A DNA stretch of 64,000 nucleotides from Endobacter medicaginis. GTDB lineage: Bacteria > Pseudomonadota > Alphaproteobacteria > Acetobacterales > Acetobacteraceae. The notes beneath the pieces were generated by a model. That model was not told where the DNA came from. It searched no databases and saw only the letters and a program-made list of their open reading frames with translations. Where the stretch lies: contig NZ_JACHXV010000010.1 of NCBI RefSeq assembly GCF_014192375.1, forward strand, positions 1 to 64,000. Reading direction: 5' to 3'. The translations under genes and the position numbers were made by a program. Of the stretch, positions 1 through 64,000 are shown piece after piece. The stretch's first letter is position 1, and each line of letters opens with the position of its first letter.

Positions 1-137
1 CAAGCAACCAGCCCCCTCTCAGAAACCAGCCACCAGAACAGATCACGCCGTCAGCATATCCCTTCCCATCCGATGCAATTGTCAAAAGAACAAAACCAAC
101 GTTTCCAAGAGGTTAGAAACCCTCAGCGCCGCGGTGA
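1..137 (-). other. Probable rRNA operon leader (left edge of window)
   Basis: Read on the minus strand, this stretch follows a near-consensus promoter at 143-171. It contains a small hairpin (GAGGG...CCTC, about 109-124) and then a boxA-like antitermination signal at 76-92. That order (strong promoter, hairpin, boxA, untranslated leader) is typical of bacterial 16S rRNA leaders. No convincing protein-coding frame fills the stretch. The 16S gene itself would lie beyond the left edge, so the identity is an inference. The alternative is another strongly expressed stable RNA. Confidence 0.55.
76..92 (-). promoter_or_regulatory. boxA-like antitermination element
   Basis: The minus strand reads TGTTCTTTTGACAATTG. 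This is close to the rRNA boxA consensus TGCTCTTTAACAA, which recruits the NusB/S10 antitermination complex. It sits about 50 bases downstream of the promoter at 143-171 and just after a small hairpin in the boxB position. The match is visible; the function follows from the context. Confidence 0.5.
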
Positions 138-142
138 ACGGG

Positions 143-171
143 GATATAGGCCTCGGGTGGGTCCGTGTCAA
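143..171 (-). promoter_or_regulatory. Strong sigma-70 promoter, probably rRNA
   Basis: On the minus strand there is a perfect TTGACA at 171-166, a 17-base spacer and TATATC at 148-143. A perfect -35 with ideal spacing is rare in this GC-rich window and typical of rRNA promoters. It fires leftwards, away from clpB and off the window. Confidence 0.65.
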
Positions 172-267
172 CACGATGACAACGGCGATTCTCGACGTCC
201 CAATCCGCCCGCCCGCCCGCCAATCACCAAAAGCCCCGTAAAACCGGCTCTTCTGCTGCATTGCGGC

Positions 268-320
268 AAAAACCAGCCCGCCTGGGCAGGCAAGATATGC
301 GTCATGCGCATACCTTGCCT
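268..320 (-). terminator. Likely clpB transcription terminator
   Basis: Just past the clpB stop on the minus strand is an imperfect hairpin with 13-base arms at 289-301 and 307-319 (12 of 13 pairs). A second short GCCTG/CAGGC hairpin follows, then a run of five T on the transcript strand about 10 bases later. It separates clpB from the rRNA-type promoter at 143-171. No long U-tract directly follows the first stem. Confidence 0.45.
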
Positions 321-333
321 GGTCCCTTTGCGC

Positions 334-2922
<2,589 letters not shown>

Positions 2923-3054
2923 GGTCTGTCCCTCTCACTCAGGCGACATGTTCAGCAGGACGACACCCCTCATCAAAGGCGATATCGATCACTGTCACGT
3001 GAAGAGGTGGGGAGAACAGGCCCTGAACACAAGGCGTGCCAAGGAAGATTGAGC

Positions 3055-3483
3055 TCAGGCGGACATGGCGGCCAGCGAGGCGTGCTCTGCGACCCGTGCG
3101 AGCGGCGGAACACTCATCCGGGAGGACGGCGCCGCAGCGGCGGGGCGCAGGGCGGCCTCCATGTCGGCGTTGATCTCGAGCAGCGCCGCGAGGCTGGGGG
3201 CGCTCTCCCCCATCGCGCGCAGGCTGCGACGGGTGCTGAACAGACCGAGGCGGAGGATGTCGTCGCGCAGGACGGACGGCAAGGCGCAACGTTCGGAGGC
3301 GACATCCTTGAGGATGATCGACCAAAGATCATGGTTGCGGCCCAGGGCGAGGACGCGCTCGTGCGGCGTGCGGGCCTCGCGGAGCGCGCGATTGACCATG
3401 GCGAACGCCGATGCCTCGATTTCGCGCGGGCTCATGCCGCCAGTGTCGGCGACGCCGGCGCGCCGGTAGGGATTGTAGACCAT
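3055..3483 (-). CDS. flaF: Flagellar biosynthesis regulator FlaF
   Basis: A 142-residue protein opening MVYNPYRRAG, with the PREIEASAFAMVNRALREA pattern and the helical body of the alphaproteobacterial FlaF family. FlaF is needed for flagellin secretion or translation and normally works opposite FlbT. It lies just downstream of flagellin on the same strand, the usual arrangement. The C-terminal 20-25 residues (Ala/Ser-rich) extend past the typical family length. The usual next gene, flbT, is missing here; clpB follows instead. A GGGAG sits about 11 bases before the ATG. Confidence 0.85.
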   Translation of the reverse strand: MVYNPYRRAGVADTGGMSPREIEASAFAMVNRALREARTPHERVLALGRNHDLWSIILKDVASERCALPSVLRDDILRLGLFSTRRSLRAMGESAPSLAALLEINADMEAALRPAAAAPSSRMSVPPLARVAEHASLAAMSA

Positions 3484-3516
3484 TTTTCGTCAGCTCCCGG
3501 GAGTTCCGTTGGCGTC

Positions 3517-3546
3517 TTGCGGGCGGGGCGAGATCCCCGCCCGCAA
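3517..3546 (-). other. Perfect 12-bp hairpin between flagellin and flaF
   Basis: Arms TTGCGGGCGGGG (3517-3528) and CCCCGCCCGCAA (3535-3546) are perfectly complementary around a 6-base loop. The hairpin lies five bases past the flagellin stop and lacks a U-tract. It may be an mRNA 3' stabiliser or a partial terminator that lets flagellin be made in excess over FlaF. Confidence 0.6.
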
Positions 3547-3550
3547 CCCG

Positions 3551-4795
3551 TCAGCGGAACAGGCTCAGGATCGACTGCGACTGCGAGTTGGCCATCGAGA
3601 GCGACTGGATGGCGAGCTGCTGCTTGGTCTGCAGCGAGGTGAGCTTGGCGCTTTCCTCGGAGAGGTCGGCATCGGTCAGCGCACCGACACCGGTCGTCAG
3701 CGCATCGCTCAGAGTGCTCTGGTAGCTCTGCAGGCTGGTGATCTGGTTCTGCTGCGCGCCGAGTGTCACGGACATCGCACCCAGCTTGTTGATGGCCGCA
3801 TCGACATTTGCCAGCGCGGCGTCAGACCCGGTCCAGGCGGAGCCGGTCACTGCCGTGCCGTTCGCGGCCGGCGTCGCCGAGGCACCGGTGGTGACCACGT
3901 CGTTGCCAGCCACATGCAGGTCGACATCGGCCGCGGTCGTCGCGTTCTGCGTGAGGCTGACGGAGAAGCCGGCGCTCTTCATCGCGGCGACGAGCGCATC
4001 CTGCGCGCTCTGACCGGAGGCGGGCACGACGGTGACCGCGTGGCTGATGCCGGTGACGTTCTTGACGGCGTCCTGAGTGACGGTGTCGACCGTGCCTGCG
4101 CCGGTCGTGGCCAGGGTAAACGTCCAGCTCTGTGACGGGGTGGCGCTGGTTCCGGTGGTGACGCTATTGGCCAGGGTGACGGAGCCACCGGTCCCGATCG
4201 CGCCCAGCCCGGTGAAGGTCACGCCCGACGAGGTGGTGCTCAGATTGGCGAGACCGAGGCCGGCCGAGGTGGCATTCATCGCATCGGTGGTTGCCGAGTT
4301 GGCGCGGCCCACCGTGATGGACTGCGAGGCGTCGGCGCTGGTGATCAGCTTCAGCTGGTTGGACGTTACCGAGCCGCCGGTGTTGCCGGAGATCAGATTG
4401 ACGCCGGAGAAGGTAGCGTTCTTGGCGTAGCTGTCGATGTTGCTGAGCAGGTTGCTGATCTGCGAGTTGATGGTGGTGGGGTCGATCGAGGCCGACTGGC
4501 CTTCCGACACCAGCGTCTTGAGCTGGGTCAGCACGCTGCCGATGCTGGTCAGGGCGGAGTTGGCGGTCGAGACGACCTGCGCACCCGTGGACAGGCCGGA
4601 CGACACCGCCGAAAGCCCGGAGATCTGGCTGTTCATCTTCTGGGCGATGACATAGACGGCCGGGTCATCCGCCGCACTGTTGACCTTCTTGCCGGACGAA
4701 ACGGCATTCGAGGTCGCTGTCAGGTCGGCGTTGGTCTCGCGCAGCGTCTGCAGGGCGGCGAGGGCGGCGGTATTGGTGTTGATCGAGAAGGCCAT
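3551..4795 (-). CDS. fliC: Flagellin
   Basis: Structural subunit of the flagellar filament, 414 residues. The conserved N-terminal D0/D1 helices open MAFSINTNTAALAALQTL and include VSSGKKVNSAADDPA. The C-terminal helix ends ANSQSQSILSLFR. The middle (about 180-320) is a variable, Ala/Thr/Ser/Gly-rich D2 domain, as expected for a surface-exposed region. The ATG has a good AGGAG site. flaF follows after a strong hairpin. Divergent from it at 4911 is a DUF1217-like gene, also probably flagellar. I checked the 115-bp upstream gap for sigma-28 and sigma-54 motifs, but the spacing fits neither well. Confidence 0.95.
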   Translation of the reverse strand: MAFSINTNTAALAALQTLRETNADLTATSNAVSSGKKVNSAADDPAVYVIAQKMNSQISGLSAVSSGLSTGAQVVSTANSALTSIGSVLTQLKTLVSEGQSASIDPTTINSQISNLLSNIDSYAKNATFSGVNLISGNTGGSVTSNQLKLITSADASQSITVGRANSATTDAMNATSAGLGLANLSTTSSGVTFTGLGAIGTGGSVTLANSVTTGTSATPSQSWTFTLATTGAGTVDTVTQDAVKNVTGISHAVTVVPASGQSAQDALVAAMKSAGFSVSLTQNATTAADVDLHVAGNDVVTTGASATPAANGTAVTGSAWTGSDAALANVDAAINKLGAMSVTLGAQQNQITSLQSYQSTLSDALTTGVGALTDADLSEESAKLTSLQTKQQLAIQSLSMANSQSQSILSLFR

Positions 4796-4910
4796 GAGTT
4801 TTTACTCCTATGGAGGGTTTTCCACAGGAGTGGTTTTCGGCCGCAAAGATTAACCGGGCGTTTACGCTCGGCAGCGATGATGGAGGCGGTTCAGATATGG
4901 GTCCGCAGCC

Positions 4911-5720
4911 ATGAGTATCTCCTCCCTCGGCGGGTCGCCGGTCGCGACCTTCATCCAGATTGCCGGCAACGAGACCAGCGCGGCACAGAAGGCGCAGAAG
5001 GCCTCGGCGAGCGAGACCAGCGCTCTGGCGCATTTCACCGCCGCCACCAAGACACTGACCTCGCCGGCGGCCCTGCTGAAGGACTACAAGACGCTCCAGG
5101 TGGTGCTGTCGGCCTACGGAATGTCAAACCAGATCAACGCCACGGCCGTGCTGAGCAAGCTAATGACCCAGGATCCGACCAGCGCGACCTCGCTGGCCAG
5201 GACCTCGGGCAACGCGGCCTGGCAGACCTTTGCCAGCGCGATGTCATCGTGGAAGCCGACGCCATTCACCGCCTCGGTGGTGTCGAACATCACCCAGGGC
5301 TATGTGCTGGCGCAGTACGAGAACCAGCAGCAGGACGCCTCGCCCGGCCTGGGTGATGCGCTGTATTACGCGCGCAATGCGAGCTCGGTGAAATCCGTGT
5401 CGCAACTGATGGCGGACAGCCGGCTGCTCAATGTCACGCTGATCATGCACGGGGTCAATCCAACGCAGTATGGCGCGCTCGACTACACCCTGCAGAAGCA
5501 GATGGTGACAAAGATGGTGAACCTGTCGGATTTCAAGTCGACCAGCACCATCAACCGCAACGCGGAGCGCTACCTGTGCATGCTGCAGACCAATCCGGAC
5601 TGGGCACCGACGGCGCCGAGCGCGGGCAGCGCGAATCCGTTGCTGACGTTGTTCAACAGCTCCGGCGGCGCCAATTCCCTCACGGCACTGGCGGCAGGGG
5701 CGCTGTCGTTTTCGGCGTGA
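4911..5720 (+). CDS. DUF1217-like flagellar-associated protein
   Basis: A 269-residue protein with a helical N-terminal half of repeated segments (FLAAYGMSNQ-like, for example [13 protein letters not shown], then [13 protein letters not shown]). This resembles DUF1217 proteins that are often encoded in alphaproteobacterial flagellar clusters. No signal peptide or membrane segment is seen. The C-terminus is low-complexity (Gly, Ala, Ser), like an exported axial protein. It is divergent from flagellin with a shared 115-bp upstream region, which supports a flagellar role. The molecular function of the family is not known to me. The family assignment is by pattern only. Confidence 0.7.
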
Positions 5721-5763
5721 GCGTGGCAAAGCTCTGCGTCGCCTCTGCCCGCAGGATTTTGCC

Positions 5764-6831
5764 ATGAGCCGCTACTGGAGCCCGATCGTTCACGAGCTGA
5801 CCCCTTATGTGCCGGGGGAGCAGCCGCAGATCGAGGGGCTGGTCAAGCTCAATACCAACGAGAACCCCTACCCCCCCTCCCCCGCAGCGCTTGCGGCGAT
5901 CCGGGCTGCGGCGGATGAGCGGCTGCGGCTGTATCCGGATCCGGAATCCACCGCGCTGCGGGCCAGGCTCGCCGAGACACACGGGCTGGATGCAGCGGAA
6001 GTGTTCGTCGGCAACGGCTCCGACGAGGTGCTGGCGTTCATCTTCCAGGGACTGCTGAGGCATGATCGGCCGCTGCTGTATCCCGACATCACCTACAGCT
6101 TCTATCCGGTCTATTGCGGGCTGTACGAGATCGCGCATGAGCTGGTGCCGCTCGATGACGGGCTGCGGATCGATGTGGCGGCCTATGAGGGGCGGCAGGC
6201 GGGCGGGGTGATCCTGGCCAATCCGAACGCGCCGACCGGGATCGCGCTGCCCTTGCGTGACATCGAGCGGCTGTTGATCGCCCATCCGGACGCGCCGGTG
6301 GTGATCGACGAGGCCTATGTGGATTTCGGCGGCGAGAGTGCCGTTCCGCTGATCGGCCGGTACCCGAACCTACTGGTGACGCAGACACTGTCGAAATCGC
6401 GCTCGCTGGCCGGGCTGCGTCTGGGGCTGGCGTTCGGGCAGGCGCCACTGGTCGACGCGCTGAACCGGATCAAGAACAGCTTCAATTCCTACCCGATCGA
6501 CCAGCTGGCGGCTGCCGGGGCGCTGGCGGCGCTCGGCGACGCGGCGCATTTCGAGGCGACGCGGGCCGCGATCATCGACGAGCGCGCGGCGCTGGTGTCG
6601 GCGTTGACGAAGCTCGGCTTCGAGGTGCTGCCGTCAGCGGCGAATTTCGTCTTCGCCCGGCATCCGGAGCATGACGGCGCCGAGCTCGCCGCGGCGCTGC
6701 GGGCGCGGGCGGTACTGGTGCGGCATTTCCGGCAGGCGCGGATCAGCGATCATCTGCGCATCACCATCGGCACGCCGGCCCAGCATCAACGACTGCTGGA
6801 GGCACTGGAGGCAATCCTGTCCGCCGGGTGA
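5764..6831 (+). CDS. hisC: Histidinol-phosphate aminotransferase
   Basis: PLP-dependent class I/II aminotransferase that converts imidazole-acetol phosphate and glutamate to histidinol phosphate in histidine biosynthesis. At 355 residues it has typical length. Visible motifs are [13 protein letters not shown] near the N-terminus, NPNAPTG around residue 155, [11 protein letters not shown] around 180, and the PLP-lysine region [16 protein letters not shown] around 210-225. The ATG is preceded by AGGA. It stands alone among unrelated genes. Some HisC paralogues act on aromatic amino acids, so specificity is inferred from the family. Confidence 0.9.
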
Positions 6832-6839
6832 AAAAATGG

Positions 6840-6901
6840 TGCAACGCACAATTTGCTTGCGGAAGGTCGGTGGGCGATGTATTTGTTGCATCGCACCAAT
6901 T
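6840..6901 (+). repeat. Pair of imperfect direct repeats upstream of a small gene
   Basis: TGCAACGCACAATT (6840-6853) and TGCATCGCACCAATT (6887-6901) are near-identical copies about 47 bp apart, roughly four and a half helical turns. They lie in the gap between hisC and the small ORF at 6958. This spacing suits a regulator binding two sites, but no regulator is identified. Confidence 0.4.
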
Positions 6902-6957
6902 GAGGCGCACCGGCCAGACGGCATCCCGCCGCAAGGCCCGCGCCCGGGAAGACGACG

Positions 6958-7185
6958 ATGTCCGCCTCTACCCATGAACTCGCCCTCGCCCCTGTCGGTC
7001 TGCGCGACATGGTTCGTGCGTTCTTCGGCTCGGCGCGCCGGCTGCACGCCACACGTACCGAGGCCCATGCGGCGCGCGTCCGTGGTGTGGTCAACACCTA
7101 CAGCGATCGCGCTGCGGACGATGCGCAGCTCGGCCGGCTCGATTTCATTGCCCTGCGCGGCAGCAGCTTCGCGCCGCACCGCTGA
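6958..7185 (+). CDS. Small protein of unknown function (75 aa)
   Basis: Opens MSASTHELALAPVGLRDMV and is rich in Arg and Ala, basic, with no signal peptide or membrane helix. It includes the segment TRTEAHAARVRGVVNTYSDR. Codon positions are GC-rich at the third base like the neighbours, and a weak GGGAAGA precedes the ATG. I do not recognise a family. It lies downstream of hisC behind the direct repeats at 6840-6901, which suggests its own control. It could be a spurious ORF, but the opposite strand offers no better candidate. Confidence 0.5.
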   Translation: MSASTHELALAPVGLRDMVRAFFGSARRLHATRTEAHAARVRGVVNTYSDRAADDAQLGRLDFIALRGSSFAPHR

Positions 7186-7267
7186 TCGGGCCCGGCCCGG
7201 GGTAGGCAGGGCGAGCGGATTCACCTAAGGCTTCGAGGGTCGAAACCACGAGCCGACAGGATCGAAC

Positions 7268-7453
7268 TTGCGCGCCTACCACGGACAATTTTCCGACAAC
7301 CAGCCGATCAAGCGCAACGCGGCCGAAAAGCAGAAGCTGCTGAGGGAGCTGCGCGAGACGCTGGCCGGGATGAAATCGCATACCGCCAACACGCTGCGAG
7401 ACAGCATTCGTCGACGGATCGCCGAACTCGAAGCCGAGCTGCGGCAGAAATAG
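7268..7453 (+). CDS. Small helical protein, TTG start (61 aa)
   Basis: A short, charged, almost entirely helical product (KRNAAEKQKLLRELRETL, then RRRIAELEAELRQK), likely a small coiled coil. There is no ATG in frame downstream of the stop at 7226. TTG at 7268 with AGGA six bases upstream is the best start. A strong terminator follows 19 bp after the stop, supporting a real transcription unit. The function is unknown. Confidence 0.55.
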   Translation: MRAYHGQFSDNQPIKRNAAEKQKLLRELRETLAGMKSHTANTLRDSIRRRIAELEAELRQK

Positions 7454-7471
7454 GCGACGCATCACCATCAG

Positions 7472-7510
7472 ACGCCCGTCCGGATCATTCCGGGCGGGCG
7501 TTTATCATTC
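7472..7510 (+). terminator. Rho-independent terminator
   Basis: Thirteen-base arms at 7472-7484 and 7489-7501 (one G:T wobble, 4-base loop) are followed by TTTATCATT on the plus strand. It ends the transcript of the small gene at 7268 and may also stop read-through from the convergent SDR gene. Confidence 0.8.
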
Positions 7511-8271
7511 TACCAGCAGGTATAGCCGCCATCGACAAGCACCACCGCACCGGTCATCAGGCTGGCGGCATCGGAGGCGAGGAAGTGCACGACCGAGGCC
7601 ACCTCGTCAGGCTGACCGACGCGGGCCATCGGCGTGTTCTCGATCCAGTGCGGATAAAGTGCCGGGTTCTCCATGCCGAAGCGGGTCATGGTGGTTTCGA
7701 TATAGGTGGGCGCGACCGCGTTGACCCGCACGCCGCGCGTCGCCCATTCGGCAGCCAGCGACTTCGTCAGATGGTGAACCGCCGCCTTGGACGCATTGTA
7801 GGCGGATTGTTCCTGCGGCTTGTTGACGATCTCGGCCGACATCGAGCCCATGTTGACGATCGCGCCGCGCCCCTGGGCCAGCATCAACCGGCCGAAGGCG
7901 CGGTTGGCATAGTAGGTGCCATCGAGGTTGATCGCCATCTGCACGCGCCACCACTCGTCGGTGCCGTCTTCGGCGCGGATCTCGCTTTTGCAGATGCCCG
8001 CGCAGCAGACCAGGATGTCGACATGACCGTATCGCGCCTGGAGCTCGGCGGCGGCGGCATCGACCGAAGCCGAGCTGGTGACATCCATCTTCACGCTGTC
8101 ACCCTGCGGCAGGCCAGCCGCCGCCTCACGGGCGACCGTCTCGTCGAGATCGGCGATCACCACCGTCGCTCCCGCTTCGGCGAGCGCGGCCGAGCAGGCG
8201 AGGCCGATATTGCGCGCGCCGCCCGTGACCACCGCCACGCGGCCGTCGAGACGCAGTTTTTCGAGGTACAT
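7510..8271 (-). CDS. Short-chain dehydrogenase, probably polyol-oxidising
   Basis: NAD(P)-dependent SDR of 253 residues. Visible features are the TGGARNIG cofactor loop (about 16-23), CCAG at the NAG position, the catalytic Ser in NMGSMSAE and the YNASK motif. The C-terminus VDGGYTCW resembles arabinitol/galactitol-type polyol dehydrogenases. The ATG at 8271 follows the transporter ATPase gene by 26 bp on the same strand. As the last gene of a polyol-type ABC operon it probably oxidises the imported sugar alcohol to a ketose. The exact substrate cannot be read from sequence. Confidence 0.85.
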   Translation of the reverse strand: MYLEKLRLDGRVAVVTGGARNIGLACSAALAEAGATVVIADLDETVAREAAAGLPQGDSVKMDVTSSASVDAAAAELQARYGHVDILVCCAGICKSEIRAEDGTDEWWRVQMAINLDGTYYANRAFGRLMLAQGRGAIVNMGSMSAEIVNKPQEQSAYNASKAAVHHLTKSLAAEWATRGVRVNAVAPTYIETTMTRFGMENPALYPHWIENTPMARVGQPDEVASVVHFLASDAASLMTGAVVLVDGGYTCW

Positions 8272-8297
8272 CGGACTGATTTTCCGTCTGTTCGGGG

Positions 8298-9443
8298 TCA
8301 GGAGACGGCGCGGATGCGCGCCGCCTCGGCGCTCGGGTCGTGGCGGTGCAGGCGCGGCACCGCCTGGCCCTGCCCGTCGAAAACATGGCTGACGGTGCCG
8401 TCGAAGCCGAGATGCACGGTGTCGCCGATGGCGATGGTGCTGCTGCCGTCGGTCTGCACCAGCCAGCTTTCGCCGGAGTCGGTTTCCAGATGCACCAGGG
8501 TCTGGCCACCGAGATGCTCGACCACCACCACCCGGCCACTCAGCCGGTCGGGTCCCGCCGTGCCGGCGACGGTGATGTCCTCGGGGCGGGCGCCGAAGGT
8601 GATGGCAGCCCCCGGGGCGAGGCGATCGCCAGCGACCGCGACATCGAGCACAGGCCCGGAATCGAGCGCGATGCGCACGCCATCTGGGCGGGTGTCGAGC
8701 ACGCGGCCGGGATGCAGGTTCATCTTTGGCGCGCCGATAAACCCGGCGACGAAAATGTTGGCCGGGTCGCGGTAGAGCTCGAGTGGCGAGCCGAGCTGCT
8801 CGACGCGGCCGGCGCGCAGCACGACGATCTTGTCGGCGAGCGTCATCGCCTCGATCTGATCGTGGGTGACATAGATCATCGTCGCAGCGAGCTCGTTGTG
8901 CAACCTTGCGAGTTCGAGCCGCATCTGGCCGCGCAGGGCTGCGTCGAGATTCGACAGCGGCTCGTCGAACAGGAACACCTTGGGCGAGCGCACGATGGCC
9001 CGGCCGATGGCGACACGCTGGCGCTGGCCTCCGGAGAGCTGGCGCGGGGTGCGGTCGAGATAGTCGGTGAGCTGGAGGATGCGCGCCGCCTCCTCCACCT
9101 TCGCGCGTCGTTCGACCACGGGCAGCTTGGCGAGCTTGAGCGCGAATTCCATGTTCTGCCGCACGGTCATGTGCGGATACAGCGCGTAGGACTGGAACAC
9201 CATCGCAAGGCCCCGCCCGGCGGGACCGGTCTCGTTCATGCGGACACCGTCGATGGCGAGTTCGCCGCCGCTGATGTCCTCGAGCCCGGCGATCATGCGC
9301 AGCAGGGTGGACTTGCCGCATCCTGACGGTCCGACGAAGACGACAAACTCACGGTCGGCGACATCGAGCGACACGCCCTTGATGGTTTCGGCGGCAGCGC
9401 CCGGATAGCTCTTGCGGATGTCGCGCAGCGTCAGTGTGGCCAT
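8298..9443 (-). CDS. ABC transporter ATPase, MalK/UgpC/SmoK type
   Basis: Energises import through the two permeases encoded upstream. At 381 residues it has an N-terminal ATPase domain with Walker A GPSGCGKST (about 38-46), the Q-loop in VFQSYALYPHM, signature LSGGQRQRVAIGRA (about 135), Walker B VFLFDEPLSNLD and the H-loop TMIYVTHDQ. A C-terminal MalK-type regulatory OB-fold region follows (GARPEDI). The order in the operon is binding protein, permease, permease, ATPase, SDR, as in sorbitol/mannitol (smo) operons. This ATPase class is shared by many sugar systems, so specificity comes from context only. Confidence 0.92.
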   Translation of the reverse strand: MATLTLRDIRKSYPGAAAETIKGVSLDVADREFVVFVGPSGCGKSTLLRMIAGLEDISGGELAIDGVRMNETGPAGRGLAMVFQSYALYPHMTVRQNMEFALKLAKLPVVERRAKVEEAARILQLTDYLDRTPRQLSGGQRQRVAIGRAIVRSPKVFLFDEPLSNLDAALRGQMRLELARLHNELAATMIYVTHDQIEAMTLADKIVVLRAGRVEQLGSPLELYRDPANIFVAGFIGAPKMNLHPGRVLDTRPDGVRIALDSGPVLDVAVAGDRLAPGAAITFGARPEDITVAGTAGPDRLSGRVVVVEHLGGQTLVHLETDSGESWLVQTDGSSTIAIGDTVHLGFDGTVSHVFDGQGQAVPRLHRHDPSAEAARIRAVS

Positions 9444-9455
9444 GGGTCGAAGATC

Positions 9456-10322
9456 CTATTTCACGGCGCCGAAGGTCAGGCCACGGACGAGCTGTTTCTG
9501 GCTGATCCAGCCCAGCACCATGATCGGCGCGATGGCCATCGTGGACGCCGCCGACAGCTTCGAGAAGAACAGGCCCTCGGGGCTGGAGAACGAGGCGATG
9601 AACTGGGTCAGCGGGGCGGCTGCGTGCGAGGTGAGGTTGAGGCTCCAGAACGCCTCGTTCCAGCACAGGATCAGCGACAGCAGCCCGGTCGAGGCAATGC
9701 CGGGCATGGCCAGCGGCAGCAGAAGGTGGCGGATCTCGTCACGCTGGTTCGCACCGTCCATCCGACCGGCCTCGAGGATATCCTTCGGGACTTCCTTGAA
9801 GAAGGTGTAGAGCATCCACACCACGATCGGCAGGTTCATCAGCATGTAGATGGCGATCAGACCGATGCGCGTATCGAGCAGGCCGAGATTGCGGAACAGC
9901 AGGTAGATCGGGATCAGCACACCCACGGGGGGCAGCATCTTGGTCGACAGCATCCACAGCAGCGTGCCGCGGGTGCGCCTGGTCGGATGAAAGGCCATCG
10001 AATAGGCGGCAGGAACCGCAAACAGCAGGGCGAGCGCGGTGCCGCCGACGGAAACGATGACGCTGTTGAGCGCGAACAGCAGGTAATTGGCGCGCGACTG
10101 CACCTCCGCATAGCCCTCGAGAGTCGGGTGGAAGAGCAGCAGTGGCGGGGTGGCGATGGCGTCGGTCTCGGATTTGAAACTGGTCAGCACCATCCAGGCG
10201 ATCGGGAAGAACATCGCCAAAGCAACCAGCCAGCCGAGCACGCCGACCGCCCAGTGCGCACGCTCGCCGACAGTGCCGGAGGCGCGAAGCTTGACGGGGG
10301 TGTCGGAGATCACCGTTGCCAT
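9456..10322 (-). CDS. ABC sugar/polyol permease, MalG type
   Basis: A 288-residue inner-membrane permease with six predicted helices. Visible are the N-terminal helix WLVALAMFFPIAWMVLTSF, the EAA loop EAGRMDGANQRDEIRHLLLP that contacts the ATPase, and the family-typical C-terminal end LVRGLTFGAVK. The length is normal for the carbohydrate (CUT1) MalG class. It starts 3 bp after the stop of the other permease, with GGAGG nine bases before its ATG, so the two are co-translated. Confidence 0.92.
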   Translation of the reverse strand: MATVISDTPVKLRASGTVGERAHWAVGVLGWLVALAMFFPIAWMVLTSFKSETDAIATPPLLLFHPTLEGYAEVQSRANYLLFALNSVIVSVGGTALALLFAVPAAYSMAFHPTRRTRGTLLWMLSTKMLPPVGVLIPIYLLFRNLGLLDTRIGLIAIYMLMNLPIVVWMLYTFFKEVPKDILEAGRMDGANQRDEIRHLLLPLAMPGIASTGLLSLILCWNEAFWSLNLTSHAAAPLTQFIASFSSPEGLFFSKLSAASTMAIAPIMVLGWISQKQLVRGLTFGAVK

Positions 10323-10325
10323 CGC

Positions 10326-11213
10326 TCAGGCCTCCAGATTGCGCGCGATACTGCGCACCAGGAAGATCGCCACGATATTGGCGAGCACGATCGCCACCAC
10401 GCCGCCGGCCGATGCACCCCCGACATCGTATTGCAGCAGCGCGCGGGCGTAGATCAGGTAAGCGAGTGTCGTCGTCGCTGTACCGGGGCCGCCGGAGGTG
10501 GTGACGAAGATCTCGGCGAAAATGGTCAGCAGGAAGATCGTCTCGATCATGATCACCACGGTGATCGCGCGCCGCATGTGCGGCAGGATGATGTAGACGA
10601 ACTGCGCGATCGGGCCCGCACCGTCGAGCCGGGCGGCTTCCTTCTGCTCGCCGTCGAGCGACTGCACGGCGGTGAGCAGGATCAGCACCGCGAACGGCAG
10701 CCATTCCCACGAGACGATGATGACGATCGCCGCCATCGGATATTGCGCGAACCAGTCGATCGGCGCGAAGCCGAACGCATGGGCGACGACCCCGAACAAA
10801 CCGTAGATCGGGTGCATCATCAGGTTCTTCCACATCAGCGCGCTGACGGTCGGCATCACGAAAAACGGTGCGATGACCAGCAGGCGGGCGATGTTGCGGC
10901 CCGGAAACGCGGTGTCGTAGAGCACCGCAAGCAACGTTCCCAGACCGACGGTGATGACCAGCACAGAGACCACCAGGACCAGCGTGTTGACCAGCGAAGT
11001 CCAGAAATCGGGATCGGTGACGAGATAGTAGTAATTGTCGATGCCGGCGAAGCCGGTCTGGGTCGGATCGAGCAGGTTGTAGCGCTGGGTGGAGAACCAC
11101 AGCGTCATCGCCAGCGGCACGATCATCCACAGCAGCAGCACCAGCACCGAGGGCGCGAGAAACGGGAGGCCGGCGCCTCGGCTGCGGGATGCGGGCATCG
11201 TGCTCGCCGACAT
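10326..11213 (-). CDS. ABC sugar/polyol permease, MalF type
   Basis: A 295-residue inner-membrane permease, partner of the one downstream. It opens MSASTMPASRSRG, then a hydrophobic helix FLAPSVLVLLLWMIVPLAM. The EAA loop is in EAARLDGAGPIAQFVYIILP. ATG at 11213 is chosen because the reading frame further upstream overlaps the binding-protein gene. The lack of the long periplasmic loop of enteric MalF fits the polyol-type subgroup. Confidence 0.9.
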   Translation of the reverse strand: MSASTMPASRSRGAGLPFLAPSVLVLLLWMIVPLAMTLWFSTQRYNLLDPTQTGFAGIDNYYYLVTDPDFWTSLVNTLVLVVSVLVITVGLGTLLAVLYDTAFPGRNIARLLVIAPFFVMPTVSALMWKNLMMHPIYGLFGVVAHAFGFAPIDWFAQYPMAAIVIIVSWEWLPFAVLILLTAVQSLDGEQKEAARLDGAGPIAQFVYIILPHMRRAITVVIMIETIFLLTIFAEIFVTTSGGPGTATTTLAYLIYARALLQYDVGGASAGGVVAIVLANIVAIFLVRSIARNLEA

Positions 11214-11242
11214 GGCCGGTCCTCCCCCGATCTGCGTGCGGC

Positions 11243-12592
11243 TCAGTGCGCGAGACCGGCCTGGCGCACGGTGCGCTGCGTGGCCGACTGCGCGGATTTG
11301 AGCGCCTGGTCGGCACTCAGCCCGCCGGTCAGCGTGGCGGCAATGGTCTGCCCGACCTGGGTACCGATGCCCTGGAACTCGGGGATGCCGACGAACTGTG
11401 CGCCGACATAGGGCCGCGGCTGTGCGGTCTTGCCGTTCGGGTTGGAATTGTCGATCGCATCGAGCACGAACGAGGCGAACGGCGCGACCGCCTTGTATTG
11501 CGGGTTGGCGTAGGTCGACTGCCGCGTGCCAGCGGGCGCCGAGACCCAGCCGTTGGTCTTGGCGACGAGATCGACATAGGCCTTCGACGTCGCCCAGGTG
11601 ACGAACTTCTCGGCCGCACCCTTGTGCGTGGACGACACCGGCACCGCCAGCGCCCAGGACCACAGCCAGGTCGGGCCGCCGGTATAGCTGCCGGTCGGCA
11701 CAGGCGCGAAGCCCACCTTGTCGGCCACCGTGCTCTGTTTCTTGTCATACAGCAGGCCGGCGGCGACGGTGGAGTCGATCCACATGCCGCAATGACCGGA
11801 CGCGAACAGGGCGAGATTCTCGTTGAAGCCGTTGGACGTCGCGCCGGGCGGGCCATCGGCCTTGAGGATGCCGTCATACCAGTCGAGCGCCTTGTGCCAG
11901 GCGGGCGTGTCGATGGTGGCGTGATAGCCATCACCGAACCACTGACCGCCCATCGCGGTCACCAGCATGGTGAAGAACGCCATGTTCTCACCCCAGCCGG
12001 GCTTGCCGCGCAGGCACATGCCGTAGACACCATTGGACTTGTCGGTGATCTTGTCGGCGAACTGCCGGATCTGCTCATAGGTCGGCGCGGTGGGCATGGT
12101 CAGCCCGGCCTTCTTGAACAGGTCGGTGCGGTAATAGGTCATCGCGCTTTCGGCATAGAAGGGCAGCGCGTAGATCGCGCCCTTATAGCTCAGCGAATCG
12201 CGCACCGGCTTGAGCAGGTCGTCGGTATCGTAGGCGGCGTCGGGGGTGATCTTCTCGAGCCAGCCGCGCTGCGCCCAGATCGGGGCTTCGTAATTGCCGA
12301 TGGTCAGCACGTCGAACTGGCCGGCATGGGTGGCGATGTCGGTGGTCACGCGCTGGCGCAGCGTGTTCTCTTCCAGCACCACCCAGTTGAGCTTGATGTC
12401 GGGATTGGCTTTCTCGAACGCGTCGGACAGCTTCTGCATGGTCACCATGTCGCCGTTGTTGACGGTGGCGATGGTGATGGAGACCGGCTCCGCATTGGCC
12501 CCGGCGGCGAGAGAGACGCTCGCCACTCCGGCAAGCAGACAGGCACGAATCACGCGCCCGTGAATGGACGCAATGCTGGCTTTAACTGACAC
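11243..12592 (-). CDS. Extracellular polyol/sugar-binding protein of ABC importer
   Basis: A 449-residue exported solute-binding protein (family 1). The signal peptide (VIRACLLAGVASVSLAAGANA) is followed by a mature start EPVSITIATVNN. Typical features are a DAFEKANPDIKLNW lobe motif and the hinge-region segment FASGHCGMWIDSTVAAG. It resembles sorbitol/mannitol-binding SmoE proteins by overall pattern. The start is GTG at 12592, since no ATG precedes the signal peptide. It is the first gene of the leftward transporter operon, so its promoter must lie in the 165-bp gap shared with the divergent YidB-like gene. No dedicated regulator is encoded beside it. Confidence 0.9.
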   Translation of the reverse strand: MSVKASIASIHGRVIRACLLAGVASVSLAAGANAEPVSITIATVNNGDMVTMQKLSDAFEKANPDIKLNWVVLEENTLRQRVTTDIATHAGQFDVLTIGNYEAPIWAQRGWLEKITPDAAYDTDDLLKPVRDSLSYKGAIYALPFYAESAMTYYRTDLFKKAGLTMPTAPTYEQIRQFADKITDKSNGVYGMCLRGKPGWGENMAFFTMLVTAMGGQWFGDGYHATIDTPAWHKALDWYDGILKADGPPGATSNGFNENLALFASGHCGMWIDSTVAAGLLYDKKQSTVADKVGFAPVPTGSYTGGPTWLWSWALAVPVSSTHKGAAEKFVTWATSKAYVDLVAKTNGWVSAPAGTRQSTYANPQYKAVAPFASFVLDAIDNSNPNGKTAQPRPYVGAQFVGIPEFQGIGTQVGQTIAATLTGGLSADQALKSAQSATQRTVRQAGLAH

Positions 12593-12694
12593 GGCCTGAA
12601 GCCCTCCCCGATGTCATTTTTCAGTCCAGACCGTCAGGCAGCCTGGTTGATGATGACACTGCGCGCAGGCTCCCGCCCCGTCAAGCAGCGCGCA

Positions 12695-12723
12695 CTTTGC
12701 CGCCGTGCCGTGGGCCTGCTACG
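12695..12723 (+). promoter_or_regulatory. Possible sigma-70 promoter of the YidB-like gene
   Basis: TTGCCG (12695-12700), a 17-base spacer and TACGAA (12718-12723) lie 35 bp before the ATG at 12758. Spacing is ideal; the -10 match is moderate. Confidence 0.35.
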
Positions 12724-12757
12724 AATCGAGGCAGCGATCCTTTCGGAGATCACCATC

Positions 12758-13219
12758 ATGAGCGGAATTCTCGGCGGCCTTCTCGGCAGCCTGACCGGCG
12801 GCGCGGGCGGCAGCAACGAGCGCGAAGGCAGCCTCGGCGGCCCGCTGGGCGGGGTGGGCGGCGCCGCGATCGCCGGTTTCGTCGCGCATGCGATCGAGCA
12901 GGCCGGCGGCATCCAGGGACTGATCGCCAAGTTCGAGCAGGCCGGGATGGGCGACAAGGTGCAGTCCTGGATCGGCTCGGGCGCGAATCTGCCGGTCAGC
13001 TCGGCGGAGTTGCAGCAGGTGCTGCCGGCGGGACAGATCGACGCCTGGGCGCAGGCGCACGGCCTGCCCGCCGGTCTGGCGACCCAGGTGCTGGCGCATG
13101 TGCTGCCGAGCGCGGTCGATCACGCCACGCCGCAGGGCGCGGATACGAACGGCCAGCCGGTGGGCGCGCCGGCGCAGGGCGACGCGATCACCTCGATCCT
13201 GGGCCGGCTGCTCGGCTGA
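12758..13219 (+). CDS. YidB-like protein (DUF937)
   Basis: A 153-residue protein opening MSGILGGLLGSLTGGAGG. A Gly-rich segment is followed by a helical body (FVAHAIEQAGGIQGLIAKFEQAG, broken into GGIQGLIAKFEQAGMGD and QSWIGSGANLPVS) and a C-terminal ITSILGRLLG. This matches the YidB/DUF937 family, whose function is unknown. GGAG lies nine bases upstream of the ATG at 12758; a longer reading frame upstream lacks such a site. It is convergent with the DUF2807-like gene, only 3 bp apart. Confidence 0.85.
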   Translation: MSGILGGLLGSLTGGAGGSNEREGSLGGPLGGVGGAAIAGFVAHAIEQAGGIQGLIAKFEQAGMGDKVQSWIGSGANLPVSSAELQQVLPAGQIDAWAQAHGLPAGLATQVLAHVLPSAVDHATPQGADTNGQPVGAPAQGDAITSILGRLLG

Positions 13220-13222
13220 CGC

Positions 13223-13933
13223 CTATGGCGCGATGGTGATGCGGCCGACCCCGCTGATCTCGCGCCGATGCACCACCCCGACCGGGTGGGCGAGCGAGAT
13301 GCTGCCCACGCCGCTGACATCGAACCAGCCCTCACGCACGATGGCGCCGATGCTGGCCTGACCCACGCCGCTGAGATCGAGATGGGCATGGCCGATCTCG
13401 CCTGCACCGACGCTCAGAGCGGAACTTCCAGACAGGTCGGCATCGAGATCGCCCTCGATATGGTCGATCGAAATGGCACCAGAACCACTGCTCGACAGGT
13501 CGACCGGGCCGGCGGCGGCGACCGAGACGGCGTTGGCGCCGGACAGCCGCAACACCATCGGGCCGCCCACGGCGCCGATGCGATAGTCGCCGACCGTCGA
13601 TTCCGTCACGTGCAGCGCCATCCCGGGCGGAACCAGGATCGTCGCCAGCAGCGTGGGTTTGCGGTCGTCCGACAGGCCGTGCGCGCAGAAATGGCCGGTG
13701 ATCCTCGCCTCGCCATTACCCGAACCGAGCGTCACCGATGTCAGCTCCTGCGGATTGGCGGCGGCGAGGTCCAAACTCACGCGCCCTTTCAGCGACGGGT
13801 CGGGCGTGATGACCACCCGCTTCGCGCAGAGATCGTCGATCGACAGCGAGGTACCGGTCAACACGGCCGCGCGGGCGGCGACCGACAGGCACAGACCTGC
13901 GACGGCGAGGGGCAGGAGCCAGCGAGGGGGCAT
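13223..13933 (-). CDS. Exported DUF2807-like beta-helix protein
   Basis: A 236-residue protein with a signal peptide (LLPLAVAGLCLSVAARA). The body consists of repeated short strands with D/N-x-S/G turns (LRLSGANAVSV, VDLSSSGSGAIS, ADLSGSSALSV, LDLSGVGQASI, FDVSGVGSISL), the hallmark of the DUF2807 auto-transporter-head-like fold. It is likely periplasmic or surface-located. One Cys pair (Cys at about 36 and in HFCAHG) could form a disulfide. The function is unknown. Confidence 0.8.
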   Translation of the reverse strand: MPPRWLLPLAVAGLCLSVAARAAVLTGTSLSIDDLCAKRVVITPDPSLKGRVSLDLAAANPQELTSVTLGSGNGEARITGHFCAHGLSDDRKPTLLATILVPPGMALHVTESTVGDYRIGAVGGPMVLRLSGANAVSVAAAGPVDLSSSGSGAISIDHIEGDLDADLSGSSALSVGAGEIGHAHLDLSGVGQASIGAIVREGWFDVSGVGSISLAHPVGVVHRREISGVGRITIAP

Positions 13934-14156
13934 GGGGATTCACTCCGGATAAGGCGTCTTGCCTCGATGCCTCGCAAGATACATGCCAAGCCGGAACAAC
14001 CTGGTTTGCGCTCGCCGCCCTACACCCGACCTGGCGTACGAGGCCATAATTTTACGGATCCGCGATGATCGTGGCGTATTCCATCACCCTGCGTGGCACG
14101 ACAAGTGTCACCACAATGTCGCGCGCCACGGCACGGGCGGTCGCTACTTTGCGCCG

Positions 14157-14798
14157 ATGGATGCCCTGACCCGCGAGTCCGCCGGGCTCGAGACCACCGT
14201 CGATCGCTCCACCGCTCCGGCACCCGACCGGGGCGGCACGGCACTGTTCCTGCGCCGGTGGCTGGCCCATCCATTGCAGATGGGCTCGGTGGTGCCATCC
14301 TCGCCGGCGCTGTGCCGCCGCCTGGTGCGGGCGGCCTGGCCGCAGGAGGGCGAGACGGTGCTGGAGCTCGGCGCCGGCACCGGAGTGATCGGCCGCGCCC
14401 TGCTCGATGCAGGACTGCCCCCCGAACGGCTGATCGCGGTCGAGATCGTCCCCGCCATGGCCGCCCACCTGCGACGCAGCCTCGCCGGGGTGCGGGTGAT
14501 CGAGGCCGACGCGCGCGACCTGCCCGCCCTGCTCGCCGCCGAGGGCAGCCCGCCGCTCGGGGCGCTGATCTGCGGCATCCCGCTGGTTCTGCTGCCGAAG
14601 GCGGCGCAGGCGCGCTTCATCGACACGATGCGCGCTCTCGCACCGGCGCTGATGCGCCGGCGCGGGTTCCTGCATTACTCCTACTGCGCGACCTCGCCGC
14701 TGCCGATGCGCGCGCACCGGCTGGCAGGGAGGCGCGAGTTCTGGACGCCGCTGAACTTTCCGCCTGCCAGCGTCTGGCGTTATCGCGATGTCGCCTGA
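14157..14798 (+). CDS. pmtA: SAM-dependent methyltransferase, PmtA-like
   Basis: A 213-residue class I methyltransferase resembling bacterial phospholipid N-methyltransferases, which convert phosphatidylethanolamine to phosphatidylcholine at the membrane. Visible are FLRRWLAHPLQMGSVVPSS, typical of the Rhodobacter-type PmtA group, and the SAM-binding motif VLELGAGTGVIGRAL (about 68-82). The start at 14157 is chosen because the family consensus begins shortly after it. An upstream in-frame ATG at 13959 would add 66 residues without similarity. A ribosomal adenine methyltransferase relative is the alternative. Confidence 0.75.
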   Translation: MDALTRESAGLETTVDRSTAPAPDRGGTALFLRRWLAHPLQMGSVVPSSPALCRRLVRAAWPQEGETVLELGAGTGVIGRALLDAGLPPERLIAVEIVPAMAAHLRRSLAGVRVIEADARDLPALLAAEGSPPLGALICGIPLVLLPKAAQARFIDTMRALAPALMRRRGFLHYSYCATSPLPMRAHRLAGRREFWTPLNFPPASVWRYRDVA

Positions 14799-14890
14799 TC
14801 CGAACTCGTAAATACGCTTAAGCATTTTTGCGGACAGGCGAGCCAAAACCGCGCTTGCCGAAGCGCAGGCTCGGTGCTACGTCCCTGCTT

Positions 14891-14908
14891 GGTTGACGTA
14901 TAGGGAAG
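14891..14908 (+). promoter_or_regulatory. Putative operator shared with fadL (copy 1)
   Basis: GGTTGACGTATAGGGAAG lies 94 bp before the thiolase start. It matches the minus strand at 24224-24241 upstream of fadL at 16 of 18 positions. It contains a TATA-like element that could serve as a -10. The likely binder is the MerR-type regulator encoded at 21880, by inference only. Confidence 0.5.
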
Positions 14909-15001
14909 GTTGTCACCCCTGACGGAAAGGCCGTGGACTCCAACCACACGGCCGCCACGAAAGCCGCGGGGGATGAGGCACCCTTGTCCCGGGAGAGAAG
15001 C

Positions 15002-16141
15002 ATGTCGTCGAACGTCGTTATCGCCGGATTCGTCCGCTCGCCCTTCACCCCTGCCAATCGCGGCGCGCTGGCGCGCACGCGGCCCGACGACATCGCAGCG
15101 CAGACCGTGCGCGGGCTGATCGAGCGTACCGGCGTGAAGGCGGAGGACGTCGAGGATCTGATCGTCGGCTGCGCCTTTCCCGAGGCCGAGCAGGGCTTCA
15201 ATGTCGGCCGCCTGATCGGGCTGCTCGCCGACCTGCCGCTGTCGGTGGGTGGCGTCACCGTCAACCGCTTCTGCGGCTCGTCGATGCATGCGGTGCACAT
15301 CGCCGCCGGCCAGATCGCGATCGGCGCCGGCGAGGTCTATATCTGCGCCGGCATTGAGAGCATGAGCCGCGTGCCGATGACCGGGTTCAACCCGATGCCG
15401 AACCCCGCGCTGGCGAAGAAGAAGCCCGGCGCCTACATGGGCATGGGCGAGACGGCCGAGAACGTCGCCAACCGCTACCAGATCGACCGCAAGACGCAGG
15501 AAGAATTCGCCCTCGTCAGCCAGAAGAAGACCGACGACGCGATCAAGGCCGGCAAGCTCGAAGCCGAGATCGTGCCGATCATCACCAAGGCCGGTGTGGT
15601 CGACAAGGACGGCTGTCCGCGCCCCGAAAGCACCGCAGAGGGCCTCGCGGGGCTGAAGCCGGCGTTCAGCAAGGACGGCACGGTGACCGCCGCGACCTCG
15701 TCGCCGCTGACCGACGGCGCCTCCGCCGTGCTGGTGTGCAGCGAGGAGTATGCGCTGAAGAACGGTCTCAAGCCGCTGGCACGCATCAAGGCGGTGGCGG
15801 TGTCGGGCTGTGAGCCGGACGTGATGGGACTGGGCCCGATCGAGGCGTCGCGCAAGGCGCTGGCGCGCGCCGGCATCCAGGCCAGCGACATCGACATCGT
15901 CGAGATCAACGAGGCCTTCGCCAGCCAGTCGATCGCCTGCATCAAGGATCTCGGGCTCAACACCGAGCACGTCAACATCGATGGCGGCGCGATCGCGCTG
16001 GGTCATCCGCTGGGCGCGACCGGCGCGCGCATCGTCGGCAAGGCCGCGTCGCTGCTGGCGCGCGAGGGCGGCCGTTACGCTCTCGCCACCCAGTGCATCG
16101 GCGGCGGCCAGGGCATCGCCACCCTCATGGAGCGCGTCTGA
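15002..16141 (+). CDS. fadA: Acetyl-CoA acyltransferase (thiolase)
   Basis: Catalyses the last step of beta-oxidation, thiolytic cleavage of 3-ketoacyl-CoA. At 379 residues the length is normal. The nucleophilic Cys91 is in [18 protein letters not shown], the catalytic His in [16 protein letters not shown] and the second Cys in CIGGGQG are all present. ATG at 15002 has a GGGAGAG site. Its stop overlaps the start of fadB by one base (TGATG), so the two are translationally coupled, as expected for the subunits of a trifunctional complex. Confidence 0.95.
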
Positions 16142-18477
16142 TGCCCGGCACGCCCGAAACCTTCAAGAAGGTCTGTGTGATCGGCGCCGGCGTGATGGGC
16201 GCCGGCATCGCCGCCCAGGTCGCCAATGCCGGCATCCCGGTGCTGCTGCTCGATATCCTGCCCAAGGATGACAAGCTGCCGCGCGATGCGGTTGCCGCCG
16301 GTGCGGTCGCCAAGATGCTCAAGACTGAGCCGGCCGCGTTCATGTCGAAATCGGCCGCCAAGCTGGTCGAGACCGGCAGCATCGACGATGATCTCGGCAA
16401 GATCGCCGAGTGCGACTGGGTGGTGGAAGTCATCATCGAGCGCGTCGATCTCAAGCAGAGCCTGTATCGCAAGATCGATGCAGTGCGTCGCCCCGGCACG
16501 CCGATCAGCTCCAACACCTCGACCATTCCGCTCAACAAGCTGATCGAGGGGCTGCCGCAGAGCTTCGCCGACGATTTCACCATCACCCATTTCTTCAATC
16601 CGCCGCGCTACATGCGCCTGCTGGAGGTGGTGACCCACGCCGGCAACGATCCGAAGATGGTCGAGGCGATCACCAGCTTCGCCGATCTCAAGCTCGGCAA
16701 GACGGTGGTGATCTGCAAGGACACACCGGGCTTCATCGCCAACCGCATCGGCACGCTGTGGATGCAGCAGGCGGTCAATCGCGCGATCGAGGACAAGCTC
16801 ACCATCGAGGAGGCCGATGCGGTGATGGGCAAGCCGTTCGGCTTCCCCAAGACCGGCGTGTTCGGGCTGATCGATCTGGTCGGTCTCGATCTGATGCCGC
16901 ATATCAATGCCAGCATGAAGGCGCTACTGCCGGCCGACGACCTCTTTGTCACCGAGCTGCGCGAGCAGCCGCTGATCACCAAGATGATCGCCGACGGCTA
17001 CACCGGCCGCAAGGGCAAGGGTGGTTTCTACCGGGTCAACAAGGCGGCGGGGAAGGTCAAGGAGTCGATCGGCCTGATCACCGGCGAGTATGAGCCGTCG
17101 AAGCGCATCACGCTGCCGCCGGCCACCTCGAAGACCGGCAAGTCGCTGATCGCCTCGAGCGACAAATACGGCAAGTTCGCCTGGGACGTGATGAGCGGCA
17201 CGCTGGGCTATGCGGCGTCACTGGTCGGCGAGATCGCCGACGACATCGTCTCGATCGACGATGCGATGAAGCTGGGCTTCGGCTGGAAGTTCGGCCCCTT
17301 CGAGCTGCTCGACCAGCTCGGCCCGAAGGCGGTCGCCGATCGTCTCGCCAAGGAAGGCCGCAAGGTTCCCGACATCCTTGCCAAGGTCGGCGATGGCACC
17401 TTCTATCGTGTCACCGACGGGCAGCTCGAGTTCTTCGGCGCTGACGGGGTCTATCACCCGCGCAAGCGTCCCGAGGGCGTGCTGCTGCTGGAGGACATCA
17501 AGCGCAACAGCAAGCCGGTCGACAAGAACGGCTCCGCCTCGATCTGGGATATCGGTGACGGCGTGCTGTGCCTCGAGTTCACCGGCAAGATGAACGCGCT
17601 CGACGAGAACGTCATGAAGATGTTCGTCCGAGCACAGGCGCTCATCGAGGCGGGCGACAAGTATCGTGCGCTGGTGGTCTACTCCGAGACCAAGGACTTC
17701 TCGGTCGGTGCCAATCTGGGCCTCGCGCTGTTCGCCTGCAACATCGCCGCCTGGGGCGAGATCGACAAGCTGATCGCCGGTGGCCAGAAGGCGCTCAAGG
17801 GGATCAAGTATGCGAACTTCCCGGTGGTCGCCGCACCCGCGGGACTGACGCTCGGCGGGGGATGCGAGATCTGCCTGCATGCCGACGCGATCCAGGCCCA
17901 TGCCGAGACCTATATGGGTCTCGTCGAATGCGGCGTCGGGCTGATCCCCGGCTGGGGCGGCAATGGCGAGCTGATCAAGCGCTGGGAAGCCTCGCCGATG
18001 ATGCCGAAGGGGCCGATGCCGGCGCCGTCGAAGGCGTTCGAGGCGATCTCCACCGCCAAGACCGCCAAGTCGGCGGCGGAAGCACGCGAGATGCAGATGC
18101 TGCGCAAGGGTGACGAGATCACCATGAACCGCGACCGTCTGCTGTTCGACGCCAAGGCGAAGGCGCTGAAGCTGCTCGACGGCTACGTGCCGCCCGAGCC
18201 GCCGGTCTTCCGCCTGCCGGGACCTTCGGGGGCACTGGCCTTCGCACAGGCCGTGGACGGGTTCCGCAAGCAGGGTGTCGCCACCCCGCATGACGTCACC
18301 GTCGCCGCCTCGCTGGCCGAGACGCTGACCGGGGCGGAAGCTGACTATCTCGACGAGCTGACCGAGCAGCAGGTGCTCGACATCGAGCGCGCCAACTTCA
18401 TCAAGCTGATGAAGAACCCCAAGACGCTGGCACGCATCGAGCACACGCTGGTCACCGGCAAGCCGCTGCGCAACTGA
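16141..18477 (+). CDS. fadB: 3-hydroxyacyl-CoA dehydrogenase / enoyl-CoA hydratase, FadB type
   Basis: A bifunctional beta-oxidation protein of 778 residues in the HADH-first order. The N-terminal NAD-binding Rossmann motif VIGAGVMGAGIA is at about 13-24, then THFFNPPRYMRLLE with the catalytic His. A second HADH C-terminal domain follows at about 330-440 (GFGWKFGPFELLDQLG). The C-terminal crotonase domain includes LTLGGGCEICLHAD and GLIPGWGG (oxyanion and catalytic Glu regions, about 575-610). The HADH-then-hydratase order is opposite to E. coli FadB and common in alphaproteobacteria. It starts inside the thiolase stop codon. Confidence 0.95.
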   Translation: MPGTPETFKKVCVIGAGVMGAGIAAQVANAGIPVLLLDILPKDDKLPRDAVAAGAVAKMLKTEPAAFMSKSAAKLVETGSIDDDLGKIAECDWVVEVIIERVDLKQSLYRKIDAVRRPGTPISSNTSTIPLNKLIEGLPQSFADDFTITHFFNPPRYMRLLEVVTHAGNDPKMVEAITSFADLKLGKTVVICKDTPGFIANRIGTLWMQQAVNRAIEDKLTIEEADAVMGKPFGFPKTGVFGLIDLVGLDLMPHINASMKALLPADDLFVTELREQPLITKMIADGYTGRKGKGGFYRVNKAAGKVKESIGLITGEYEPSKRITLPPATSKTGKSLIASSDKYGKFAWDVMSGTLGYAASLVGEIADDIVSIDDAMKLGFGWKFGPFELLDQLGPKAVADRLAKEGRKVPDILAKVGDGTFYRVTDGQLEFFGADGVYHPRKRPEGVLLLEDIKRNSKPVDKNGSASIWDIGDGVLCLEFTGKMNALDENVMKMFVRAQALIEAGDKYRALVVYSETKDFSVGANLGLALFACNIAAWGEIDKLIAGGQKALKGIKYANFPVVAAPAGLTLGGGCEICLHADAIQAHAETYMGLVECGVGLIPGWGGNGELIKRWEASPMMPKGPMPAPSKAFEAISTAKTAKSAAEAREMQMLRKGDEITMNRDRLLFDAKAKALKLLDGYVPPEPPVFRLPGPSGALAFAQAVDGFRKQGVATPHDVTVAASLAETLTGAEADYLDELTEQQVLDIERANFIKLMKNPKTLARIEHTLVTGKPLRN

Positions 18478-18488
18478 ACAGACCAGGC

Positions 18489-18535
18489 GGGCGGCCGGGG
18501 CATCGCTCCGGCCGCCCACTTCTTTTGCCTTTTCC
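18489..18535 (+). terminator. Rho-independent terminator after fadB
   Basis: Perfect 10-base arms GGGCGGCCGG (18489-18498) and CCGGCCGCCC (18508-18517) are followed by ACTTCTTTTGCCTTTT. It closes the fadA-fadB transcript before the acyl-CoA dehydrogenase gene. Confidence 0.8.
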
Positions 18536-18568
18536 AACACGACCCACGGTTCGACGGGAAGAACGTCC

Positions 18569-20359
18569 ATGCAGGTTTACAACGCCCCGCTTCGCGACAT
18601 GAAATTCGTGCTGCACGAGCTGCACGACTATAAGGCGATCGCCGCCCTCCCCGGTCAGGAGGAGTTCAGCGAGGACCTCGTCGACACCGTGCTGGAAGAG
18701 GCCGGCAAGCTCGCCTCCGAAGTGCTGCTGCCGCTCAACGCGGTCGGCGAGGCCGAGGGCTGCACGCTGGAGAACGGCAAGGTCACCACGCCGACCGGCT
18801 TCCGCGATGCCTACAACACCTTCCGCGAAGGCGGCTGGACCGGCCTGGGGGCGCCGCAGGAGTATGGCGGCCAGGGCTTCCCCGAGATGGTCGGCAAGAT
18901 GGTCGAGGAGATGATCTGCTCGGCCAACCTCGCCTTCAGCCTCTACCCCGGCCTGACCCATGGCGCGCGCCGCGCGATCGCCGAACACGCGACCGAGGAA
19001 CTGCGCCAGGCCTATCTGCCGAAGATGATCGACGGTACCTGGTCCGGCGCGATGTGTCTGACGGAGGCGCATTGCGGCACCGATCTCGGCCTGCTGCGCA
19101 CCCGTGCCACCCCGCAAGCGGACGGCACCTACAAGATCAACGGCTCGAAGATCTTCATCTCCTGCGGCGACCACGACATGGTTGACAACGTCATCCATCT
19201 GGTGCTGGCCCGCCTGCCGGACGCACCGAAGGGCGTGAAGGGCATCAGCCTGTTCCTGGTGCCGAAGTTCCTGCCCAACGAGGCCGGCGAGGTCGGGCAG
19301 CGCAACGGCGTCACCTGCTCGGGCCTCGAGCACAAGATGGGCCTGCGCGGCTGCGCCACCTGCCAGATGGCGTTCGACGACGCCACCGGCTGGATCGTCG
19401 GCCAGCCCAACAAGGGCATGGCGGCGATGTTCACGATGATGAACGAGGAGCGCCTCGGCGTCGGCATCCAGGGCCTCGGCATCGGCGAGATCGCCTATCA
19501 GTCCTCGGTGTTCTACGCCAAGGACCGCATCCAGGGCCGTTCGCTGTCGGGCGTCAAAAGCCCCGACAAGGCCGCCGATTCGATCATCGTGCACCCCGAC
19601 GTGCGCCGCATGCTGATGACGCAGCGCGCCTATAACGAGGGCTGCCGCGCGCTCGGCGCGTGGGTCGCGCGTGCGGTCGACATCTCGCGTCATGCGCCCT
19701 CGCCCGAGGAGCGCGAGGAGGCGGAGGAGTTCATCGCGTTCATGACGCCGATCGTCAAAGCGATGTTCACCGATTTCGGCTTCGACTCCGCTTCGCTCGC
19801 GGTGCAGGTCTATGGCGGCCACGGCTTCATCAAGGAGCATGGTGTGGAGCAGTTCGTGCGCGATGCGCGCATCACCATGCTCTACGAGGGCACCAACGGC
19901 GTGCAGGCGCTCGACCTGGTGGGTCGCAAGCTGCCAGCACATATGGGCCGCTACATGCGCGGTCTGTTCCACCCGATCGCCGAGTTCATCGCCGAGAACA
20001 AGACCAATCCGGCCCTCGCCAGCTTCATCCCCGGTCTGGAGCAGGCGTTCGGCGCACTTCAGCTCACCACCGGCAAGCTCGCCGAGAAGATGATGCGCGA
20101 TCCCGAGGAGGCCGGTGCCGCCTCGACCGACTACCTGCGTCTGGCCGGCCTAGTTGGCATCGCCTACATGTTCGCCCGCTCGGTGCTGATCGCCGCGCCC
20201 AAGGTCGGCGAGGCCGGGCCGGAGGGCGAGTTCTACAAGGCGAAGATCGCCACCGCGCAGTTCTTCTACGACCGCATCCTGCCGCAGACGGCGGCGATGT
20301 TCCTGTCGATCAAGTCGGGCAAGGCGTCGATGATGGCGCTGGCCGAAGCGGCGTTCTGA
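18569..20359 (+). CDS. Acyl-CoA dehydrogenase, long form
   Basis: FAD-dependent first step of beta-oxidation. At 596 residues it belongs to the long bacterial acyl-CoA dehydrogenase group (the DmdC/AcdH-like class), not the 380-residue short form. Visible are the characteristic N-terminus MQVYNAPLRDMKFVLHEL, the flavin-binding loop CLTEAHCGTDLG, the C-terminal domain QVYGGHGFIKEHG, and the catalytic-base region MLYEGTNGVQALDL. It heads a tight cluster in which the next three genes follow at 3-9 bp and ETF-QO at 33 bp. Its electrons should pass through ETF to the ETF-QO encoded at 22486. Confidence 0.93.
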   Translation: MQVYNAPLRDMKFVLHELHDYKAIAALPGQEEFSEDLVDTVLEEAGKLASEVLLPLNAVGEAEGCTLENGKVTTPTGFRDAYNTFREGGWTGLGAPQEYGGQGFPEMVGKMVEEMICSANLAFSLYPGLTHGARRAIAEHATEELRQAYLPKMIDGTWSGAMCLTEAHCGTDLGLLRTRATPQADGTYKINGSKIFISCGDHDMVDNVIHLVLARLPDAPKGVKGISLFLVPKFLPNEAGEVGQRNGVTCSGLEHKMGLRGCATCQMAFDDATGWIVGQPNKGMAAMFTMMNEERLGVGIQGLGIGEIAYQSSVFYAKDRIQGRSLSGVKSPDKAADSIIVHPDVRRMLMTQRAYNEGCRALGAWVARAVDISRHAPSPEEREEAEEFIAFMTPIVKAMFTDFGFDSASLAVQVYGGHGFIKEHGVEQFVRDARITMLYEGTNGVQALDLVGRKLPAHMGRYMRGLFHPIAEFIAENKTNPALASFIPGLEQAFGALQLTTGKLAEKMMRDPEEAGAASTDYLRLAGLVGIAYMFARSVLIAAPKVGEAGPEGEFYKAKIATAQFFYDRILPQTAAMFLSIKSGKASMMALAEAAF

Positions 20360-20362
20360 GCC

Positions 20363-20896
20363 TTGGACCAGCACGCGACGGGGGCCGCAGCGTCGGTCCC
20401 CGCCGGATTTCATCCGCTCCCGCCGCTGGGCGAGACGTTCAATACCGTCATCGGGCCGCTGTATCTCGGCCTGCGTGACGGTCGTCTGGTCGGCGGACTG
20501 CGCGTCGAGAAACGGCACTGCAATCCGGCCGGCTCCCTGCACGGCGGGATGAGTGCCACGCTCGCCGATATCTGCATGTCGTTGGCGGTGCAGTTCGATC
20601 ACGACCTCGGTGCGGGGACGATCGTGACGGTCAGCATGACGGTGGACTACCTCGGTGCCGGACGACCCGGCGACTGGGTGGAGATCCATTCAGAGATCGA
20701 CCGCGCCGGTGGCACCTCGTTCACCCGGGCGAGCATCCTGGTGCCGCGCGAGGCGGGCGACGCGACGCCGATCGCCCGGGCCTCGGCGGTGTTCCGCACG
20801 CTGCGCCCTGCGCATGGCGGCAAGGCGCCGCCGCATGTCGGCAACCTGCTGCGCCAGCAGTTCGGACTGCCCCCCTTCCCCGCCAAGCCAGGCTGA
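20363..20896 (+). CDS. Hotdog-fold thioesterase, PaaI family
   Basis: A 177-residue predicted acyl-CoA thioesterase. The hotdog motif HCNPAGSLHGGMSATLAD (about 52-69), with the HGG loop and the downstream Asp, is typical of PaaI-type enzymes. The start is TTG at 20363, three bases past the preceding stop; no good SD is seen, so translation may depend on coupling. It probably removes CoA from dead-end or excess acyl-CoAs formed during beta-oxidation. Confidence 0.82.
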   Translation: MDQHATGAAASVPAGFHPLPPLGETFNTVIGPLYLGLRDGRLVGGLRVEKRHCNPAGSLHGGMSATLADICMSLAVQFDHDLGAGTIVTVSMTVDYLGAGRPGDWVEIHSEIDRAGGTSFTRASILVPREAGDATPIARASAVFRTLRPAHGGKAPPHVGNLLRQQFGLPPFPAKPG

Positions 20897-20902
20897 GCTC
20901 CG

Positions 20903-21871
20903 ATGTCCGTCATCGCCCCGATCGCTCCCCCCGACACCAGCGACGCCAAGCGTCGACTTTCACGGCTGACCGCGCGGCTGGCGCTTCCGGCGATCGGCGC
21001 GCCGATGTTCATCGTCTCCACCCCCGAACTAGTGATCGCGCAGTGCCGCGCCGGCATCGCGGGGTGTTTTCCGGCGCTGAATGCCCGCGGCAACGAGACC
21101 CTGGATGGCTGGATCAGCCATGTCGAGGACGCGCTCGACGAGTCGGCCGCGCCGTTCGGGGTCAACCTGATCGTGCACCGGAGCAACGCGCGGCTGGAGG
21201 CCGATCTCGCCACCTGCGTGGCACGGCGGGTGGGGCTGGTGATTACCTCGCTGGGCGCGACGCGCGAGGTCAATGACGCGATCCACGCCCATGACGGGCT
21301 GGTACTGCACGACGTCACCAATCAGAAACACGCCCGCAAGGCGATCGAGAACGGTGCCGACGGGCTGATCCTGGTTGCGGCCGGCGCGGGCGGACATGCC
21401 GGCAACCTGTCGCCCTTCGCGCTGGTCGAGGAGACACGCGCCTGGTTCGATGGGCCGATCGTGCTGGCCGGGGCGATCGGCACCGGGCGCGGCGTACTGG
21501 CGGCGCGCGCGATGGGGGCGGATCTGGTCTCGATCGGCTCGCGCTTCATCGCTGCGCGCGAGGCCAACGCGACCGATGCCTACAAGCAGGGGCTGATCGA
21601 CGGCACCGGCGAGGATATCGTCTATTCCGACGTGTTCACCGGGGTGAAGGGCAATTACCTGCGCGCCTCGGTCGCCGCCCAGGGGCTCGACCCCGACAAT
21701 CTGCCCAGCCGCGGGGCGGCGTCGCTGGACATGAACGCGCCCAAGGCCTGGCGTGACATCTGGGGCTGCGGCCAGGGCATCGGCACTGTCACCTCGGTGC
21801 AGCCCGCGGGCGAAATCATCGCCGGAATGATCGCACAGTATGGTGATGCGCGCGATCTGCTGGCACGCTGA
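20903..21871 (+). CDS. Nitronate monooxygenase family protein
   Basis: A 322-residue FMN-dependent TIM-barrel protein of the 2-nitropropane dioxygenase family. Visible are LPAIGAPMFIVSTPELVIA at the N-terminus, the FMN-phosphate segment GADGLILVAAGAGGHAG, the catalytic-His region within it, and GAIGTGRGVLAARAMGAD. Members of this family often sit in fatty-acid or nitroalkane catabolism loci. Here it lies within the beta-oxidation cluster, 6 bp after the thioesterase gene. Its physiological substrate is not clear. Confidence 0.87.
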   Translation: MSVIAPIAPPDTSDAKRRLSRLTARLALPAIGAPMFIVSTPELVIAQCRAGIAGCFPALNARGNETLDGWISHVEDALDESAAPFGVNLIVHRSNARLEADLATCVARRVGLVITSLGATREVNDAIHAHDGLVLHDVTNQKHARKAIENGADGLILVAAGAGGHAGNLSPFALVEETRAWFDGPIVLAGAIGTGRGVLAARAMGADLVSIGSRFIAAREANATDAYKQGLIDGTGEDIVYSDVFTGVKGNYLRASVAAQGLDPDNLPSRGAASLDMNAPKAWRDIWGCGQGIGTVTSVQPAGEIIAGMIAQYGDARDLLAR

Positions 21872-21879
21872 TCGGTTCC

Positions 21880-22452
21880 ATGGCCCAGCACCCCGCTCCC
21901 TCCTCCGAATCGTCCGGCACCGACGTCTCCCCGCCGGTGTCCAGCCACTGGGCGCGGGCGGACCAGAAGGCGCGCGCCGCCGGCGAGGAAGGCAGGCTGT
22001 ACAGCGTCACCGAACTCGCCACCGAGCTGAAGGTGACGGCGCGGACGCTGCGCTTCTACGAGGACAAGGGGCTGATCTCGCCGTCGCGGGCGGGTGCTGC
22101 GCGTGTCTACACGCCGCGCGAGCGGGCGCGGATGCTGCTGATCCTGCGCGGCAAGCGGCTGGGGTTCAGCCTGCGCGACATCGGCTCGTTCCTCGATCTC
22201 TACGACGCCGACGAGCGGCATCTGCGGCAGAAGGAAGTGCTGCTGCAGAAGATCGACAGCCGTGTGGCCCAGCTCGCGCAGATGCGACGCGCGCTCGACA
22301 TCACCCTCGGCGAGCTCGAGGCGATGGCCGCCGAGACGCGCGCGGTGATCGCCGAGATGCAGTCCGGCGGGCAGGACGCCCATCGTGCCGCCGACGCGTC
22401 GGCCGAAGTGACACGGCGACTGGCGCGCGAAGGCCGCCGCGGCCGCGACTGA
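21880..22452 (+). CDS. MerR-family transcriptional regulator
   Basis: A 190-residue regulator. After a ~35-residue hydrophilic N-terminal extension comes the MerR winged-helix domain (LYSVTELATELKVTARTL, then RFYEDKGLISPSR), followed by a long coiled-coil dimerisation helix (about 105-160) without the Cys residues of metal-sensing MerR proteins. This resembles LiuR-type regulators of acyl-CoA catabolism. It sits 8 bp after the nitronate monooxygenase gene inside the beta-oxidation cluster, so it is the obvious candidate to bind the motif shared at 14891 and 24224. Ligand and targets are inferred. Confidence 0.88.
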   Translation: MAQHPAPSSESSGTDVSPPVSSHWARADQKARAAGEEGRLYSVTELATELKVTARTLRFYEDKGLISPSRAGAARVYTPRERARMLLILRGKRLGFSLRDIGSFLDLYDADERHLRQKEVLLQKIDSRVAQLAQMRRALDITLGELEAMAAETRAVIAEMQSGGQDAHRAADASAEVTRRLAREGRRGRD

Positions 22453-22485
22453 AATTGGACCATTGACGGGACCGGGAGACAGACC

Positions 22486-24126
22486 ATGAGCGAAACCGCT
22501 CGCGAGCAGATGGAATTCGACGTGGTGATCGTGGGCGCGGGGCCTGCGGGCCTGTCGGCCGCGATCCGCCTGCGTCAGCTCACCCCCGAGGCCACGGTCT
22601 GCGTGGTGGAGAAAGGCTCCGAGGTCGGCGCGCACATCCTGTCGGGCGCCTGTATCGAGCCGCGCGCGCTCGACGAGCTGATCCCGGACTGGAAGGAAAA
22701 AGGCGCGCCGCTGAACACGCCGGCCACCGACGACCGGATCATGTTCCTCACCCCGCAGCGCAGCTACACGGTGCCGATGCTGGAGCGGGTGATGCCGCAC
22801 ATGGCCAATCACGGCAATTACATCGTCAGCCTCGGCGATGTCTGCCGCTGGCTCGCCGCCCAGGCCGAGGAGCTCGGCGTCGAGATCTATCCCGGCTTCG
22901 CCGCCGCCGAACTGCTCGAGGAGGATGGCCGCATCGTCGGCGTGGCCACCGGCGACATGGGCGTCACGCGCGAGGGCGAGCCGGGGCCGAACCACCAGCC
23001 GGGCATGGAGCTGCGCGCCACCTACACGCTGTTCGGCGAAGGCTGCCGCGGCTCGCTGGGCAAGAAGCTGATGGCGCGGTTCGACCTGCGCGAGGGTGTG
23101 GATCCGCAGACCTACGGGCTCGGCATCAAGGAGCTGTGGGAGATCCCCAAGGAGAAGCACCGCCCCGGCCTGGTGCAGCACACCTTCGGCTGGCCGCTGG
23201 ACCGCAAGACCTATGGCGGGTCGTGGCTGTACCATTTCGGCGACAACCTGGTCTCCTACGGCTTCGTGGTGGGCCTCGATTACGAGAACCCCTGGCTGTC
23301 GCCGTTCGACGAGATGCAGCGTCTCAAGACACACCCGGCGGTGCGCGAGCATCTCGAGGGCGGACGGCGCATCGCCTATGGCGCGCGCGCGCTGTCGGAA
23401 GGCGGTTTGCAGTCGATCCCGCGCCTGACCTTCCCCGGCGGCGCGTTGATCGGCGATACGGCCGGCTTCCTCAACGTGCCCAAGATCAAGGGCACGCATA
23501 CGGCGATGAAGTCCGGCATGCTGGCGGCGGAAGCGGTCGCCGAGGCGCTGGCGGGCGACAAGCCCGCCGAGCCGGCGAGCTTCACCGCGAAGGTGCGCGC
23601 CTCGTGGCTGTGGGAGGAACTGCGCGACGTGCGCAACGTACGGCCCTCCTTCTCGAAGTTCGGTGTGTTCGGCGGCGCGCTGTATTCCGGCATCGATGCC
23701 ATGCTGCTGCGCGGACGCGCACCATGGACGATGGAAGTCCGCCACCCCGACAACGAGGCGCTCAAGAAGGCGTCGGAGTGCGAGAAGATCGTCTACCCCC
23801 GGCCGGATGGCAAGCTGACCTTCGACAAGCTGTCCTCGGTGTTCCTGTCCTCGACCAATCACGAGGAAGATCAGCCCGTGCATCTGCGGCTGCGCGACCC
23901 GAGCCTGTGGAAGCCGGTCAACTACGACACCTATGGCTCGCCGGAGAGCCGCTACTGCCCGGCCGGCGTGTATGAGGTGGTCGGCGAAGGCGCGGATGCC
24001 GCGTTGCGGATCAACGCGCAGAACTGCGTGCACTGCAAGACCTGCGACATCAAGGACCCCGATCAGAACATCGACTGGTGCACGCCCGAGGGCGGCGGCG
24101 GCCCGAACTACATCGGCGGCATGTGA
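22486..24126 (+). CDS. etfD: Electron transfer flavoprotein-ubiquinone oxidoreductase
   Basis: A membrane-associated flavoprotein with a 4Fe-4S cluster that passes electrons from acyl-CoA dehydrogenases via ETF to ubiquinone. It has 546 residues. The N-terminal FAD motif is VVIVGAGPAGLSAAIRL (about 9-25). The C-terminal cluster cysteines are in NCVHCKTCDIKDP and the following IDWCTPEGGGG. A GGGAG site precedes ATG 22486. The ETF alpha/beta genes are not in this window. Its place after the acyl-CoA dehydrogenase and MerR genes fits the beta-oxidation role. Confidence 0.95.
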   Translation: MSETAREQMEFDVVIVGAGPAGLSAAIRLRQLTPEATVCVVEKGSEVGAHILSGACIEPRALDELIPDWKEKGAPLNTPATDDRIMFLTPQRSYTVPMLERVMPHMANHGNYIVSLGDVCRWLAAQAEELGVEIYPGFAAAELLEEDGRIVGVATGDMGVTREGEPGPNHQPGMELRATYTLFGEGCRGSLGKKLMARFDLREGVDPQTYGLGIKELWEIPKEKHRPGLVQHTFGWPLDRKTYGGSWLYHFGDNLVSYGFVVGLDYENPWLSPFDEMQRLKTHPAVREHLEGGRRIAYGARALSEGGLQSIPRLTFPGGALIGDTAGFLNVPKIKGTHTAMKSGMLAAEAVAEALAGDKPAEPASFTAKVRASWLWEELRDVRNVRPSFSKFGVFGGALYSGIDAMLLRGRAPWTMEVRHPDNEALKKASECEKIVYPRPDGKLTFDKLSSVFLSSTNHEEDQPVHLRLRDPSLWKPVNYDTYGSPESRYCPAGVYEVVGEGADAALRINAQNCVHCKTCDIKDPDQNIDWCTPEGGGGPNYIGGM

Positions 24127-24136
24127 ACGGCGCGTA

Positions 24137-24166
24137 GCAGCCCGACGCGATGCGACGTCGGGTTGC
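24137..24166 (+). terminator. Hairpin after ETF-QO gene
   Basis: Arms GCAGCCCGACG (24137-24147) and CGTCGGGTTGC (24156-24166) pair with one wobble around an 8-base loop, ten bases past the stop. There is no U-tract, so it may be a weak or Rho-assisted terminator or an mRNA stabiliser. Confidence 0.5.
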
Positions 24167-24207
24167 CCGCACGCTGTTACATCAAGGCAACATGACGCGT
24201 TTGCCGC

Positions 24208-24241
24208 TTGCGGAATGACATGAGTTCCCTATACGTGAACC
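24208..24241 (+). promoter_or_regulatory. fadL promoter with putative operator (copy 2)
   Basis: TTGCGG (24208-24213), a 16-base spacer and TATACG (24230-24235) form a plausible sigma-70 promoter 40 bp before fadL. The -10 lies inside a motif that on the minus strand reads GGTTCACGTATAGGGAAC (24241-24224), nearly the same as upstream of the thiolase gene. Placement over the -10 suggests repression. Confidence 0.5.
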
Positions 24242-24275
24242 TCAAGCCGATAAGGCAAATCAGGGAGAGACGACC

Positions 24276-25598
24276 ATGAGTTCCGCTGCGATCCGCATTC
24301 TGCGCCGCGCCACCTTCCTTGCCACGACCAGCCTGACCCTCGCAGCGCTCGCCCCGTCGGCGATGGCCAGTGGTCTCGCCCTGCGCGACACCGATCCGGC
24401 CACCACCGCCAATGCCTATATCGGCGGCGTCTCCCGCGCCTCGGACGCCTCGACCGCCTATCTCAACCCGGCAGGCATGGCCTGGCTGGACGACAACGAG
24501 ATGGAGACGACCGTCACCTATGTGCATCCGTCATCGAGGTTCCGCGACGGCTACGGCTCGGGCGGACTGAGCGGTGTGGTCAGCGGTGCGACCTCGGCCA
24601 GTGCGATCGATCCCGCGGTGACCGGCTCGGCCTTCGGTGTGTTCAAGCTCGGGGATCGCTGGCGCATCGGCTACGGCTTCACCACCCCCTATGGCGAGCG
24701 CGCGGACTATCCGTCGAACTGGGTCGGCCGCTACAACAGCCTCGTGACCTCGCTCACCGACTACAACCTGTCGGCCGCCGTCTCCTACAAGGTGAACAGC
24801 CATCTCTCGCTCGGCTTCGGCCCGCAGATGAACTTCCTCGAGGGCCGCTTCACCGAGGCCCTCGATCTCGGCGCGCTGACCGCCGATCCGCTGAACCAGA
24901 CCATCGGCGCCATTTCCGGCAACGGGTTCGGATTCGGCTATTACGCTGGTCTGATCTACCGTTTCGACGACCGCACCCAGTTCGGCGTGACGTATCGCTC
25001 GCGCACCACGGTCAATCTGAGCGGCAAACAGAAGATCACCTCATCCGACGCGATCATCAACAACCCTTTGCTGCACCCGGTCTTTGTCTCGCAAAGCGGA
25101 CATGTCGCCGCCGAGGTGACGCTGCCCGACACGGTCACCTTCGGCCTGACGCACTGGTTCTCGCCGCGCCTGGCAGTGATGGCCGAAGCGCAGTGGACGC
25201 ATTGGTCCCTGCTGCCGCAACTGACGTTTCACTCCGACGCGGTCGCCAACAGCTCCATCGCCGTCGGCTGGAAGAACACCTGGATGGGCGGTGTCGGCGC
25301 CCTCTACAAGCTGACCCCCGCACTCGGGTTGCGGGGCGGTTTCTCCTATGACCAGTCGCCGTCGACCTATGCCAACCGCATCAGTCGCACGCCGGATACC
25401 TCGCGCTACATGCTGGCCGGCGGTGTCGAATATCGTATGACGCGCGGTCTGACGCTGAATGCCGCCTATGCGCATCTCTTCACGCCGGATGGCCGCATCA
25501 ACGAGACCGACAGCTCACTGATCGGCAGCCACACCGTGACCGGCATCTACAAGAACAAGGCCGACGTCGTCAGCGTCGGCATGATCACCCACTTCTGA
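24276..25598 (+). CDS. fadL: Outer-membrane long-chain fatty-acid transporter, FadL/OmpP1 family
   Basis: Imports long-chain fatty acids through the outer membrane. It has 440 residues: a signal peptide (FLATTSLTLAALAPSAMA), then the mature start SGLALRDTDPATTANAYIGG, corresponding to the FadL hatch region. The repeated amphipathic strands are typical of a beta-barrel, and it ends VVSVGMITHF with the terminal aromatic required for outer-membrane insertion. It sits between ETF-QO and an acyl-CoA ligase with its own promoter and terminator, completing uptake for the beta-oxidation genes here. Confidence 0.9.
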   Translation: MSSAAIRILRRATFLATTSLTLAALAPSAMASGLALRDTDPATTANAYIGGVSRASDASTAYLNPAGMAWLDDNEMETTVTYVHPSSRFRDGYGSGGLSGVVSGATSASAIDPAVTGSAFGVFKLGDRWRIGYGFTTPYGERADYPSNWVGRYNSLVTSLTDYNLSAAVSYKVNSHLSLGFGPQMNFLEGRFTEALDLGALTADPLNQTIGAISGNGFGFGYYAGLIYRFDDRTQFGVTYRSRTTVNLSGKQKITSSDAIINNPLLHPVFVSQSGHVAAEVTLPDTVTFGLTHWFSPRLAVMAEAQWTHWSLLPQLTFHSDAVANSSIAVGWKNTWMGGVGALYKLTPALGLRGGFSYDQSPSTYANRISRTPDTSRYMLAGGVEYRMTRGLTLNAAYAHLFTPDGRINETDSSLIGSHTVTGIYKNKADVVSVGMITHF

Positions 25599-25605
25599 GC
25601 CTGAC

Positions 25606-25643
25606 GATCTGCCCGGAGCCACCCTCCGGGCAGATCTTCTTGT
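25606..25643 (+). terminator. Rho-independent terminator after fadL
   Basis: Perfect 13-base arms at 25606-25618 and 25624-25636 with a 5-base loop are followed by TTCTTGT. It also argues against starting the downstream ligase at the TTG at 25640. Confidence 0.85.
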
Positions 25644-25678
25644 ACGCCTCCGCCTCAAAGCCCGGGGACGACCGCGCG

Positions 25679-27337
25679 ATGACCGTAGTACCACCGACGA
25701 CGAGTGCGAAGACCCTCGCCGACCTTTTCACCACCGCGGTCGCCACGTTCGGCCCGCGCCCTGCCCTCGATTTCATGGGCCGCAAGACCAGCTACGCCGA
25801 GCTCGGCCGCCAGGTCGGCGCAGTGACCGCCGGATTGCAGGCGCTTGGTGTCGTGCACGGCACGCGGGTCGCGATGACGATGCCGAACTGCCCGGCCACG
25901 GTGATCCTGTATTTCGCCATCCAGCGCGCCGGCGGCATCGTGGTGGCGCTCAACCCGCTCTATGTCGAGCGCGAGATTTCCCATCTCCTGCGCGACAGCG
26001 GCGCGGAGATCGTCTGCCTGCCCAATCTCTCCGACATCAGCACCAAGGTGGTGAAGGCGACCGAGGGCAGCGCGGTGCGCCACATCGTCGCCTGCGACTT
26101 CGCCGCCCAGCTCCCCGCGATCAAGCGCATCCTGTTCCGCATCGCGCGTCGCGCGGCGATCGCGCATGACCTTGTCGGACCGCGCTTCGTGTCCTTCCAG
26201 ACCCTGCTGGCCACGAAGGGCAAGCCCGTGCCGGTCGCCACCGCGCCCGACGATCCGGCCGCGCTGCAATACACTGGCGGCACCACCGGCCTGCCGAAGG
26301 CGGCGGTGCTGACCCAGGCCAACCTGCTCGCCAATTTCGCCCAGGTGGTCGACACCGTCGCCGCGATGCCGGGCGCCTACCGCACCGCGATCTGCGTGCT
26401 GCCGCTGTTTCATGTGTTCGCAATGATGGCGATCCTGATCTCCACCATCGGCCAGGGCGGCGAGATCGTGCTGGTGCCGCGCTTCGAGGCGAAGGATCTG
26501 ATCAAGACCATCGCCCGCACGAAACCGACCGCGATGTTCGGCGTGCCGACGATCTACACCGCGATCCTGCGCGAGCCGGGCCTGAACCCGGCCGATCTGG
26601 CCAGCATCATGACCTGCGTGTCCGGCGGCGCGCCGCTGCCGGCGGAGATCCGCACCGAGTTCGAGCGCGTCACCGGGGTGGCGGTGCGCGAGGGCTACGG
26701 GCTGAGCGAAACCTCGCCGGTGGTGACGATGACGCCGCTCGATGGCGGCCGCGAAGGATCGTGCGGCCGGATCGTTGCCAACACCCGGATCGCGATCCGC
26801 GACATCGAGCCGCCGCATGCCGATCTCGCGATCGGTGAGCGCGGTGTGGTCTGGATCAACGGGCCACAGGTGATGCGTGGCTACTGGAACCGCCCCGAGG
26901 AAACCGCCAAGGCGCTGGTCGATGGTTGGTTCAATACCGGCGATGTCGGCTATCTCGACGAGGACGGCTTCCTCTACCTGATCGACCGCACCAAGGACCT
27001 GATCCTGTGCAGCGGCTACAACGTCTATCCGCGGGTGATCGAGGAGGCGCTGTATGCGCATCCGGCGGTGCTCGAGGCGGTGGTGATCGGCGTGCCGGAC
27101 AGCCATCGCGGCCAGGCGCCAAAGGCGTTCGTGGTGCTGCGCCCCGGACAGGTTGCCACCGTCGCGGACCTGCGTGCCCATCTCGCCGAACACGTCTCCA
27201 AGATCGAGATGCCGCGCGAGATCGAGTTCCGCGAGTCCCTGCCCAAGACCCTGATCGGCAAGCTGTCGAAAAAGGAGCTGGTCGAGGAGGAGGCCGCGAA
27301 GCGCGCCGCCGCGGAGGGCTCACGCAGCGCGGCCTGA
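25679..27337 (+). CDS. fadD: Long-chain acyl-CoA ligase
   Basis: Activates fatty acids to acyl-CoA with ATP. It is a 552-residue member of the AMP-forming ligase superfamily. Visible are the nucleotide-binding loop YTGGTTGLPKAAVLT (about 200), GYGLSETSP (about 340), the hinge DVGYLDEDGFLYLIDRTKD (about 420-440), and the catalytic Lys near the C-terminus in LPKTLIGKLSKKEL. ATG at 25679 is chosen over the in-frame TTG at 25640, which lies inside the fadL terminator. It is convergent with the AI-2E-type transporter gene, 6 bp apart. Chain-length preference is unknown. Confidence 0.92.
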   Translation: MTVVPPTTSAKTLADLFTTAVATFGPRPALDFMGRKTSYAELGRQVGAVTAGLQALGVVHGTRVAMTMPNCPATVILYFAIQRAGGIVVALNPLYVEREISHLLRDSGAEIVCLPNLSDISTKVVKATEGSAVRHIVACDFAAQLPAIKRILFRIARRAAIAHDLVGPRFVSFQTLLATKGKPVPVATAPDDPAALQYTGGTTGLPKAAVLTQANLLANFAQVVDTVAAMPGAYRTAICVLPLFHVFAMMAILISTIGQGGEIVLVPRFEAKDLIKTIARTKPTAMFGVPTIYTAILREPGLNPADLASIMTCVSGGAPLPAEIRTEFERVTGVAVREGYGLSETSPVVTMTPLDGGREGSCGRIVANTRIAIRDIEPPHADLAIGERGVVWINGPQVMRGYWNRPEETAKALVDGWFNTGDVGYLDEDGFLYLIDRTKDLILCSGYNVYPRVIEEALYAHPAVLEAVVIGVPDSHRGQAPKAFVVLRPGQVATVADLRAHLAEHVSKIEMPREIEFRESLPKTLIGKLSKKELVEEEAAKRAAAEGSRSAA

Positions 27338-27343
27338 CCTGCC

Positions 27344-28489
27344 TCAGGCTGCCGGGCCGATCCGCACCTCGTCATCGAGCTTCGCCGTCGCCGCATCGCC
27401 CGCCGAGAGCAGCGCGGCGGTGATCGGCGTGGCGAAGATCAGCCCCGGCACACCCAGGATCGCTCCCAGCGCCGTCTGCGACAGGATGGTCAGACCTGGC
27501 GGCATATCCACCGCATGACGCTGGATCAGCGGAGCCAGCACATTGCCCTCGAAGAACTGGATCAGGCAGTAGAGCACTGCGGTTTCCACGCCCACCGTGC
27601 CACTGACCGAGAGCGCGATCAGGACCGCCGGGATCGCCCCGGTGATCGCGCCGATGTAAGGCACGAAGTTCATCAGCCCCGCGACCACGCCCAGCACCAG
27701 CGCCAGCGGCACGCCGAGCAACCATAGTCCGACCCCGGACAACACCCCGACCACCAGCATGTCGAGCCCCTGACCGAGGCTCCAGTGCCACAGCGCGTTG
27801 CCCGCCGTATCGAGCAGGGTGCGCGCCTTGCGGCGATGCGGCGGGCTGACCAGGCGCAGCACGCCATTGCCGTAGATCGCCGGCGAGGCCGCGAAATAGA
27901 GTGCCGCCATCAGCACCACCACCAGCGTGCCGAAGAAGCCGAACACCGAGCCGAAGAAGCCGGCGACCGAGCCCGCCAGACCCGACGGCAGCGAGAACCC
28001 GCCCCCGGAGCCCGCCTCGCCGCCACCACCACCGACGATACCGAATCGCTGCAGTTCCGGCAGCACCCGCTCCAGCACCGTGCGCCCCCAGCCTGTCTGG
28101 GCGAGCTGGTCGCGCAGATAGCCGACCTGCTGCACCATCGCGCTGCGGAGCTTGACAGACTGGTCCACGAGCCCGGGACCGGCGACGAAACCCAACCCGA
28201 CCAGTAACGCGATGATCACCACCACCACCACCAGCAGCGATGCCCAGAGCGGCAACCCCGTCACACGACGGAGCGACCGCGCCAGCCCGTGCAGGATCAC
28301 CGCGATCAGCACGGCGGCGAACACCACCATCAGCACCGACTTGAACAGCCACACCACCAGCCCGAGGGTTGCGGCAATCAGCGTGAAGCGCAGCAGCCGG
28401 TAGATATGCGACAGCGGATGATCGACCGCACCGCCCCCCTGGAGCACCGCCCCCCCGGGCTCGCCCTCGCCCGCCGCGTTGTCCGCCAT
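27344..28489 (-). CDS. AI-2E transporter (TqsA/PerM) family membrane protein
   Basis: A 381-residue inner-membrane protein with about eight helices. Paired N-terminal helices (FTLIAATLGLVVWLFKSVLM; FAAVLIAVILHGLARSL) are followed by a Gly-rich periplasmic segment (about 150-180) and a C-terminal helix group with NFVPYIGAITGAIPAVLIAL and EGNVLAPLIQ, typical of the family. ATG at 28489 has GGGAG eight bases upstream; an in-frame GTG nine bases earlier is the alternative. Members include antiporters and quorum-signal exporters, so the substrate cannot be stated. Confidence 0.85.
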   Translation of the reverse strand: MADNAAGEGEPGGAVLQGGGAVDHPLSHIYRLLRFTLIAATLGLVVWLFKSVLMVVFAAVLIAVILHGLARSLRRVTGLPLWASLLVVVVVIIALLVGLGFVAGPGLVDQSVKLRSAMVQQVGYLRDQLAQTGWGRTVLERVLPELQRFGIVGGGGGEAGSGGGFSLPSGLAGSVAGFFGSVFGFFGTLVVVLMAALYFAASPAIYGNGVLRLVSPPHRRKARTLLDTAGNALWHWSLGQGLDMLVVGVLSGVGLWLLGVPLALVLGVVAGLMNFVPYIGAITGAIPAVLIALSVSGTVGVETAVLYCLIQFFEGNVLAPLIQRHAVDMPPGLTILSQTALGAILGVPGLIFATPITAALLSAGDAATAKLDDEVRIGPAA

Positions 28490-28677
28490 GCCCTGCACTC
28501 CCCTGTCAGATCGTCAGGATGAAACGATCCGCGGCGACCGACGATCCGCCGCCGGCAAGATTTCGCCTCCGCTGCCTTCGCGGCAGCGCTGCGAGCGGGA
28601 AATGTCGCTATGGAACGGCCCTTCCGAACCGTTACGATCCCGCGACATCATCCACGAAACGGGAGCCGGGATCGGTC

Positions 28678-30123
28678 ATGCGACGGATATCTGCCCTATG
28701 CGCGGCCCTGCTGGCCATTGCGCCCGTCGCGCATGCAGAACCGGCTGCAGACCCGGTGCTGCTGGTCAGCGATGCGCTGCTGTTCACCGTTGCTCCGACG
28801 CAGCCGGACCCGTTCATGGGTTGGTTCAGCGTCGACGCCTCGGGACGGATTGGCGCCATCGGTCGCGGCGCACCGCCCGCCACACTCCATGCACGCGACC
28901 GGCTCGACGCGCATGGCCATTGGATCATGCCGGGCTTCATCTCGGCGCATTCCCATCTGTGGCAGGCGGCCTATCGCGGGCTCGCGCCCGACAGCACGCT
29001 GAGCGGATGGCTCGGCGCCCTCTACGGCCAGCAGGCGCCGCGGGCAGAGACGGCGGATTTCTACTGGTTCACCCTCTATGGCGGGCTCGACCACCTCGCC
29101 CACGGCATTACCGCGGCCTATGATTTCAATCTCGGCCGACCCGATCCCGCCCGTGCCGCCGCGACAGACGGCGTCGAGACGATCGACCGGCTGAACTTTC
29201 GCGGCGAGGCCGATTCCGGCATCCGCTTCGTACACGGCCTCGATGCCAGTGACGGGCCGGACCACACGATCGAGGCGGCGCGCGCCCATGTCGGCGGGTT
29301 CCTGGCCTGGGCCGCGACGCAGCCCGGACACGAGCGGATGCTGTCGGTGATGATCAACGGCTCGGCCGGATTTCGTCCCACCCCGCAACAGGCGGTGGTG
29401 GAAGCCAGCCTGATGCGGGAGTTCCATCTCTCCAACCAGTCCCATTATCTCGAGGAGCCGGTGCGGGTCGCCGAGCAGCAGGCGCGATTCGTCAATTTCG
29501 AGAGCTCGGGCCTGCTCGACGCCGATCTCGGGCCACGGCTGATCTTCGGGCATTTCATCCACACCAACCCGGCGATCCTGGCCAAGGCCGCCGCCGCGCA
29601 TGCGGCGATGGCCTGGAATCCGCTCTCCAACGGACGCCTGGCCTCGGGGGTGGCCGACATCCCTGCCTACCTGAAGGCTGGCCTGCGCGTCGGCATGGGG
29701 GTAGATGGCGAGGCCAGCGCCGACCTCGCCGATCCGTTCGAGAACATGCGCGCAGGCCTTTATGCGATCCGCGACCGCCACGAGAGCGCAGACGCGATGA
29801 CCCCGCGTGACGTGGTGCGGCTGCACACGCTGGGGAGTGCCGACGTGCTCGGTGTGGCCGACCGGCTGGGCAGCCTCGAGCCTGGCAAGTTCGCCGATTT
29901 CCTGGTCATCGATCCGACGCACTTCGCCCATGTCTACGATCCCTATGCGACGCTGGTGTTCGTCGCCGCCGAGCCCGATCTGGAAGCCGTCTATGTCGGT
30001 GGGCGCAGGATGGTCGAACATGGCAGGCCGCTGCACCAGGACCTCGACCGGGTCGAGCGCGAGGTCAACCAGCGTGTCGCCCTGTCGCTGAAGAAGCCCG
30101 AGCCGCCGGCGAAGTGGCCGTGA
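28678..30123 (+). CDS. Exported amidohydrolase
   Basis: A metal-dependent hydrolase of the amidohydrolase superfamily, 481 residues. A signal peptide (ISALCAALLAIAPVAHA) implies periplasmic location. The metal-ligand pattern includes PGFISAHSHLW (HxH), FGHFIHTNP (His) and GMGVDGEAS (Asp region), with the C-terminal closing segment LGSLEPGKFADFLVID typical of the ATZ/TRZ and cytosine deaminase-like group. The substrate is unknown. The start at ATG 28678 is fixed by the signal peptide. It is convergent with rnhA, the stop codons nearly touching. Confidence 0.83.
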   Translation: MRRISALCAALLAIAPVAHAEPAADPVLLVSDALLFTVAPTQPDPFMGWFSVDASGRIGAIGRGAPPATLHARDRLDAHGHWIMPGFISAHSHLWQAAYRGLAPDSTLSGWLGALYGQQAPRAETADFYWFTLYGGLDHLAHGITAAYDFNLGRPDPARAAATDGVETIDRLNFRGEADSGIRFVHGLDASDGPDHTIEAARAHVGGFLAWAATQPGHERMLSVMINGSAGFRPTPQQAVVEASLMREFHLSNQSHYLEEPVRVAEQQARFVNFESSGLLDADLGPRLIFGHFIHTNPAILAKAAAAHAAMAWNPLSNGRLASGVADIPAYLKAGLRVGMGVDGEASADLADPFENMRAGLYAIRDRHESADAMTPRDVVRLHTLGSADVLGVADRLGSLEPGKFADFLVIDPTHFAHVYDPYATLVFVAAEPDLEAVYVGGRRMVEHGRPLHQDLDRVEREVNQRVALSLKKPEPPAKWP

Positions 30124-30124
30124 T

Positions 30125-30589
30125 CTATTGCGGCTGGCCGGCGGCCCGATCGCGCGCCTGGGTCGCCAGCCGGTCGACGCGCTCGTTGCCCTCGTCGCCG
30201 GAATGGCCGCGCACCCAGAGCCATTCGATCTGATGCCTCGCGCTGGCGTCGAGCAGGCGGCGCCACAGATCCATGTTCTTGACCGGATCACCCGACGCGC
30301 TGCGCCAGTTGCGCCGCACCCAGCCGGTGGACCAGCGAGTGATGCCGTTGCGGACATATTCGCTGTCGGTGTGCAGACGCACCGAACACGGACGCGACAG
30401 CGCCTCGAGTGCGGCGGCAGCCGCGGTCAGCTCCATGCGGTTGTTGGTGGTCTCGGCCTCGCCGCCCGACAACTCGCGCTCATGGCCACCCCAGCGCAGC
30501 AGCGCCGCCCAGCCGCCGGGGCCCGGATTGGGCTTGCAACCGCCATCCGTCCAGATCTCGACCACAGCAGGACTAGAGTCCGTAGGCAC
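30125..30589 (-). CDS. rnhA: Ribonuclease HI
   Basis: Degrades the RNA strand of RNA-DNA hybrids. It has 154 residues. The four catalytic acids are visible: Asp15 ([13 protein letters not shown]), Glu53 ([10 protein letters not shown]), Asp75 (HTDSEYV) and Asp139 (GNERVDRLA). The start is GTG at 30589 with AGGAG six bases upstream. It overlaps the end of thrB by 17 bp, so it is the last gene of an ispH-thrB-rnhA operon, an order conserved in many alphaproteobacteria. Confidence 0.97.
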
Positions 30590-31541
30590 GTTCGTCTCCT
30601 GCGGCGAGGTGGAAGCGCAGCCGGCGCAGGTAGTCGCGCGGGTCCTTGCGGGTCACCATCGCCCCGCTCGGGGTGTTGATCCAGTCATACAGCCGCGTCA
30701 GCGTGAAGCGCATCGCCGCCCCCTGACTCAGGACCGGCAGCGCTGACCGCTCGGCCGCGGAGAGTGGGCGAAGGCTTTCGTAACCCGCCAGCAGCGTGCG
30801 GGCGCGGCTGATGTTGAATGACAGGTCCGGCTCGAAGCACCACGCATTGAGGCAGATGGCGATGTCGTAGGCCAGGATGTCTGTACAGGCGAAATAGAAA
30901 TCGATCAGGCCCGACAGATGCGCGCCGAGAAAGAACACGTTGTCGGGGAACAGATCGGCATGGATGTGCCCGGTCGGCAGGTCGCGCGGCCAGGCCGGCA
31001 CGATGGCGTCCAGCGCTGCGCGCAGGGTGCCGCCGAGACCGGGCGACAGCGCCTCGACCGCTTCCGGCCTGGCCAGCGAGAGATCGAGCAGGCGCGTCCA
31101 GGAGGTGGGGCCGAGCGTGTTGGCACGGCGGGGCGCATAGGTCCGGCCGGCGAGATGCAGCCGGGCCAGTGCTGCGCCGAGCGGGCGGCAGTGGTCGAGC
31201 TTGATGCGTCGCGGCCAGACGCCGGGCAGGAAGGTGGTGATCGCCGCGGGGCGGCCGCAGAGTTCGCGCAAGGGTTCGCCGTCGCTCCCCGCCACCGGCA
31301 GCGGGCAGGACAGGCCGGCGGCGGCGAGGTGGCGCATCAGGCCCAGGAACCAGGGCAGCTCAAGAGGATCGACGCGCTTCTCGTAGAGGGTGAGGATGTA
31401 ATCGCCGGTCGTGGTACGCAGCGAGAAATTGCTGTTCTCGACCCCCTCGGCGATGCCGCGGAAGGCGACCAGACCGCCGATGTCGTAGTCAGCGAGGAAA
31501 GCGGACAACGCCTCGTCGGAGACATCGGTATAGACGGCCAT
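30573..31541 (-). CDS. thrB: Homoserine kinase, aminoglycoside-phosphotransferase type
   Basis: Phosphorylates homoserine for threonine synthesis. At 322 residues it belongs to the APH/choline-kinase-like ThrB class found in alphaproteobacteria, not the GHMP class of E. coli. It opens [20 protein letters not shown]. The catalytic loop [11 protein letters not shown] (about 200) and the metal-binding [11 protein letters not shown] (about 217) are visible. It sits 15 bp after ispH and overlaps rnhA. Confidence 0.95.
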
Positions 31542-31556
31542 CGCGGTCGGGCGGGA

Positions 31557-32570
31557 TCAGCCCAGCGGGGCGGGCAGCTTGAAGATCACGTCTTCCTTGC
31601 GCACCGTGCGCTCCTCGATTTCCAGCGCATAGGTGCCGGCCAGTGCGGTGACCATCTCCTGCACCAGCGCCTCGGGGGCCGACGCACCGGCGGTGATGCC
31701 GAGCGTGCGCACGCCCTCGAGCGCCGACCAGTCGAGATCGGCGAGCTTGGGCACCAGAAGCGCGCGCGGCGCGCCGGAGCGCTCGGCCACCTCGCGCAGG
31801 CGTTGCGAGTTCGACGAGTTGGGGCTTCCGATGACGATCACCAGATCGCAGCCCGGCGCGATCGCCTTGACCGCCTCCTGGCGGTTGGTGGTGGCGTAGC
31901 AGATGTCCTCGCGCTTCGGCCCCTCGATATGCGGGAAGCGGGTGCGCAGGATGTCGACGATCTCGGCGGTGTCGTCGACCGAGAGCGTGGTCTGGGTGAT
32001 GAAGGCGAGATGCATCGGATCGGCGGGCGCGACCGAGCGCGCCTCCTCGGCATCCTGCACCAGCGTCACCGCGCCGGGCGGCAACTGGCCCATGGTGCCG
32101 ATCACTTCCGGGTGCCCGGCATGGCCGATCATCAGGATGTGGCGGGTGTCGGGGCCACCGCCGGCATAATGGCGCTCGGCCTCGCGATGCACCTTGCTGA
32201 CCAGCGGGCAGGTGGCGTCGAGATAGAGCAGGTTGCGGCGCTCGGCCTCGGCCGGCACGCTCTTGGGGACGCCATGGGCGGAGAAAACCACATGCCCGTC
32301 GGGCGGCACCTCGTCGAGTTCCTCGACGAAGATCGCCCCCTGCGCCTCGAGCGCCTCGACCACGGTGCGGTTGTGGACGATCTCGTGGCGGACATAGACC
32401 GGCGCGCCATATTGCCGCAGCGCCTCCTCGACGACACGGATGGCGCGGTCCACACCGGCACAGAAGCCGCGCGGCCCGGCGAGCAGCACACGAAGCTGCG
32501 GCTTGGCGCCGGCGGCGCGGTCGTCGCGGTCGGAGATCACGGTCTGATCCGCCAACATCTGATCCGGCAT
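31557..32570 (-). CDS. ispH: 4-hydroxy-3-methylbut-2-enyl diphosphate reductase
   Basis: Last enzyme of the MEP isoprenoid pathway; an iron-sulfur enzyme that makes IPP and DMAPP. It has 337 residues from the chosen start. The three cluster cysteines are Cys37 ([12 protein letters not shown]), Cys121 ([13 protein letters not shown]) and Cys224 ([10 protein letters not shown]). ATG at 32570 is preferred because AAGGA lies seven bases upstream; an in-frame start at 32615 would add 15 residues without family similarity. It is first in the ispH-thrB-rnhA operon. Confidence 0.96.
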
Positions 32571-32594
32571 CGGCCATGGTCCTTGTCGTCGATA

Positions 32595-32631
32595 ATTGTA
32601 TCTATATGACGGCATTGGCGGCCGGTCTCAA
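32595..32631 (-). promoter_or_regulatory. Possible promoter of ispH-thrB-rnhA
   Basis: On the minus strand TTGAGA (32631-32626) precedes TATAGA (32606-32601) by 19 bases, and a second candidate -10, TACAAT (32600-32595), follows at once. The region is a short AT-rich island in GC-rich sequence just before ispH. The spacing is not ideal. Confidence 0.35.
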
Positions 32632-32709
32632 CCCGCGCGCCCATTTTCCAGCCTGCGGGCTTTCGGCTATACCCGGCCACCGATCGCTGATCCTTGGGAA
32701 CCGCCTACG

Positions 32710-33273
32710 ATGCACGCCGCCGACCTGTCCAGACGCTCCTGCCGCCGCGCGCTGGCACCTGTGGCGACCCTTGCGGCGCTGGCCGGGCTGTCGGGATGCG
32801 GCAACACCGACCCCAACGCCTATGCGCCGACCTGCGCACCGGTCGGCATCCTGGCCGATGCGGCGGACTATACCCTCTACAAGGGCGACATTCCCGATAT
32901 CGGCCAGATGATCAGCCACGGTGCGATCACCGGTATCTATGGGCGGTGCAGCAACAACAAGCCCGGCGACCGGCTGCAGACCACCGTTTCGGTGGAGATG
33001 GACGTCACCCGCGGCCCGGCCGCGCCCACCAACAGCGTCAAGGTGCCGTTTTTCGTCGCCGTGCTGAAGGACGGCGCGCTGCTGTGGAAGCATGATGCGG
33101 AGGCGATCGCCACCTTCCCCTCCAATGTCGACCACGTGCATGTTCGTGCCGCCGCGATCTATCTCGACCTGCCGGTGGGCCGGCACCTCGACGGGCAGAA
33201 TTACCGTCTGGAGGTCGGCTACCAGCTGACCCCGGCACAGCTCGCCTACAATCGTGCCCATCCCCCGCGCTAG
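32710..33273 (+). CDS. Lipoprotein of unknown function
   Basis: A 187-residue protein with a lipoprotein signal peptide ending at lipobox LSGC (ALAGLSGC, Cys at about 27). The mature part holds one CNPG-like segment and a conserved-looking core (KVPFFVAVLKDGALLWKHD; VHVRAAAIYLDLPVGRHLDG) that suggests a beta-sandwich. I recognise it as a type of alphaproteobacterial lipoprotein seen in many genomes but cannot give a function. It is divergent from ispH. ATG at 32710 is set by the signal peptide. Confidence 0.75.
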   Translation: MHAADLSRRSCRRALAPVATLAALAGLSGCGNTDPNAYAPTCAPVGILADAADYTLYKGDIPDIGQMISHGAITGIYGRCSNNKPGDRLQTTVSVEMDVTRGPAAPTNSVKVPFFVAVLKDGALLWKHDAEAIATFPSNVDHVHVRAAAIYLDLPVGRHLDGQNYRLEVGYQLTPAQLAYNRAHPPR

Positions 33274-33323
33274 AGACGTGTCCGGCCCGCTGGTGCGGAT
33301 GCGGCGATCTCGTTCGGCGGGCC

Positions 33324-36300
33324 TCACGCCCTGATCGGCGCCGCCCATCGGCAGGCGCGATCGCGTCCCAGCTGCTTGGCTTCATACAGCGCGTCGTCCG
33401 CCCGTCTGAGGAACGTACCGACCGCCAGGCTGCCGGGGTAGCGTGCAGCGCCCGCACTGAACGTCACGCTCAGACCGTCGACGCCGCCCCAGCAGCCGTG
33501 GGTGTGAAATGCCTCGCGCAGCCGTTCACAGAACGCCGTGGCCGCTCCCTCGTCGCCGACCAGCAGGATGGCGAACTCCTCTCCCCCGGTCCGGGCGGCG
33601 AACGCCATGCCCCGCAGTTCGCCTTCGATCAGCTGGGCTGCCTCGCGCAGGACCAGATCGCCGGCCTGGTGGCTGAAGCGATCGTTGACCATCTTGAAAT
33701 GATCGAGGTCGAGCAGCACCAGGCTGAAGGTCCGTTCGCCGAGATCGGCTGCAGCCTGCCATTGCGCCATGCGCAGGTCGAACGCGCGTCGGTTCGGCAG
33801 CCCGGTCAGCGAATCCTCGAGCGCCTGACGGCCGAGCCGCTCGGACTGCAGGCGCACCTGCTCCAGCAACGCGGTCTTTTCGTCGGCAAGGGCTGCGAGC
33901 TGGTCCCGCTGCCGCTCAAGCTCGGCGGTGCGGCGTGCGACCAGATGACCCAGCATCAAGGCACGTCGACGTGGACGACGCACCGCCTCGAAGATGACGA
34001 CGCCAGTGGCCGCGGCCATCAGCAGCCCGGCGCACAGCCGCACCCACAGCCGCTGCCACCACAACGGCATGACGTCGATCCGAAGCGTCGCCTCGTGGAC
34101 GCCCCAATCCCCGCCGGGGCGCGCAGCGGCGACGTGCAGGAGATAATGGCCGGGCATCAGGCCGGCCATATCGATGCCGCGTTGACGCCCGCGCTCGACC
34201 CATTTGTCGTCCACCCCCTTCAGGCGCGTGCGGTAGGTGATCCGGTCGGCAAGGATCGAGCTCAGTCCGACGTAGGAAATCGACAGTCTCTGAGAACTGA
34301 AAAGTCGCACCGAAGCCTCCCCGGCGACCGCCGAGACCTGCACGGGCCTTGCATCGACCATGACGGAATCGATCAGTACCCTGGGGGGACGCAACGCCGC
34401 GCTCTCGTCGACACGAGCCGGGTCGACGGAGGTCAGGCCGGCGGATGTCGCCACCAGCAGCGTGCCATCCTGCCTCAGCAGCGCCGAAGGCGAGGCACCA
34501 CCGCTCGTCTGCGCACTCGCCATTCCGTCGGCCTCGTCGAAGTGCCGGACCGTCAGCCTGGACATACGGCCATCGGCGACGGCTTCCAGCTCGTCGCGCG
34601 AGACGCGCCAGATGCCGCGATTGCTGGTCAGCCAGACCTTGCCGAGACGGTCGGGCACCATGGCGAAGATGGTGTCGACACCGAGACCCTGCTCGAGGCC
34701 GACATGTGACAGCCGCCCGTCGAGCCACCTGTAGAGACCACGGTCAGTGCAGATCCACAGGGCGCGTCCGAGATGGGTCAGCGCCAGGATGGTGCGTCCG
34801 CCACCCGACGATTCGAGATCGATCTGGCGCACGCCCCGGCTGTCCACCCGCCACAGGCCGTTCACGGTGCCGATCCAGGTCGCATCCGGATCGACAGCCA
34901 GGGAATCGACCTGATCTTGTACCGCGCCGCCGACCGGCGTCGCTGTCAGGGTAACGGGGTCGAGACGCCTCACCCCACGCTGCGTACCCACCCAGAGAAG
35001 CCCATGCGGGTCGATCACAATCGTACGAATGCTACCGGGCGGCAGACCATTTGCCTCGCCGATCACCCGGATGTCGCCGGCTGTACCGATCCGGTACAGA
35101 CCGTCCGCATATGTGCCGACCCACACCGTGCCGTCGGCGCCCTCGGCCAGTGAGAGCACTTCGGGCGAGTGCCCTGTCGAACTCGGCAGGCTGACCGGAA
35201 CGATCCGGCCATCCGTCTCGGTTCGATCCAGACCGGCACCGCTGCCGATCCAGATCCGACCGGTGTGATCTTCCAGCAGATCGCGCACGAAGCCGCTCGC
35301 CAGACCATCGGCCGTGCCGAAATTGCCGAACGCCGTCTCGTGCAGACGGGCCAGACCGGCATTGCTGCCGATCCAGATACTGCCCTCGGCATCCTGGGCG
35401 AGCGACAGCACCCGCCCATCGGGCACGATCAGACTTGGCGCCAGGATCTCGACGCCACGATCGCTGATCCGCAGGACGCCGTTACTCTCCGTGCCCGCCC
35501 ACAGAGAGCCCTTCCGGTCCTCGAGCAGGGAGGTGACGCGCCCCATGCCGGCCAGACTGTGCTGCAAGACGGCACGGCCGTGCTCGAAGCGGAACAATCC
35601 GTCACCATCGACGATCCAGATCGCTCCCCCCGGCGACTTGTAGGGCCAGGCGAACCCTGTGGGCAGGTGGTAGGCCTCGTCACCAAGGCTGACGGAGCCC
35701 GAAGGATCGAGCCGCATTGCACCATGATAGCCCCCGACCCACAGGCCGCCGGCGTCGTCGACTTCCAGATATTCCGACACCCAGGCATGTCTGGAGGTCG
35801 CCGAATACCGCAATGTGAAATGCCCCGCCGCGTCGAAATGTCCCAGGCCGTAACCCTGGTACATCACCCACACGCCGCCCCGGCCGTCGCCCCGCAGGGC
35901 CTGGATCAGCGCCGACGGTGCGTTCGCAGGCCGCGGCCAGTGATGCCAGCTTCCGTCCGGCAGCCGCATCGCGATGTTGCCACGCGAATCACCGGCCCAG
36001 AGCCATCCGTGCCGGTCGACGGCCAGCCCACACAGGGCGTTATCGAGGATGAAGGGCGAATTCCCCCGATCGTAGACCTGAAAATGGCTGCCATCGTAGC
36101 GGACCAGCCCTTCCCAAGTGGAAAACCACAGATAGCCGTCCGCGGTCTGGACGATGCGCCGGACCGAATTCTGCGGCAGGCCCTGCTGCGTGGTCCATAC
36201 CGCCAGCTCGAAGTTGCGGAGCGGGGCTGCGAGCGCACTCGGATGATCGCCCAGGGCCAGGCCGTCCGCCGCGCGCGCGGCCGGCGCGATGGCCGATGCG

Positions 36301-36389
36301 AGCACGATCATGACGGTCACGAAGATGGCACGAGTTATCGTGCTGACGAACGCACGCCTTACGAAGTCACTTCCGTACGCACGGTTCAT
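33324..36389 (-). CDS. Propeller-sensor diguanylate cyclase
   Basis: A 1021-residue membrane sensor predicted to make cyclic di-GMP. In order: N-terminal signal/anchor (AIFVTVMIVLASAIAPAARA), about 600 residues of two-component-regulator propeller repeats (DGYLWFSTWEGLVRYDG, EGSIWIGSNAGLARL and others), a Y_Y_Y domain (ISYVGLSSILADRITYRTRL), one transmembrane helix (VRLCAGLLMAAATGVVIF, about 800), a coiled coil, and a GGDEF domain. The active site reads GGEEF near residue 937, compatible with activity. The inhibitory I-site is RGMA instead of RxxD, so product feedback is probably lost. No phosphodiesterase or PilZ gene is adjacent, and the periplasmic signal is unknown. Confidence 0.9.
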   Translation of the reverse strand: MNRAYGSDFVRRAFVSTITRAIFVTVMIVLASAIAPAARAADGLALGDHPSALAAPLRNFELAVWTTQQGLPQNSVRRIVQTADGYLWFSTWEGLVRYDGSHFQVYDRGNSPFILDNALCGLAVDRHGWLWAGDSRGNIAMRLPDGSWHHWPRPANAPSALIQALRGDGRGGVWVMYQGYGLGHFDAAGHFTLRYSATSRHAWVSEYLEVDDAGGLWVGGYHGAMRLDPSGSVSLGDEAYHLPTGFAWPYKSPGGAIWIVDGDGLFRFEHGRAVLQHSLAGMGRVTSLLEDRKGSLWAGTESNGVLRISDRGVEILAPSLIVPDGRVLSLAQDAEGSIWIGSNAGLARLHETAFGNFGTADGLASGFVRDLLEDHTGRIWIGSGAGLDRTETDGRIVPVSLPSSTGHSPEVLSLAEGADGTVWVGTYADGLYRIGTAGDIRVIGEANGLPPGSIRTIVIDPHGLLWVGTQRGVRRLDPVTLTATPVGGAVQDQVDSLAVDPDATWIGTVNGLWRVDSRGVRQIDLESSGGGRTILALTHLGRALWICTDRGLYRWLDGRLSHVGLEQGLGVDTIFAMVPDRLGKVWLTSNRGIWRVSRDELEAVADGRMSRLTVRHFDEADGMASAQTSGGASPSALLRQDGTLLVATSAGLTSVDPARVDESAALRPPRVLIDSVMVDARPVQVSAVAGEASVRLFSSQRLSISYVGLSSILADRITYRTRLKGVDDKWVERGRQRGIDMAGLMPGHYLLHVAAARPGGDWGVHEATLRIDVMPLWWQRLWVRLCAGLLMAAATGVVIFEAVRRPRRRALMLGHLVARRTAELERQRDQLAALADEKTALLEQVRLQSERLGRQALEDSLTGLPNRRAFDLRMAQWQAAADLGERTFSLVLLDLDHFKMVNDRFSHQAGDLVLREAAQLIEGELRGMAFAARTGGEEFAILLVGDEGAATAFCERLREAFHTHGCWGGVDGLSVTFSAGAARYPGSLAVGTFLRRADDALYEAKQLGRDRACRWAAPIRA

Positions 36390-36549
36390 CCGCCCAGCCG
36401 ATCCGCCCCCATGAGCATCGAATGGGACCGTTATAGCAGACCGACTTACAAACCGTTAACGACACGACACGGGATCTTTCGTTGCCGGGACATCACAAGT
36501 GCGATTGCGCAGGGCGGCGATTTCGTCCAGTGTGACAGGGTCTGGATCA

Positions 36550-36783
36550 GCCTGCGCGGGAGAGCGCAGATGGTTCTGCCGCCGAAGGCGCAACCGGCCC
36601 CGGAAACGCTCAGGCCACAGGACCGCGCGGGCCAGTGTCCGAGCATGCCGAGAGGCCTGCGCGGACACCCACGACCTCTGGAAAGACCCCCCGGCCCGCC
36701 GGTGCGGGTCACCGACGGAGAAAGGAGCCTTTCCCCTTGCCAGGGGTTTACGGCTCCGAATCTCTCAGGTTCCGTGACAGAGG
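36550..36783 (+). ncRNA. Tandem glycine riboswitch
   Basis: Two aptamers lie in series upstream of gcvT. Aptamer 1 (36550-36632): P1 arms GCCTGCGCGG and CCGCGCGGGC enclose GGGAGAG, GCCGAAGGCGCAA and CGCTCAGGCCACAGGAC. Aptamer 2 (36675-36783): P1 arms CCTCTG and CAGAGG enclose GGAAAGACC, CACCGACGGAGAAAGG and CTCTCAGGTTCCGTGAC. These are the conserved core motifs of gcvT-type glycine riboswitches. The linker holds a 7-bp hairpin GTGTCCG/CGGACAC. Glycine binding should switch on the cleavage-system genes downstream. Confidence 0.95.
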
Positions 36784-36787
36784 GGGC

Positions 36788-36849
36788 CGTCCGTCGTTCT
36801 CAAGGCTGCCGCCCGATGCGGTGGCTACGGACGTCCGGGCGGAGCCTTG
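36788..36849 (+). promoter_or_regulatory. Candidate expression platform of the glycine riboswitch
   Basis: A strong stem with arms 36801-36815 (CAAGGCTGCCGCCCG) and 36836-36849 (CGGGCGGAGCCTTG) has one bulge and a 20-base loop, ending eight bases before GGAG and 19 before the gcvT ATG. A segment just upstream, CGTCCGT (36788-36794), can pair with ACGGACG (36827-36833) in that loop. No U-tract follows, so control may be at translation or by Rho. Confidence 0.55.
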
Positions 36850-36868
36850 ACCTCATGGAGCCATCGCG

Positions 36869-38092
36869 ATGACCGCATATCCTTCCGAATCGACCGGCGA
36901 GACCGGGCTGCGCTCCGATGATCTGGTGATCCCGGCCGGCGTGCCCGATGATACCGACCCGACCGGGGCGCTGACCGGCCCGGCGACCCTGCCGCTCGAC
37001 GCGTTTCACCGGGCGCACGGCGGCAAGATGGTGGATTTCGCCGGCTATGCGCTGCCGGTGCAGTACGGCGCCGGGGTGATGGCCGAGCACCTGCACTGCC
37101 GCTCCCGCGCCGTGCTGTTCGACGTCTCGCATATGGGCCAGGCGCTGCTGCACGGCACCGACGCCGCCGCCGAACTCGAGAAGCTGGTGCCGTCCGACAT
37201 TCTCGGACTGAAGGATGGGCGACAGCGCTATTCGGTGCTGCTCAACGAGGCCGGTGGCATCATCGACGACCTGATGATCGCGCGGCTGTCAGCAGACCGG
37301 ATGTTCCTGGTGGTCAATGCGGCGCGAAAGGCGGTGGATTACCGCCACCTGGAAACCGCCCTGCCCGGCTCGGTGCGCCTTGAACCGATGTTCGACCGTG
37401 CGCTGCTCGCCCTGCAGGGACCGGGGGCGGCCGCGGTGCTCGATCGGCTCGGTGTGGCGACGTCGGAGATCCCGTTCATGGGGCTGGCGGAGGCACTGGT
37501 GGGGGGCATTCCGGTCCAGCTCACCCGGGGCGGCTACACCGGCGAGGACGGGTTCGAGCTCTCGGTCGCCTCCGACCGTGCGGAGACGCTGGCCGAGACG
37601 CTGATCGCCGATCCGGAGGTCTTGCTGGCGGGCCTGGGCGCGCGCGATTCACTGCGCCTCGAAGCCGGGCTGTGCCTGTATGGCAACGACATCGACGAGG
37701 TGACCACCCCGGTCGAGGCGTCGCTGAACTGGGTGATCGGCAAGCGCCGCCGCGAGGATTTCGCCTTCGAGGGCGGTGTGGTGGTGCGCGACCAGCTCGC
37801 CCACGGCGCGCCGCGCCTGCGGGTCGGCCTGCGTCCCGAGGGTCGGGCACCGGCACGGGCCGGCACCACCATCGTCGCCGCCGACGGAACCGAGGCGGGC
37901 ATCGTGACCTCCGGCACGTTCGGCCCCTCCGTCGAGGGGGGCGCGCCGGTGTCGATGGGCTATCTGCGCCGCGACCTGATCGAGGCGGGCGACATCTCGC
38001 TGCTGGTGCGCAATCGCGCGATTGCCGCCCGCCGCGCCAGCCTGCCCTTCGTCAAGCACCGTTATTTCAGCGCCAAGTCGGCGAAAGCCTGA
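36869..38092 (+). CDS. gcvT: Glycine cleavage system T protein (aminomethyltransferase)
   Basis: Transfers the methylene group from aminomethyl-lipoyl GcvH to tetrahydrofolate, releasing ammonia. It has 407 residues. The family core starts at LPLDAFHRAHGGKMVDFAGY (about 42), with VLFDVSHMGQ, the folate-site region LTRGGYTGEDGFELS (about 215) and LCLYGNDIDEVTTPVEA (about 268). About 38 residues precede the usual family start; no other in-frame start with a ribosome site exists (GGAG is eight bases before ATG 36869). First of three glycine-cleavage genes under the riboswitch. Confidence 0.96.
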   Translation: MTAYPSESTGETGLRSDDLVIPAGVPDDTDPTGALTGPATLPLDAFHRAHGGKMVDFAGYALPVQYGAGVMAEHLHCRSRAVLFDVSHMGQALLHGTDAAAELEKLVPSDILGLKDGRQRYSVLLNEAGGIIDDLMIARLSADRMFLVVNAARKAVDYRHLETALPGSVRLEPMFDRALLALQGPGAAAVLDRLGVATSEIPFMGLAEALVGGIPVQLTRGGYTGEDGFELSVASDRAETLAETLIADPEVLLAGLGARDSLRLEAGLCLYGNDIDEVTTPVEASLNWVIGKRRREDFAFEGGVVVRDQLAHGAPRLRVGLRPEGRAPARAGTTIVAADGTEAGIVTSGTFGPSVEGGAPVSMGYLRRDLIEAGDISLLVRNRAIAARRASLPFVKHRYFSAKSAKA

Positions 38093-38104
38093 GGAGACCC
38101 GAGC

Positions 38105-38482
38105 ATGACCGAGACCCGCTACACCGAGAGCCATGAATGGGTGCGCCGCGAGAGCGACGGCAGCCTCACCGTCGGCATCACCGACCACGCGCAGCAGGCG
38201 CTGGGCGATGTGGTGTTCGTCGAGACACCCGATGTGGGGCGCGAGCTGACGGCGAAGGAGACAGCGGCCGTTGTTGAGAGCGTCAAGGCAGCGTCGGACA
38301 TCTACGCTCCGGTCGCCGGCACGGTGATCGCCGCCAACGAGGCGTTGTCGGAAGATCCGGCCCTGGTGAACTCGGAGGCTGAATCGGGGGCGTGGTTCTT
38401 CAAGCTCAAGCCGGCCGATCCGTCGGAGTTCGAGGCGCTGATGGATGCCGACGCCTACGCCGCCTTCGCGGCCGAGCACTGA
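38105..38482 (+). CDS. gcvH: Glycine cleavage system H protein
   Basis: A lipoyl carrier protein of 125 residues that shuttles the aminomethyl group between GcvP and GcvT. The lipoylated lysine is Lys61 in [15 protein letters not shown]. It opens with the typical YTESHEWVR. It starts 12 bp after gcvT and ends 29 bp before gcvP. Confidence 0.97.
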
Positions 38483-38511
38483 CCTTCGGCTCCCTGCAAG
38501 GACACGCCATC

Positions 38512-41436
<2,925 letters not shown>

Positions 41437-41505
41437 CCTCGCCGGTGCCGGCGGCGGCCGGGCGCGGGGGTGCTGCCGGTGCAGAAGCTGGGCGAGCAGC
41501 GTTGC

Positions 41506-41931
41506 TCAGCGATTGAGGGCGGTAACCCGCTCCAGCAGGGCGATGAGGGTGGCGGCATCCTCCTCGCCGAGGGCCGTCTCCAGCCCGCGCTGATGCTCGG
41601 CGACGATCGGCCGGGCGGCGTCGAGCACGGCACGTCCCGTGCTGGTCAGTGCCAGCACCGTCCGGCGACGGTCGTCAGGGTCGCGACGCGTTTCCAGCCA
41701 GGTCCGCGCCTGCAAAGGCCGGATCAGATGGCCGAGCGTGGAACGGTCCATCACCAGCAGTTCGGCCAGCTTACCGACATCCGCCGCGTCCAGCCGGTCG
41801 AGCCGGGCGAGGATCGAATACTGGTTCAGGCTGAGCCCGAGCCCGGCCAGCGCGGCATCGTAGCGGCGGCTGAGATGACGCGAGGCCCCGCGCAGTACCG
41901 CGCAGGTGCAGTGCAGTGGATCGTCGCTCAT
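41506..41931 (-). CDS. MarR-family transcriptional regulator
   Basis: A 141-residue winged-helix dimer. Recognisable parts are LSLNQYSILARLDRLDAADV (helix 2-3), the recognition helix LLVMDRSTLGHLIRPLQAR (about 60-78) and the wing RRDPDDRRRTVLALTSTG. N-terminal Cys residues (HCTCAVLRG) could be redox- or ligand-sensing. It is the second gene of an operon behind an MFS transporter (4-bp ATGA overlap). Two palindromes GGGCAATTGCCC-like at the operon promoter (43225-43260) fit autoregulation. Confidence 0.92.
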   Translation of the reverse strand: MSDDPLHCTCAVLRGASRHLSRRYDAALAGLGLSLNQYSILARLDRLDAADVGKLAELLVMDRSTLGHLIRPLQARTWLETRRDPDDRRRTVLALTSTGRAVLDAARPIVAEHQRGLETALGEEDAATLIALLERVTALNR

Positions 41932-43190
41932 CCGGCGGCCACGGCCACCGGCGCCCGGCGCCCGATGGCGAGCGCGAGAAACCCCGCACCGACGCAGATC
42001 ACGCCGGCGATCGCGAAGGCGCCGCCATAGCTGCCCATATCCGTCCTCCACACCCCGGCCAGCCAGGCCGCGCAGGCCGCCCCGATCTGGTGCGATGCCC
42101 CTACCCAGCCGAACATCACCGCGGCATTGCTCTTGCCGAACGCGCGCTCGGCCAGACGCACCGTGGGCGGCACGGTGGCGATCCAGTCCAGCCCGTAGAA
42201 GGCGGCGAACAGCGGCAGACCGAGAACATCGGCGCCGAACGCCCAAGGCAGCCAGATCAGCGACAGGCCGCGCAGCCCGTAATAGGCGAACAACAGCTTG
42301 CGGGCATCGAAACGGTCGGTCAGCCAGCCCGAGGCCGTGGTTCCGACCAGGTCGAAGATGCCCATCGCGGCGAGCAGTTCCGCCGAGCGCTGCTCGGGGA
42401 TGCCGTGATCGGCGCAGGCGGGGATCAGATGCGTGCCGATCAGCCCGTTGGTCGAGGCGCCGCAGATGAAGAACGTGCCGGCAAGCAGCCAGAAATCGCG
42501 CCGGCCGAGCCCGTCGCGCAACGCGCGAACCGCGCGCAGGGCGGGATTGACCTTCGCCGCCGGGGGTGGTGCCGCGTCGTCCGCCTCGCCGACGCGCCGC
42601 AACCCGATGGCAGCGGGCGTGTCGCGCAGCAGCAGGGCCACCACCGGCACCATCGCCAGGGCAACGGCGGCCAGCAGCACCACCGCGATACGCCAGCCGG
42701 CATGATCGTTCAGTGCGGCGATCGCCGGCAGGAACACCAGTTGGCCGGTGGCCGAGGAGGCGGTCAGCACGCCCAGCACCAGGCCGCGATGGCTGGCGAA
42801 CCAGCGCTCGGCGACGGTCGCGCCCAGCACCATCGCCACCATGCCGGACCCCAGCCCGATCGCGATCCCCCAGACCAGCCGCATCTGCCACAGCTGATGC
42901 ACCTGCGTGCTCAGCGCGAGGGCCGCCGCCAGAAGCAGCAGGGCGGCGCAGATGCAGCGACGCATGCCGAAGCGCTCGTAGAGGGCGGCCGCGAACGGGC
43001 CGACGAGCCCGTAGAGCAGGATCGCGAGGCCGACGACACCGCCGAGTGCGGCCGGCGACCAGCCGAACTCCATCTCGAGCGGCATCATCAGCGCACCGGG
43101 CGCGGCGCGGATGCCGGCGCCGGTGAGCATGACCAGGAAGGTCACGCCGAACACGATCCAGGCAGTGTGCAGTCGGGGCGTGCGACTCAT
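41928..43190 (-). CDS. MFS transporter
   Basis: A 420-residue major-facilitator protein with 12 predicted helices. Visible are the loop 2-3 motif region LYERFGMRRC, a central cytoplasmic loop (about 195-220) and a second-half GWLTDRFDARKLLF. This resembles monocarboxylate/oxalate-formate-type MFS carriers. ATG at 43190 is chosen; the frame upstream lies over the promoter. Co-transcribed with and probably repressed by the MarR protein, so import or efflux of the MarR ligand is likely. The substrate is not determined. Confidence 0.9.
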   Translation of the reverse strand: MSRTPRLHTAWIVFGVTFLVMLTGAGIRAAPGALMMPLEMEFGWSPAALGGVVGLAILLYGLVGPFAAALYERFGMRRCICAALLLLAAALALSTQVHQLWQMRLVWGIAIGLGSGMVAMVLGATVAERWFASHRGLVLGVLTASSATGQLVFLPAIAALNDHAGWRIAVVLLAAVALAMVPVVALLLRDTPAAIGLRRVGEADDAAPPPAAKVNPALRAVRALRDGLGRRDFWLLAGTFFICGASTNGLIGTHLIPACADHGIPEQRSAELLAAMGIFDLVGTTASGWLTDRFDARKLLFAYYGLRGLSLIWLPWAFGADVLGLPLFAAFYGLDWIATVPPTVRLAERAFGKSNAAVMFGWVGASHQIGAACAAWLAGVWRTDMGSYGGAFAIAGVICVGAGFLALAIGRRAPVAVAAG

Positions 43191-43217
43191 CAGCAGGGCT
43201 CCGGCAAGGGTATCGCG

Positions 43218-43260
43218 ATCATACGTGCAATTGCCCTCATCGTAAAGCGGGCAATTGCCC
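43218..43260 (-). promoter_or_regulatory. MFS-marR promoter with two MarR-type operators
   Basis: On the minus strand TTTACG (43246-43241), a 17-base spacer and TATGAT (43223-43218) form a good promoter. A perfect palindrome GGGCAATTGCCC (43249-43260) sits just upstream of the -35. A near copy (43225-43236, one base different) fills the spacer, 24 bp away. Binding of a MarR dimer to both would block polymerase. Confidence 0.65.
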
Positions 43261-43270
43261 ATGACTGGCG

Positions 43271-44185
43271 TCAGTCCACACACGCCTCCCGGCAGGCCGA
43301 GATCACCTGCGCGCGCAGCCAACGATGCACCGGGTCGGCCTGCCGGCGCGGGTGCCACATCGCACAGACCCGGAACCCGGGCAGCGGCACCGGCAGCGCG
43401 AAGGCGACCAGGCCGGGCGCCTGGCGATGTCCGAGCGCCGAGCGCGGCACCATCGCCACCAGATCGCCGGACGCCGCCAGACGCATCGCGGCAGGATAGC
43501 CGGGCACGATGGCAGCCACCCGGCGCGCGAGGCCCAGTGCGGCGAGCCCATCGTCGAGCATCTGTCCCGCCGCACCGGAGGACGCCACCGCCACATGCCG
43601 ACAGCCGGCATAACCCGCGGCATCCGGCGCACCCTCCGCCAGCAGGGCATGGCCGCATCTCGCCACGCCCACATAGCGGTCCTCGAACAGCGTGGTCAGA
43701 CGGATTTCCGGCCCCGAGCCGCCGGGCAGGCCGATCTCGAGATCGGCCTGCTCCTCGCGCAAGGGGGCTGCATCACGGTCGGCGCGCAGCACGAAGCGGA
43801 CGCGCAGCTCCGGCGCGGACGCCAGCAGCGCCTCGGTGACGAACGGCGCAAGGGTATCGAGAAACACCTCACTGACCCGCAGGCAGACCTCGCGACGCAG
43901 ACGGGCCGGATCGAAGCCCTCCGGCGCGGCGGACAGCACGGCGCGGGCGGCGCGATGGACCTCCGCCACCCGTGCGGCGAGCGCGCTCGCATGCGGCGTC
44001 GGGACCAGCCGGCGGCCGGCGCGCACCAGCAACGCATCGCCGGTCACCGCGCGCAGGCGGGTCAGGGTGCGGCTCATCGCCGACACGCTCAGCCCGAGCC
44101 GGCGCGCCGCCGCGGTCACGCTCGCCTCCTCCAGCAGCACGTCGAGCGCGGCCAGCAGGTTGAGGTCGGGATCGTCGGCGGCCAA
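43271..44185 (-). CDS. LysR-family transcriptional regulator
   Basis: A 304-residue regulator with an N-terminal HTH (LLEEASVTAAARRLGLSVSA, recognition helix LSVSAMSRTLTRLRA) and a C-terminal substrate-binding fold. The start is TTG at 44185 with AGGAGA seven bases upstream; no ATG fits. It is divergent from an SDR gene, and the shared gap carries a perfect inverted repeat (44209-44231). Therefore it likely activates the SDR in response to the enzyme's substrate, a common LysR arrangement. Confidence 0.9.
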   Translation of the reverse strand: MAADDPDLNLLAALDVLLEEASVTAAARRLGLSVSAMSRTLTRLRAVTGDALLVRAGRRLVPTPHASALAARVAEVHRAARAVLSAAPEGFDPARLRREVCLRVSEVFLDTLAPFVTEALLASAPELRVRFVLRADRDAAPLREEQADLEIGLPGGSGPEIRLTTLFEDRYVGVARCGHALLAEGAPDAAGYAGCRHVAVASSGAAGQMLDDGLAALGLARRVAAIVPGYPAAMRLAASGDLVAMVPRSALGHRQAPGLVAFALPVPLPGFRVCAMWHPRRQADPVHRWLRAQVISACREACVD

Positions 44186-44208
44186 GGGCGGTCTCCTGAT
44201 GAGGCGTC

Positions 44209-44247
44209 GGACGCAATCATAGTTTGCGTCCCTCGCGTCTGGCGCAA
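44209..44247. promoter_or_regulatory. LysR-type operator between the divergent genes
   Basis: Perfect 8-base arms GGACGCAA (44209-44216) and TTGCGTCC (44224-44231) flank a 7-base centre. A further half-site CGCAA lies at 44243-44247. A strong dyad plus a nearby half-site matches the recognition-site/activation-site layout of LysR regulators. Confidence 0.6.
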
Positions 44248-44295
44248 TCCGGATGGCGACGCATATGCCCGTGCATGCTGATGACGGAGGTCGAG

Positions 44296-45018
44296 ATGGA
44301 TGCGAACACCCACACCCCGACGGCCCTGATCGCCGGCGCCTCGCGCGGACTCGGTCTGGCGCTGACGGAGGCGCTGGTCGAGCGGGGCTGGACGGTGATC
44401 GGCACCGCACGCAACCTCGGGCGCGACCCCGACCGGCCCTGCGGTCTGCAGGCCCTGCGCAACCGCCATCCGCGGCATGTGACGATCGAGCGGCTCGACC
44501 TGCTCGACGCCGCTGGTCCGGCAGCGCTGCGCGACCGGCTGGCGGGACGTGGGCTGGATCTGCTGTTCGTCAACGCCGGCACCACCAGCGCCCAGCCGGA
44601 CCAGCCGATCGGCGAGGTCGAGGCGTCGGTGTTCAGCCACATCATGCTGACCAACGCACTCGGCCCGATGCGGGTGATCGAGGCGATCGACGGGCTGGTG
44701 GTGCCCGGCGGCACGATCGGGGTGATGTCGTCCGGCCAGGGCAGCGTCGCCAACAACGTCTCGGGCCGACGCGAACTCTATCGCGGCAGCAAGGCGGCGC
44801 TGAACAGCTTCATGCGCAGCTATGCCGCCCGCACGGCCTCGCGCGGCCATCCGATGGTGCTGATGGCGCCCGGCTGGGTGCGCACCGAACTCGGCGGCCC
44901 GGACGCGCCGATTGCCCTCGAGGACAGTATCGCAGGCATGATCGAGGTCCTGTCCGGCCTGCCGGGCCATCCGGGACTGCACTATCTCGACTATCTCGGC
45001 CGCGTGGTGCCGTGGTGA
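44296..45018 (+). CDS. Short-chain dehydrogenase/reductase
   Basis: A 240-residue SDR. The cofactor motif is GASRGLGLALTEAL (about 14-27), then NAGTTSA (about 90-96); the serine region is VMSSGQGSVA. The catalytic Tyr-Lys appears as YRGSKAALNSF (about 150). It resembles the C-factor/sniffer-like SDR group by pattern. ATG 44296 has GGAGGT five bases upstream; earlier in-frame starts lack this. Controlled, by context, by the divergent LysR protein. The substrate is unknown. Confidence 0.88.
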   Translation: MDANTHTPTALIAGASRGLGLALTEALVERGWTVIGTARNLGRDPDRPCGLQALRNRHPRHVTIERLDLLDAAGPAALRDRLAGRGLDLLFVNAGTTSAQPDQPIGEVEASVFSHIMLTNALGPMRVIEAIDGLVVPGGTIGVMSSGQGSVANNVSGRRELYRGSKAALNSFMRSYAARTASRGHPMVLMAPGWVRTELGGPDAPIALEDSIAGMIEVLSGLPGHPGLHYLDYLGRVVPW

Positions 45019-45094
45019 CGGAAATGTGCTGCTTTTCGACTTGTCTTCGACGTCGCCGGCATGCGCTGATGCCATGTCGCGGCGGGAGTTCGGG

Positions 45095-45988
45095 ATGCGA
45101 AAGCTCTTCTGTCTGGCCTTTGTGCTTGCCGCGCTGCCGATCATGCCTGCGCTCGGCGCCGATCCAGGCAACGATGAGACGATCATCGTGCACGGCATGA
45201 CGCCTCAGGTGGTCCGTCGCGAGATCGACAAGCTGGCCTCCGCACCCTGGAACCATCAACTCGCCCGCTGGGGAGCGAACTTCTGCCCCAGGGTGGTCGG
45301 ATTGCCCGACCCTTACCAGACAGTGGTGATGGAGCATGTCGAGCGCGCCGCCCAGGCCGTGATCTCCGATGCCACGGCGAAATGCGCCAGGCCAAACGTG
45401 TTCATCCTGTTCACCGAGGATGGCACCGCGGCGTTCGAGCAGATACTCGACCGCGCACCGATGCTGGGCAACACCTCGCCGCTGGTCGCCATCGACACCT
45501 CGGATTTCCAGCCTCCCGGAGACGACGACATCGCCGATCTGAAGGTGGAGCGTTCGGTACGTTGGTATCGCAGCACCGTCACCGATCCGGCACCCGGTGT
45601 AGCGGCGGTCTGGGACCCGCGGTTCCACCGCTTCGTCGCCACCAACAACGTCAAGATCTCCCAGCAGGAGAAGGACACCGTCGCGCATGTGAGTTCTCTG
45701 ATGGTGATCGTCGACACGCAGCGCGCCACCGGTGCGCGGCTGGGCCAGCTCGCCGACTACATTGCCTTTGTCGTCCTGGCCGGGCCGAAGCTCGGGGAGG
45801 ATTTCTCGCCGGTGTCGATCATGAGCCTGTTCGATGGCGGCCGGTTCAACCCGGCCGCACCCGAGGGTCTGACGCCCTTCGACCACGCGGTGCTGAACGC
45901 CCTCTACGACGCCGATCCGGCGCGCGAGGCGCATGACGAACAGGCCGAGATCGCCTCGCGCGTGCGCAGCACCCTCGCCCGCCACTGA
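45095..45988 (+). CDS. Exported protein of unknown function
   Basis: A 297-residue protein with a clear signal peptide (LFCLAFVLAALPIMPALGA). The mature N-terminal region (NHQLARWGANFCPRVVGL, then KCARPNVFILFTEDG) carries two cysteines likely paired in the periplasm. I recall uncharacterised exported proteins of Caulobacter and sphingomonads with the same W-x-CP-VVGL...C-PN pattern but cannot name a domain. No catalytic motif is obvious. GGGAG precedes ATG 45095. It follows the SDR gene on the same strand after a 76-bp gap. Confidence 0.75.
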   Translation: MRKLFCLAFVLAALPIMPALGADPGNDETIIVHGMTPQVVRREIDKLASAPWNHQLARWGANFCPRVVGLPDPYQTVVMEHVERAAQAVISDATAKCARPNVFILFTEDGTAAFEQILDRAPMLGNTSPLVAIDTSDFQPPGDDDIADLKVERSVRWYRSTVTDPAPGVAAVWDPRFHRFVATNNVKISQQEKDTVAHVSSLMVIVDTQRATGARLGQLADYIAFVVLAGPKLGEDFSPVSIMSLFDGGRFNPAAPEGLTPFDHAVLNALYDADPAREAHDEQAEIASRVRSTLARH

Positions 45989-45992
45989 CGCC

Positions 45993-46385
45993 TCAGCCGA
46001 ACGCGGCGGCAAACCCGACCATGACGATGCCGGCGACCGCCGCCAGCCAGACCAGCGAACGGATCACCGGCACACCGGCGACATAGAGCGGCCAGTAGAC
46101 CAGCCTGGCGACGACATAGATCCAGCCGCCCCAGATCGCGAGCGGCGTCTCGCGCCCGGTCAGATGAGCGACCAGGGCGGCAACGGCGAAGAAGGCGAAG
46201 GTCTCGTTGAAATTGGCGGAAGCGCGCTGTATCCGGGCCGGGATGCCGGTCAACGGCTGGGGGTTGTCGCGCGCGCCGGCCGAATAGGCGAAACCGCGCT
46301 GCGCGCTCAGCGCCGGTCCGGTGGCGACGGCGGAGACCAGCCCGATCAGGGCGGCACCGAGCAACAGGGCGAGCAGGGGCGTCAT
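45993..46385 (-). CDS. MAPEG-family membrane protein
   Basis: A 130-residue inner-membrane protein with four predicted helices. RIQRASANFNETFAFFAVAA is the family's characteristic N-x-x-E core (the ANFNETF segment), where glutathione-binding residues lie in eukaryotic members. Bacterial function is unclear. ATG at 46385 has GGAGGAGA eight bases upstream. It is convergent with the exported unknown protein (4 bp) and divergent from an SDR gene. Confidence 0.88.
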   Translation of the reverse strand: MTPLLALLLGAALIGLVSAVATGPALSAQRGFAYSAGARDNPQPLTGIPARIQRASANFNETFAFFAVAALVAHLTGRETPLAIWGGWIYVVARLVYWPLYVAGVPVIRSLVWLAAVAGIVMVGFAAAFG

Positions 46386-46471
46386 CGGGATCGTCTCCTC
46401 CGGGGGTGTTGGGCGATGCAACCCGACGCGGGCGCGGCAGTTGCTCGATCATATCGGATCGGAGAGCGCAA

Positions 46472-47182
46472 ATGCAGGGTATCGCACTGGTCACCGGCGG
46501 CTCGCGCGGCATCGGCCGGGCGATCTGCCTGCGCCTCGCCCGCGACGGCTACACGGTCGCCTTCACCTATGGCGCCTCGGTAGACGCAGCGGACGCTCTG
46601 GTGGCGGAGATCGAGGCCGGTGGCGGCCATGCGCGGGCACTGCGCTCCGACGCCGGCGATCCCGCACAGATCGCCGCCCTGTTCGACATGGTGGACGGGC
46701 TCGGCACGCTCTCGGCGCTGGTGACCAATGCCGGGGTGATCCTGCCGCCGGCGCCCTTCGCGGAGGCGGACCCCGGCGCGCTGGCGCGGCTGTTCGACAT
46801 CAACGTGCTGGGCGCGATGCTCTGTGCGCAGCAGGCGGTGCGACGGATGCCGCCCGGTAGCGGCATCGTCATGCTGGCCTCCGTCGCCGCCCGCCTCGCC
46901 CGGCCGACCATGGCCGCCTACTCGGCCTCCAAGGCGGCGGTGGAAGTATTCGCCCGCGCGCTGGCCGGCGAGGTCGGCGCGCAAGGCATCCGGGTCAACG
47001 CGCTCTCGCCCGGCATCATCGACACCGACATGGCCGCCGACCTGCTCGAGATCGCCCGCCAGACCACCCCGCTCGGTCGGCCCGGGCGTCCCGACGAGAT
47101 CGCCGATGCGGTGGCGTTCCTACTGTCGGACGCCGCCTCCTACATCACCGGCTCGGTGATGACGGTGTCCGGCGGCCGCTGA
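46472..47182 (+). CDS. Short-chain dehydrogenase, FabG-like
   Basis: A 236-residue SDR. TGGSRGIGRAICLRLA (about 8-23), NAGVILP (about 90), a serine in LASVAARLA and YSASKAAVEVFARALA (about 150) show an intact active site. The C-terminal SGGR is typical. It resembles glucose-dehydrogenase/FabG-like proteins often annotated as sugar dehydrogenases. A GGAGAG site precedes the ATG. The substrate is unknown. Confidence 0.9.
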   Translation: MQGIALVTGGSRGIGRAICLRLARDGYTVAFTYGASVDAADALVAEIEAGGGHARALRSDAGDPAQIAALFDMVDGLGTLSALVTNAGVILPPAPFAEADPGALARLFDINVLGAMLCAQQAVRRMPPGSGIVMLASVAARLARPTMAAYSASKAAVEVFARALAGEVGAQGIRVNALSPGIIDTDMAADLLEIARQTTPLGRPGRPDEIADAVAFLLSDAASYITGSVMTVSGGR

Positions 47183-47183
47183 G

Positions 47184-47609
47184 TCAGCGCCGCAATCCGG
47201 ACTGGATCGGCGAAATCGTGCCCGGCGCGCTGAGATTGGCCCCCGGCGCCGGCGAACTTTCGCCATAGGCGGTGCCGAACGGGGCGATGAAGGCATCGGT
47301 GTTGGGATCACGCCCGTTGCCGGGCTGCCAGCCATGATAGCTGTAGGCGTGGTCCTCGAATTCCGGAACCACGCGCGCGGCGTCGGGGGCGGGTGCGAGC
47401 CGGCGCTGGCCGTGCACCACCAGGCTTTCCTGCATCACCGTGACCGGGCCCGAGATCGGGCGTGAGAGCGGGCCGCCATCAGGGGCGGCCAGCGCCGGCG
47501 CGATGGCGCCTGCGGCGCAGATCAGCACGATGGCGGGCAGCGCTTTCGGCAGACGGGCCTCGGTGTCGATGTCAGCAGGACGACAGGGGACCACACACCG
47601 CACCGGCAA
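47184..47609 (-). CDS. Small exported protein, TTG start
   Basis: A 141-residue protein with a signal-like segment (ALPAIVLICAAGAIAPALAAP) after a longer-than-usual N-terminal region. The mature part is Pro/Gly-rich without a recognisable fold (VTVMQESLVVHGQRRLAPAPD; YSYHGWQPGNGRDPNTDAF). The start is TTG at 47609 with AAAGGA seven bases upstream. It lies 22 bp after the P450 gene as the last unit of the TPP-riboswitch operon. The function is unknown; the role in that operon is uncertain. Confidence 0.55.
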   Translation of the reverse strand: MPVRCVVPCRPADIDTEARLPKALPAIVLICAAGAIAPALAAPDGGPLSRPISGPVTVMQESLVVHGQRRLAPAPDAARVVPEFEDHAYSYHGWQPGNGRDPNTDAFIAPFGTAYGESSPAPGANLSAPGTISPIQSGLRR

Positions 47610-47631
47610 TGCGAGTCCTTTCGCTGTCGGT

Positions 47632-49016
47632 TCAACCGCGCAGCAGCGGACGCAGGCGCAACGGGGTGGCCGGGCGCAGGGTGATCGCCATGCGTGGCGC
47701 CGGCGTGGACGGATCGGCCGGCACGAAGCGCAGCCGGGCCAGCAGCACGGCGAGAATCGCCATTCCCTCCAGCATCGCGAACCCCGCCCCGATGCAGACG
47801 CGCGGCCCGACGCCGAACGGCAGCCAGGTATAGCGATGCCGGGAAGCGACGCGCTCGGGCAGGAAACGGTCGGGGTCGAACTGCCCGGGTTCGTCCCACA
47901 GCCGCCGGTGGCGGTGCACCGCCCAGATCGGCACGATGATCGTCGCCACCGGCTCTACCTCGAGCCCGCCGAGCCGCTCGAGCGCGAAGCCGTCCTGTAC
48001 CTCCCGGCCGATGATCGGCGCCGGCGGGAACAGCCGCATGCCCTCCTCCAGCACCCGGCGCGTCAGGACGAGATGCACCAGGTGCTCCGGCAGCACGCAG
48101 CCACCCCGGGTGACGGCATCGATCTCAGCCGACACCTCCGCCATCACCCGCGGATGCCGCGCCAGCAGATCGAGCGTCCAGCCCAGCGCCTGCGCGGTGG
48201 TCTCATGGCCGGCGGCGACGAAGGTGATGAGATTGTCGACGATCTCCGAATCGTCCATCGCCCGGCCGCTCTCCGGATCGCGCGCGTCGAGCAGCCGGTC
48301 GAGCAGGTCACCGCGTTGCGCCCCGCCGGCCGCGAGTTCGTCGCGACGCCGCGCCAGCATCGCCATCAGCATCTCGCGCAGGCGCCGCGCCGCGCGTCGC
48401 GCGCCGGTGCGGTCGGGGTGCGGCTCCAGTCCGGCAGGCCAAGGATCGCGCCGGCCATGCTCCACCCGGTCTGTTCGAGAAAGCGCGTCACCGCGCGCAA
48501 GACGAACCCGGTGTCGATCCCCGCCACGGCCTGGCCCGACAGCATGGTCTCGATCAGGATGTCGTAGGTCAGGCGCATCATCGCCGCGTCGATCGCCACC
48601 ACATCCCCGGCCTGTGCCGCGAGCGCGTCGGCGGCGCGGCCCGCACAGGCCAGCATGCGCGGTGCGAGGCTGTCGGTGGCCTGCGGACGGAAGGCGGCGG
48701 CCATCGCCTGACGCTGCCAGCGCCAGTGCGCGCCATCGGCGGTCAGCAGCCCCTCGCCCACCGCCGGGGTGAGAGCGCGCAGCATCGCATCGGACTTGCG
48801 CAGGCGTCCGGCATGGGCGCTCAGCGCCTCCTGGATCGCCGCCGGGTCGCTCAGATAGAGCACCTGCTGGCGCCCGACGCGGACGATATGAGCGCCGCTG
48901 TCATAGATCTCGGGCGGCAGGGCGGCGATCGGGTTGCGCACCGTGTCGACGAAGCTGCGCAGCAGGCGCAGCGGATGATGGCCCTCGAGGCGCGTGATGA
49001 CGGGCGCTCCGGTCAT
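47632..49016 (-). pseudogene. Cytochrome P450, frameshifted
   Basis: Two overlapping frames together make one P450. The N-terminal part (ATG 49016 to about 48385) runs through LPDWSRTPTAPARDARRG and then hits TGA. The C-terminal part continues in the next frame (RLREMLMAMLARRRDELA) and carries the I-helix AAGHETTA, ExxR (EEGMR) and the heme-binding loop PFGVGPRVCIGAG. The total 1385 bp is one base short of a full frame, and the shift lies in a repetitive GCGCGGCGCGGCGCC stretch, so a single-base deletion or a sequencing error explains it. Its start overlaps the DUF72 stop (ATGA). Substrate unknown. Confidence 0.85.
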
Positions 49017-49753
49017 GCGGCGATCCTGGACTGCAGCGCGAGGGCGGCGGCGGGATTGCGCTCCTTCGCGCCGGCGATCACGAAGGCATGCACACGCCGC
49101 CCCGCGGGACGGGCGAGATCGCGCAGCCGCACCGCCCAGGCATCGAGCGCGGGCGCGTCATAGCCGGTCTCGATCTCGGCATGCGTGCCCTGGAGGCGCA
49201 GATAGACATGCGGCGCCGTCGGCCGGTCGGCAGGCGCGACGCCCGGCTTGTCGAGGATCACCCGCGCGATGCCGCGCTCACCCAGCAGCGCCTCCGCGGC
49301 GTCGAAGGAGGGATGCGCCGCCTCGATGGCATGGCGCAGGGGCAGCCCGTCGAGCGTGTCCGGCAGCAGGTCGAGGAAACGGCTGAAAGCGTCGGCGTCG
49401 AAGACCCGCCCGGCCGGGAGCTGCCACAGCAGCGGGCCGAGCTTGTCCCCCAGTTCGGCGAGCCCGGAGTGCAGGAACCGCTCGATCGCCGGGGCGGCCT
49501 CCGCTGCCTCGCGGCGCTGGGCAGCACCTCGGGCGGCCTTGACGGCGAAGACGAAGCCCTCCGGCACCGCATCGTGCCAGGCGCGGAAGGTCTGCGGCGT
49601 CTGGGTGCGGTAGAAGGTGGCGTTGATCTCGGTCGCCCCGAGCCGCCCGGCCATGTAGGCCAGCGCGCCGGACTTGCGCACGTCCTTCGGATAGAAGGTC
49701 TCGTGCCAGGGCGCGTAGTCCCAGCCGCCGACCCCGATGGTGATCGGACCCAG
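49013..49753 (-). CDS. DUF72 protein, apparent CTG start
   Basis: A 246-residue TIM-barrel-like protein of the DUF72/YecE family. From CTG at 49753 the N-terminus reads ITIGVGGWDYAPWHETFYP after the first residues, the normal family start; conserved EINATFYRTQ and FVFAVKAARG follow. No ATG, GTG or TTG lies between the upstream in-frame stop (about 49795) and the conserved region. The CTG has a strong GGAGGA five bases upstream. An internal ATG at 49681 would cut off the GWDY segment. Family function is unknown. Confidence 0.8.
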   Translation of the reverse strand: MGPITIGVGGWDYAPWHETFYPKDVRKSGALAYMAGRLGATEINATFYRTQTPQTFRAWHDAVPEGFVFAVKAARGAAQRREAAEAAPAIERFLHSGLAELGDKLGPLLWQLPAGRVFDADAFSRFLDLLPDTLDGLPLRHAIEAAHPSFDAAEALLGERGIARVILDKPGVAPADRPTAPHVYLRLQGTHAEIETGYDAPALDAWAVRLRDLARPAGRRVHAFVIAGAKERNPAAALALQSRIAA

Positions 49754-49792
49754 TTCGTCCTCCCCTGCCCTGCCTTGCGCAACGGCGCCGTT

Positions 49793-50752
49793 TCAGGGCG
49801 TCGCGGTATAGTCCGCGACCGGCACGGTGCGAGAGATCGCGCCCTGTTGCAACAGGAACGACGCAAAGCGCTCGTAGCGCGTCCGGTCGAGTGCGCCCGG
49901 ATCGTCGGCCAGCAGCGGCAGTGTCGCGGTCCAGGCGGCGCGGTTGAGCGGGCTGCGCAGCTCGGCGTGATCGGCCTCCATCGCGGCGCGGATGCGCTCC
50001 GGATTGTCGCGCAGCGCGCGCGTGCCCTCGGTGAGAGCGAGAGTGAAGCGGTGCAGGCGCGGATCGGCCGCCCGGTCGCGCCGGGCCACCAGGATCAGCT
50101 CGTCCCAGGCCGGCACGCCATACGCCTCCGGGTCGAAGGCGCGCGGCGACGCACCGCGCAGGGCGAGATCGACCTGCTCGTAATTGCGCATCGCGCCCAT
50201 GATCGCATCGAGCTGGTGACCGAGCAGGGCGGCCTCGAGGTCGAAGGTCAGCGGGATGGCATGGACATCCGTCAGTTTCAGCCCCGCCGAGGCCAGGAGG
50301 CCGCCCAGCAGGGCTTCGTCGGTGCCGCCGATCGAGATGCCGATCCGCCGGCCGCGCAGGTCGGCGACGTGGCGGACCGGGCCGTTGCCGAGCACCAGCA
50401 GCGTATTGAGCGGCCGGGCGACGAGGCTGGCGATCCGGGCCAGGGGTACGCCCTCGGCGGCGAGGATCTGCAGCTGCGGCTGATAGCTGACCGCCAGATC
50501 GGCCTGACCGGCGACCACCATGCGCGGCGGCGTGTTCGGATCGGCGGGCGGGGTCAGCTCCACCGCAAGGCCCTGGCGTGTGAAGGCACCGCTGTAATGG
50601 GCGGCAAACAGGGCGGCATGGTTGGCGTCGACGAACCAGTCGAGCAGCACGCGCAGGCTGTCGGTCGCGCGCGCAGGCGGCGCGCCCAGCACCAGCGCCG
50701 CACCCGCCCCCAAGGCCTTACCCAGCGCCATCCTGCGCGAAAGCTGTCTCAT
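49793..50752 (-). CDS. Thiamine-precursor-binding protein, ThiY/NMT1-like
   Basis: A 319-residue exported binding protein of the NMT1/THI5-like group. The twin-arginine-like start (RQLSRRMALGKALGAGAALV) is followed by DWFVDANHAALFAAHYSG (about 40-57) and QADLAVSYQPQLQILAAEG, the motif set seen in ThiY proteins that bind formylaminopyrimidine. It starts one base after the TonB-receptor stop, under the TPP riboswitch at 53083. The permease (ThiX) and ATPase (ThiZ) genes expected beside it are absent here. Precursor specificity is by family. Confidence 0.85.
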   Translation of the reverse strand: MRQLSRRMALGKALGAGAALVLGAPPARATDSLRVLLDWFVDANHAALFAAHYSGAFTRQGLAVELTPPADPNTPPRMVVAGQADLAVSYQPQLQILAAEGVPLARIASLVARPLNTLLVLGNGPVRHVADLRGRRIGISIGGTDEALLGGLLASAGLKLTDVHAIPLTFDLEAALLGHQLDAIMGAMRNYEQVDLALRGASPRAFDPEAYGVPAWDELILVARRDRAADPRLHRFTLALTEGTRALRDNPERIRAAMEADHAELRSPLNRAAWTATLPLLADDPGALDRTRYERFASFLLQQGAISRTVPVADYTATP

Positions 50753-53080
50753 CTAGAAACCTGCCGATGCGGTGATCATCGCCGCGAAACCACCGCCGAT
50801 ATAGAAGGTCGGCGCGCTGCCGGCGACGGTGCTGCCGTCACGCGCCGCAGTATCGAGCGCGTTGGAGGTCGGGCTGGCAATGCCCGAGCGGAAATGGGCG
50901 TCGGTGAAGTTCAGCACATTCAGCCTGAGCTGCGGTCTGACCTCGCGGCCGGCGAGGCGGCGGGGATCGAGGCGCCAGCCCAACGCGATGTCGCCGGTGG
51001 CGCGGCCGGGCAGACGCTCATCGTTCATGAAGGTCGCATATTGCCGGCCGACATACTTGCCGCCGATGCTGCCGAACAGCCTGCCATCGTCATAGGTGAG
51101 CGAGGCGGCAAGCTGCACCGACGGACTGCCGACCGCGCGCTTGCCCGCCGTCGGCAGAACCTGCTCGCCAGTGGTGAAATCGTTGTCCATCGTCGCGTGC
51201 AGGTATTCGGCCGAAACATACGGGCTGACATGATGCCAGGGCTTCGTGCCGAGCTCGATATCGACGCCGCGAGAGGTCTCGCCGCCGGCATTGACGGTCG
51301 CACCCACCAGGGCCCCGTTGAGATCGATGACGGTGGCGACCTGATGGTTGGTGAGGTTGGCGTTGAAGAACGCGATCGATCCGATCAGCCAATCGCCGCT
51401 GTAGCGGTAGCCGAACTCCTCGCTGATCGCATATTCGCGCCGCAGATCGGTATTGGCGGCAGAGATCACCTCGCCGGAGGACGGGTCGTACACGTCGAAC
51501 AGCGTGCTCTGCGCCGGTGTCCGGAAGTTCGTTGTCGCGCTGAGGAACAGTTGATGCCGCGCGGTGATCTGCCAGCGCGCGCCGATGCGCGGCAGCGGCG
51601 CGGAATCGGTGATCGAGCTGCGATACTGCGGGCCCGGCAGATGGTTGGTGCCGTCGCGCGTCACCCAGGCCTGCTTGAATCCCGCCTGCAACGTCAGCGA
51701 GGTTCCGGGAACCGTCCATGTGTCGCCGACGAAGATCATGTTGATGCGAGTGATCGTGCCGGTGTCGGACGCCAGCAGCGCGCGTCCGTCCGGGAGCAGC
51801 ACACGGGCGTTGGCGGCGTTGTCCCAGGCATTGCCAGGCGTGCCATCGTCGCCGATCAGGCCGAAGCTCTGACGGTCCTGCTCGTGGTCGTACTCGCCCC
51901 AGTATCCGAGCACGAAGCGATGTCCGCGCCAGCGCCAGTCCAGCGAGGGACGCCAGCCGGTCCGGTATTGCTGGCCCGTGTAGTTGCCCACCACGTTGGC
52001 CTGTCCATCCTGCGCGCCGGGGATGTCGAGCGTGTAGGGCAGCGCCTCGGCGCCCTGGAACAGCCCCGAGGTGGCGATGGTGGTGCCGCCGGGCGAGTTG
52101 CCGTAGCCGAACTGGAAATACGGTGTTGCATGCAGCGATATTGCGGAATTGACCCGCAAATCCGACGGCGCGCTGAGATAGATCAGGTGATAGGTGCCGG
52201 CATAGAGCTTCCAGTAACCTGTCCCGCCGGTGGCGTAGTCGCCGGCATAGTTGTCCTGCCCGCCAATGCCGTCGGCATGCCACTGATCCGCGGTCACTTC
52301 GGGGTAGGAGGAGGTGTAGGCATCGTGATAGGTGCCGGCGAGCGCGATACGGGTGCCCTCGCCCCATTCGCGCACCGCCTTGAAGTCGACATGATCGCGC
52401 CAGTCGCGTCCCGGTCCGCGCCAGTTGTCGGCCACCGTGTGCGAGTAGGAGAGAAACGCACGGATACCCGACGCGCCGAGGGTGCCGGTATCGGCACGGG
52501 CGAACACCCGCTGGGCGCGATAGGTGCCGTAGGAATACGAGACCTCGCCGCCCGGACGGGTGGCCGGATCGCGGAAGCTGAGCGTGAGCAGGCCGCCGGC
52601 GGCGTTGACGACGGGCGAGTCGAGATCGGCCGCCCCTTGTGCGAACGAGACCGAACGCAGGTTCTCGCTGTCGGCGAATTGCGACGGATAGCCGTTGTAG
52701 TAGCCCATGTCGCCAAGCGGCATGCCTTCCAGCACATAGCCGATCTGGTCCTGGGTGAAACCGCGCACGGTGATGGAGAGCTGCTGCGACAGGCCGTACG
52801 GGTCCGACATCGCCACATTCGCCCCGGGCAACCGGGCCACGAGCTGGTAGGCGTTGAGCGTCGGGGCGGCGCGCTCGATCGCCGCCTGCGAGACGGTGCT
52901 GACCGAGCGGGTCTCCGTCTGCGGCAGGATGTTGCCACCGCCCGCCGCATTGGCGAGCGAGCCGGTGACGACGATGTTCTGCGTGGTGGTGGCAGGCTTC
53001 TTCCTCGGCGGCTCGGCGAGAGAGGACCGCGCGACACAGAACGCAGCAGACAGGACAAGAAGCGGGCGCAGTAAGGACAT
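50753..53080 (-). CDS. TonB-dependent outer-membrane receptor under TPP control
   Basis: A 775-residue outer-membrane receptor. A signal peptide (PLLVLSAAFCVARSSLA), the TonB-box/plug region (TQNIVVTGSLANAAGGG, then LVARLPGANVAMSDPYGL), and a 22-strand-like barrel to a C-terminal Phe (ITASAGF) are visible. ATG 53080 has GGGAG five bases upstream, inside the 3' end of the riboswitch. Because a TPP riboswitch precedes it and a ThiY-like protein follows, it likely imports thiamine or a pyrimidine precursor (compare predicted thiamine receptors of the omr1 type). Confidence 0.9.
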   Translation of the reverse strand: MSLLRPLLVLSAAFCVARSSLAEPPRKKPATTTQNIVVTGSLANAAGGGNILPQTETRSVSTVSQAAIERAAPTLNAYQLVARLPGANVAMSDPYGLSQQLSITVRGFTQDQIGYVLEGMPLGDMGYYNGYPSQFADSENLRSVSFAQGAADLDSPVVNAAGGLLTLSFRDPATRPGGEVSYSYGTYRAQRVFARADTGTLGASGIRAFLSYSHTVADNWRGPGRDWRDHVDFKAVREWGEGTRIALAGTYHDAYTSSYPEVTADQWHADGIGGQDNYAGDYATGGTGYWKLYAGTYHLIYLSAPSDLRVNSAISLHATPYFQFGYGNSPGGTTIATSGLFQGAEALPYTLDIPGAQDGQANVVGNYTGQQYRTGWRPSLDWRWRGHRFVLGYWGEYDHEQDRQSFGLIGDDGTPGNAWDNAANARVLLPDGRALLASDTGTITRINMIFVGDTWTVPGTSLTLQAGFKQAWVTRDGTNHLPGPQYRSSITDSAPLPRIGARWQITARHQLFLSATTNFRTPAQSTLFDVYDPSSGEVISAANTDLRREYAISEEFGYRYSGDWLIGSIAFFNANLTNHQVATVIDLNGALVGATVNAGGETSRGVDIELGTKPWHHVSPYVSAEYLHATMDNDFTTGEQVLPTAGKRAVGSPSVQLAASLTYDDGRLFGSIGGKYVGRQYATFMNDERLPGRATGDIALGWRLDPRRLAGREVRPQLRLNVLNFTDAHFRSGIASPTSNALDTAARDGSTVAGSAPTFYIGGGFAAMITASAGF

Positions 53081-53082
53081 GG

Positions 53083-53166
53083 AACTCCCTTCGCCGGCAT
53101 GACCCGGATCAGGTTCGACGGGTGTGATCTCAGCCCGCAATTGCGGGCACCCCGGTCATGGGAGAT
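53083..53166 (-). ncRNA. TPP (thiamine) riboswitch
   Basis: On the minus strand the conserved thi-box elements appear in order: CCGGGGTGCCCGC, GGGCTGAGATCACACCC, GAACCTGATCCGGGTCATG, CCGGCGAAGGGAG. The AAGGGAG end is the ribosome-binding site of the TonB-receptor gene, and an upstream CTCCC (53161-53165 region) can pair with it. So binding of TPP should sequester the site and block translation. Confidence 0.96.
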
Positions 53167-53228
53167 GCTTTCGACATATTTCCGACGTGGGTCAAGCCCG
53201 ATCGCGCGTCGACAGCGAGGTGGACCTC

Positions 53229-54346
53229 ATGAGACAGCGACGCCTGGGATGGTTGATCTTGAGCATCGGCGCTGTGCTGAACACGAGCACCCCGGGTCGA
53301 GGCGAAAACGCTCCCATCGACGGCCACCCACTGTTTCAGCCCTCGACGCTGAAGCGCGAGGGCCTGAGCCAGCCCAACCGCGTAATTGTGGTCGGCAGCA
53401 TCCATCTCTCGAGCCTGCCGGCTGACTTCGACCCTCGGCGCCTCGACCCCTTGCTGGACCGGTTGGCCAGTTGGCAGCCCACGGCGATCTCGATTGAAGC
53501 ACTCCCCGGTCTGCAATGCGATGCCATGCGACGCTACGCTTTCCCTACGCCAGTTCTGTCGGCAGGTACTGCGCCGACCCGACGCCCGCGGCGCACAGCA
53601 CGGGATTGGATGTCGCGAGTGCCACGGCCGAGGTCGAGCGGGCGCTCGCCGACTGGCCAGCCGAGCCAGGCCCGCAGCGCCGCCGCCATCTTGCCGCGCT
53701 GTTTCTCGCCGCCGGTGATCCCGCCTCGGCGATGGTGCAGTGGCTGTCGTTGCCAGGTCCCGAACGCCACGCAGGCGACGGTCTCGACGATCCGCTCGTC
53801 ACGCAGCTTCGCCAAGGCGAAAACAAGCGCGACGAGACGGTACTGGTGGCGGTGCGTCTCGCGGTGCGTCTGGGGTTGCAGAGAGTTTGGCCGGTCGATG
53901 ATCACACCGCCGACTCCGACACGCCCCTCGACACGCCGGGCGATGCCCGGGCTTACGGCGCGGCGTTGAGTGCGGCCTGGCAGAACCCGGCAAATCGCGA
54001 GCGCGCGACGCAGGAAGCGCGCCTGATCGCGGATATCGACGGGCCCGACGGGGTGCTCGCCCTGTATCGCGCCCTGAATGCCCCTGGGATGGGGATGGTG
54101 GTTTATCAGTCGGATTTCGGCGCCGCACTGCGCGAGCCATCACCGCAGGGCTACGGACGCCAATATGTCGGCTACTGGGAGACGCGCAACCTGCGTATTG
54201 CGGCCAATATCCGCGAGATCGTCGGTCAACACCCGGGAATGAGGCTGATGTCATTGATCGGCGCCTCGCACAGGCCCTATCTGGAGGCCTATCTGGACCA
54301 GATGCACGACGTCAGTCTCGATGACGTCGAGGCACTGCTGCACTGA
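53229..54346 (+). pseudogene. DUF5694-like (TraB-type) exported protein, frameshifted
   Basis: The N-terminal part (ATG 53229, signal-like LGWLILSIGAVLNTSTPG, then NRVIVVGSIHLSSLPADFDP) is in one frame. It runs on meaninglessly after QCDAMRRYA. From about 53535 the next frame carries SSVGRYCADPTPAAHSTGL and the conserved end NLRIAANIREIVGQHPGMRL and IGASHRPYLEAYLDQM. The 1118 bp is one base short of a full frame; the slip is at TTTCCC around 53538. It is divergent from the TPP riboswitch. The family is TraB/GumN-related, function unknown. A sequencing error is an alternative. Confidence 0.7.
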
Positions 54347-54349
54347 CGA

Positions 54350-55039
54350 TTAGAAAAACAGCAGCCCCGGCCGCGCAAGCGCCGCACACGCACGGCGTAG
54401 GGGATGTGGCACCCAGGCGGGCAAGAAGGTGCAGCCGGTGTGCTCGATGACGCTGTCGCTGCCTTCCCAGATCAGTTTCAGCGCCACGTAGAGCACGATC
54501 AGCAGGCCGATCCAGGCGATCCAGCGATAGCGGTCGAGCAGACGGGCGATGGCATTGGCGGCAACCCCCATCAGCAGCACCGAGACCGCGAGACCGGCGA
54601 CGAGCACATATGGGTGGTCATGGGCCGCCCCGGCGACGGCAAGCACGTTGTCGAGGCTCATCGACAGATCGGCGAGCACGATCTGGGTGATCGCCGCGCG
54701 CAGGGTCTTTTTCGCCGGAATGCCGGTCGGGTCGGGCGCGGGCGAATGGCGCAGTTCGCGATACATGCGCCAGCAGACCCACAGCAGCAGCAGCCCGCCG
54801 GCGAGGGTCAATCCGACGATGGCAAGCAGGTCGAGCGCGACCAGGGCGAGCGCGATCCGGATGATCGCCGCGAGGATGACGCCGAGCGCGATCGCGCGTC
54901 GTTTCTGTTCGACCGCCAGCCCCGCCACCGCGAGCCCGACGACGACCGCGTTGTCACCGGCCAGTACCAGATCGATCGCCAGCACCTGCCCCAGCGCGAT
55001 CAGGGAAGGCCAGATCTCGGGGCCGACCAAACCTGACAT
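54350..55039 (-). CDS. TerC-family membrane protein
   Basis: A 229-residue inner-membrane protein with about seven helices. The two family signatures are visible: DLVLAGDNAVVVGLA (about 20) and ADLSMSLDNVLAVAGAA (about 125). Related YjbE/TerC proteins export metals, often manganese. No yybP-ykoY riboswitch is found upstream. ATG 55039 is preferred over TTG 55057, which has no ribosome site; spacing for 55039 is not ideal. An AT-rich hairpin repeat separates it from tenA. The stop lies 3 bp from the DUF5694-like stop (convergent). Confidence 0.85.
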   Translation of the reverse strand: MSGLVGPEIWPSLIALGQVLAIDLVLAGDNAVVVGLAVAGLAVEQKRRAIALGVILAAIIRIALALVALDLLAIVGLTLAGGLLLLWVCWRMYRELRHSPAPDPTGIPAKKTLRAAITQIVLADLSMSLDNVLAVAGAAHDHPYVLVAGLAVSVLLMGVAANAIARLLDRYRWIAWIGLLIVLYVALKLIWEGSDSVIEHTGCTFLPAWVPHPLRRACAALARPGLLFF

Positions 55040-55062
55040 TCCTGCCCCCGGGCTCAAACGGA

Positions 55063-55103
55063 CAAAAGTCTTTTTGCTTCTTTTTCCTCAGAAAAAGAAG
55101 GTC
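55063..55103. repeat. AT-rich hairpin repeat, copy 1
   Basis: Perfect 10-base arms CTTCTTTTTC (55077-55086) and GAAAAAGAAG (55091-55100), with flanks CAAAAGTC and GGTC. It begins one base after the tenA stop and so probably terminates that operon. The element is the inverse of copy 2 at 57418-57457. Confidence 0.85.
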
Positions 55104-55766
55104 CTATGCCGCCCCCGTCCAGAACGCCGCCTCGAGCCGCGAGGCGGTGGTGAACTCCGCGAGCAGGATCTCGTAGCGCGCCTCCGCCCCGAGCCTCGCG
55201 CCAAGCGCATCGAGCGCGTCGGCCTCCTCCTCGGCGATCGCCTGGTAGTCTGACCCGGCATAGGTGTTGATCCAGGACGCATAGGGATGGTTCTCGACCG
55301 CGCCGCGCTCGCGCAGGCGGTCGCCGATCTCGGCATAGCCCATCACGCAGGCGCTCATCGCCACCATCAGGTCGAGCGCGTCGCCCGACAGGCCACGCTC
55401 GATGAGGAAGCGGGTGTAGGCCAGGGTGGCCAGTGTCTCCGGGGTGGCGGCCATCTCGGCCTCGGTCATGCCCCATTCGGCGCAGAGCGAGACGTGCAGC
55501 GCCGCCTCGACATCGACGATGGTGCTCATCGAGCGGGCGGCGCGGCGCATGCCGGCGAGGTCGGGCGCCTTGTAGGCGGCGAGCGCGTAGGCGCGGGCAA
55601 AGTGATTCAGATAGAGGTAGTCCTGCACCAGATAGGCGCGGAAATCCTCGCGCGGCAGGCTGCCATCGCCGAGCGCGCGGACGAACGGCGCGTCGATATA
55701 GCTCTTCCAGACCACGCTCGCATCGTGGCGCAGGCGGCCGAACAGGCCGCGTTCCCAAGGTTTCAT
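55104..55766 (-). CDS. tenA: Aminopyrimidine aminohydrolase / thiaminase II, TenA
   Basis: A 220-residue helical enzyme that hydrolyses aminomethylpyrimidine from degraded thiamine to HMP for reuse. Active-site residues visible are Asp49 in VQDYLYLNHFARAY, Glu in CAEWGM and the nucleophile Cys140 in MSACVMGYAEIG. ATG 55766 has GGAGAG upstream and overlaps the glycosyltransferase stop (ATGA). The nearby TPP riboswitch, ThiY-like protein and TonB receptor fit a salvage pathway, though TenA is in a different transcription unit. Confidence 0.93.
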   Translation of the reverse strand: MKPWERGLFGRLRHDASVVWKSYIDAPFVRALGDGSLPREDFRAYLVQDYLYLNHFARAYALAAYKAPDLAGMRRAARSMSTIVDVEAALHVSLCAEWGMTEAEMAATPETLATLAYTRFLIERGLSGDALDLMVAMSACVMGYAEIGDRLRERGAVENHPYASWINTYAGSDYQAIAEEEADALDALGARLGAEARYEILLAEFTTASRLEAAFWTGAA

Positions 55767-57478
55767 GGTGTCTCTCCTGCGACGGCGAAGAAGCCGAGAT
55801 CGAGGTGGCGGCCGTTGGAGTAATTCACGCCCTGCACGCGGCCCAGCAGGCGGACGGTAAGGCCGCGATCGGCGAGGGCGTGTTCGAAGGCCGGCTGATC
55901 GCGGGTGCCGACGAGGGCGACACCACAACGCCGGTCGGTGGCGAGGAAGGCGGCGGCACCGGCCGCATCGACGAGCCTGGTGTCCTGTCCGACGGCGAAG
56001 ACCAGCGACGGCTCGCTGAACGAAGTCGAGGCCAGCACGCTGTCGGCGCAGGGACGAACCTGGTCGAAGGCCAGCGCGATACGCGGGCTAAGCCAGATCG
56101 TGGTCAGGTTCTGGATTACGGCGGCGAAGATGCCGAGATAGGCGACCAGCGCGCCGGCGCCCGTCGCCACGAGACCGCGCAGGGCCTGCCCGCGGGCGAC
56201 GAGGACGGCGCCGGACAGCACTGCAAGCCCGGCCAGCGCCCCGGTGACGATCGGCAGCACGCGGACCTCATGCTGGACGAACCACAGCAGCAGCGGTCCG
56301 GCGAGGGCGAGGGCGAGACCGGCCAGCAGCCACAGCGCGCCATAGACCCCCAGCCAGCCACGCCACCAGCCACGCGCGCCGAACGCGGCGACAGGACCGC
56401 CCCGCAGCAGGGAGGCGGCCGCCAGCAGCGCGATCGCCGGATAGGTCGGCAGCACGTAATGCGGCAGCTTGGTCGCGATCGCCTCGAACACCAGCCAGTG
56501 CGGCACGATCCAGCAGGCCAGCAGCCGCACCTGCAGGCTGCGTCGCTGTCCGATCACCCACGGCAGCGCGCGCATGGCGAAGAACGAGCCCGGCCAGAAG
56601 GCGAGCAGGAACACCACCAGATGGAATCCGGGCGGCAGGCCATGCGCCTGCTGGCCGGAGGCGACCTTGCCGAGGAAATTGGTGCCGACCGCGCGCTCGA
56701 AGAACGTCCCGTGGCTGACGATCCAGATCGCCACACACCAGGGCACCACGATCAGCAGCATCAGGGGGATGCCCCAGAGCGGGCGCAAACGCCGCCACCA
56801 GCCGGTGCTGCGCTCGATCGCGGCGAGTGCGATCGGCATCCCCCAGCCGGGGATCAGCACCACCGGGCCCTTGAACATCAGCCCGCAGCCCAGCGCGACC
56901 CAGTACAGCGCGGCGACCGCCGGAGAGGTCGGGCGACCACGCTCGGCATCGAGACGCGCCCGGATCGCGGACCACATCGCCAGCAGGACCGCGAGCAGCA
57001 GCGTGGTGTCGATCGTCGCCATGCGCGCTTCCGCAGTGACCAGCACCGCGAGCGCGAACATCGCCGCCCCCGCCAGCCCGACATCCGCACCGAACAGCGC
57101 CGCCCCGATGGCGGCGGTGAGCAGGACATTGGCGGTCGCCGCCAGCAGCGAGGGGATCCGGTAGGCCCAGGCGCTGCGGGAGGTGCGTCCGTCGGAGAGA
57201 TCGGCGGCCAGCGCCTCGAGCCAGTAGATGCCGGCCGGCTGGAGATAGCGCGGCTGGTCCTGGAAGCGCACGTCGACGTAGTTGCCGGTGTGCAGCATCT
57301 GCGCGGTCGCCTCCATGTAGCGGCTCTCGTCGCGATCGAGCGGCGGCAGGGAGGCACGGCCGGGGAGGTAGATCAGGAAGGCGAAGAGCGCGAGCGCGAT
57401 CCAGCGCCGCAGGCCGAGACCTTCTTTTTCTGAAGAAAAAGAAGCAAAAAGACTTTGATCCGTTGGGCTTATCGCCAC
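55763..57478 (-). CDS. GT39-type membrane glycosyltransferase (ArnT-like)
   Basis: A 571-residue integral membrane protein with about 11-12 helices. RASLPPLDRDESRYMEATAQM near residue 40-60 holds the catalytic Asp-Glu of the GT39/PMT superfamily; GLMFKGPVVLIPGWG is also typical. Such enzymes move a sugar from a polyprenyl-phosphate carrier to lipid A or protein. The GT2 gene upstream could make the carrier-linked sugar. The first ~18 codons after ATG 57478 are encoded by a copy of the AT-rich repeat (LFASFSSEKEG), so this start may be repeat-derived. Confidence 0.88.
   Translation of the reverse strand: MAISPTDQSLFASFSSEKEGLGLRRWIALALFAFLIYLPGRASLPPLDRDESRYMEATAQMLHTGNYVDVRFQDQPRYLQPAGIYWLEALAADLSDGRTSRSAWAYRIPSLLAATANVLLTAAIGAALFGADVGLAGAAMFALAVLVTAEARMATIDTTLLLAVLLAMWSAIRARLDAERGRPTSPAVAALYWVALGCGLMFKGPVVLIPGWGMPIALAAIERSTGWWRRLRPLWGIPLMLLIVVPWCVAIWIVSHGTFFERAVGTNFLGKVASGQQAHGLPPGFHLVVFLLAFWPGSFFAMRALPWVIGQRRSLQVRLLACWIVPHWLVFEAIATKLPHYVLPTYPAIALLAAASLLRGGPVAAFGARGWWRGWLGVYGALWLLAGLALALAGPLLLWFVQHEVRVLPIVTGALAGLAVLSGAVLVARGQALRGLVATGAGALVAYLGIFAAVIQNLTTIWLSPRIALAFDQVRPCADSVLASTSFSEPSLVFAVGQDTRLVDAAGAAAFLATDRRCGVALVGTRDQPAFEHALADRGLTVRLLGRVQGVNYSNGRHLDLGFFAVAGETP
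57418..57457. repeat. AT-rich hairpin repeat, copy 2 (inside a coding start)
   Basis: Arms CTTCTTTTTC (57421-57430) and GAAAAAGAAG (57435-57444), followed by CAAAAAGACTTTG. It is the inverse of copy 1 and lies within the first codons of the GT39 gene. Confidence 0.85.
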
Positions 57479-57503
57479 ACGCAGCTCCGAGGCCAGACAA
57501 TCG

Positions 57504-57540
57504 AAAGTTCTTTGGTTCTTTCTTTCAAGAAAAAACGCCT
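57504..57540. repeat. AT-rich hairpin repeat, variant copy 3
   Basis: Arms GTTCTTTCTT (57515-57524) and AAGAAAAAAC (57527-57536), one mismatch, preceded by AAAGTTCTTTG. A diverged relative of copies 1 and 2, placed at the 3' end of the GT2 gene where it could terminate transcription. Confidence 0.65.
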
Positions 57541-58282
57541 ATACCTCGCGCGGAGCGCGCGGAACGCGGGTACGACGCCGTAGCCAGATCACCCCGGTCA
57601 TGTCGTAGAGACCGACCAGGGCGCGGTTGAGGTTGTTGTATTTCGAACTGCCCGACAGGCGCGGCCGATTGCCGACGTCGAGATTGATCAGCGCGTGGTG
57701 ATAGTGCTGGAACAGCGCCGGCAGGAACCGGTGCAGGCCTTCGAAGCACGGCAGGGCAAGGAAATCCTCGCGCCGGAACAGTTTCAGCGGACAGCCGGTA
57801 TCAGGCGCGCCGTCGCCGAGCAGCTTGCGGCGCAGGCCGTTGGCGAATTTTGTCGCGATGCGCTTCGAGACCGTGTCGCGCCGGCGGCGGCCACGCACGC
57901 CGGCAACCAGCGGCGCGGGTGCGCCGGGATGGGCGGTGCACCACGCCTCGGCGGCGGCGAGCATGCGCAGGATGTCGGCCGGGTCGTCCTGGCCGTCGCC
58001 ATCCATGGTGCCGATCCATTCGGCCCGTGAGGCGGCGATGGCGCTGCGCAGGGCGGCGGATTTCCCGCAGCGCTCGCCATGGCTGATGATGCGCAGTTCG
58101 GGCAGGCGGGCGCGGGCGGCCTCGAGTGCGGCCAGCGTGCCGTCGGTGCTGCCATCGTCGGTGAAGATCACCTCGAACGGGCCGAAGCCGCGCATCGTCG
58201 CGGCGATCTCGTCGCAGACCGGGCCGATATTGTCGGCCTCGTTGAGGACGGCGCCGACGATCGCCAGTCGGAGCGGGGCCAA
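57539..58282 (-). CDS. Family 2 glycosyltransferase (ArnC/DPM-like)
   Basis: A 247-residue GT-A enzyme likely transferring a sugar to polyprenyl phosphate. It opens with LAIVGAVLNEADNI; the nucleotide-sugar DDGSTDGT motif is at about 40 and the metal-binding DGDGQDDP at about 93. No C-terminal membrane pair is present, unlike ArnC, so it is closer to the soluble dolichol-phosphate mannose synthase type. The start is TTG at 58282, two bases after the atpF stop. This suggests translation coupled to the F0 operon. Confidence 0.87.
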   Translation of the reverse strand: MAPLRLAIVGAVLNEADNIGPVCDEIAATMRGFGPFEVIFTDDGSTDGTLAALEAARARLPELRIISHGERCGKSAALRSAIAASRAEWIGTMDGDGQDDPADILRMLAAAEAWCTAHPGAPAPLVAGVRGRRRRDTVSKRIATKFANGLRRKLLGDGAPDTGCPLKLFRREDFLALPCFEGLHRFLPALFQHYHHALINLDVGNRPRLSGSSKYNNLNRALVGLYDMTGVIWLRRRTRVPRAPREV

Positions 58283-58284
58283 GA

Positions 58285-58806
58285 TCAGGCGGCCTGACGC
58301 CCCGACAGGGCGGCCGGCAGGCCGGCGATGGCGCGATCCACCAGATCGGCATCCTCGGCGGCACCGTGGGTCTCGGAGATCACGCCACGGGCGGCATCGG
58401 CGGCGATAGTAGCGGCTGCATGGCGGATGTCGTCGACCGCGGCGCGCTCGGCGGCAGCGATGCGGTCATGCGCCATGCGTTCGCGGCGACGCGCGGTGGC
58501 CTCGGCGTCGCGACGCGCGGCCTCGGCAATCTGAGCGGCCTCGTTCTTCGCCCCTTCGAGGGTGGCGCGAGCGTCGTCCATGGCCTGTGCGTGGGCGCGG
58601 CGGGCTTCGGCGAGCAGCGCTTCCGCCTCACGGCGCAGGCGCGAGGCCTCGTCGAGCTGGCTGCGCACGGACGCCGCACGCCCGTCGAGGGCGGCGGCGA
58701 TCGCGGCCCACAGCTTCGGTCCGAAGATGCCGAAGAACAGCACGAAGGCGATCGTGTACCACAGCAGCGGGTTGTGGGCGGAGAAGAAGCCGGGCTCTTC
58801 GGTCAT
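58285..58806 (-). CDS. atpF: ATP synthase F0 subunit b
   Basis: Peripheral-stalk subunit, 173 residues. An N-terminal membrane helix (PLLWYTIAFVLFFGIF) is followed by a long charged coiled coil (AEALLAEARRAHAQAMDD) that reaches F1. Together with the b' gene upstream this gives the heterodimeric stalk of alphaproteobacteria and cyanobacteria. It is the last F0 gene, but the GT2 gene begins two bases later. Confidence 0.93.
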   Translation of the reverse strand: MTEEPGFFSAHNPLLWYTIAFVLFFGIFGPKLWAAIAAALDGRAASVRSQLDEASRLRREAEALLAEARRAHAQAMDDARATLEGAKNEAAQIAEAARRDAEATARRRERMAHDRIAAAERAAVDDIRHAAATIAADAARGVISETHGAAEDADLVDRAIAGLPAALSGRQAA

Positions 58807-58820
58807 GGCGGCGGGCTCCT

Positions 58821-59405
58821 TCAGGCGGCCTTGGACGGCAGATGCGCCGACACCGCGCTCTCGATGCGGGCAGGCTCCGGCGCGCGGCCGGTGAGTTTCT
58901 CGACTAGCGCGGTCGCGGTCGAGACGGCGACGCCGGGCAGGCTGGCGAGAGCGGCGTCGCGCGCGGCGGCGAGACGGGCCTCCGCGGCGTCCGCTTCGGC
59001 GTCGAGCTTCGCGTTCAGTTCGCGCAGCGTGGCTGCGGCAGATTCGCGGGCCTCGGCGACGGTCTTTGCCACCAGATCCTGCGCCTCGGCTGCGGCGCGG
59101 CGACGCTCCTCATGCATGGTGCGGCCGGCCTCGTCGGCCTCGCGCTTGGCATCGCGGGCGGCGTCGAGGTCGCTTTCGATGCGGGCGGCGCGGGTGGCCA
59201 GCACGCCCGCGACCTTCGGCAGCGCCGAACGACTCAGCAGCACATAGAGGACGACGAAGATCACCGCCCCCCAGACCAGCTGCCACCAGAGCAGCGGGTT
59301 GGAGGCGTCGAGCTGCGGCATCCCCACCGCGAAGGCGGGCGTGGCAGCGCCGAGGGCGATCGCCCCGGCTGCCGTCATGATCGCCGCGAGGAGGGGAAGA
59401 CGCAT
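58821..59405 (-). CDS. atpG: ATP synthase F0 subunit b'
   Basis: A 194-residue second stalk subunit. A hydrophobic signal-like N-terminus (PLLAAIMTAAGAIALG) precedes the membrane helix (LLWWQLVWGAVIFVVLYVLL) and a long coiled coil. The leading segment is longer than in most b' subunits and may be a cleaved signal. It is 15 bp from atpE and from atpF. Confidence 0.9.
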   Translation of the reverse strand: MRLPLLAAIMTAAGAIALGAATPAFAVGMPQLDASNPLLWWQLVWGAVIFVVLYVLLSRSALPKVAGVLATRAARIESDLDAARDAKREADEAGRTMHEERRRAAAEAQDLVAKTVAEARESAAATLRELNAKLDAEADAAEARLAAARDAALASLPGVAVSTATALVEKLTGRAPEPARIESAVSAHLPSKAA

Positions 59406-59419
59406 CGGGACGGGTCCGA

Positions 59420-59644
59420 TCAGGCGAACAGGATCAGGAAGGCGATCAGCAGCGCGAACAGGCCCGTCGCCTCGGTCAGCGCGAAGCCGAGCATGCCGAG
59501 GGTGAAGACATGCGGGCGCGAGGCCGGGTTGCGGCCGATGGTGGCGACCAGGGAGGCGAACACGCTGCCGATACCGACACCGGCGCCGGCGAGGGCGATC
59601 GCGGCGAGACCGGCACCGATCTGCTTGGCGGCAACAACATCCAT
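59420..59644 (-). CDS. atpE: ATP synthase F0 subunit c
   Basis: The c-ring proteolipid, 74 residues in a two-helix hairpin. Glycine-rich [11 protein letters not shown] is in helix 1, the polar loop RNPASRP, and the proton-carrying Glu58 in [12 protein letters not shown] in helix 2. The residues around Glu58 are typical of H+-driven rings. Confidence 0.97.
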
Positions 59645-59699
59645 CAGAGTATTCCTTCAGGCGAGAAAGGGTTGAACGAGCAAAACTGCGGCGGGACGC

Positions 59700-60473
59700 T
59701 CAGACGAGCGCCTCGTCATGCGTCTCCACCGCGGCTTCGCGCAGGTAGATGCAGGTCAGGATGGCGAACACGTAGGCCTGGAGCGCGCCCACCAGCAGTT
59801 CGAGGGCGAACATCGCCACGTTCACCGCCACCGGGGCGACGGCGATGAACTTGCCGATCACGCCGAGCGAGCCGAGCATGATGGTGAAGGCAGCGAACAC
59901 CTCGAACAGCACGTGGCCGGCGACCATATTGGCGAACAGTCGGATCGACAGGCTGATCGGGCGCGAGAGATACGAGATGATCTCGATCGGCACCAGCAGT
60001 GGCGCAAGGAAGATCGGCGAGCCCTCGGGCAGGAAATGGGCAAAGAAATGCAGTCCCTGCACCCGCAGCGACACGATCAGGCCGAGGACGAACACCACCA
60101 GCGCCAGCGTCAGCGTCACCGCGATGTGGCTGGTATAGGTGAAGGAGCCGGGGATCAGGCCGAGATAATTGCCGAACAGGATGAAGCAGAACAGGGCGAA
60201 CACGAACGGGAAGTAGGCATGCGCCTTCCTGCCGAGCTGGTCGTCGACCATGTTGTAGACGAATTCATACAGCAGCTCGGCCGCGGCCTGGAGCCGGCCC
60301 GGCACCACCGCCCGCGGGCGCATGCCCAGGTAGAGCAGGCCGAGGATCAGGATCGCGGCGATCGCCATCAGCACATTGGACTGTGCGATATGCAGCGAAC
60401 GGCCGACATTGCCGAAAACGGGATACAGGACGAACTGGCCCAGCGCGTCGATCGAGTGCTTTTCGGCGGCCAA
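59700..60473 (-). CDS. atpB: ATP synthase F0 subunit a
   Basis: The proton-channel subunit, 257 residues, five to six helices. The essential Arg lies in SLSIRLFANMVAGHVL (about 165-180). The start is TTG at 60473, with GGAAGGA eight bases upstream; the product then begins MAAEKHSIDALGQF as in relatives. An in-frame GTG at 60503 is less likely because its ribosome site is too close. Confidence 0.94.
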   Translation of the reverse strand: MAAEKHSIDALGQFVLYPVFGNVGRSLHIAQSNVLMAIAAILILGLLYLGMRPRAVVPGRLQAAAELLYEFVYNMVDDQLGRKAHAYFPFVFALFCFILFGNYLGLIPGSFTYTSHIAVTLTLALVVFVLGLIVSLRVQGLHFFAHFLPEGSPIFLAPLLVPIEIISYLSRPISLSIRLFANMVAGHVLFEVFAAFTIMLGSLGVIGKFIAVAPVAVNVAMFALELLVGALQAYVFAILTCIYLREAAVETHDEALV

Positions 60474-60506
60474 CTGGCTGTTCCTTCCCGAGCGACCCCC
60501 CACGCC

Positions 60507-60833
60507 TTATGTGCGGCGCGGCGGAGCCATGATCCGCATCACGTTCACGATACCAGCCGCGAAGCCGAGGATCACGAACACGATGATGAAAATCGGGCGG
60601 GTATGCAGCCACCGGTCGAGCCCCCAACCGATTGCGAGCCCCGCAACCAGTCCGGCAACCAGTTCGGCCGCAAGACGCAGAGCCAGTCCAATACCCTGGC
60701 CGGTTCCGGCATCCCCCTGCGCTGGACCGGGCGCCGGGTCGAGACCCTGCTGCGCTCTGGCCGAGGCGAGGCGGCGTTCGAAATCGGCACGAGCCGGCTC
60801 GTGACCTGCGTTGCCTACCCTATCATCCATCAT
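60507..60833 (-). CDS. atpI: ATP synthase protein I
   Basis: A 108-residue membrane protein, accessory to F0 assembly. Two helices (LRLAAELVAGLVAGLAIGWGL; PIFIIVFVILGFAAGIVNVM) and the Gly-rich GWGLDRW are typical. ATG at 60833 is used; an in-frame GTG two codons earlier is possible. No strong ribosome site is seen. It is the first F0 gene after the promoter at 60861. Confidence 0.88.
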   Translation of the reverse strand: MMDDRVGNAGHEPARADFERRLASARAQQGLDPAPGPAQGDAGTGQGIGLALRLAAELVAGLVAGLAIGWGLDRWLHTRPIFIIVFVILGFAAGIVNVMRIMAPPRRT

Positions 60834-60860
60834 CGACACCCGATCTACAGGCGCAACGGG

Positions 60861-60889
60861 TGACTACCGACGCTGTTTCATGCTGTCAA
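60861..60889 (-). promoter_or_regulatory. Probable promoter of the F0 operon
   Basis: On the minus strand a perfect TTGACA (60889-60884), a 17-base spacer and TAGTCA (60866-60861) lie about 30 bp before atpI. The -35 is ideal, the -10 weak. The remaining gap to 61145 (about 255 bp) shows no gene, hairpin or repeat that I can support. Confidence 0.5.
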
Positions 60890-61145
60890 GAATGTAGCCT
60901 GACTAATCTCCCGCCACTGTCACAGGTTCAGAACACGATCTGGCGCGCGTGCAACATGAGGCGACAGCCAAAGGACGGTCCTGGTCCAGCCAGACGGACA
61001 GGACGGCGGCGCTACTCGCCTAGTTGCTGGCTGCGGCGCCACCGTGCCTGCCGAGACGAAACGAACCACCCGCGGGTCTCCGCGAGCGGTCCGAAGCGAA
61101 GCCGATTCGGGGGCGACACGTACCCCCGCGGCATGACCGAACGGC

Positions 61146-61733
61146 CTATTTGGCGTGATGGTGATGGCCGTAGTGCGTGCCCATCGGCGGCCCCTGAAGC
61201 TTCTTCGCCTCGGCGAGATGCTGCTGGATCGCCGGGATGGTGTCGGAAGCGTATTTCTTCAGATCGGCATCGGCGCCGGTCTGCGCCTCGCTCTGGAAGG
61301 CCTCCAGCATCGCCTCATGCCCGGCGACCATGTCGGCGACATAGTCCTTGTCGAACGCGCGACCGGTCTCGCCCTGGAGCTGGGTGAGCGCCGTCTTCTG
61401 CTGGTCCGACACATCGGTCGGCAGGGTCACGCCCTTGTTGGCGACGACCTGCTTGAGCTGGTCGAAATTGGCCGTGTGGTCGGTGACCATCTGGGTCGCG
61501 AAGGCCTTGACCTTCGGCGACTTCGCCTTGGTCTGGGCGAGCTGGCCCGCCTGGATCTCGGTCATGCTGCCCTGGGCGGCGGTCTGTACGAAGGTGGCGT
61601 CGGACGCGGCGAGAGCCGGCGGGGCGACGGGCACGGAGACCGTCGGCGCCGGCTTGTCGGCACAGGCGGCGAGCAGCGGCAGGGCGAGGGCGAGGCTGCC
61701 GACGGCGAGGCCATTTCTGGCAAAACGATGCAT
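61146..61733 (-). CDS. DUF4142 lipoprotein
   Basis: A 195-residue protein. A lipoprotein signal peptide ends at LLAAC (Cys24), and the four-helix DUF4142 (ferritin-like) domain follows: DATFVQTAAQGSMTEIQAGQ, then VKAFATQMVTDHTANFDQL and DYVADMVAGHEAMLEAFQ. The C-terminus YGHHHHAK is His-rich, possibly metal-binding. ATG 61733 has GGAGGAGA upstream. Family function is not established; members are often stress-related. Confidence 0.88.
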   Translation of the reverse strand: MHRFARNGLAVGSLALALPLLAACADKPAPTVSVPVAPPALAASDATFVQTAAQGSMTEIQAGQLAQTKAKSPKVKAFATQMVTDHTANFDQLKQVVANKGVTLPTDVSDQQKTALTQLQGETGRAFDKDYVADMVAGHEAMLEAFQSEAQTGADADLKKYASDTIPAIQQHLAEAKKLQGPPMGTHYGHHHHAK

Positions 61734-61865
61734 GGATGTCTCCTCCGGGCGGAATGCCCGTATCCCGCACCCCAACGCGGCTGCCCTGACGACGTTGCGC
61801 GCCCGTTGCGGGCAGCGGCCCTGCACACGGGGCAACCCGCAACGATGGCGCGGCGTTGGCCGACA

Positions 61866-63896
61866 ATGACCGAGCCCGACACGATCGCAGCGGACACGCC
61901 CCCCCCGACGCCTGCGACAGCGCCGCCTCCGGACCGCCCGAAGCGCCGCCGACGCGGCTGGCGCATTGCCGGGATCGTGACCGGCGCGATCGTGCTGCTG
62001 CTGGTGGTGCTGGCGCTGCTGTTCCGCTGGGACTGGCTGATCCCGCTGATCGATGCCCGCGCCTCGGCCGCACTCGGCCGCAAGGTGTCGATCGCGCATC
62101 TGCACGGCCATCTCGGCCGCACCACCACCTTCGTTGCCGACGATGTCGAGATCGCCAACCCGGATGGGTTCGACGCCGATCCGCCGCTGGCGAAGATCGA
62201 GCATCTCACCGTCTCGCTGCTGCCGCTGGCCTGGCTGCACGGTCAGGGCATCGTGATCCCCGAGATCGCGCTGGACCATCCCGAGTTCGCGGCGCGCGGC
62301 AAGGCGGATGGCAGCAACAACTGGGGCTTTCCGGGGCTGGCGAAGAAGCCCGGCGCGCCCGCCTCGTCGTCGCCGCCGCCGAAGATCGGCGCGCTGCGCA
62401 TCGATGACGGCACCGGCAGCGTCATCGCGCCGAAATTCAAGGCTAACATCAAGGCGAAGTTCCACACCGTCCACGAGGACGACCCGCATGCCGCGCGGCT
62501 GCTGCTGGACGCCGACGGCACGTACGCGAAGCAGCCGATCAGCGTGCGCTTCTCCGGCGGCAGTCTGCTGAGCCTGCAGGACCATGACAACCCCTATCCG
62601 CTCGATCTGAAGATCGCCAACGGACCCACCCATGCCAGCCTCGACGGCACCGTCGACGACCCGATGGCCTTCGCCGGCGCGAAGCTGAAGCTGGCCTTCT
62701 CCGGCCCCGACATGGCGCTGCTGCTGCCGCTGACCGGCATCGCCATCCCGCACACCCCGGCCTATTCGGTGACCGGCAACCTCGATTACCGCAAGTCGCA
62801 TATCGTGTTCGACGACATGCACGGCCGCGTCGGCCATTCCGACCTCAACGGGCGCATCAGCGTCGATCCGCACGGCAAGGTGCCCGACCTCGATGCCGAC
62901 CTGAACTCGAAGAATGTCGACCTCACCGACCTCGCCGGCTTCATCGGCGGCGACCCCGGCGGCGGGGCGAAGGTGCCGCACAAGAACAAGGGAGTCCTGC
63001 CCGACCAGACCTTCAACGTGCCGGCAATCCGCTCGCTCAACGCCCATGTCGCCTATCGCGGCGCGCATATCGAGGGCTATTCGATGCCGCTCGACAGCAT
63101 CGTCGCGGTGCTCGACCTGCATGACGGGCGCATCCGGCTCGACCCGCTCAACTTCGCGGTCGGCAAGGGCCAGATCCAGAGCCGATTCGACCTCCAGCCG
63201 CGCGGGCACGAATTCGCCACCACCGCGCGCATCGCCTTCCAGAAGGTCGACATCTCGCGGCTGATGCGCGCCACCCATATGTTCAACGGCGACGGCCATC
63301 TCGGCGGCCAAGCGGACCTGACCACGACCGGCAACTCGGTCGCCACCATGCTCGGCAACGGCAATGGCGGCATCACCCTGATCGTCGACGGGCACGGCGA
63401 CATCTCCGCCCTGCTGCACGACATCGCCGGCCTGGAGATCGGGCCGGCGATCCTCTCCGCCCTCGGCGTACCGGAGCGCGCCGACCTGCGCTGCTTCATC
63501 GCCGACATGCCGCTGCGCGACGGCATCCTGTCGACCAAGACCTTCTTGCTGCAATCGTCGGAGGCGCGCACGATCGGTCAGGGCACGATCAACCTGAAGG
63601 CGCAAACCATCGACTACTCCCTGACCACGCGATCGAGCCACTTCACCGTCGGCTCGCTGCCCGGCCCGGTGAACATCACCGGTCCGCTCGACGGCCCCTC
63701 GATCCGGCCCGGCGCGGAGATCGTCGGCCGGGCAGCCGCTGCGACCGGGCTCGGCATCGTGCTGCCGCCCCTCGCCCTGCTGCCGATGGTGCAGTTCGGC
63801 GTCGGCGAGGGCGCCTGCACCGAGGCCCTGCAGGAGACGAAACAGGCTCCGGCCGCGAAACCGATACCCGCAGGCCGCCACCACCGACATGGCTGA
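61866..63896 (+). CDS. AsmA-family membrane protein
   Basis: A 676-residue protein. A Pro/Arg-rich cytoplasmic start and one N-terminal helix (IAGIVTGAIVLLLVVLALLF) are followed by a long periplasmic AsmA-like body (ALGRKVSIAHLHGHLGRTTT, broken as ALGRKVSIAHLHGHL and LPLAWLHGQGIVIPEIAL). A C-terminal AsmA-type repeat region ends at about 650. AsmA proteins bridge the envelope and are linked to phospholipid transport. ATG 61866 is chosen; ATG 61845, also in frame, is possible. No clear ribosome site precedes either. Confidence 0.85.
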   Translation: MTEPDTIAADTPPPTPATAPPPDRPKRRRRGWRIAGIVTGAIVLLLVVLALLFRWDWLIPLIDARASAALGRKVSIAHLHGHLGRTTTFVADDVEIANPDGFDADPPLAKIEHLTVSLLPLAWLHGQGIVIPEIALDHPEFAARGKADGSNNWGFPGLAKKPGAPASSSPPPKIGALRIDDGTGSVIAPKFKANIKAKFHTVHEDDPHAARLLLDADGTYAKQPISVRFSGGSLLSLQDHDNPYPLDLKIANGPTHASLDGTVDDPMAFAGAKLKLAFSGPDMALLLPLTGIAIPHTPAYSVTGNLDYRKSHIVFDDMHGRVGHSDLNGRISVDPHGKVPDLDADLNSKNVDLTDLAGFIGGDPGGGAKVPHKNKGVLPDQTFNVPAIRSLNAHVAYRGAHIEGYSMPLDSIVAVLDLHDGRIRLDPLNFAVGKGQIQSRFDLQPRGHEFATTARIAFQKVDISRLMRATHMFNGDGHLGGQADLTTTGNSVATMLGNGNGGITLIVDGHGDISALLHDIAGLEIGPAILSALGVPERADLRCFIADMPLRDGILSTKTFLLQSSEARTIGQGTINLKAQTIDYSLTTRSSHFTVGSLPGPVNITGPLDGPSIRPGAEIVGRAAAATGLGIVLPPLALLPMVQFGVGEGACTEALQETKQAPAAKPIPAGRHHRHG

Positions 63897-64000
63897 CGGT
63901 GGTGGCGCCGCGGCAGGGGCGCTGCCACCCCCGTATCGGCCGGCGAGTGCATTCCAGCGCCTGCGGTTCGACCACGCCGACGGGGTGATCGACCGCGAGC
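63889..64000 (+). CDS. Start of a gene cut by the right edge
   Basis: An open frame begins with ATG 63889, overlapping the end of the AsmA-like gene by 8 bp, and runs off the window after 37 codons (MADGGGAAAGALPPPYRPAS...). Its overlap and codon use fit translational coupling. Too little is present for a family call. Confidence 0.5.
   Translation, partial: MADGGGAAAGALPPPYRPASAFQRLRFDHADGVIDRE

Follow-up and report, generated by a model that had tools for sequence, protein, structure and literature searches.

Salvage of thiamine precursors by ThiXYZ and TenA, TonB receptors regulated by TPP, and pyrimidine auxotrophs that lack ThiC have all been described previously (PMC545781, PMC5613172, PMC10881298, PMC12442306, PMC10470507). 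In Rodionov et al. 2002, as relayed in PMC545781, ThiXYZ is presented as an ABC transporter that takes up HMP/FAMP. The TPP-regulated TonB receptors designated omr1 or OMthi have been proposed to provide the outer-membrane step in the uptake of B1 or its precursors (BT2390, PMC5613172; omr1, PMC10881298 and PMC12442306), and a pyrimidine salvage route composed of ThiV and TenA is found in Pelagibacterales without ThiC (PMC10881298).

Here, we have analyzed a 64,000-nucleotide stretch of the Endobacter medicaginis genome (hereafter the window, on contig C10) together with the rest of that genome and a set of 249 genomes of the family; the relatives named below are Acetobacteraceae. It is very likely that the window locus encodes those components of a ThiXYZ/TenA pyrimidine salvage system that act at the outer membrane and in the periplasm, the parts of the system being split over two loci. 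Similar to ThiXYZ, this system has ThiY, ThiX and ThiZ parts, a TPP riboswitch over ThiY and a link to TenA, whereas ThiX and ThiZ are encoded on a different contig, where they have no riboswitch and adjoin an APH-family kinase gene, and the gene next to ThiY is that of a TonB receptor. As with omr1/OMthi, the TonB receptor comes straight after a TPP riboswitch; however, OMthi works with PnuT and thiamine, while the receptor examined here shares an operon with a ThiY of the pyrimidine type, and most genomes with this arrangement have no ThiC. The ThiV-TenA route likewise combines TenA and a precursor transporter under TPP regulation with ThiC as the only loss, and it uses a sodium symporter rather than an ABC system and a TonB receptor. 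Neither a TonB-ThiY operon in Acetobacteraceae nor its link to ThiC loss was found in the open literature, subscription papers lying outside the search.

The riboswitch and the genes around it

The proposal of an earlier note, that a TPP riboswitch lies upstream of a TonB receptor and a ThiY-like protein, was confirmed (Table 1). With 67.7 bits, the aptamer clears the gathering score of 54.3 and is the sole TPP riboswitch in the genome (3.6 Mb, 100% complete). This call is based on the covariance model, since the aptamer was not recovered when the leader was folded by MFE (z 0.33); a promoter scan gave no match. In the window, the ATG of the receptor gene is 5 nt past AGGGA, a conserved stretch in the core of the aptamer, and an in-frame receptor start is found 3-10 nt past AGGGA in those leaders of relatives whose core was located by script, which suggests that the ribosome-binding site is buried directly in the aptamer and that control would be translational. 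The window also contains a tandem glycine riboswitch (36547-36790) 5′ of a 407-aa ORF (36869-38092), the usual layout of glycine cleavage genes.

Table 1. Coordinates of the features at the window locus and at the pump locus of the same genome (G000).
Feature	Position	Strand	Remarks
tenA, Cys-type aminopyrimidine aminohydrolase	55104..55766	-	PF03070, 159.1 bits; TIGR04306, 142.6 (cut-off 130)
terC	55057-54350	-	between tenA and riboswitch
TPP riboswitch aptamer (RF00059)	53069..53164	-	covariance model
TonB-dependent outer-membrane receptor	50753..53080	-	PF00593 and PF07715 above cut-offs
ThiY-type periplasmic pyrimidine-precursor binding protein	49793..50752	-	PF09084 (NMT1/THI5-like), 165.8 bits
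DUF72 protein	49013..49753	-	CTG start proposed; co-directional neighbour
Cytochrome P450 in two frames	47632..49016	-	ORFs 49016-48366 and 48465-47632
Small ORF, signal-like N-terminus	47184..47609	-	no family match
ThiZ (ATPase)	G000:C1:61454-62266		2 nt upstream of permease gene
ThiX (BPD permease)	G000:C1:62269-63018		ATPase-permease pair spans C1:61454-63018
APH-family kinase	G000:C1:63042-64157 (L032:7043-8158)		23 nt downstream of ThiX

On the minus strand, the riboswitch is followed by the genes for the TonB receptor, ThiY, the DUF72 protein, the P450 and the small ORF, with gaps of less than 45 bp; the ThiY gene abuts the receptor gene with no gap, and the position of the last three genes 3′ of ThiY agrees with the earlier note. 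TonB receptor domains directly downstream of a TPP riboswitch are the hallmarks of the omr1/OMthi type, and a similar role is proposed for this receptor, whose sequence gave no matches in a PDB search. For ThiY, the best PDB match is 3ix1, the FAMP-binding protein of B. halodurans (E 8.6e-32, compared to 1.6e-12 for THI5). Its N-terminus carries a twin-arginine-like signal (SRRMAL), and residues W39, H45, G134, G138, E192, G212 and P214 are invariant in all 61 family members and kept in 3ix1. Residue 42 is D in the window protein and N in 3ix1 and 59 of the 61 homologs; given this substitution and a long branch in the ThiY tree (0.82), the specificity of the window ThiY may have drifted.

The TenA protein exceeds the cut-off of TIGR04306, a curated salvage model, and its C140 and E212 are invariant across 7 sequences. 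Although tenA is indeed about 2 kb from the locus, it lies upstream of the riboswitch, behind terC and a DUF5694 gene on the opposite strand (between terC and the riboswitch, split over two frames at ~53540), and therefore the riboswitch does not control it.

The pump genes and their distribution

No permease or ATPase gene adjoins ThiY in the window, and ThiX and ThiZ had been thought to be missing because one locus was viewed alone. By listing every BPD permease in the genome, we detected orthologs of both on contig C1. Orthologs of the C1 permease (53-68% identity; next group no more than 41%) are present in 61 of the 249 genomes, and the genomes with homologs of ThiY (40-53% identity) are these 61 and no others, a co-occurrence that extends over 22 genera and whose counts track phylogeny as well as function. 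The two genes are within 10 kb of each other in 33 of these genomes and unlinked in 28. Most linked genomes show the order riboswitch-ThiZ-ThiX-ThiY or riboswitch-ThiY-ThiZ-ThiX, with a TPP riboswitch preceding many of them, and TenA adjoins ThiZ in six genomes (G052, G248, G178, G055, G131 and G218). In addition, G048 and G079 possess a single cluster, ThiZ-ThiX-APH-TonB-ThiY, in which the genes of the C1 locus are joined to those of the window locus. The C1 pair is assigned as ThiZX because of its co-occurrence with ThiY, the linkage in relatives and these joined clusters. The genome thus encodes a cognate permease and ATPase, and ThiY is on C10 while ThiZX is on C1, which is not a linked thiXYZ operon; since 28 of the 61 genomes are unlinked, linkage does not define the ThiXYZ system in this family. 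A TPP riboswitch was searched for at the ThiZX-APH locus on C1 and is absent.

The earlier idea that the binding protein borrows another permease holds insofar as the permease is encoded elsewhere. The pump is not taken from an unrelated system, because its orthologs adjoin ThiY as operon partners in relatives, and a borrowed unrelated pump was rejected on this ground. We infer that ThiY would pair physically with ThiXZ. These results give an orphan ABC pump and a TonB receptor a predicted function, and they indicate that a pump called missing from a single locus needs a whole-genome check. In another genome (G180:C53:1-9000, L222), three ThiY fragments flank ThiZX and an intact TonB-ThiY is present elsewhere, as if the old ThiY beside the pump had decayed.

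In 17 genomes belonging to 8 genera (the window genome and 16 others), the TonB receptor gene is located ahead of ThiY, with the two genes approximately 3 kb apart in one of them (G245), and there is no recurrent gene directly 3′ of ThiY in this group. On the ThiY tree, well-supported branches require no fewer than three changes of the arrangement, and therefore it has been gained or lost repeatedly. ThiC is absent from 16 of the 17 genomes with TonB-ThiY, 18 of the 44 other genomes with ThiY and 35 of the 188 without ThiY, counts that are uncorrected for kinship. Many acetic acid bacteria and their relatives are thus predicted to rely on other organisms to provide the pyrimidine half of B1, which would enter via a specific outer-membrane receptor.

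Thiamine pathway and the imported compound

A family search for ThiC, which matched 13 of 14 controls, gave no match in E. medicaginis, whereas family models detected ThiG, ThiE (plus a second ThiE), ThiD and ThiL, and ThiO and ThiS are ORFs beside ThiG. Because ThiC is absent and ThiO, ThiS, ThiG and ThiE are kept, the thiazole half appears to be made by the cell and the pyrimidine half to come from outside, and E. medicaginis is predicted from its gene content to be a pyrimidine auxotroph. The earlier proposal of salvage of the thiamine pyrimidine under a TPP riboswitch, with TenA, is strongly supported by the riboswitch, the identity of ThiY, TenA and the loss of ThiC. Another TonB receptor gene (L219:636-3035, on contig C2) is found a few kb from thiOSGE and has no TPP riboswitch.

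In the salvage system that we favor, pyrimidine uptake would be needed because the cell has no ThiC. At low cellular levels of TPP, the riboswitch would permit synthesis of the TonB receptor and ThiY. The receptor may then carry the scarce pyrimidine, either HMP or aminomethyl/formyl degradation products, over the outer membrane, and ThiY would act as its periplasmic binding protein. The precursor would be pumped inward by ThiX and ThiZ, whose unlinked locus is free of riboswitch control, where TenA could convert aminopyrimidine forms to HMP by hydrolysis. HMP would be phosphorylated by ThiD, and ThiE would couple the product to the thiazole derived from ThiO, ThiS and ThiG, leaving the last step to TPP to ThiL.

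The least explained part of the system is the APH-family kinase, because with ThiD present a pure pyrimidine route does not account for it. It adjoins ThiX in four genomes (G000, G048, G079 and G127), in all of which the catalytic motifs are kept; a PDB search with its sequence returned no matches, and no description of such a kinase beside ThiX was found in the open literature, subscription papers being outside the search. One explanation, which we regard as unlikely, is that intact thiamine is imported and that this kinase, acting like enterobacterial ThiK, phosphorylates it to the TMP used by ThiL. The adjacency of the kinase to ThiX would fit such a role, as would the presence of ThiL, the lack of a match to the TPK model (TIGR01378) and the known role of OMthi, a TonB receptor type under TPP regulation, in the uptake of thiamine (PMC5613172). 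However, the kinase gave no meaningful alignment with E. coli ThiK (E 0.17), the missing TPK is weak evidence since TIGR01378 is likewise without a match in half of the control genomes, and the best PDB match of ThiY is a protein that binds FAMP. Moreover, the retained ThiO, ThiS, ThiG, ThiE, ThiD and Cys-type TenA are needed only if the pyrimidine is the import. More tentatively than the salvage reading itself, we suggest that the TonB arrangement could be a dedicated outer-membrane route for the thiamine pyrimidine in Acetobacteraceae that marks the loss of ThiC, and that the previously unassigned APH kinase of its gene set could phosphorylate the pyrimidine or thiamine as it enters the cell; this is possible, though on balance doubtful. 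The analysis also flags this kinase family.

Downstream genes and less probable readings

The DUF72 protein and the P450 had been suspected of processing a thiamine derivative. In favor of a role in modifying such an imported compound, they follow ThiY on the same strand, with near-zero gaps and with no terminator-like site found between the genes, and together with the small ORF they may share a transcript with the riboswitch operon. Nevertheless, none of the 60 other ThiY regions contains a match to the DUF72 protein, the P450 or the small exported protein, so that the recurrence of TonB receptor-ThiY-DUF72 in relatives, proposed as a check, was not observed. Furthermore, a frameshift at around 48.4 kb, in a GC-rich run, interrupts the P450 reading frame, and the genes from TenA to ThiL already complete the pathway. 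A part for DUF72 and P450 in processing the import is accordingly very improbable and was rejected, and all three genes are probably not part of the salvage system. The frame splits in the P450 and DUF5694 genes may represent either decay or sequencing error. As for the DUF72 gene, no ATG, GTG or TTG start was found 5′ of its conserved N-terminus; the best candidate is a CTG at 49753 with a strong GGGGAGGA ahead, which may be the start.

It has also been considered that ThiY might use another ABC pump, e.g., one with the SsuC-like permeases encoded on contigs C4 and C5, and that the C1 pair serves a different substrate. Such permeases are indeed present, with NMT1-type binding proteins near them, but this means that each already has a partner of its own, whereas no binding-protein gene is found near the C1 pair. 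Considering also that only the C1 permease matches the ThiY-linked permeases and that its co-occurrence with ThiY is complete, this reading is highly unlikely, slightly more so than a role for DUF72 and P450. Finally, the NMT1 protein belongs to the same Pfam family as THI5 and ThiC is missing, yet its identity as a bacterial THI5-type HMP-P synthase replacing ThiC was rejected and can practically be dismissed, as THI5 is a cytosolic enzyme that requires a cysteine-rich motif at its active site, while the window protein contains zero cysteines, bears an export signal, matches 3ix1 far better than THI5 and belongs to a family found constantly with the pump (61 of 61 genomes).
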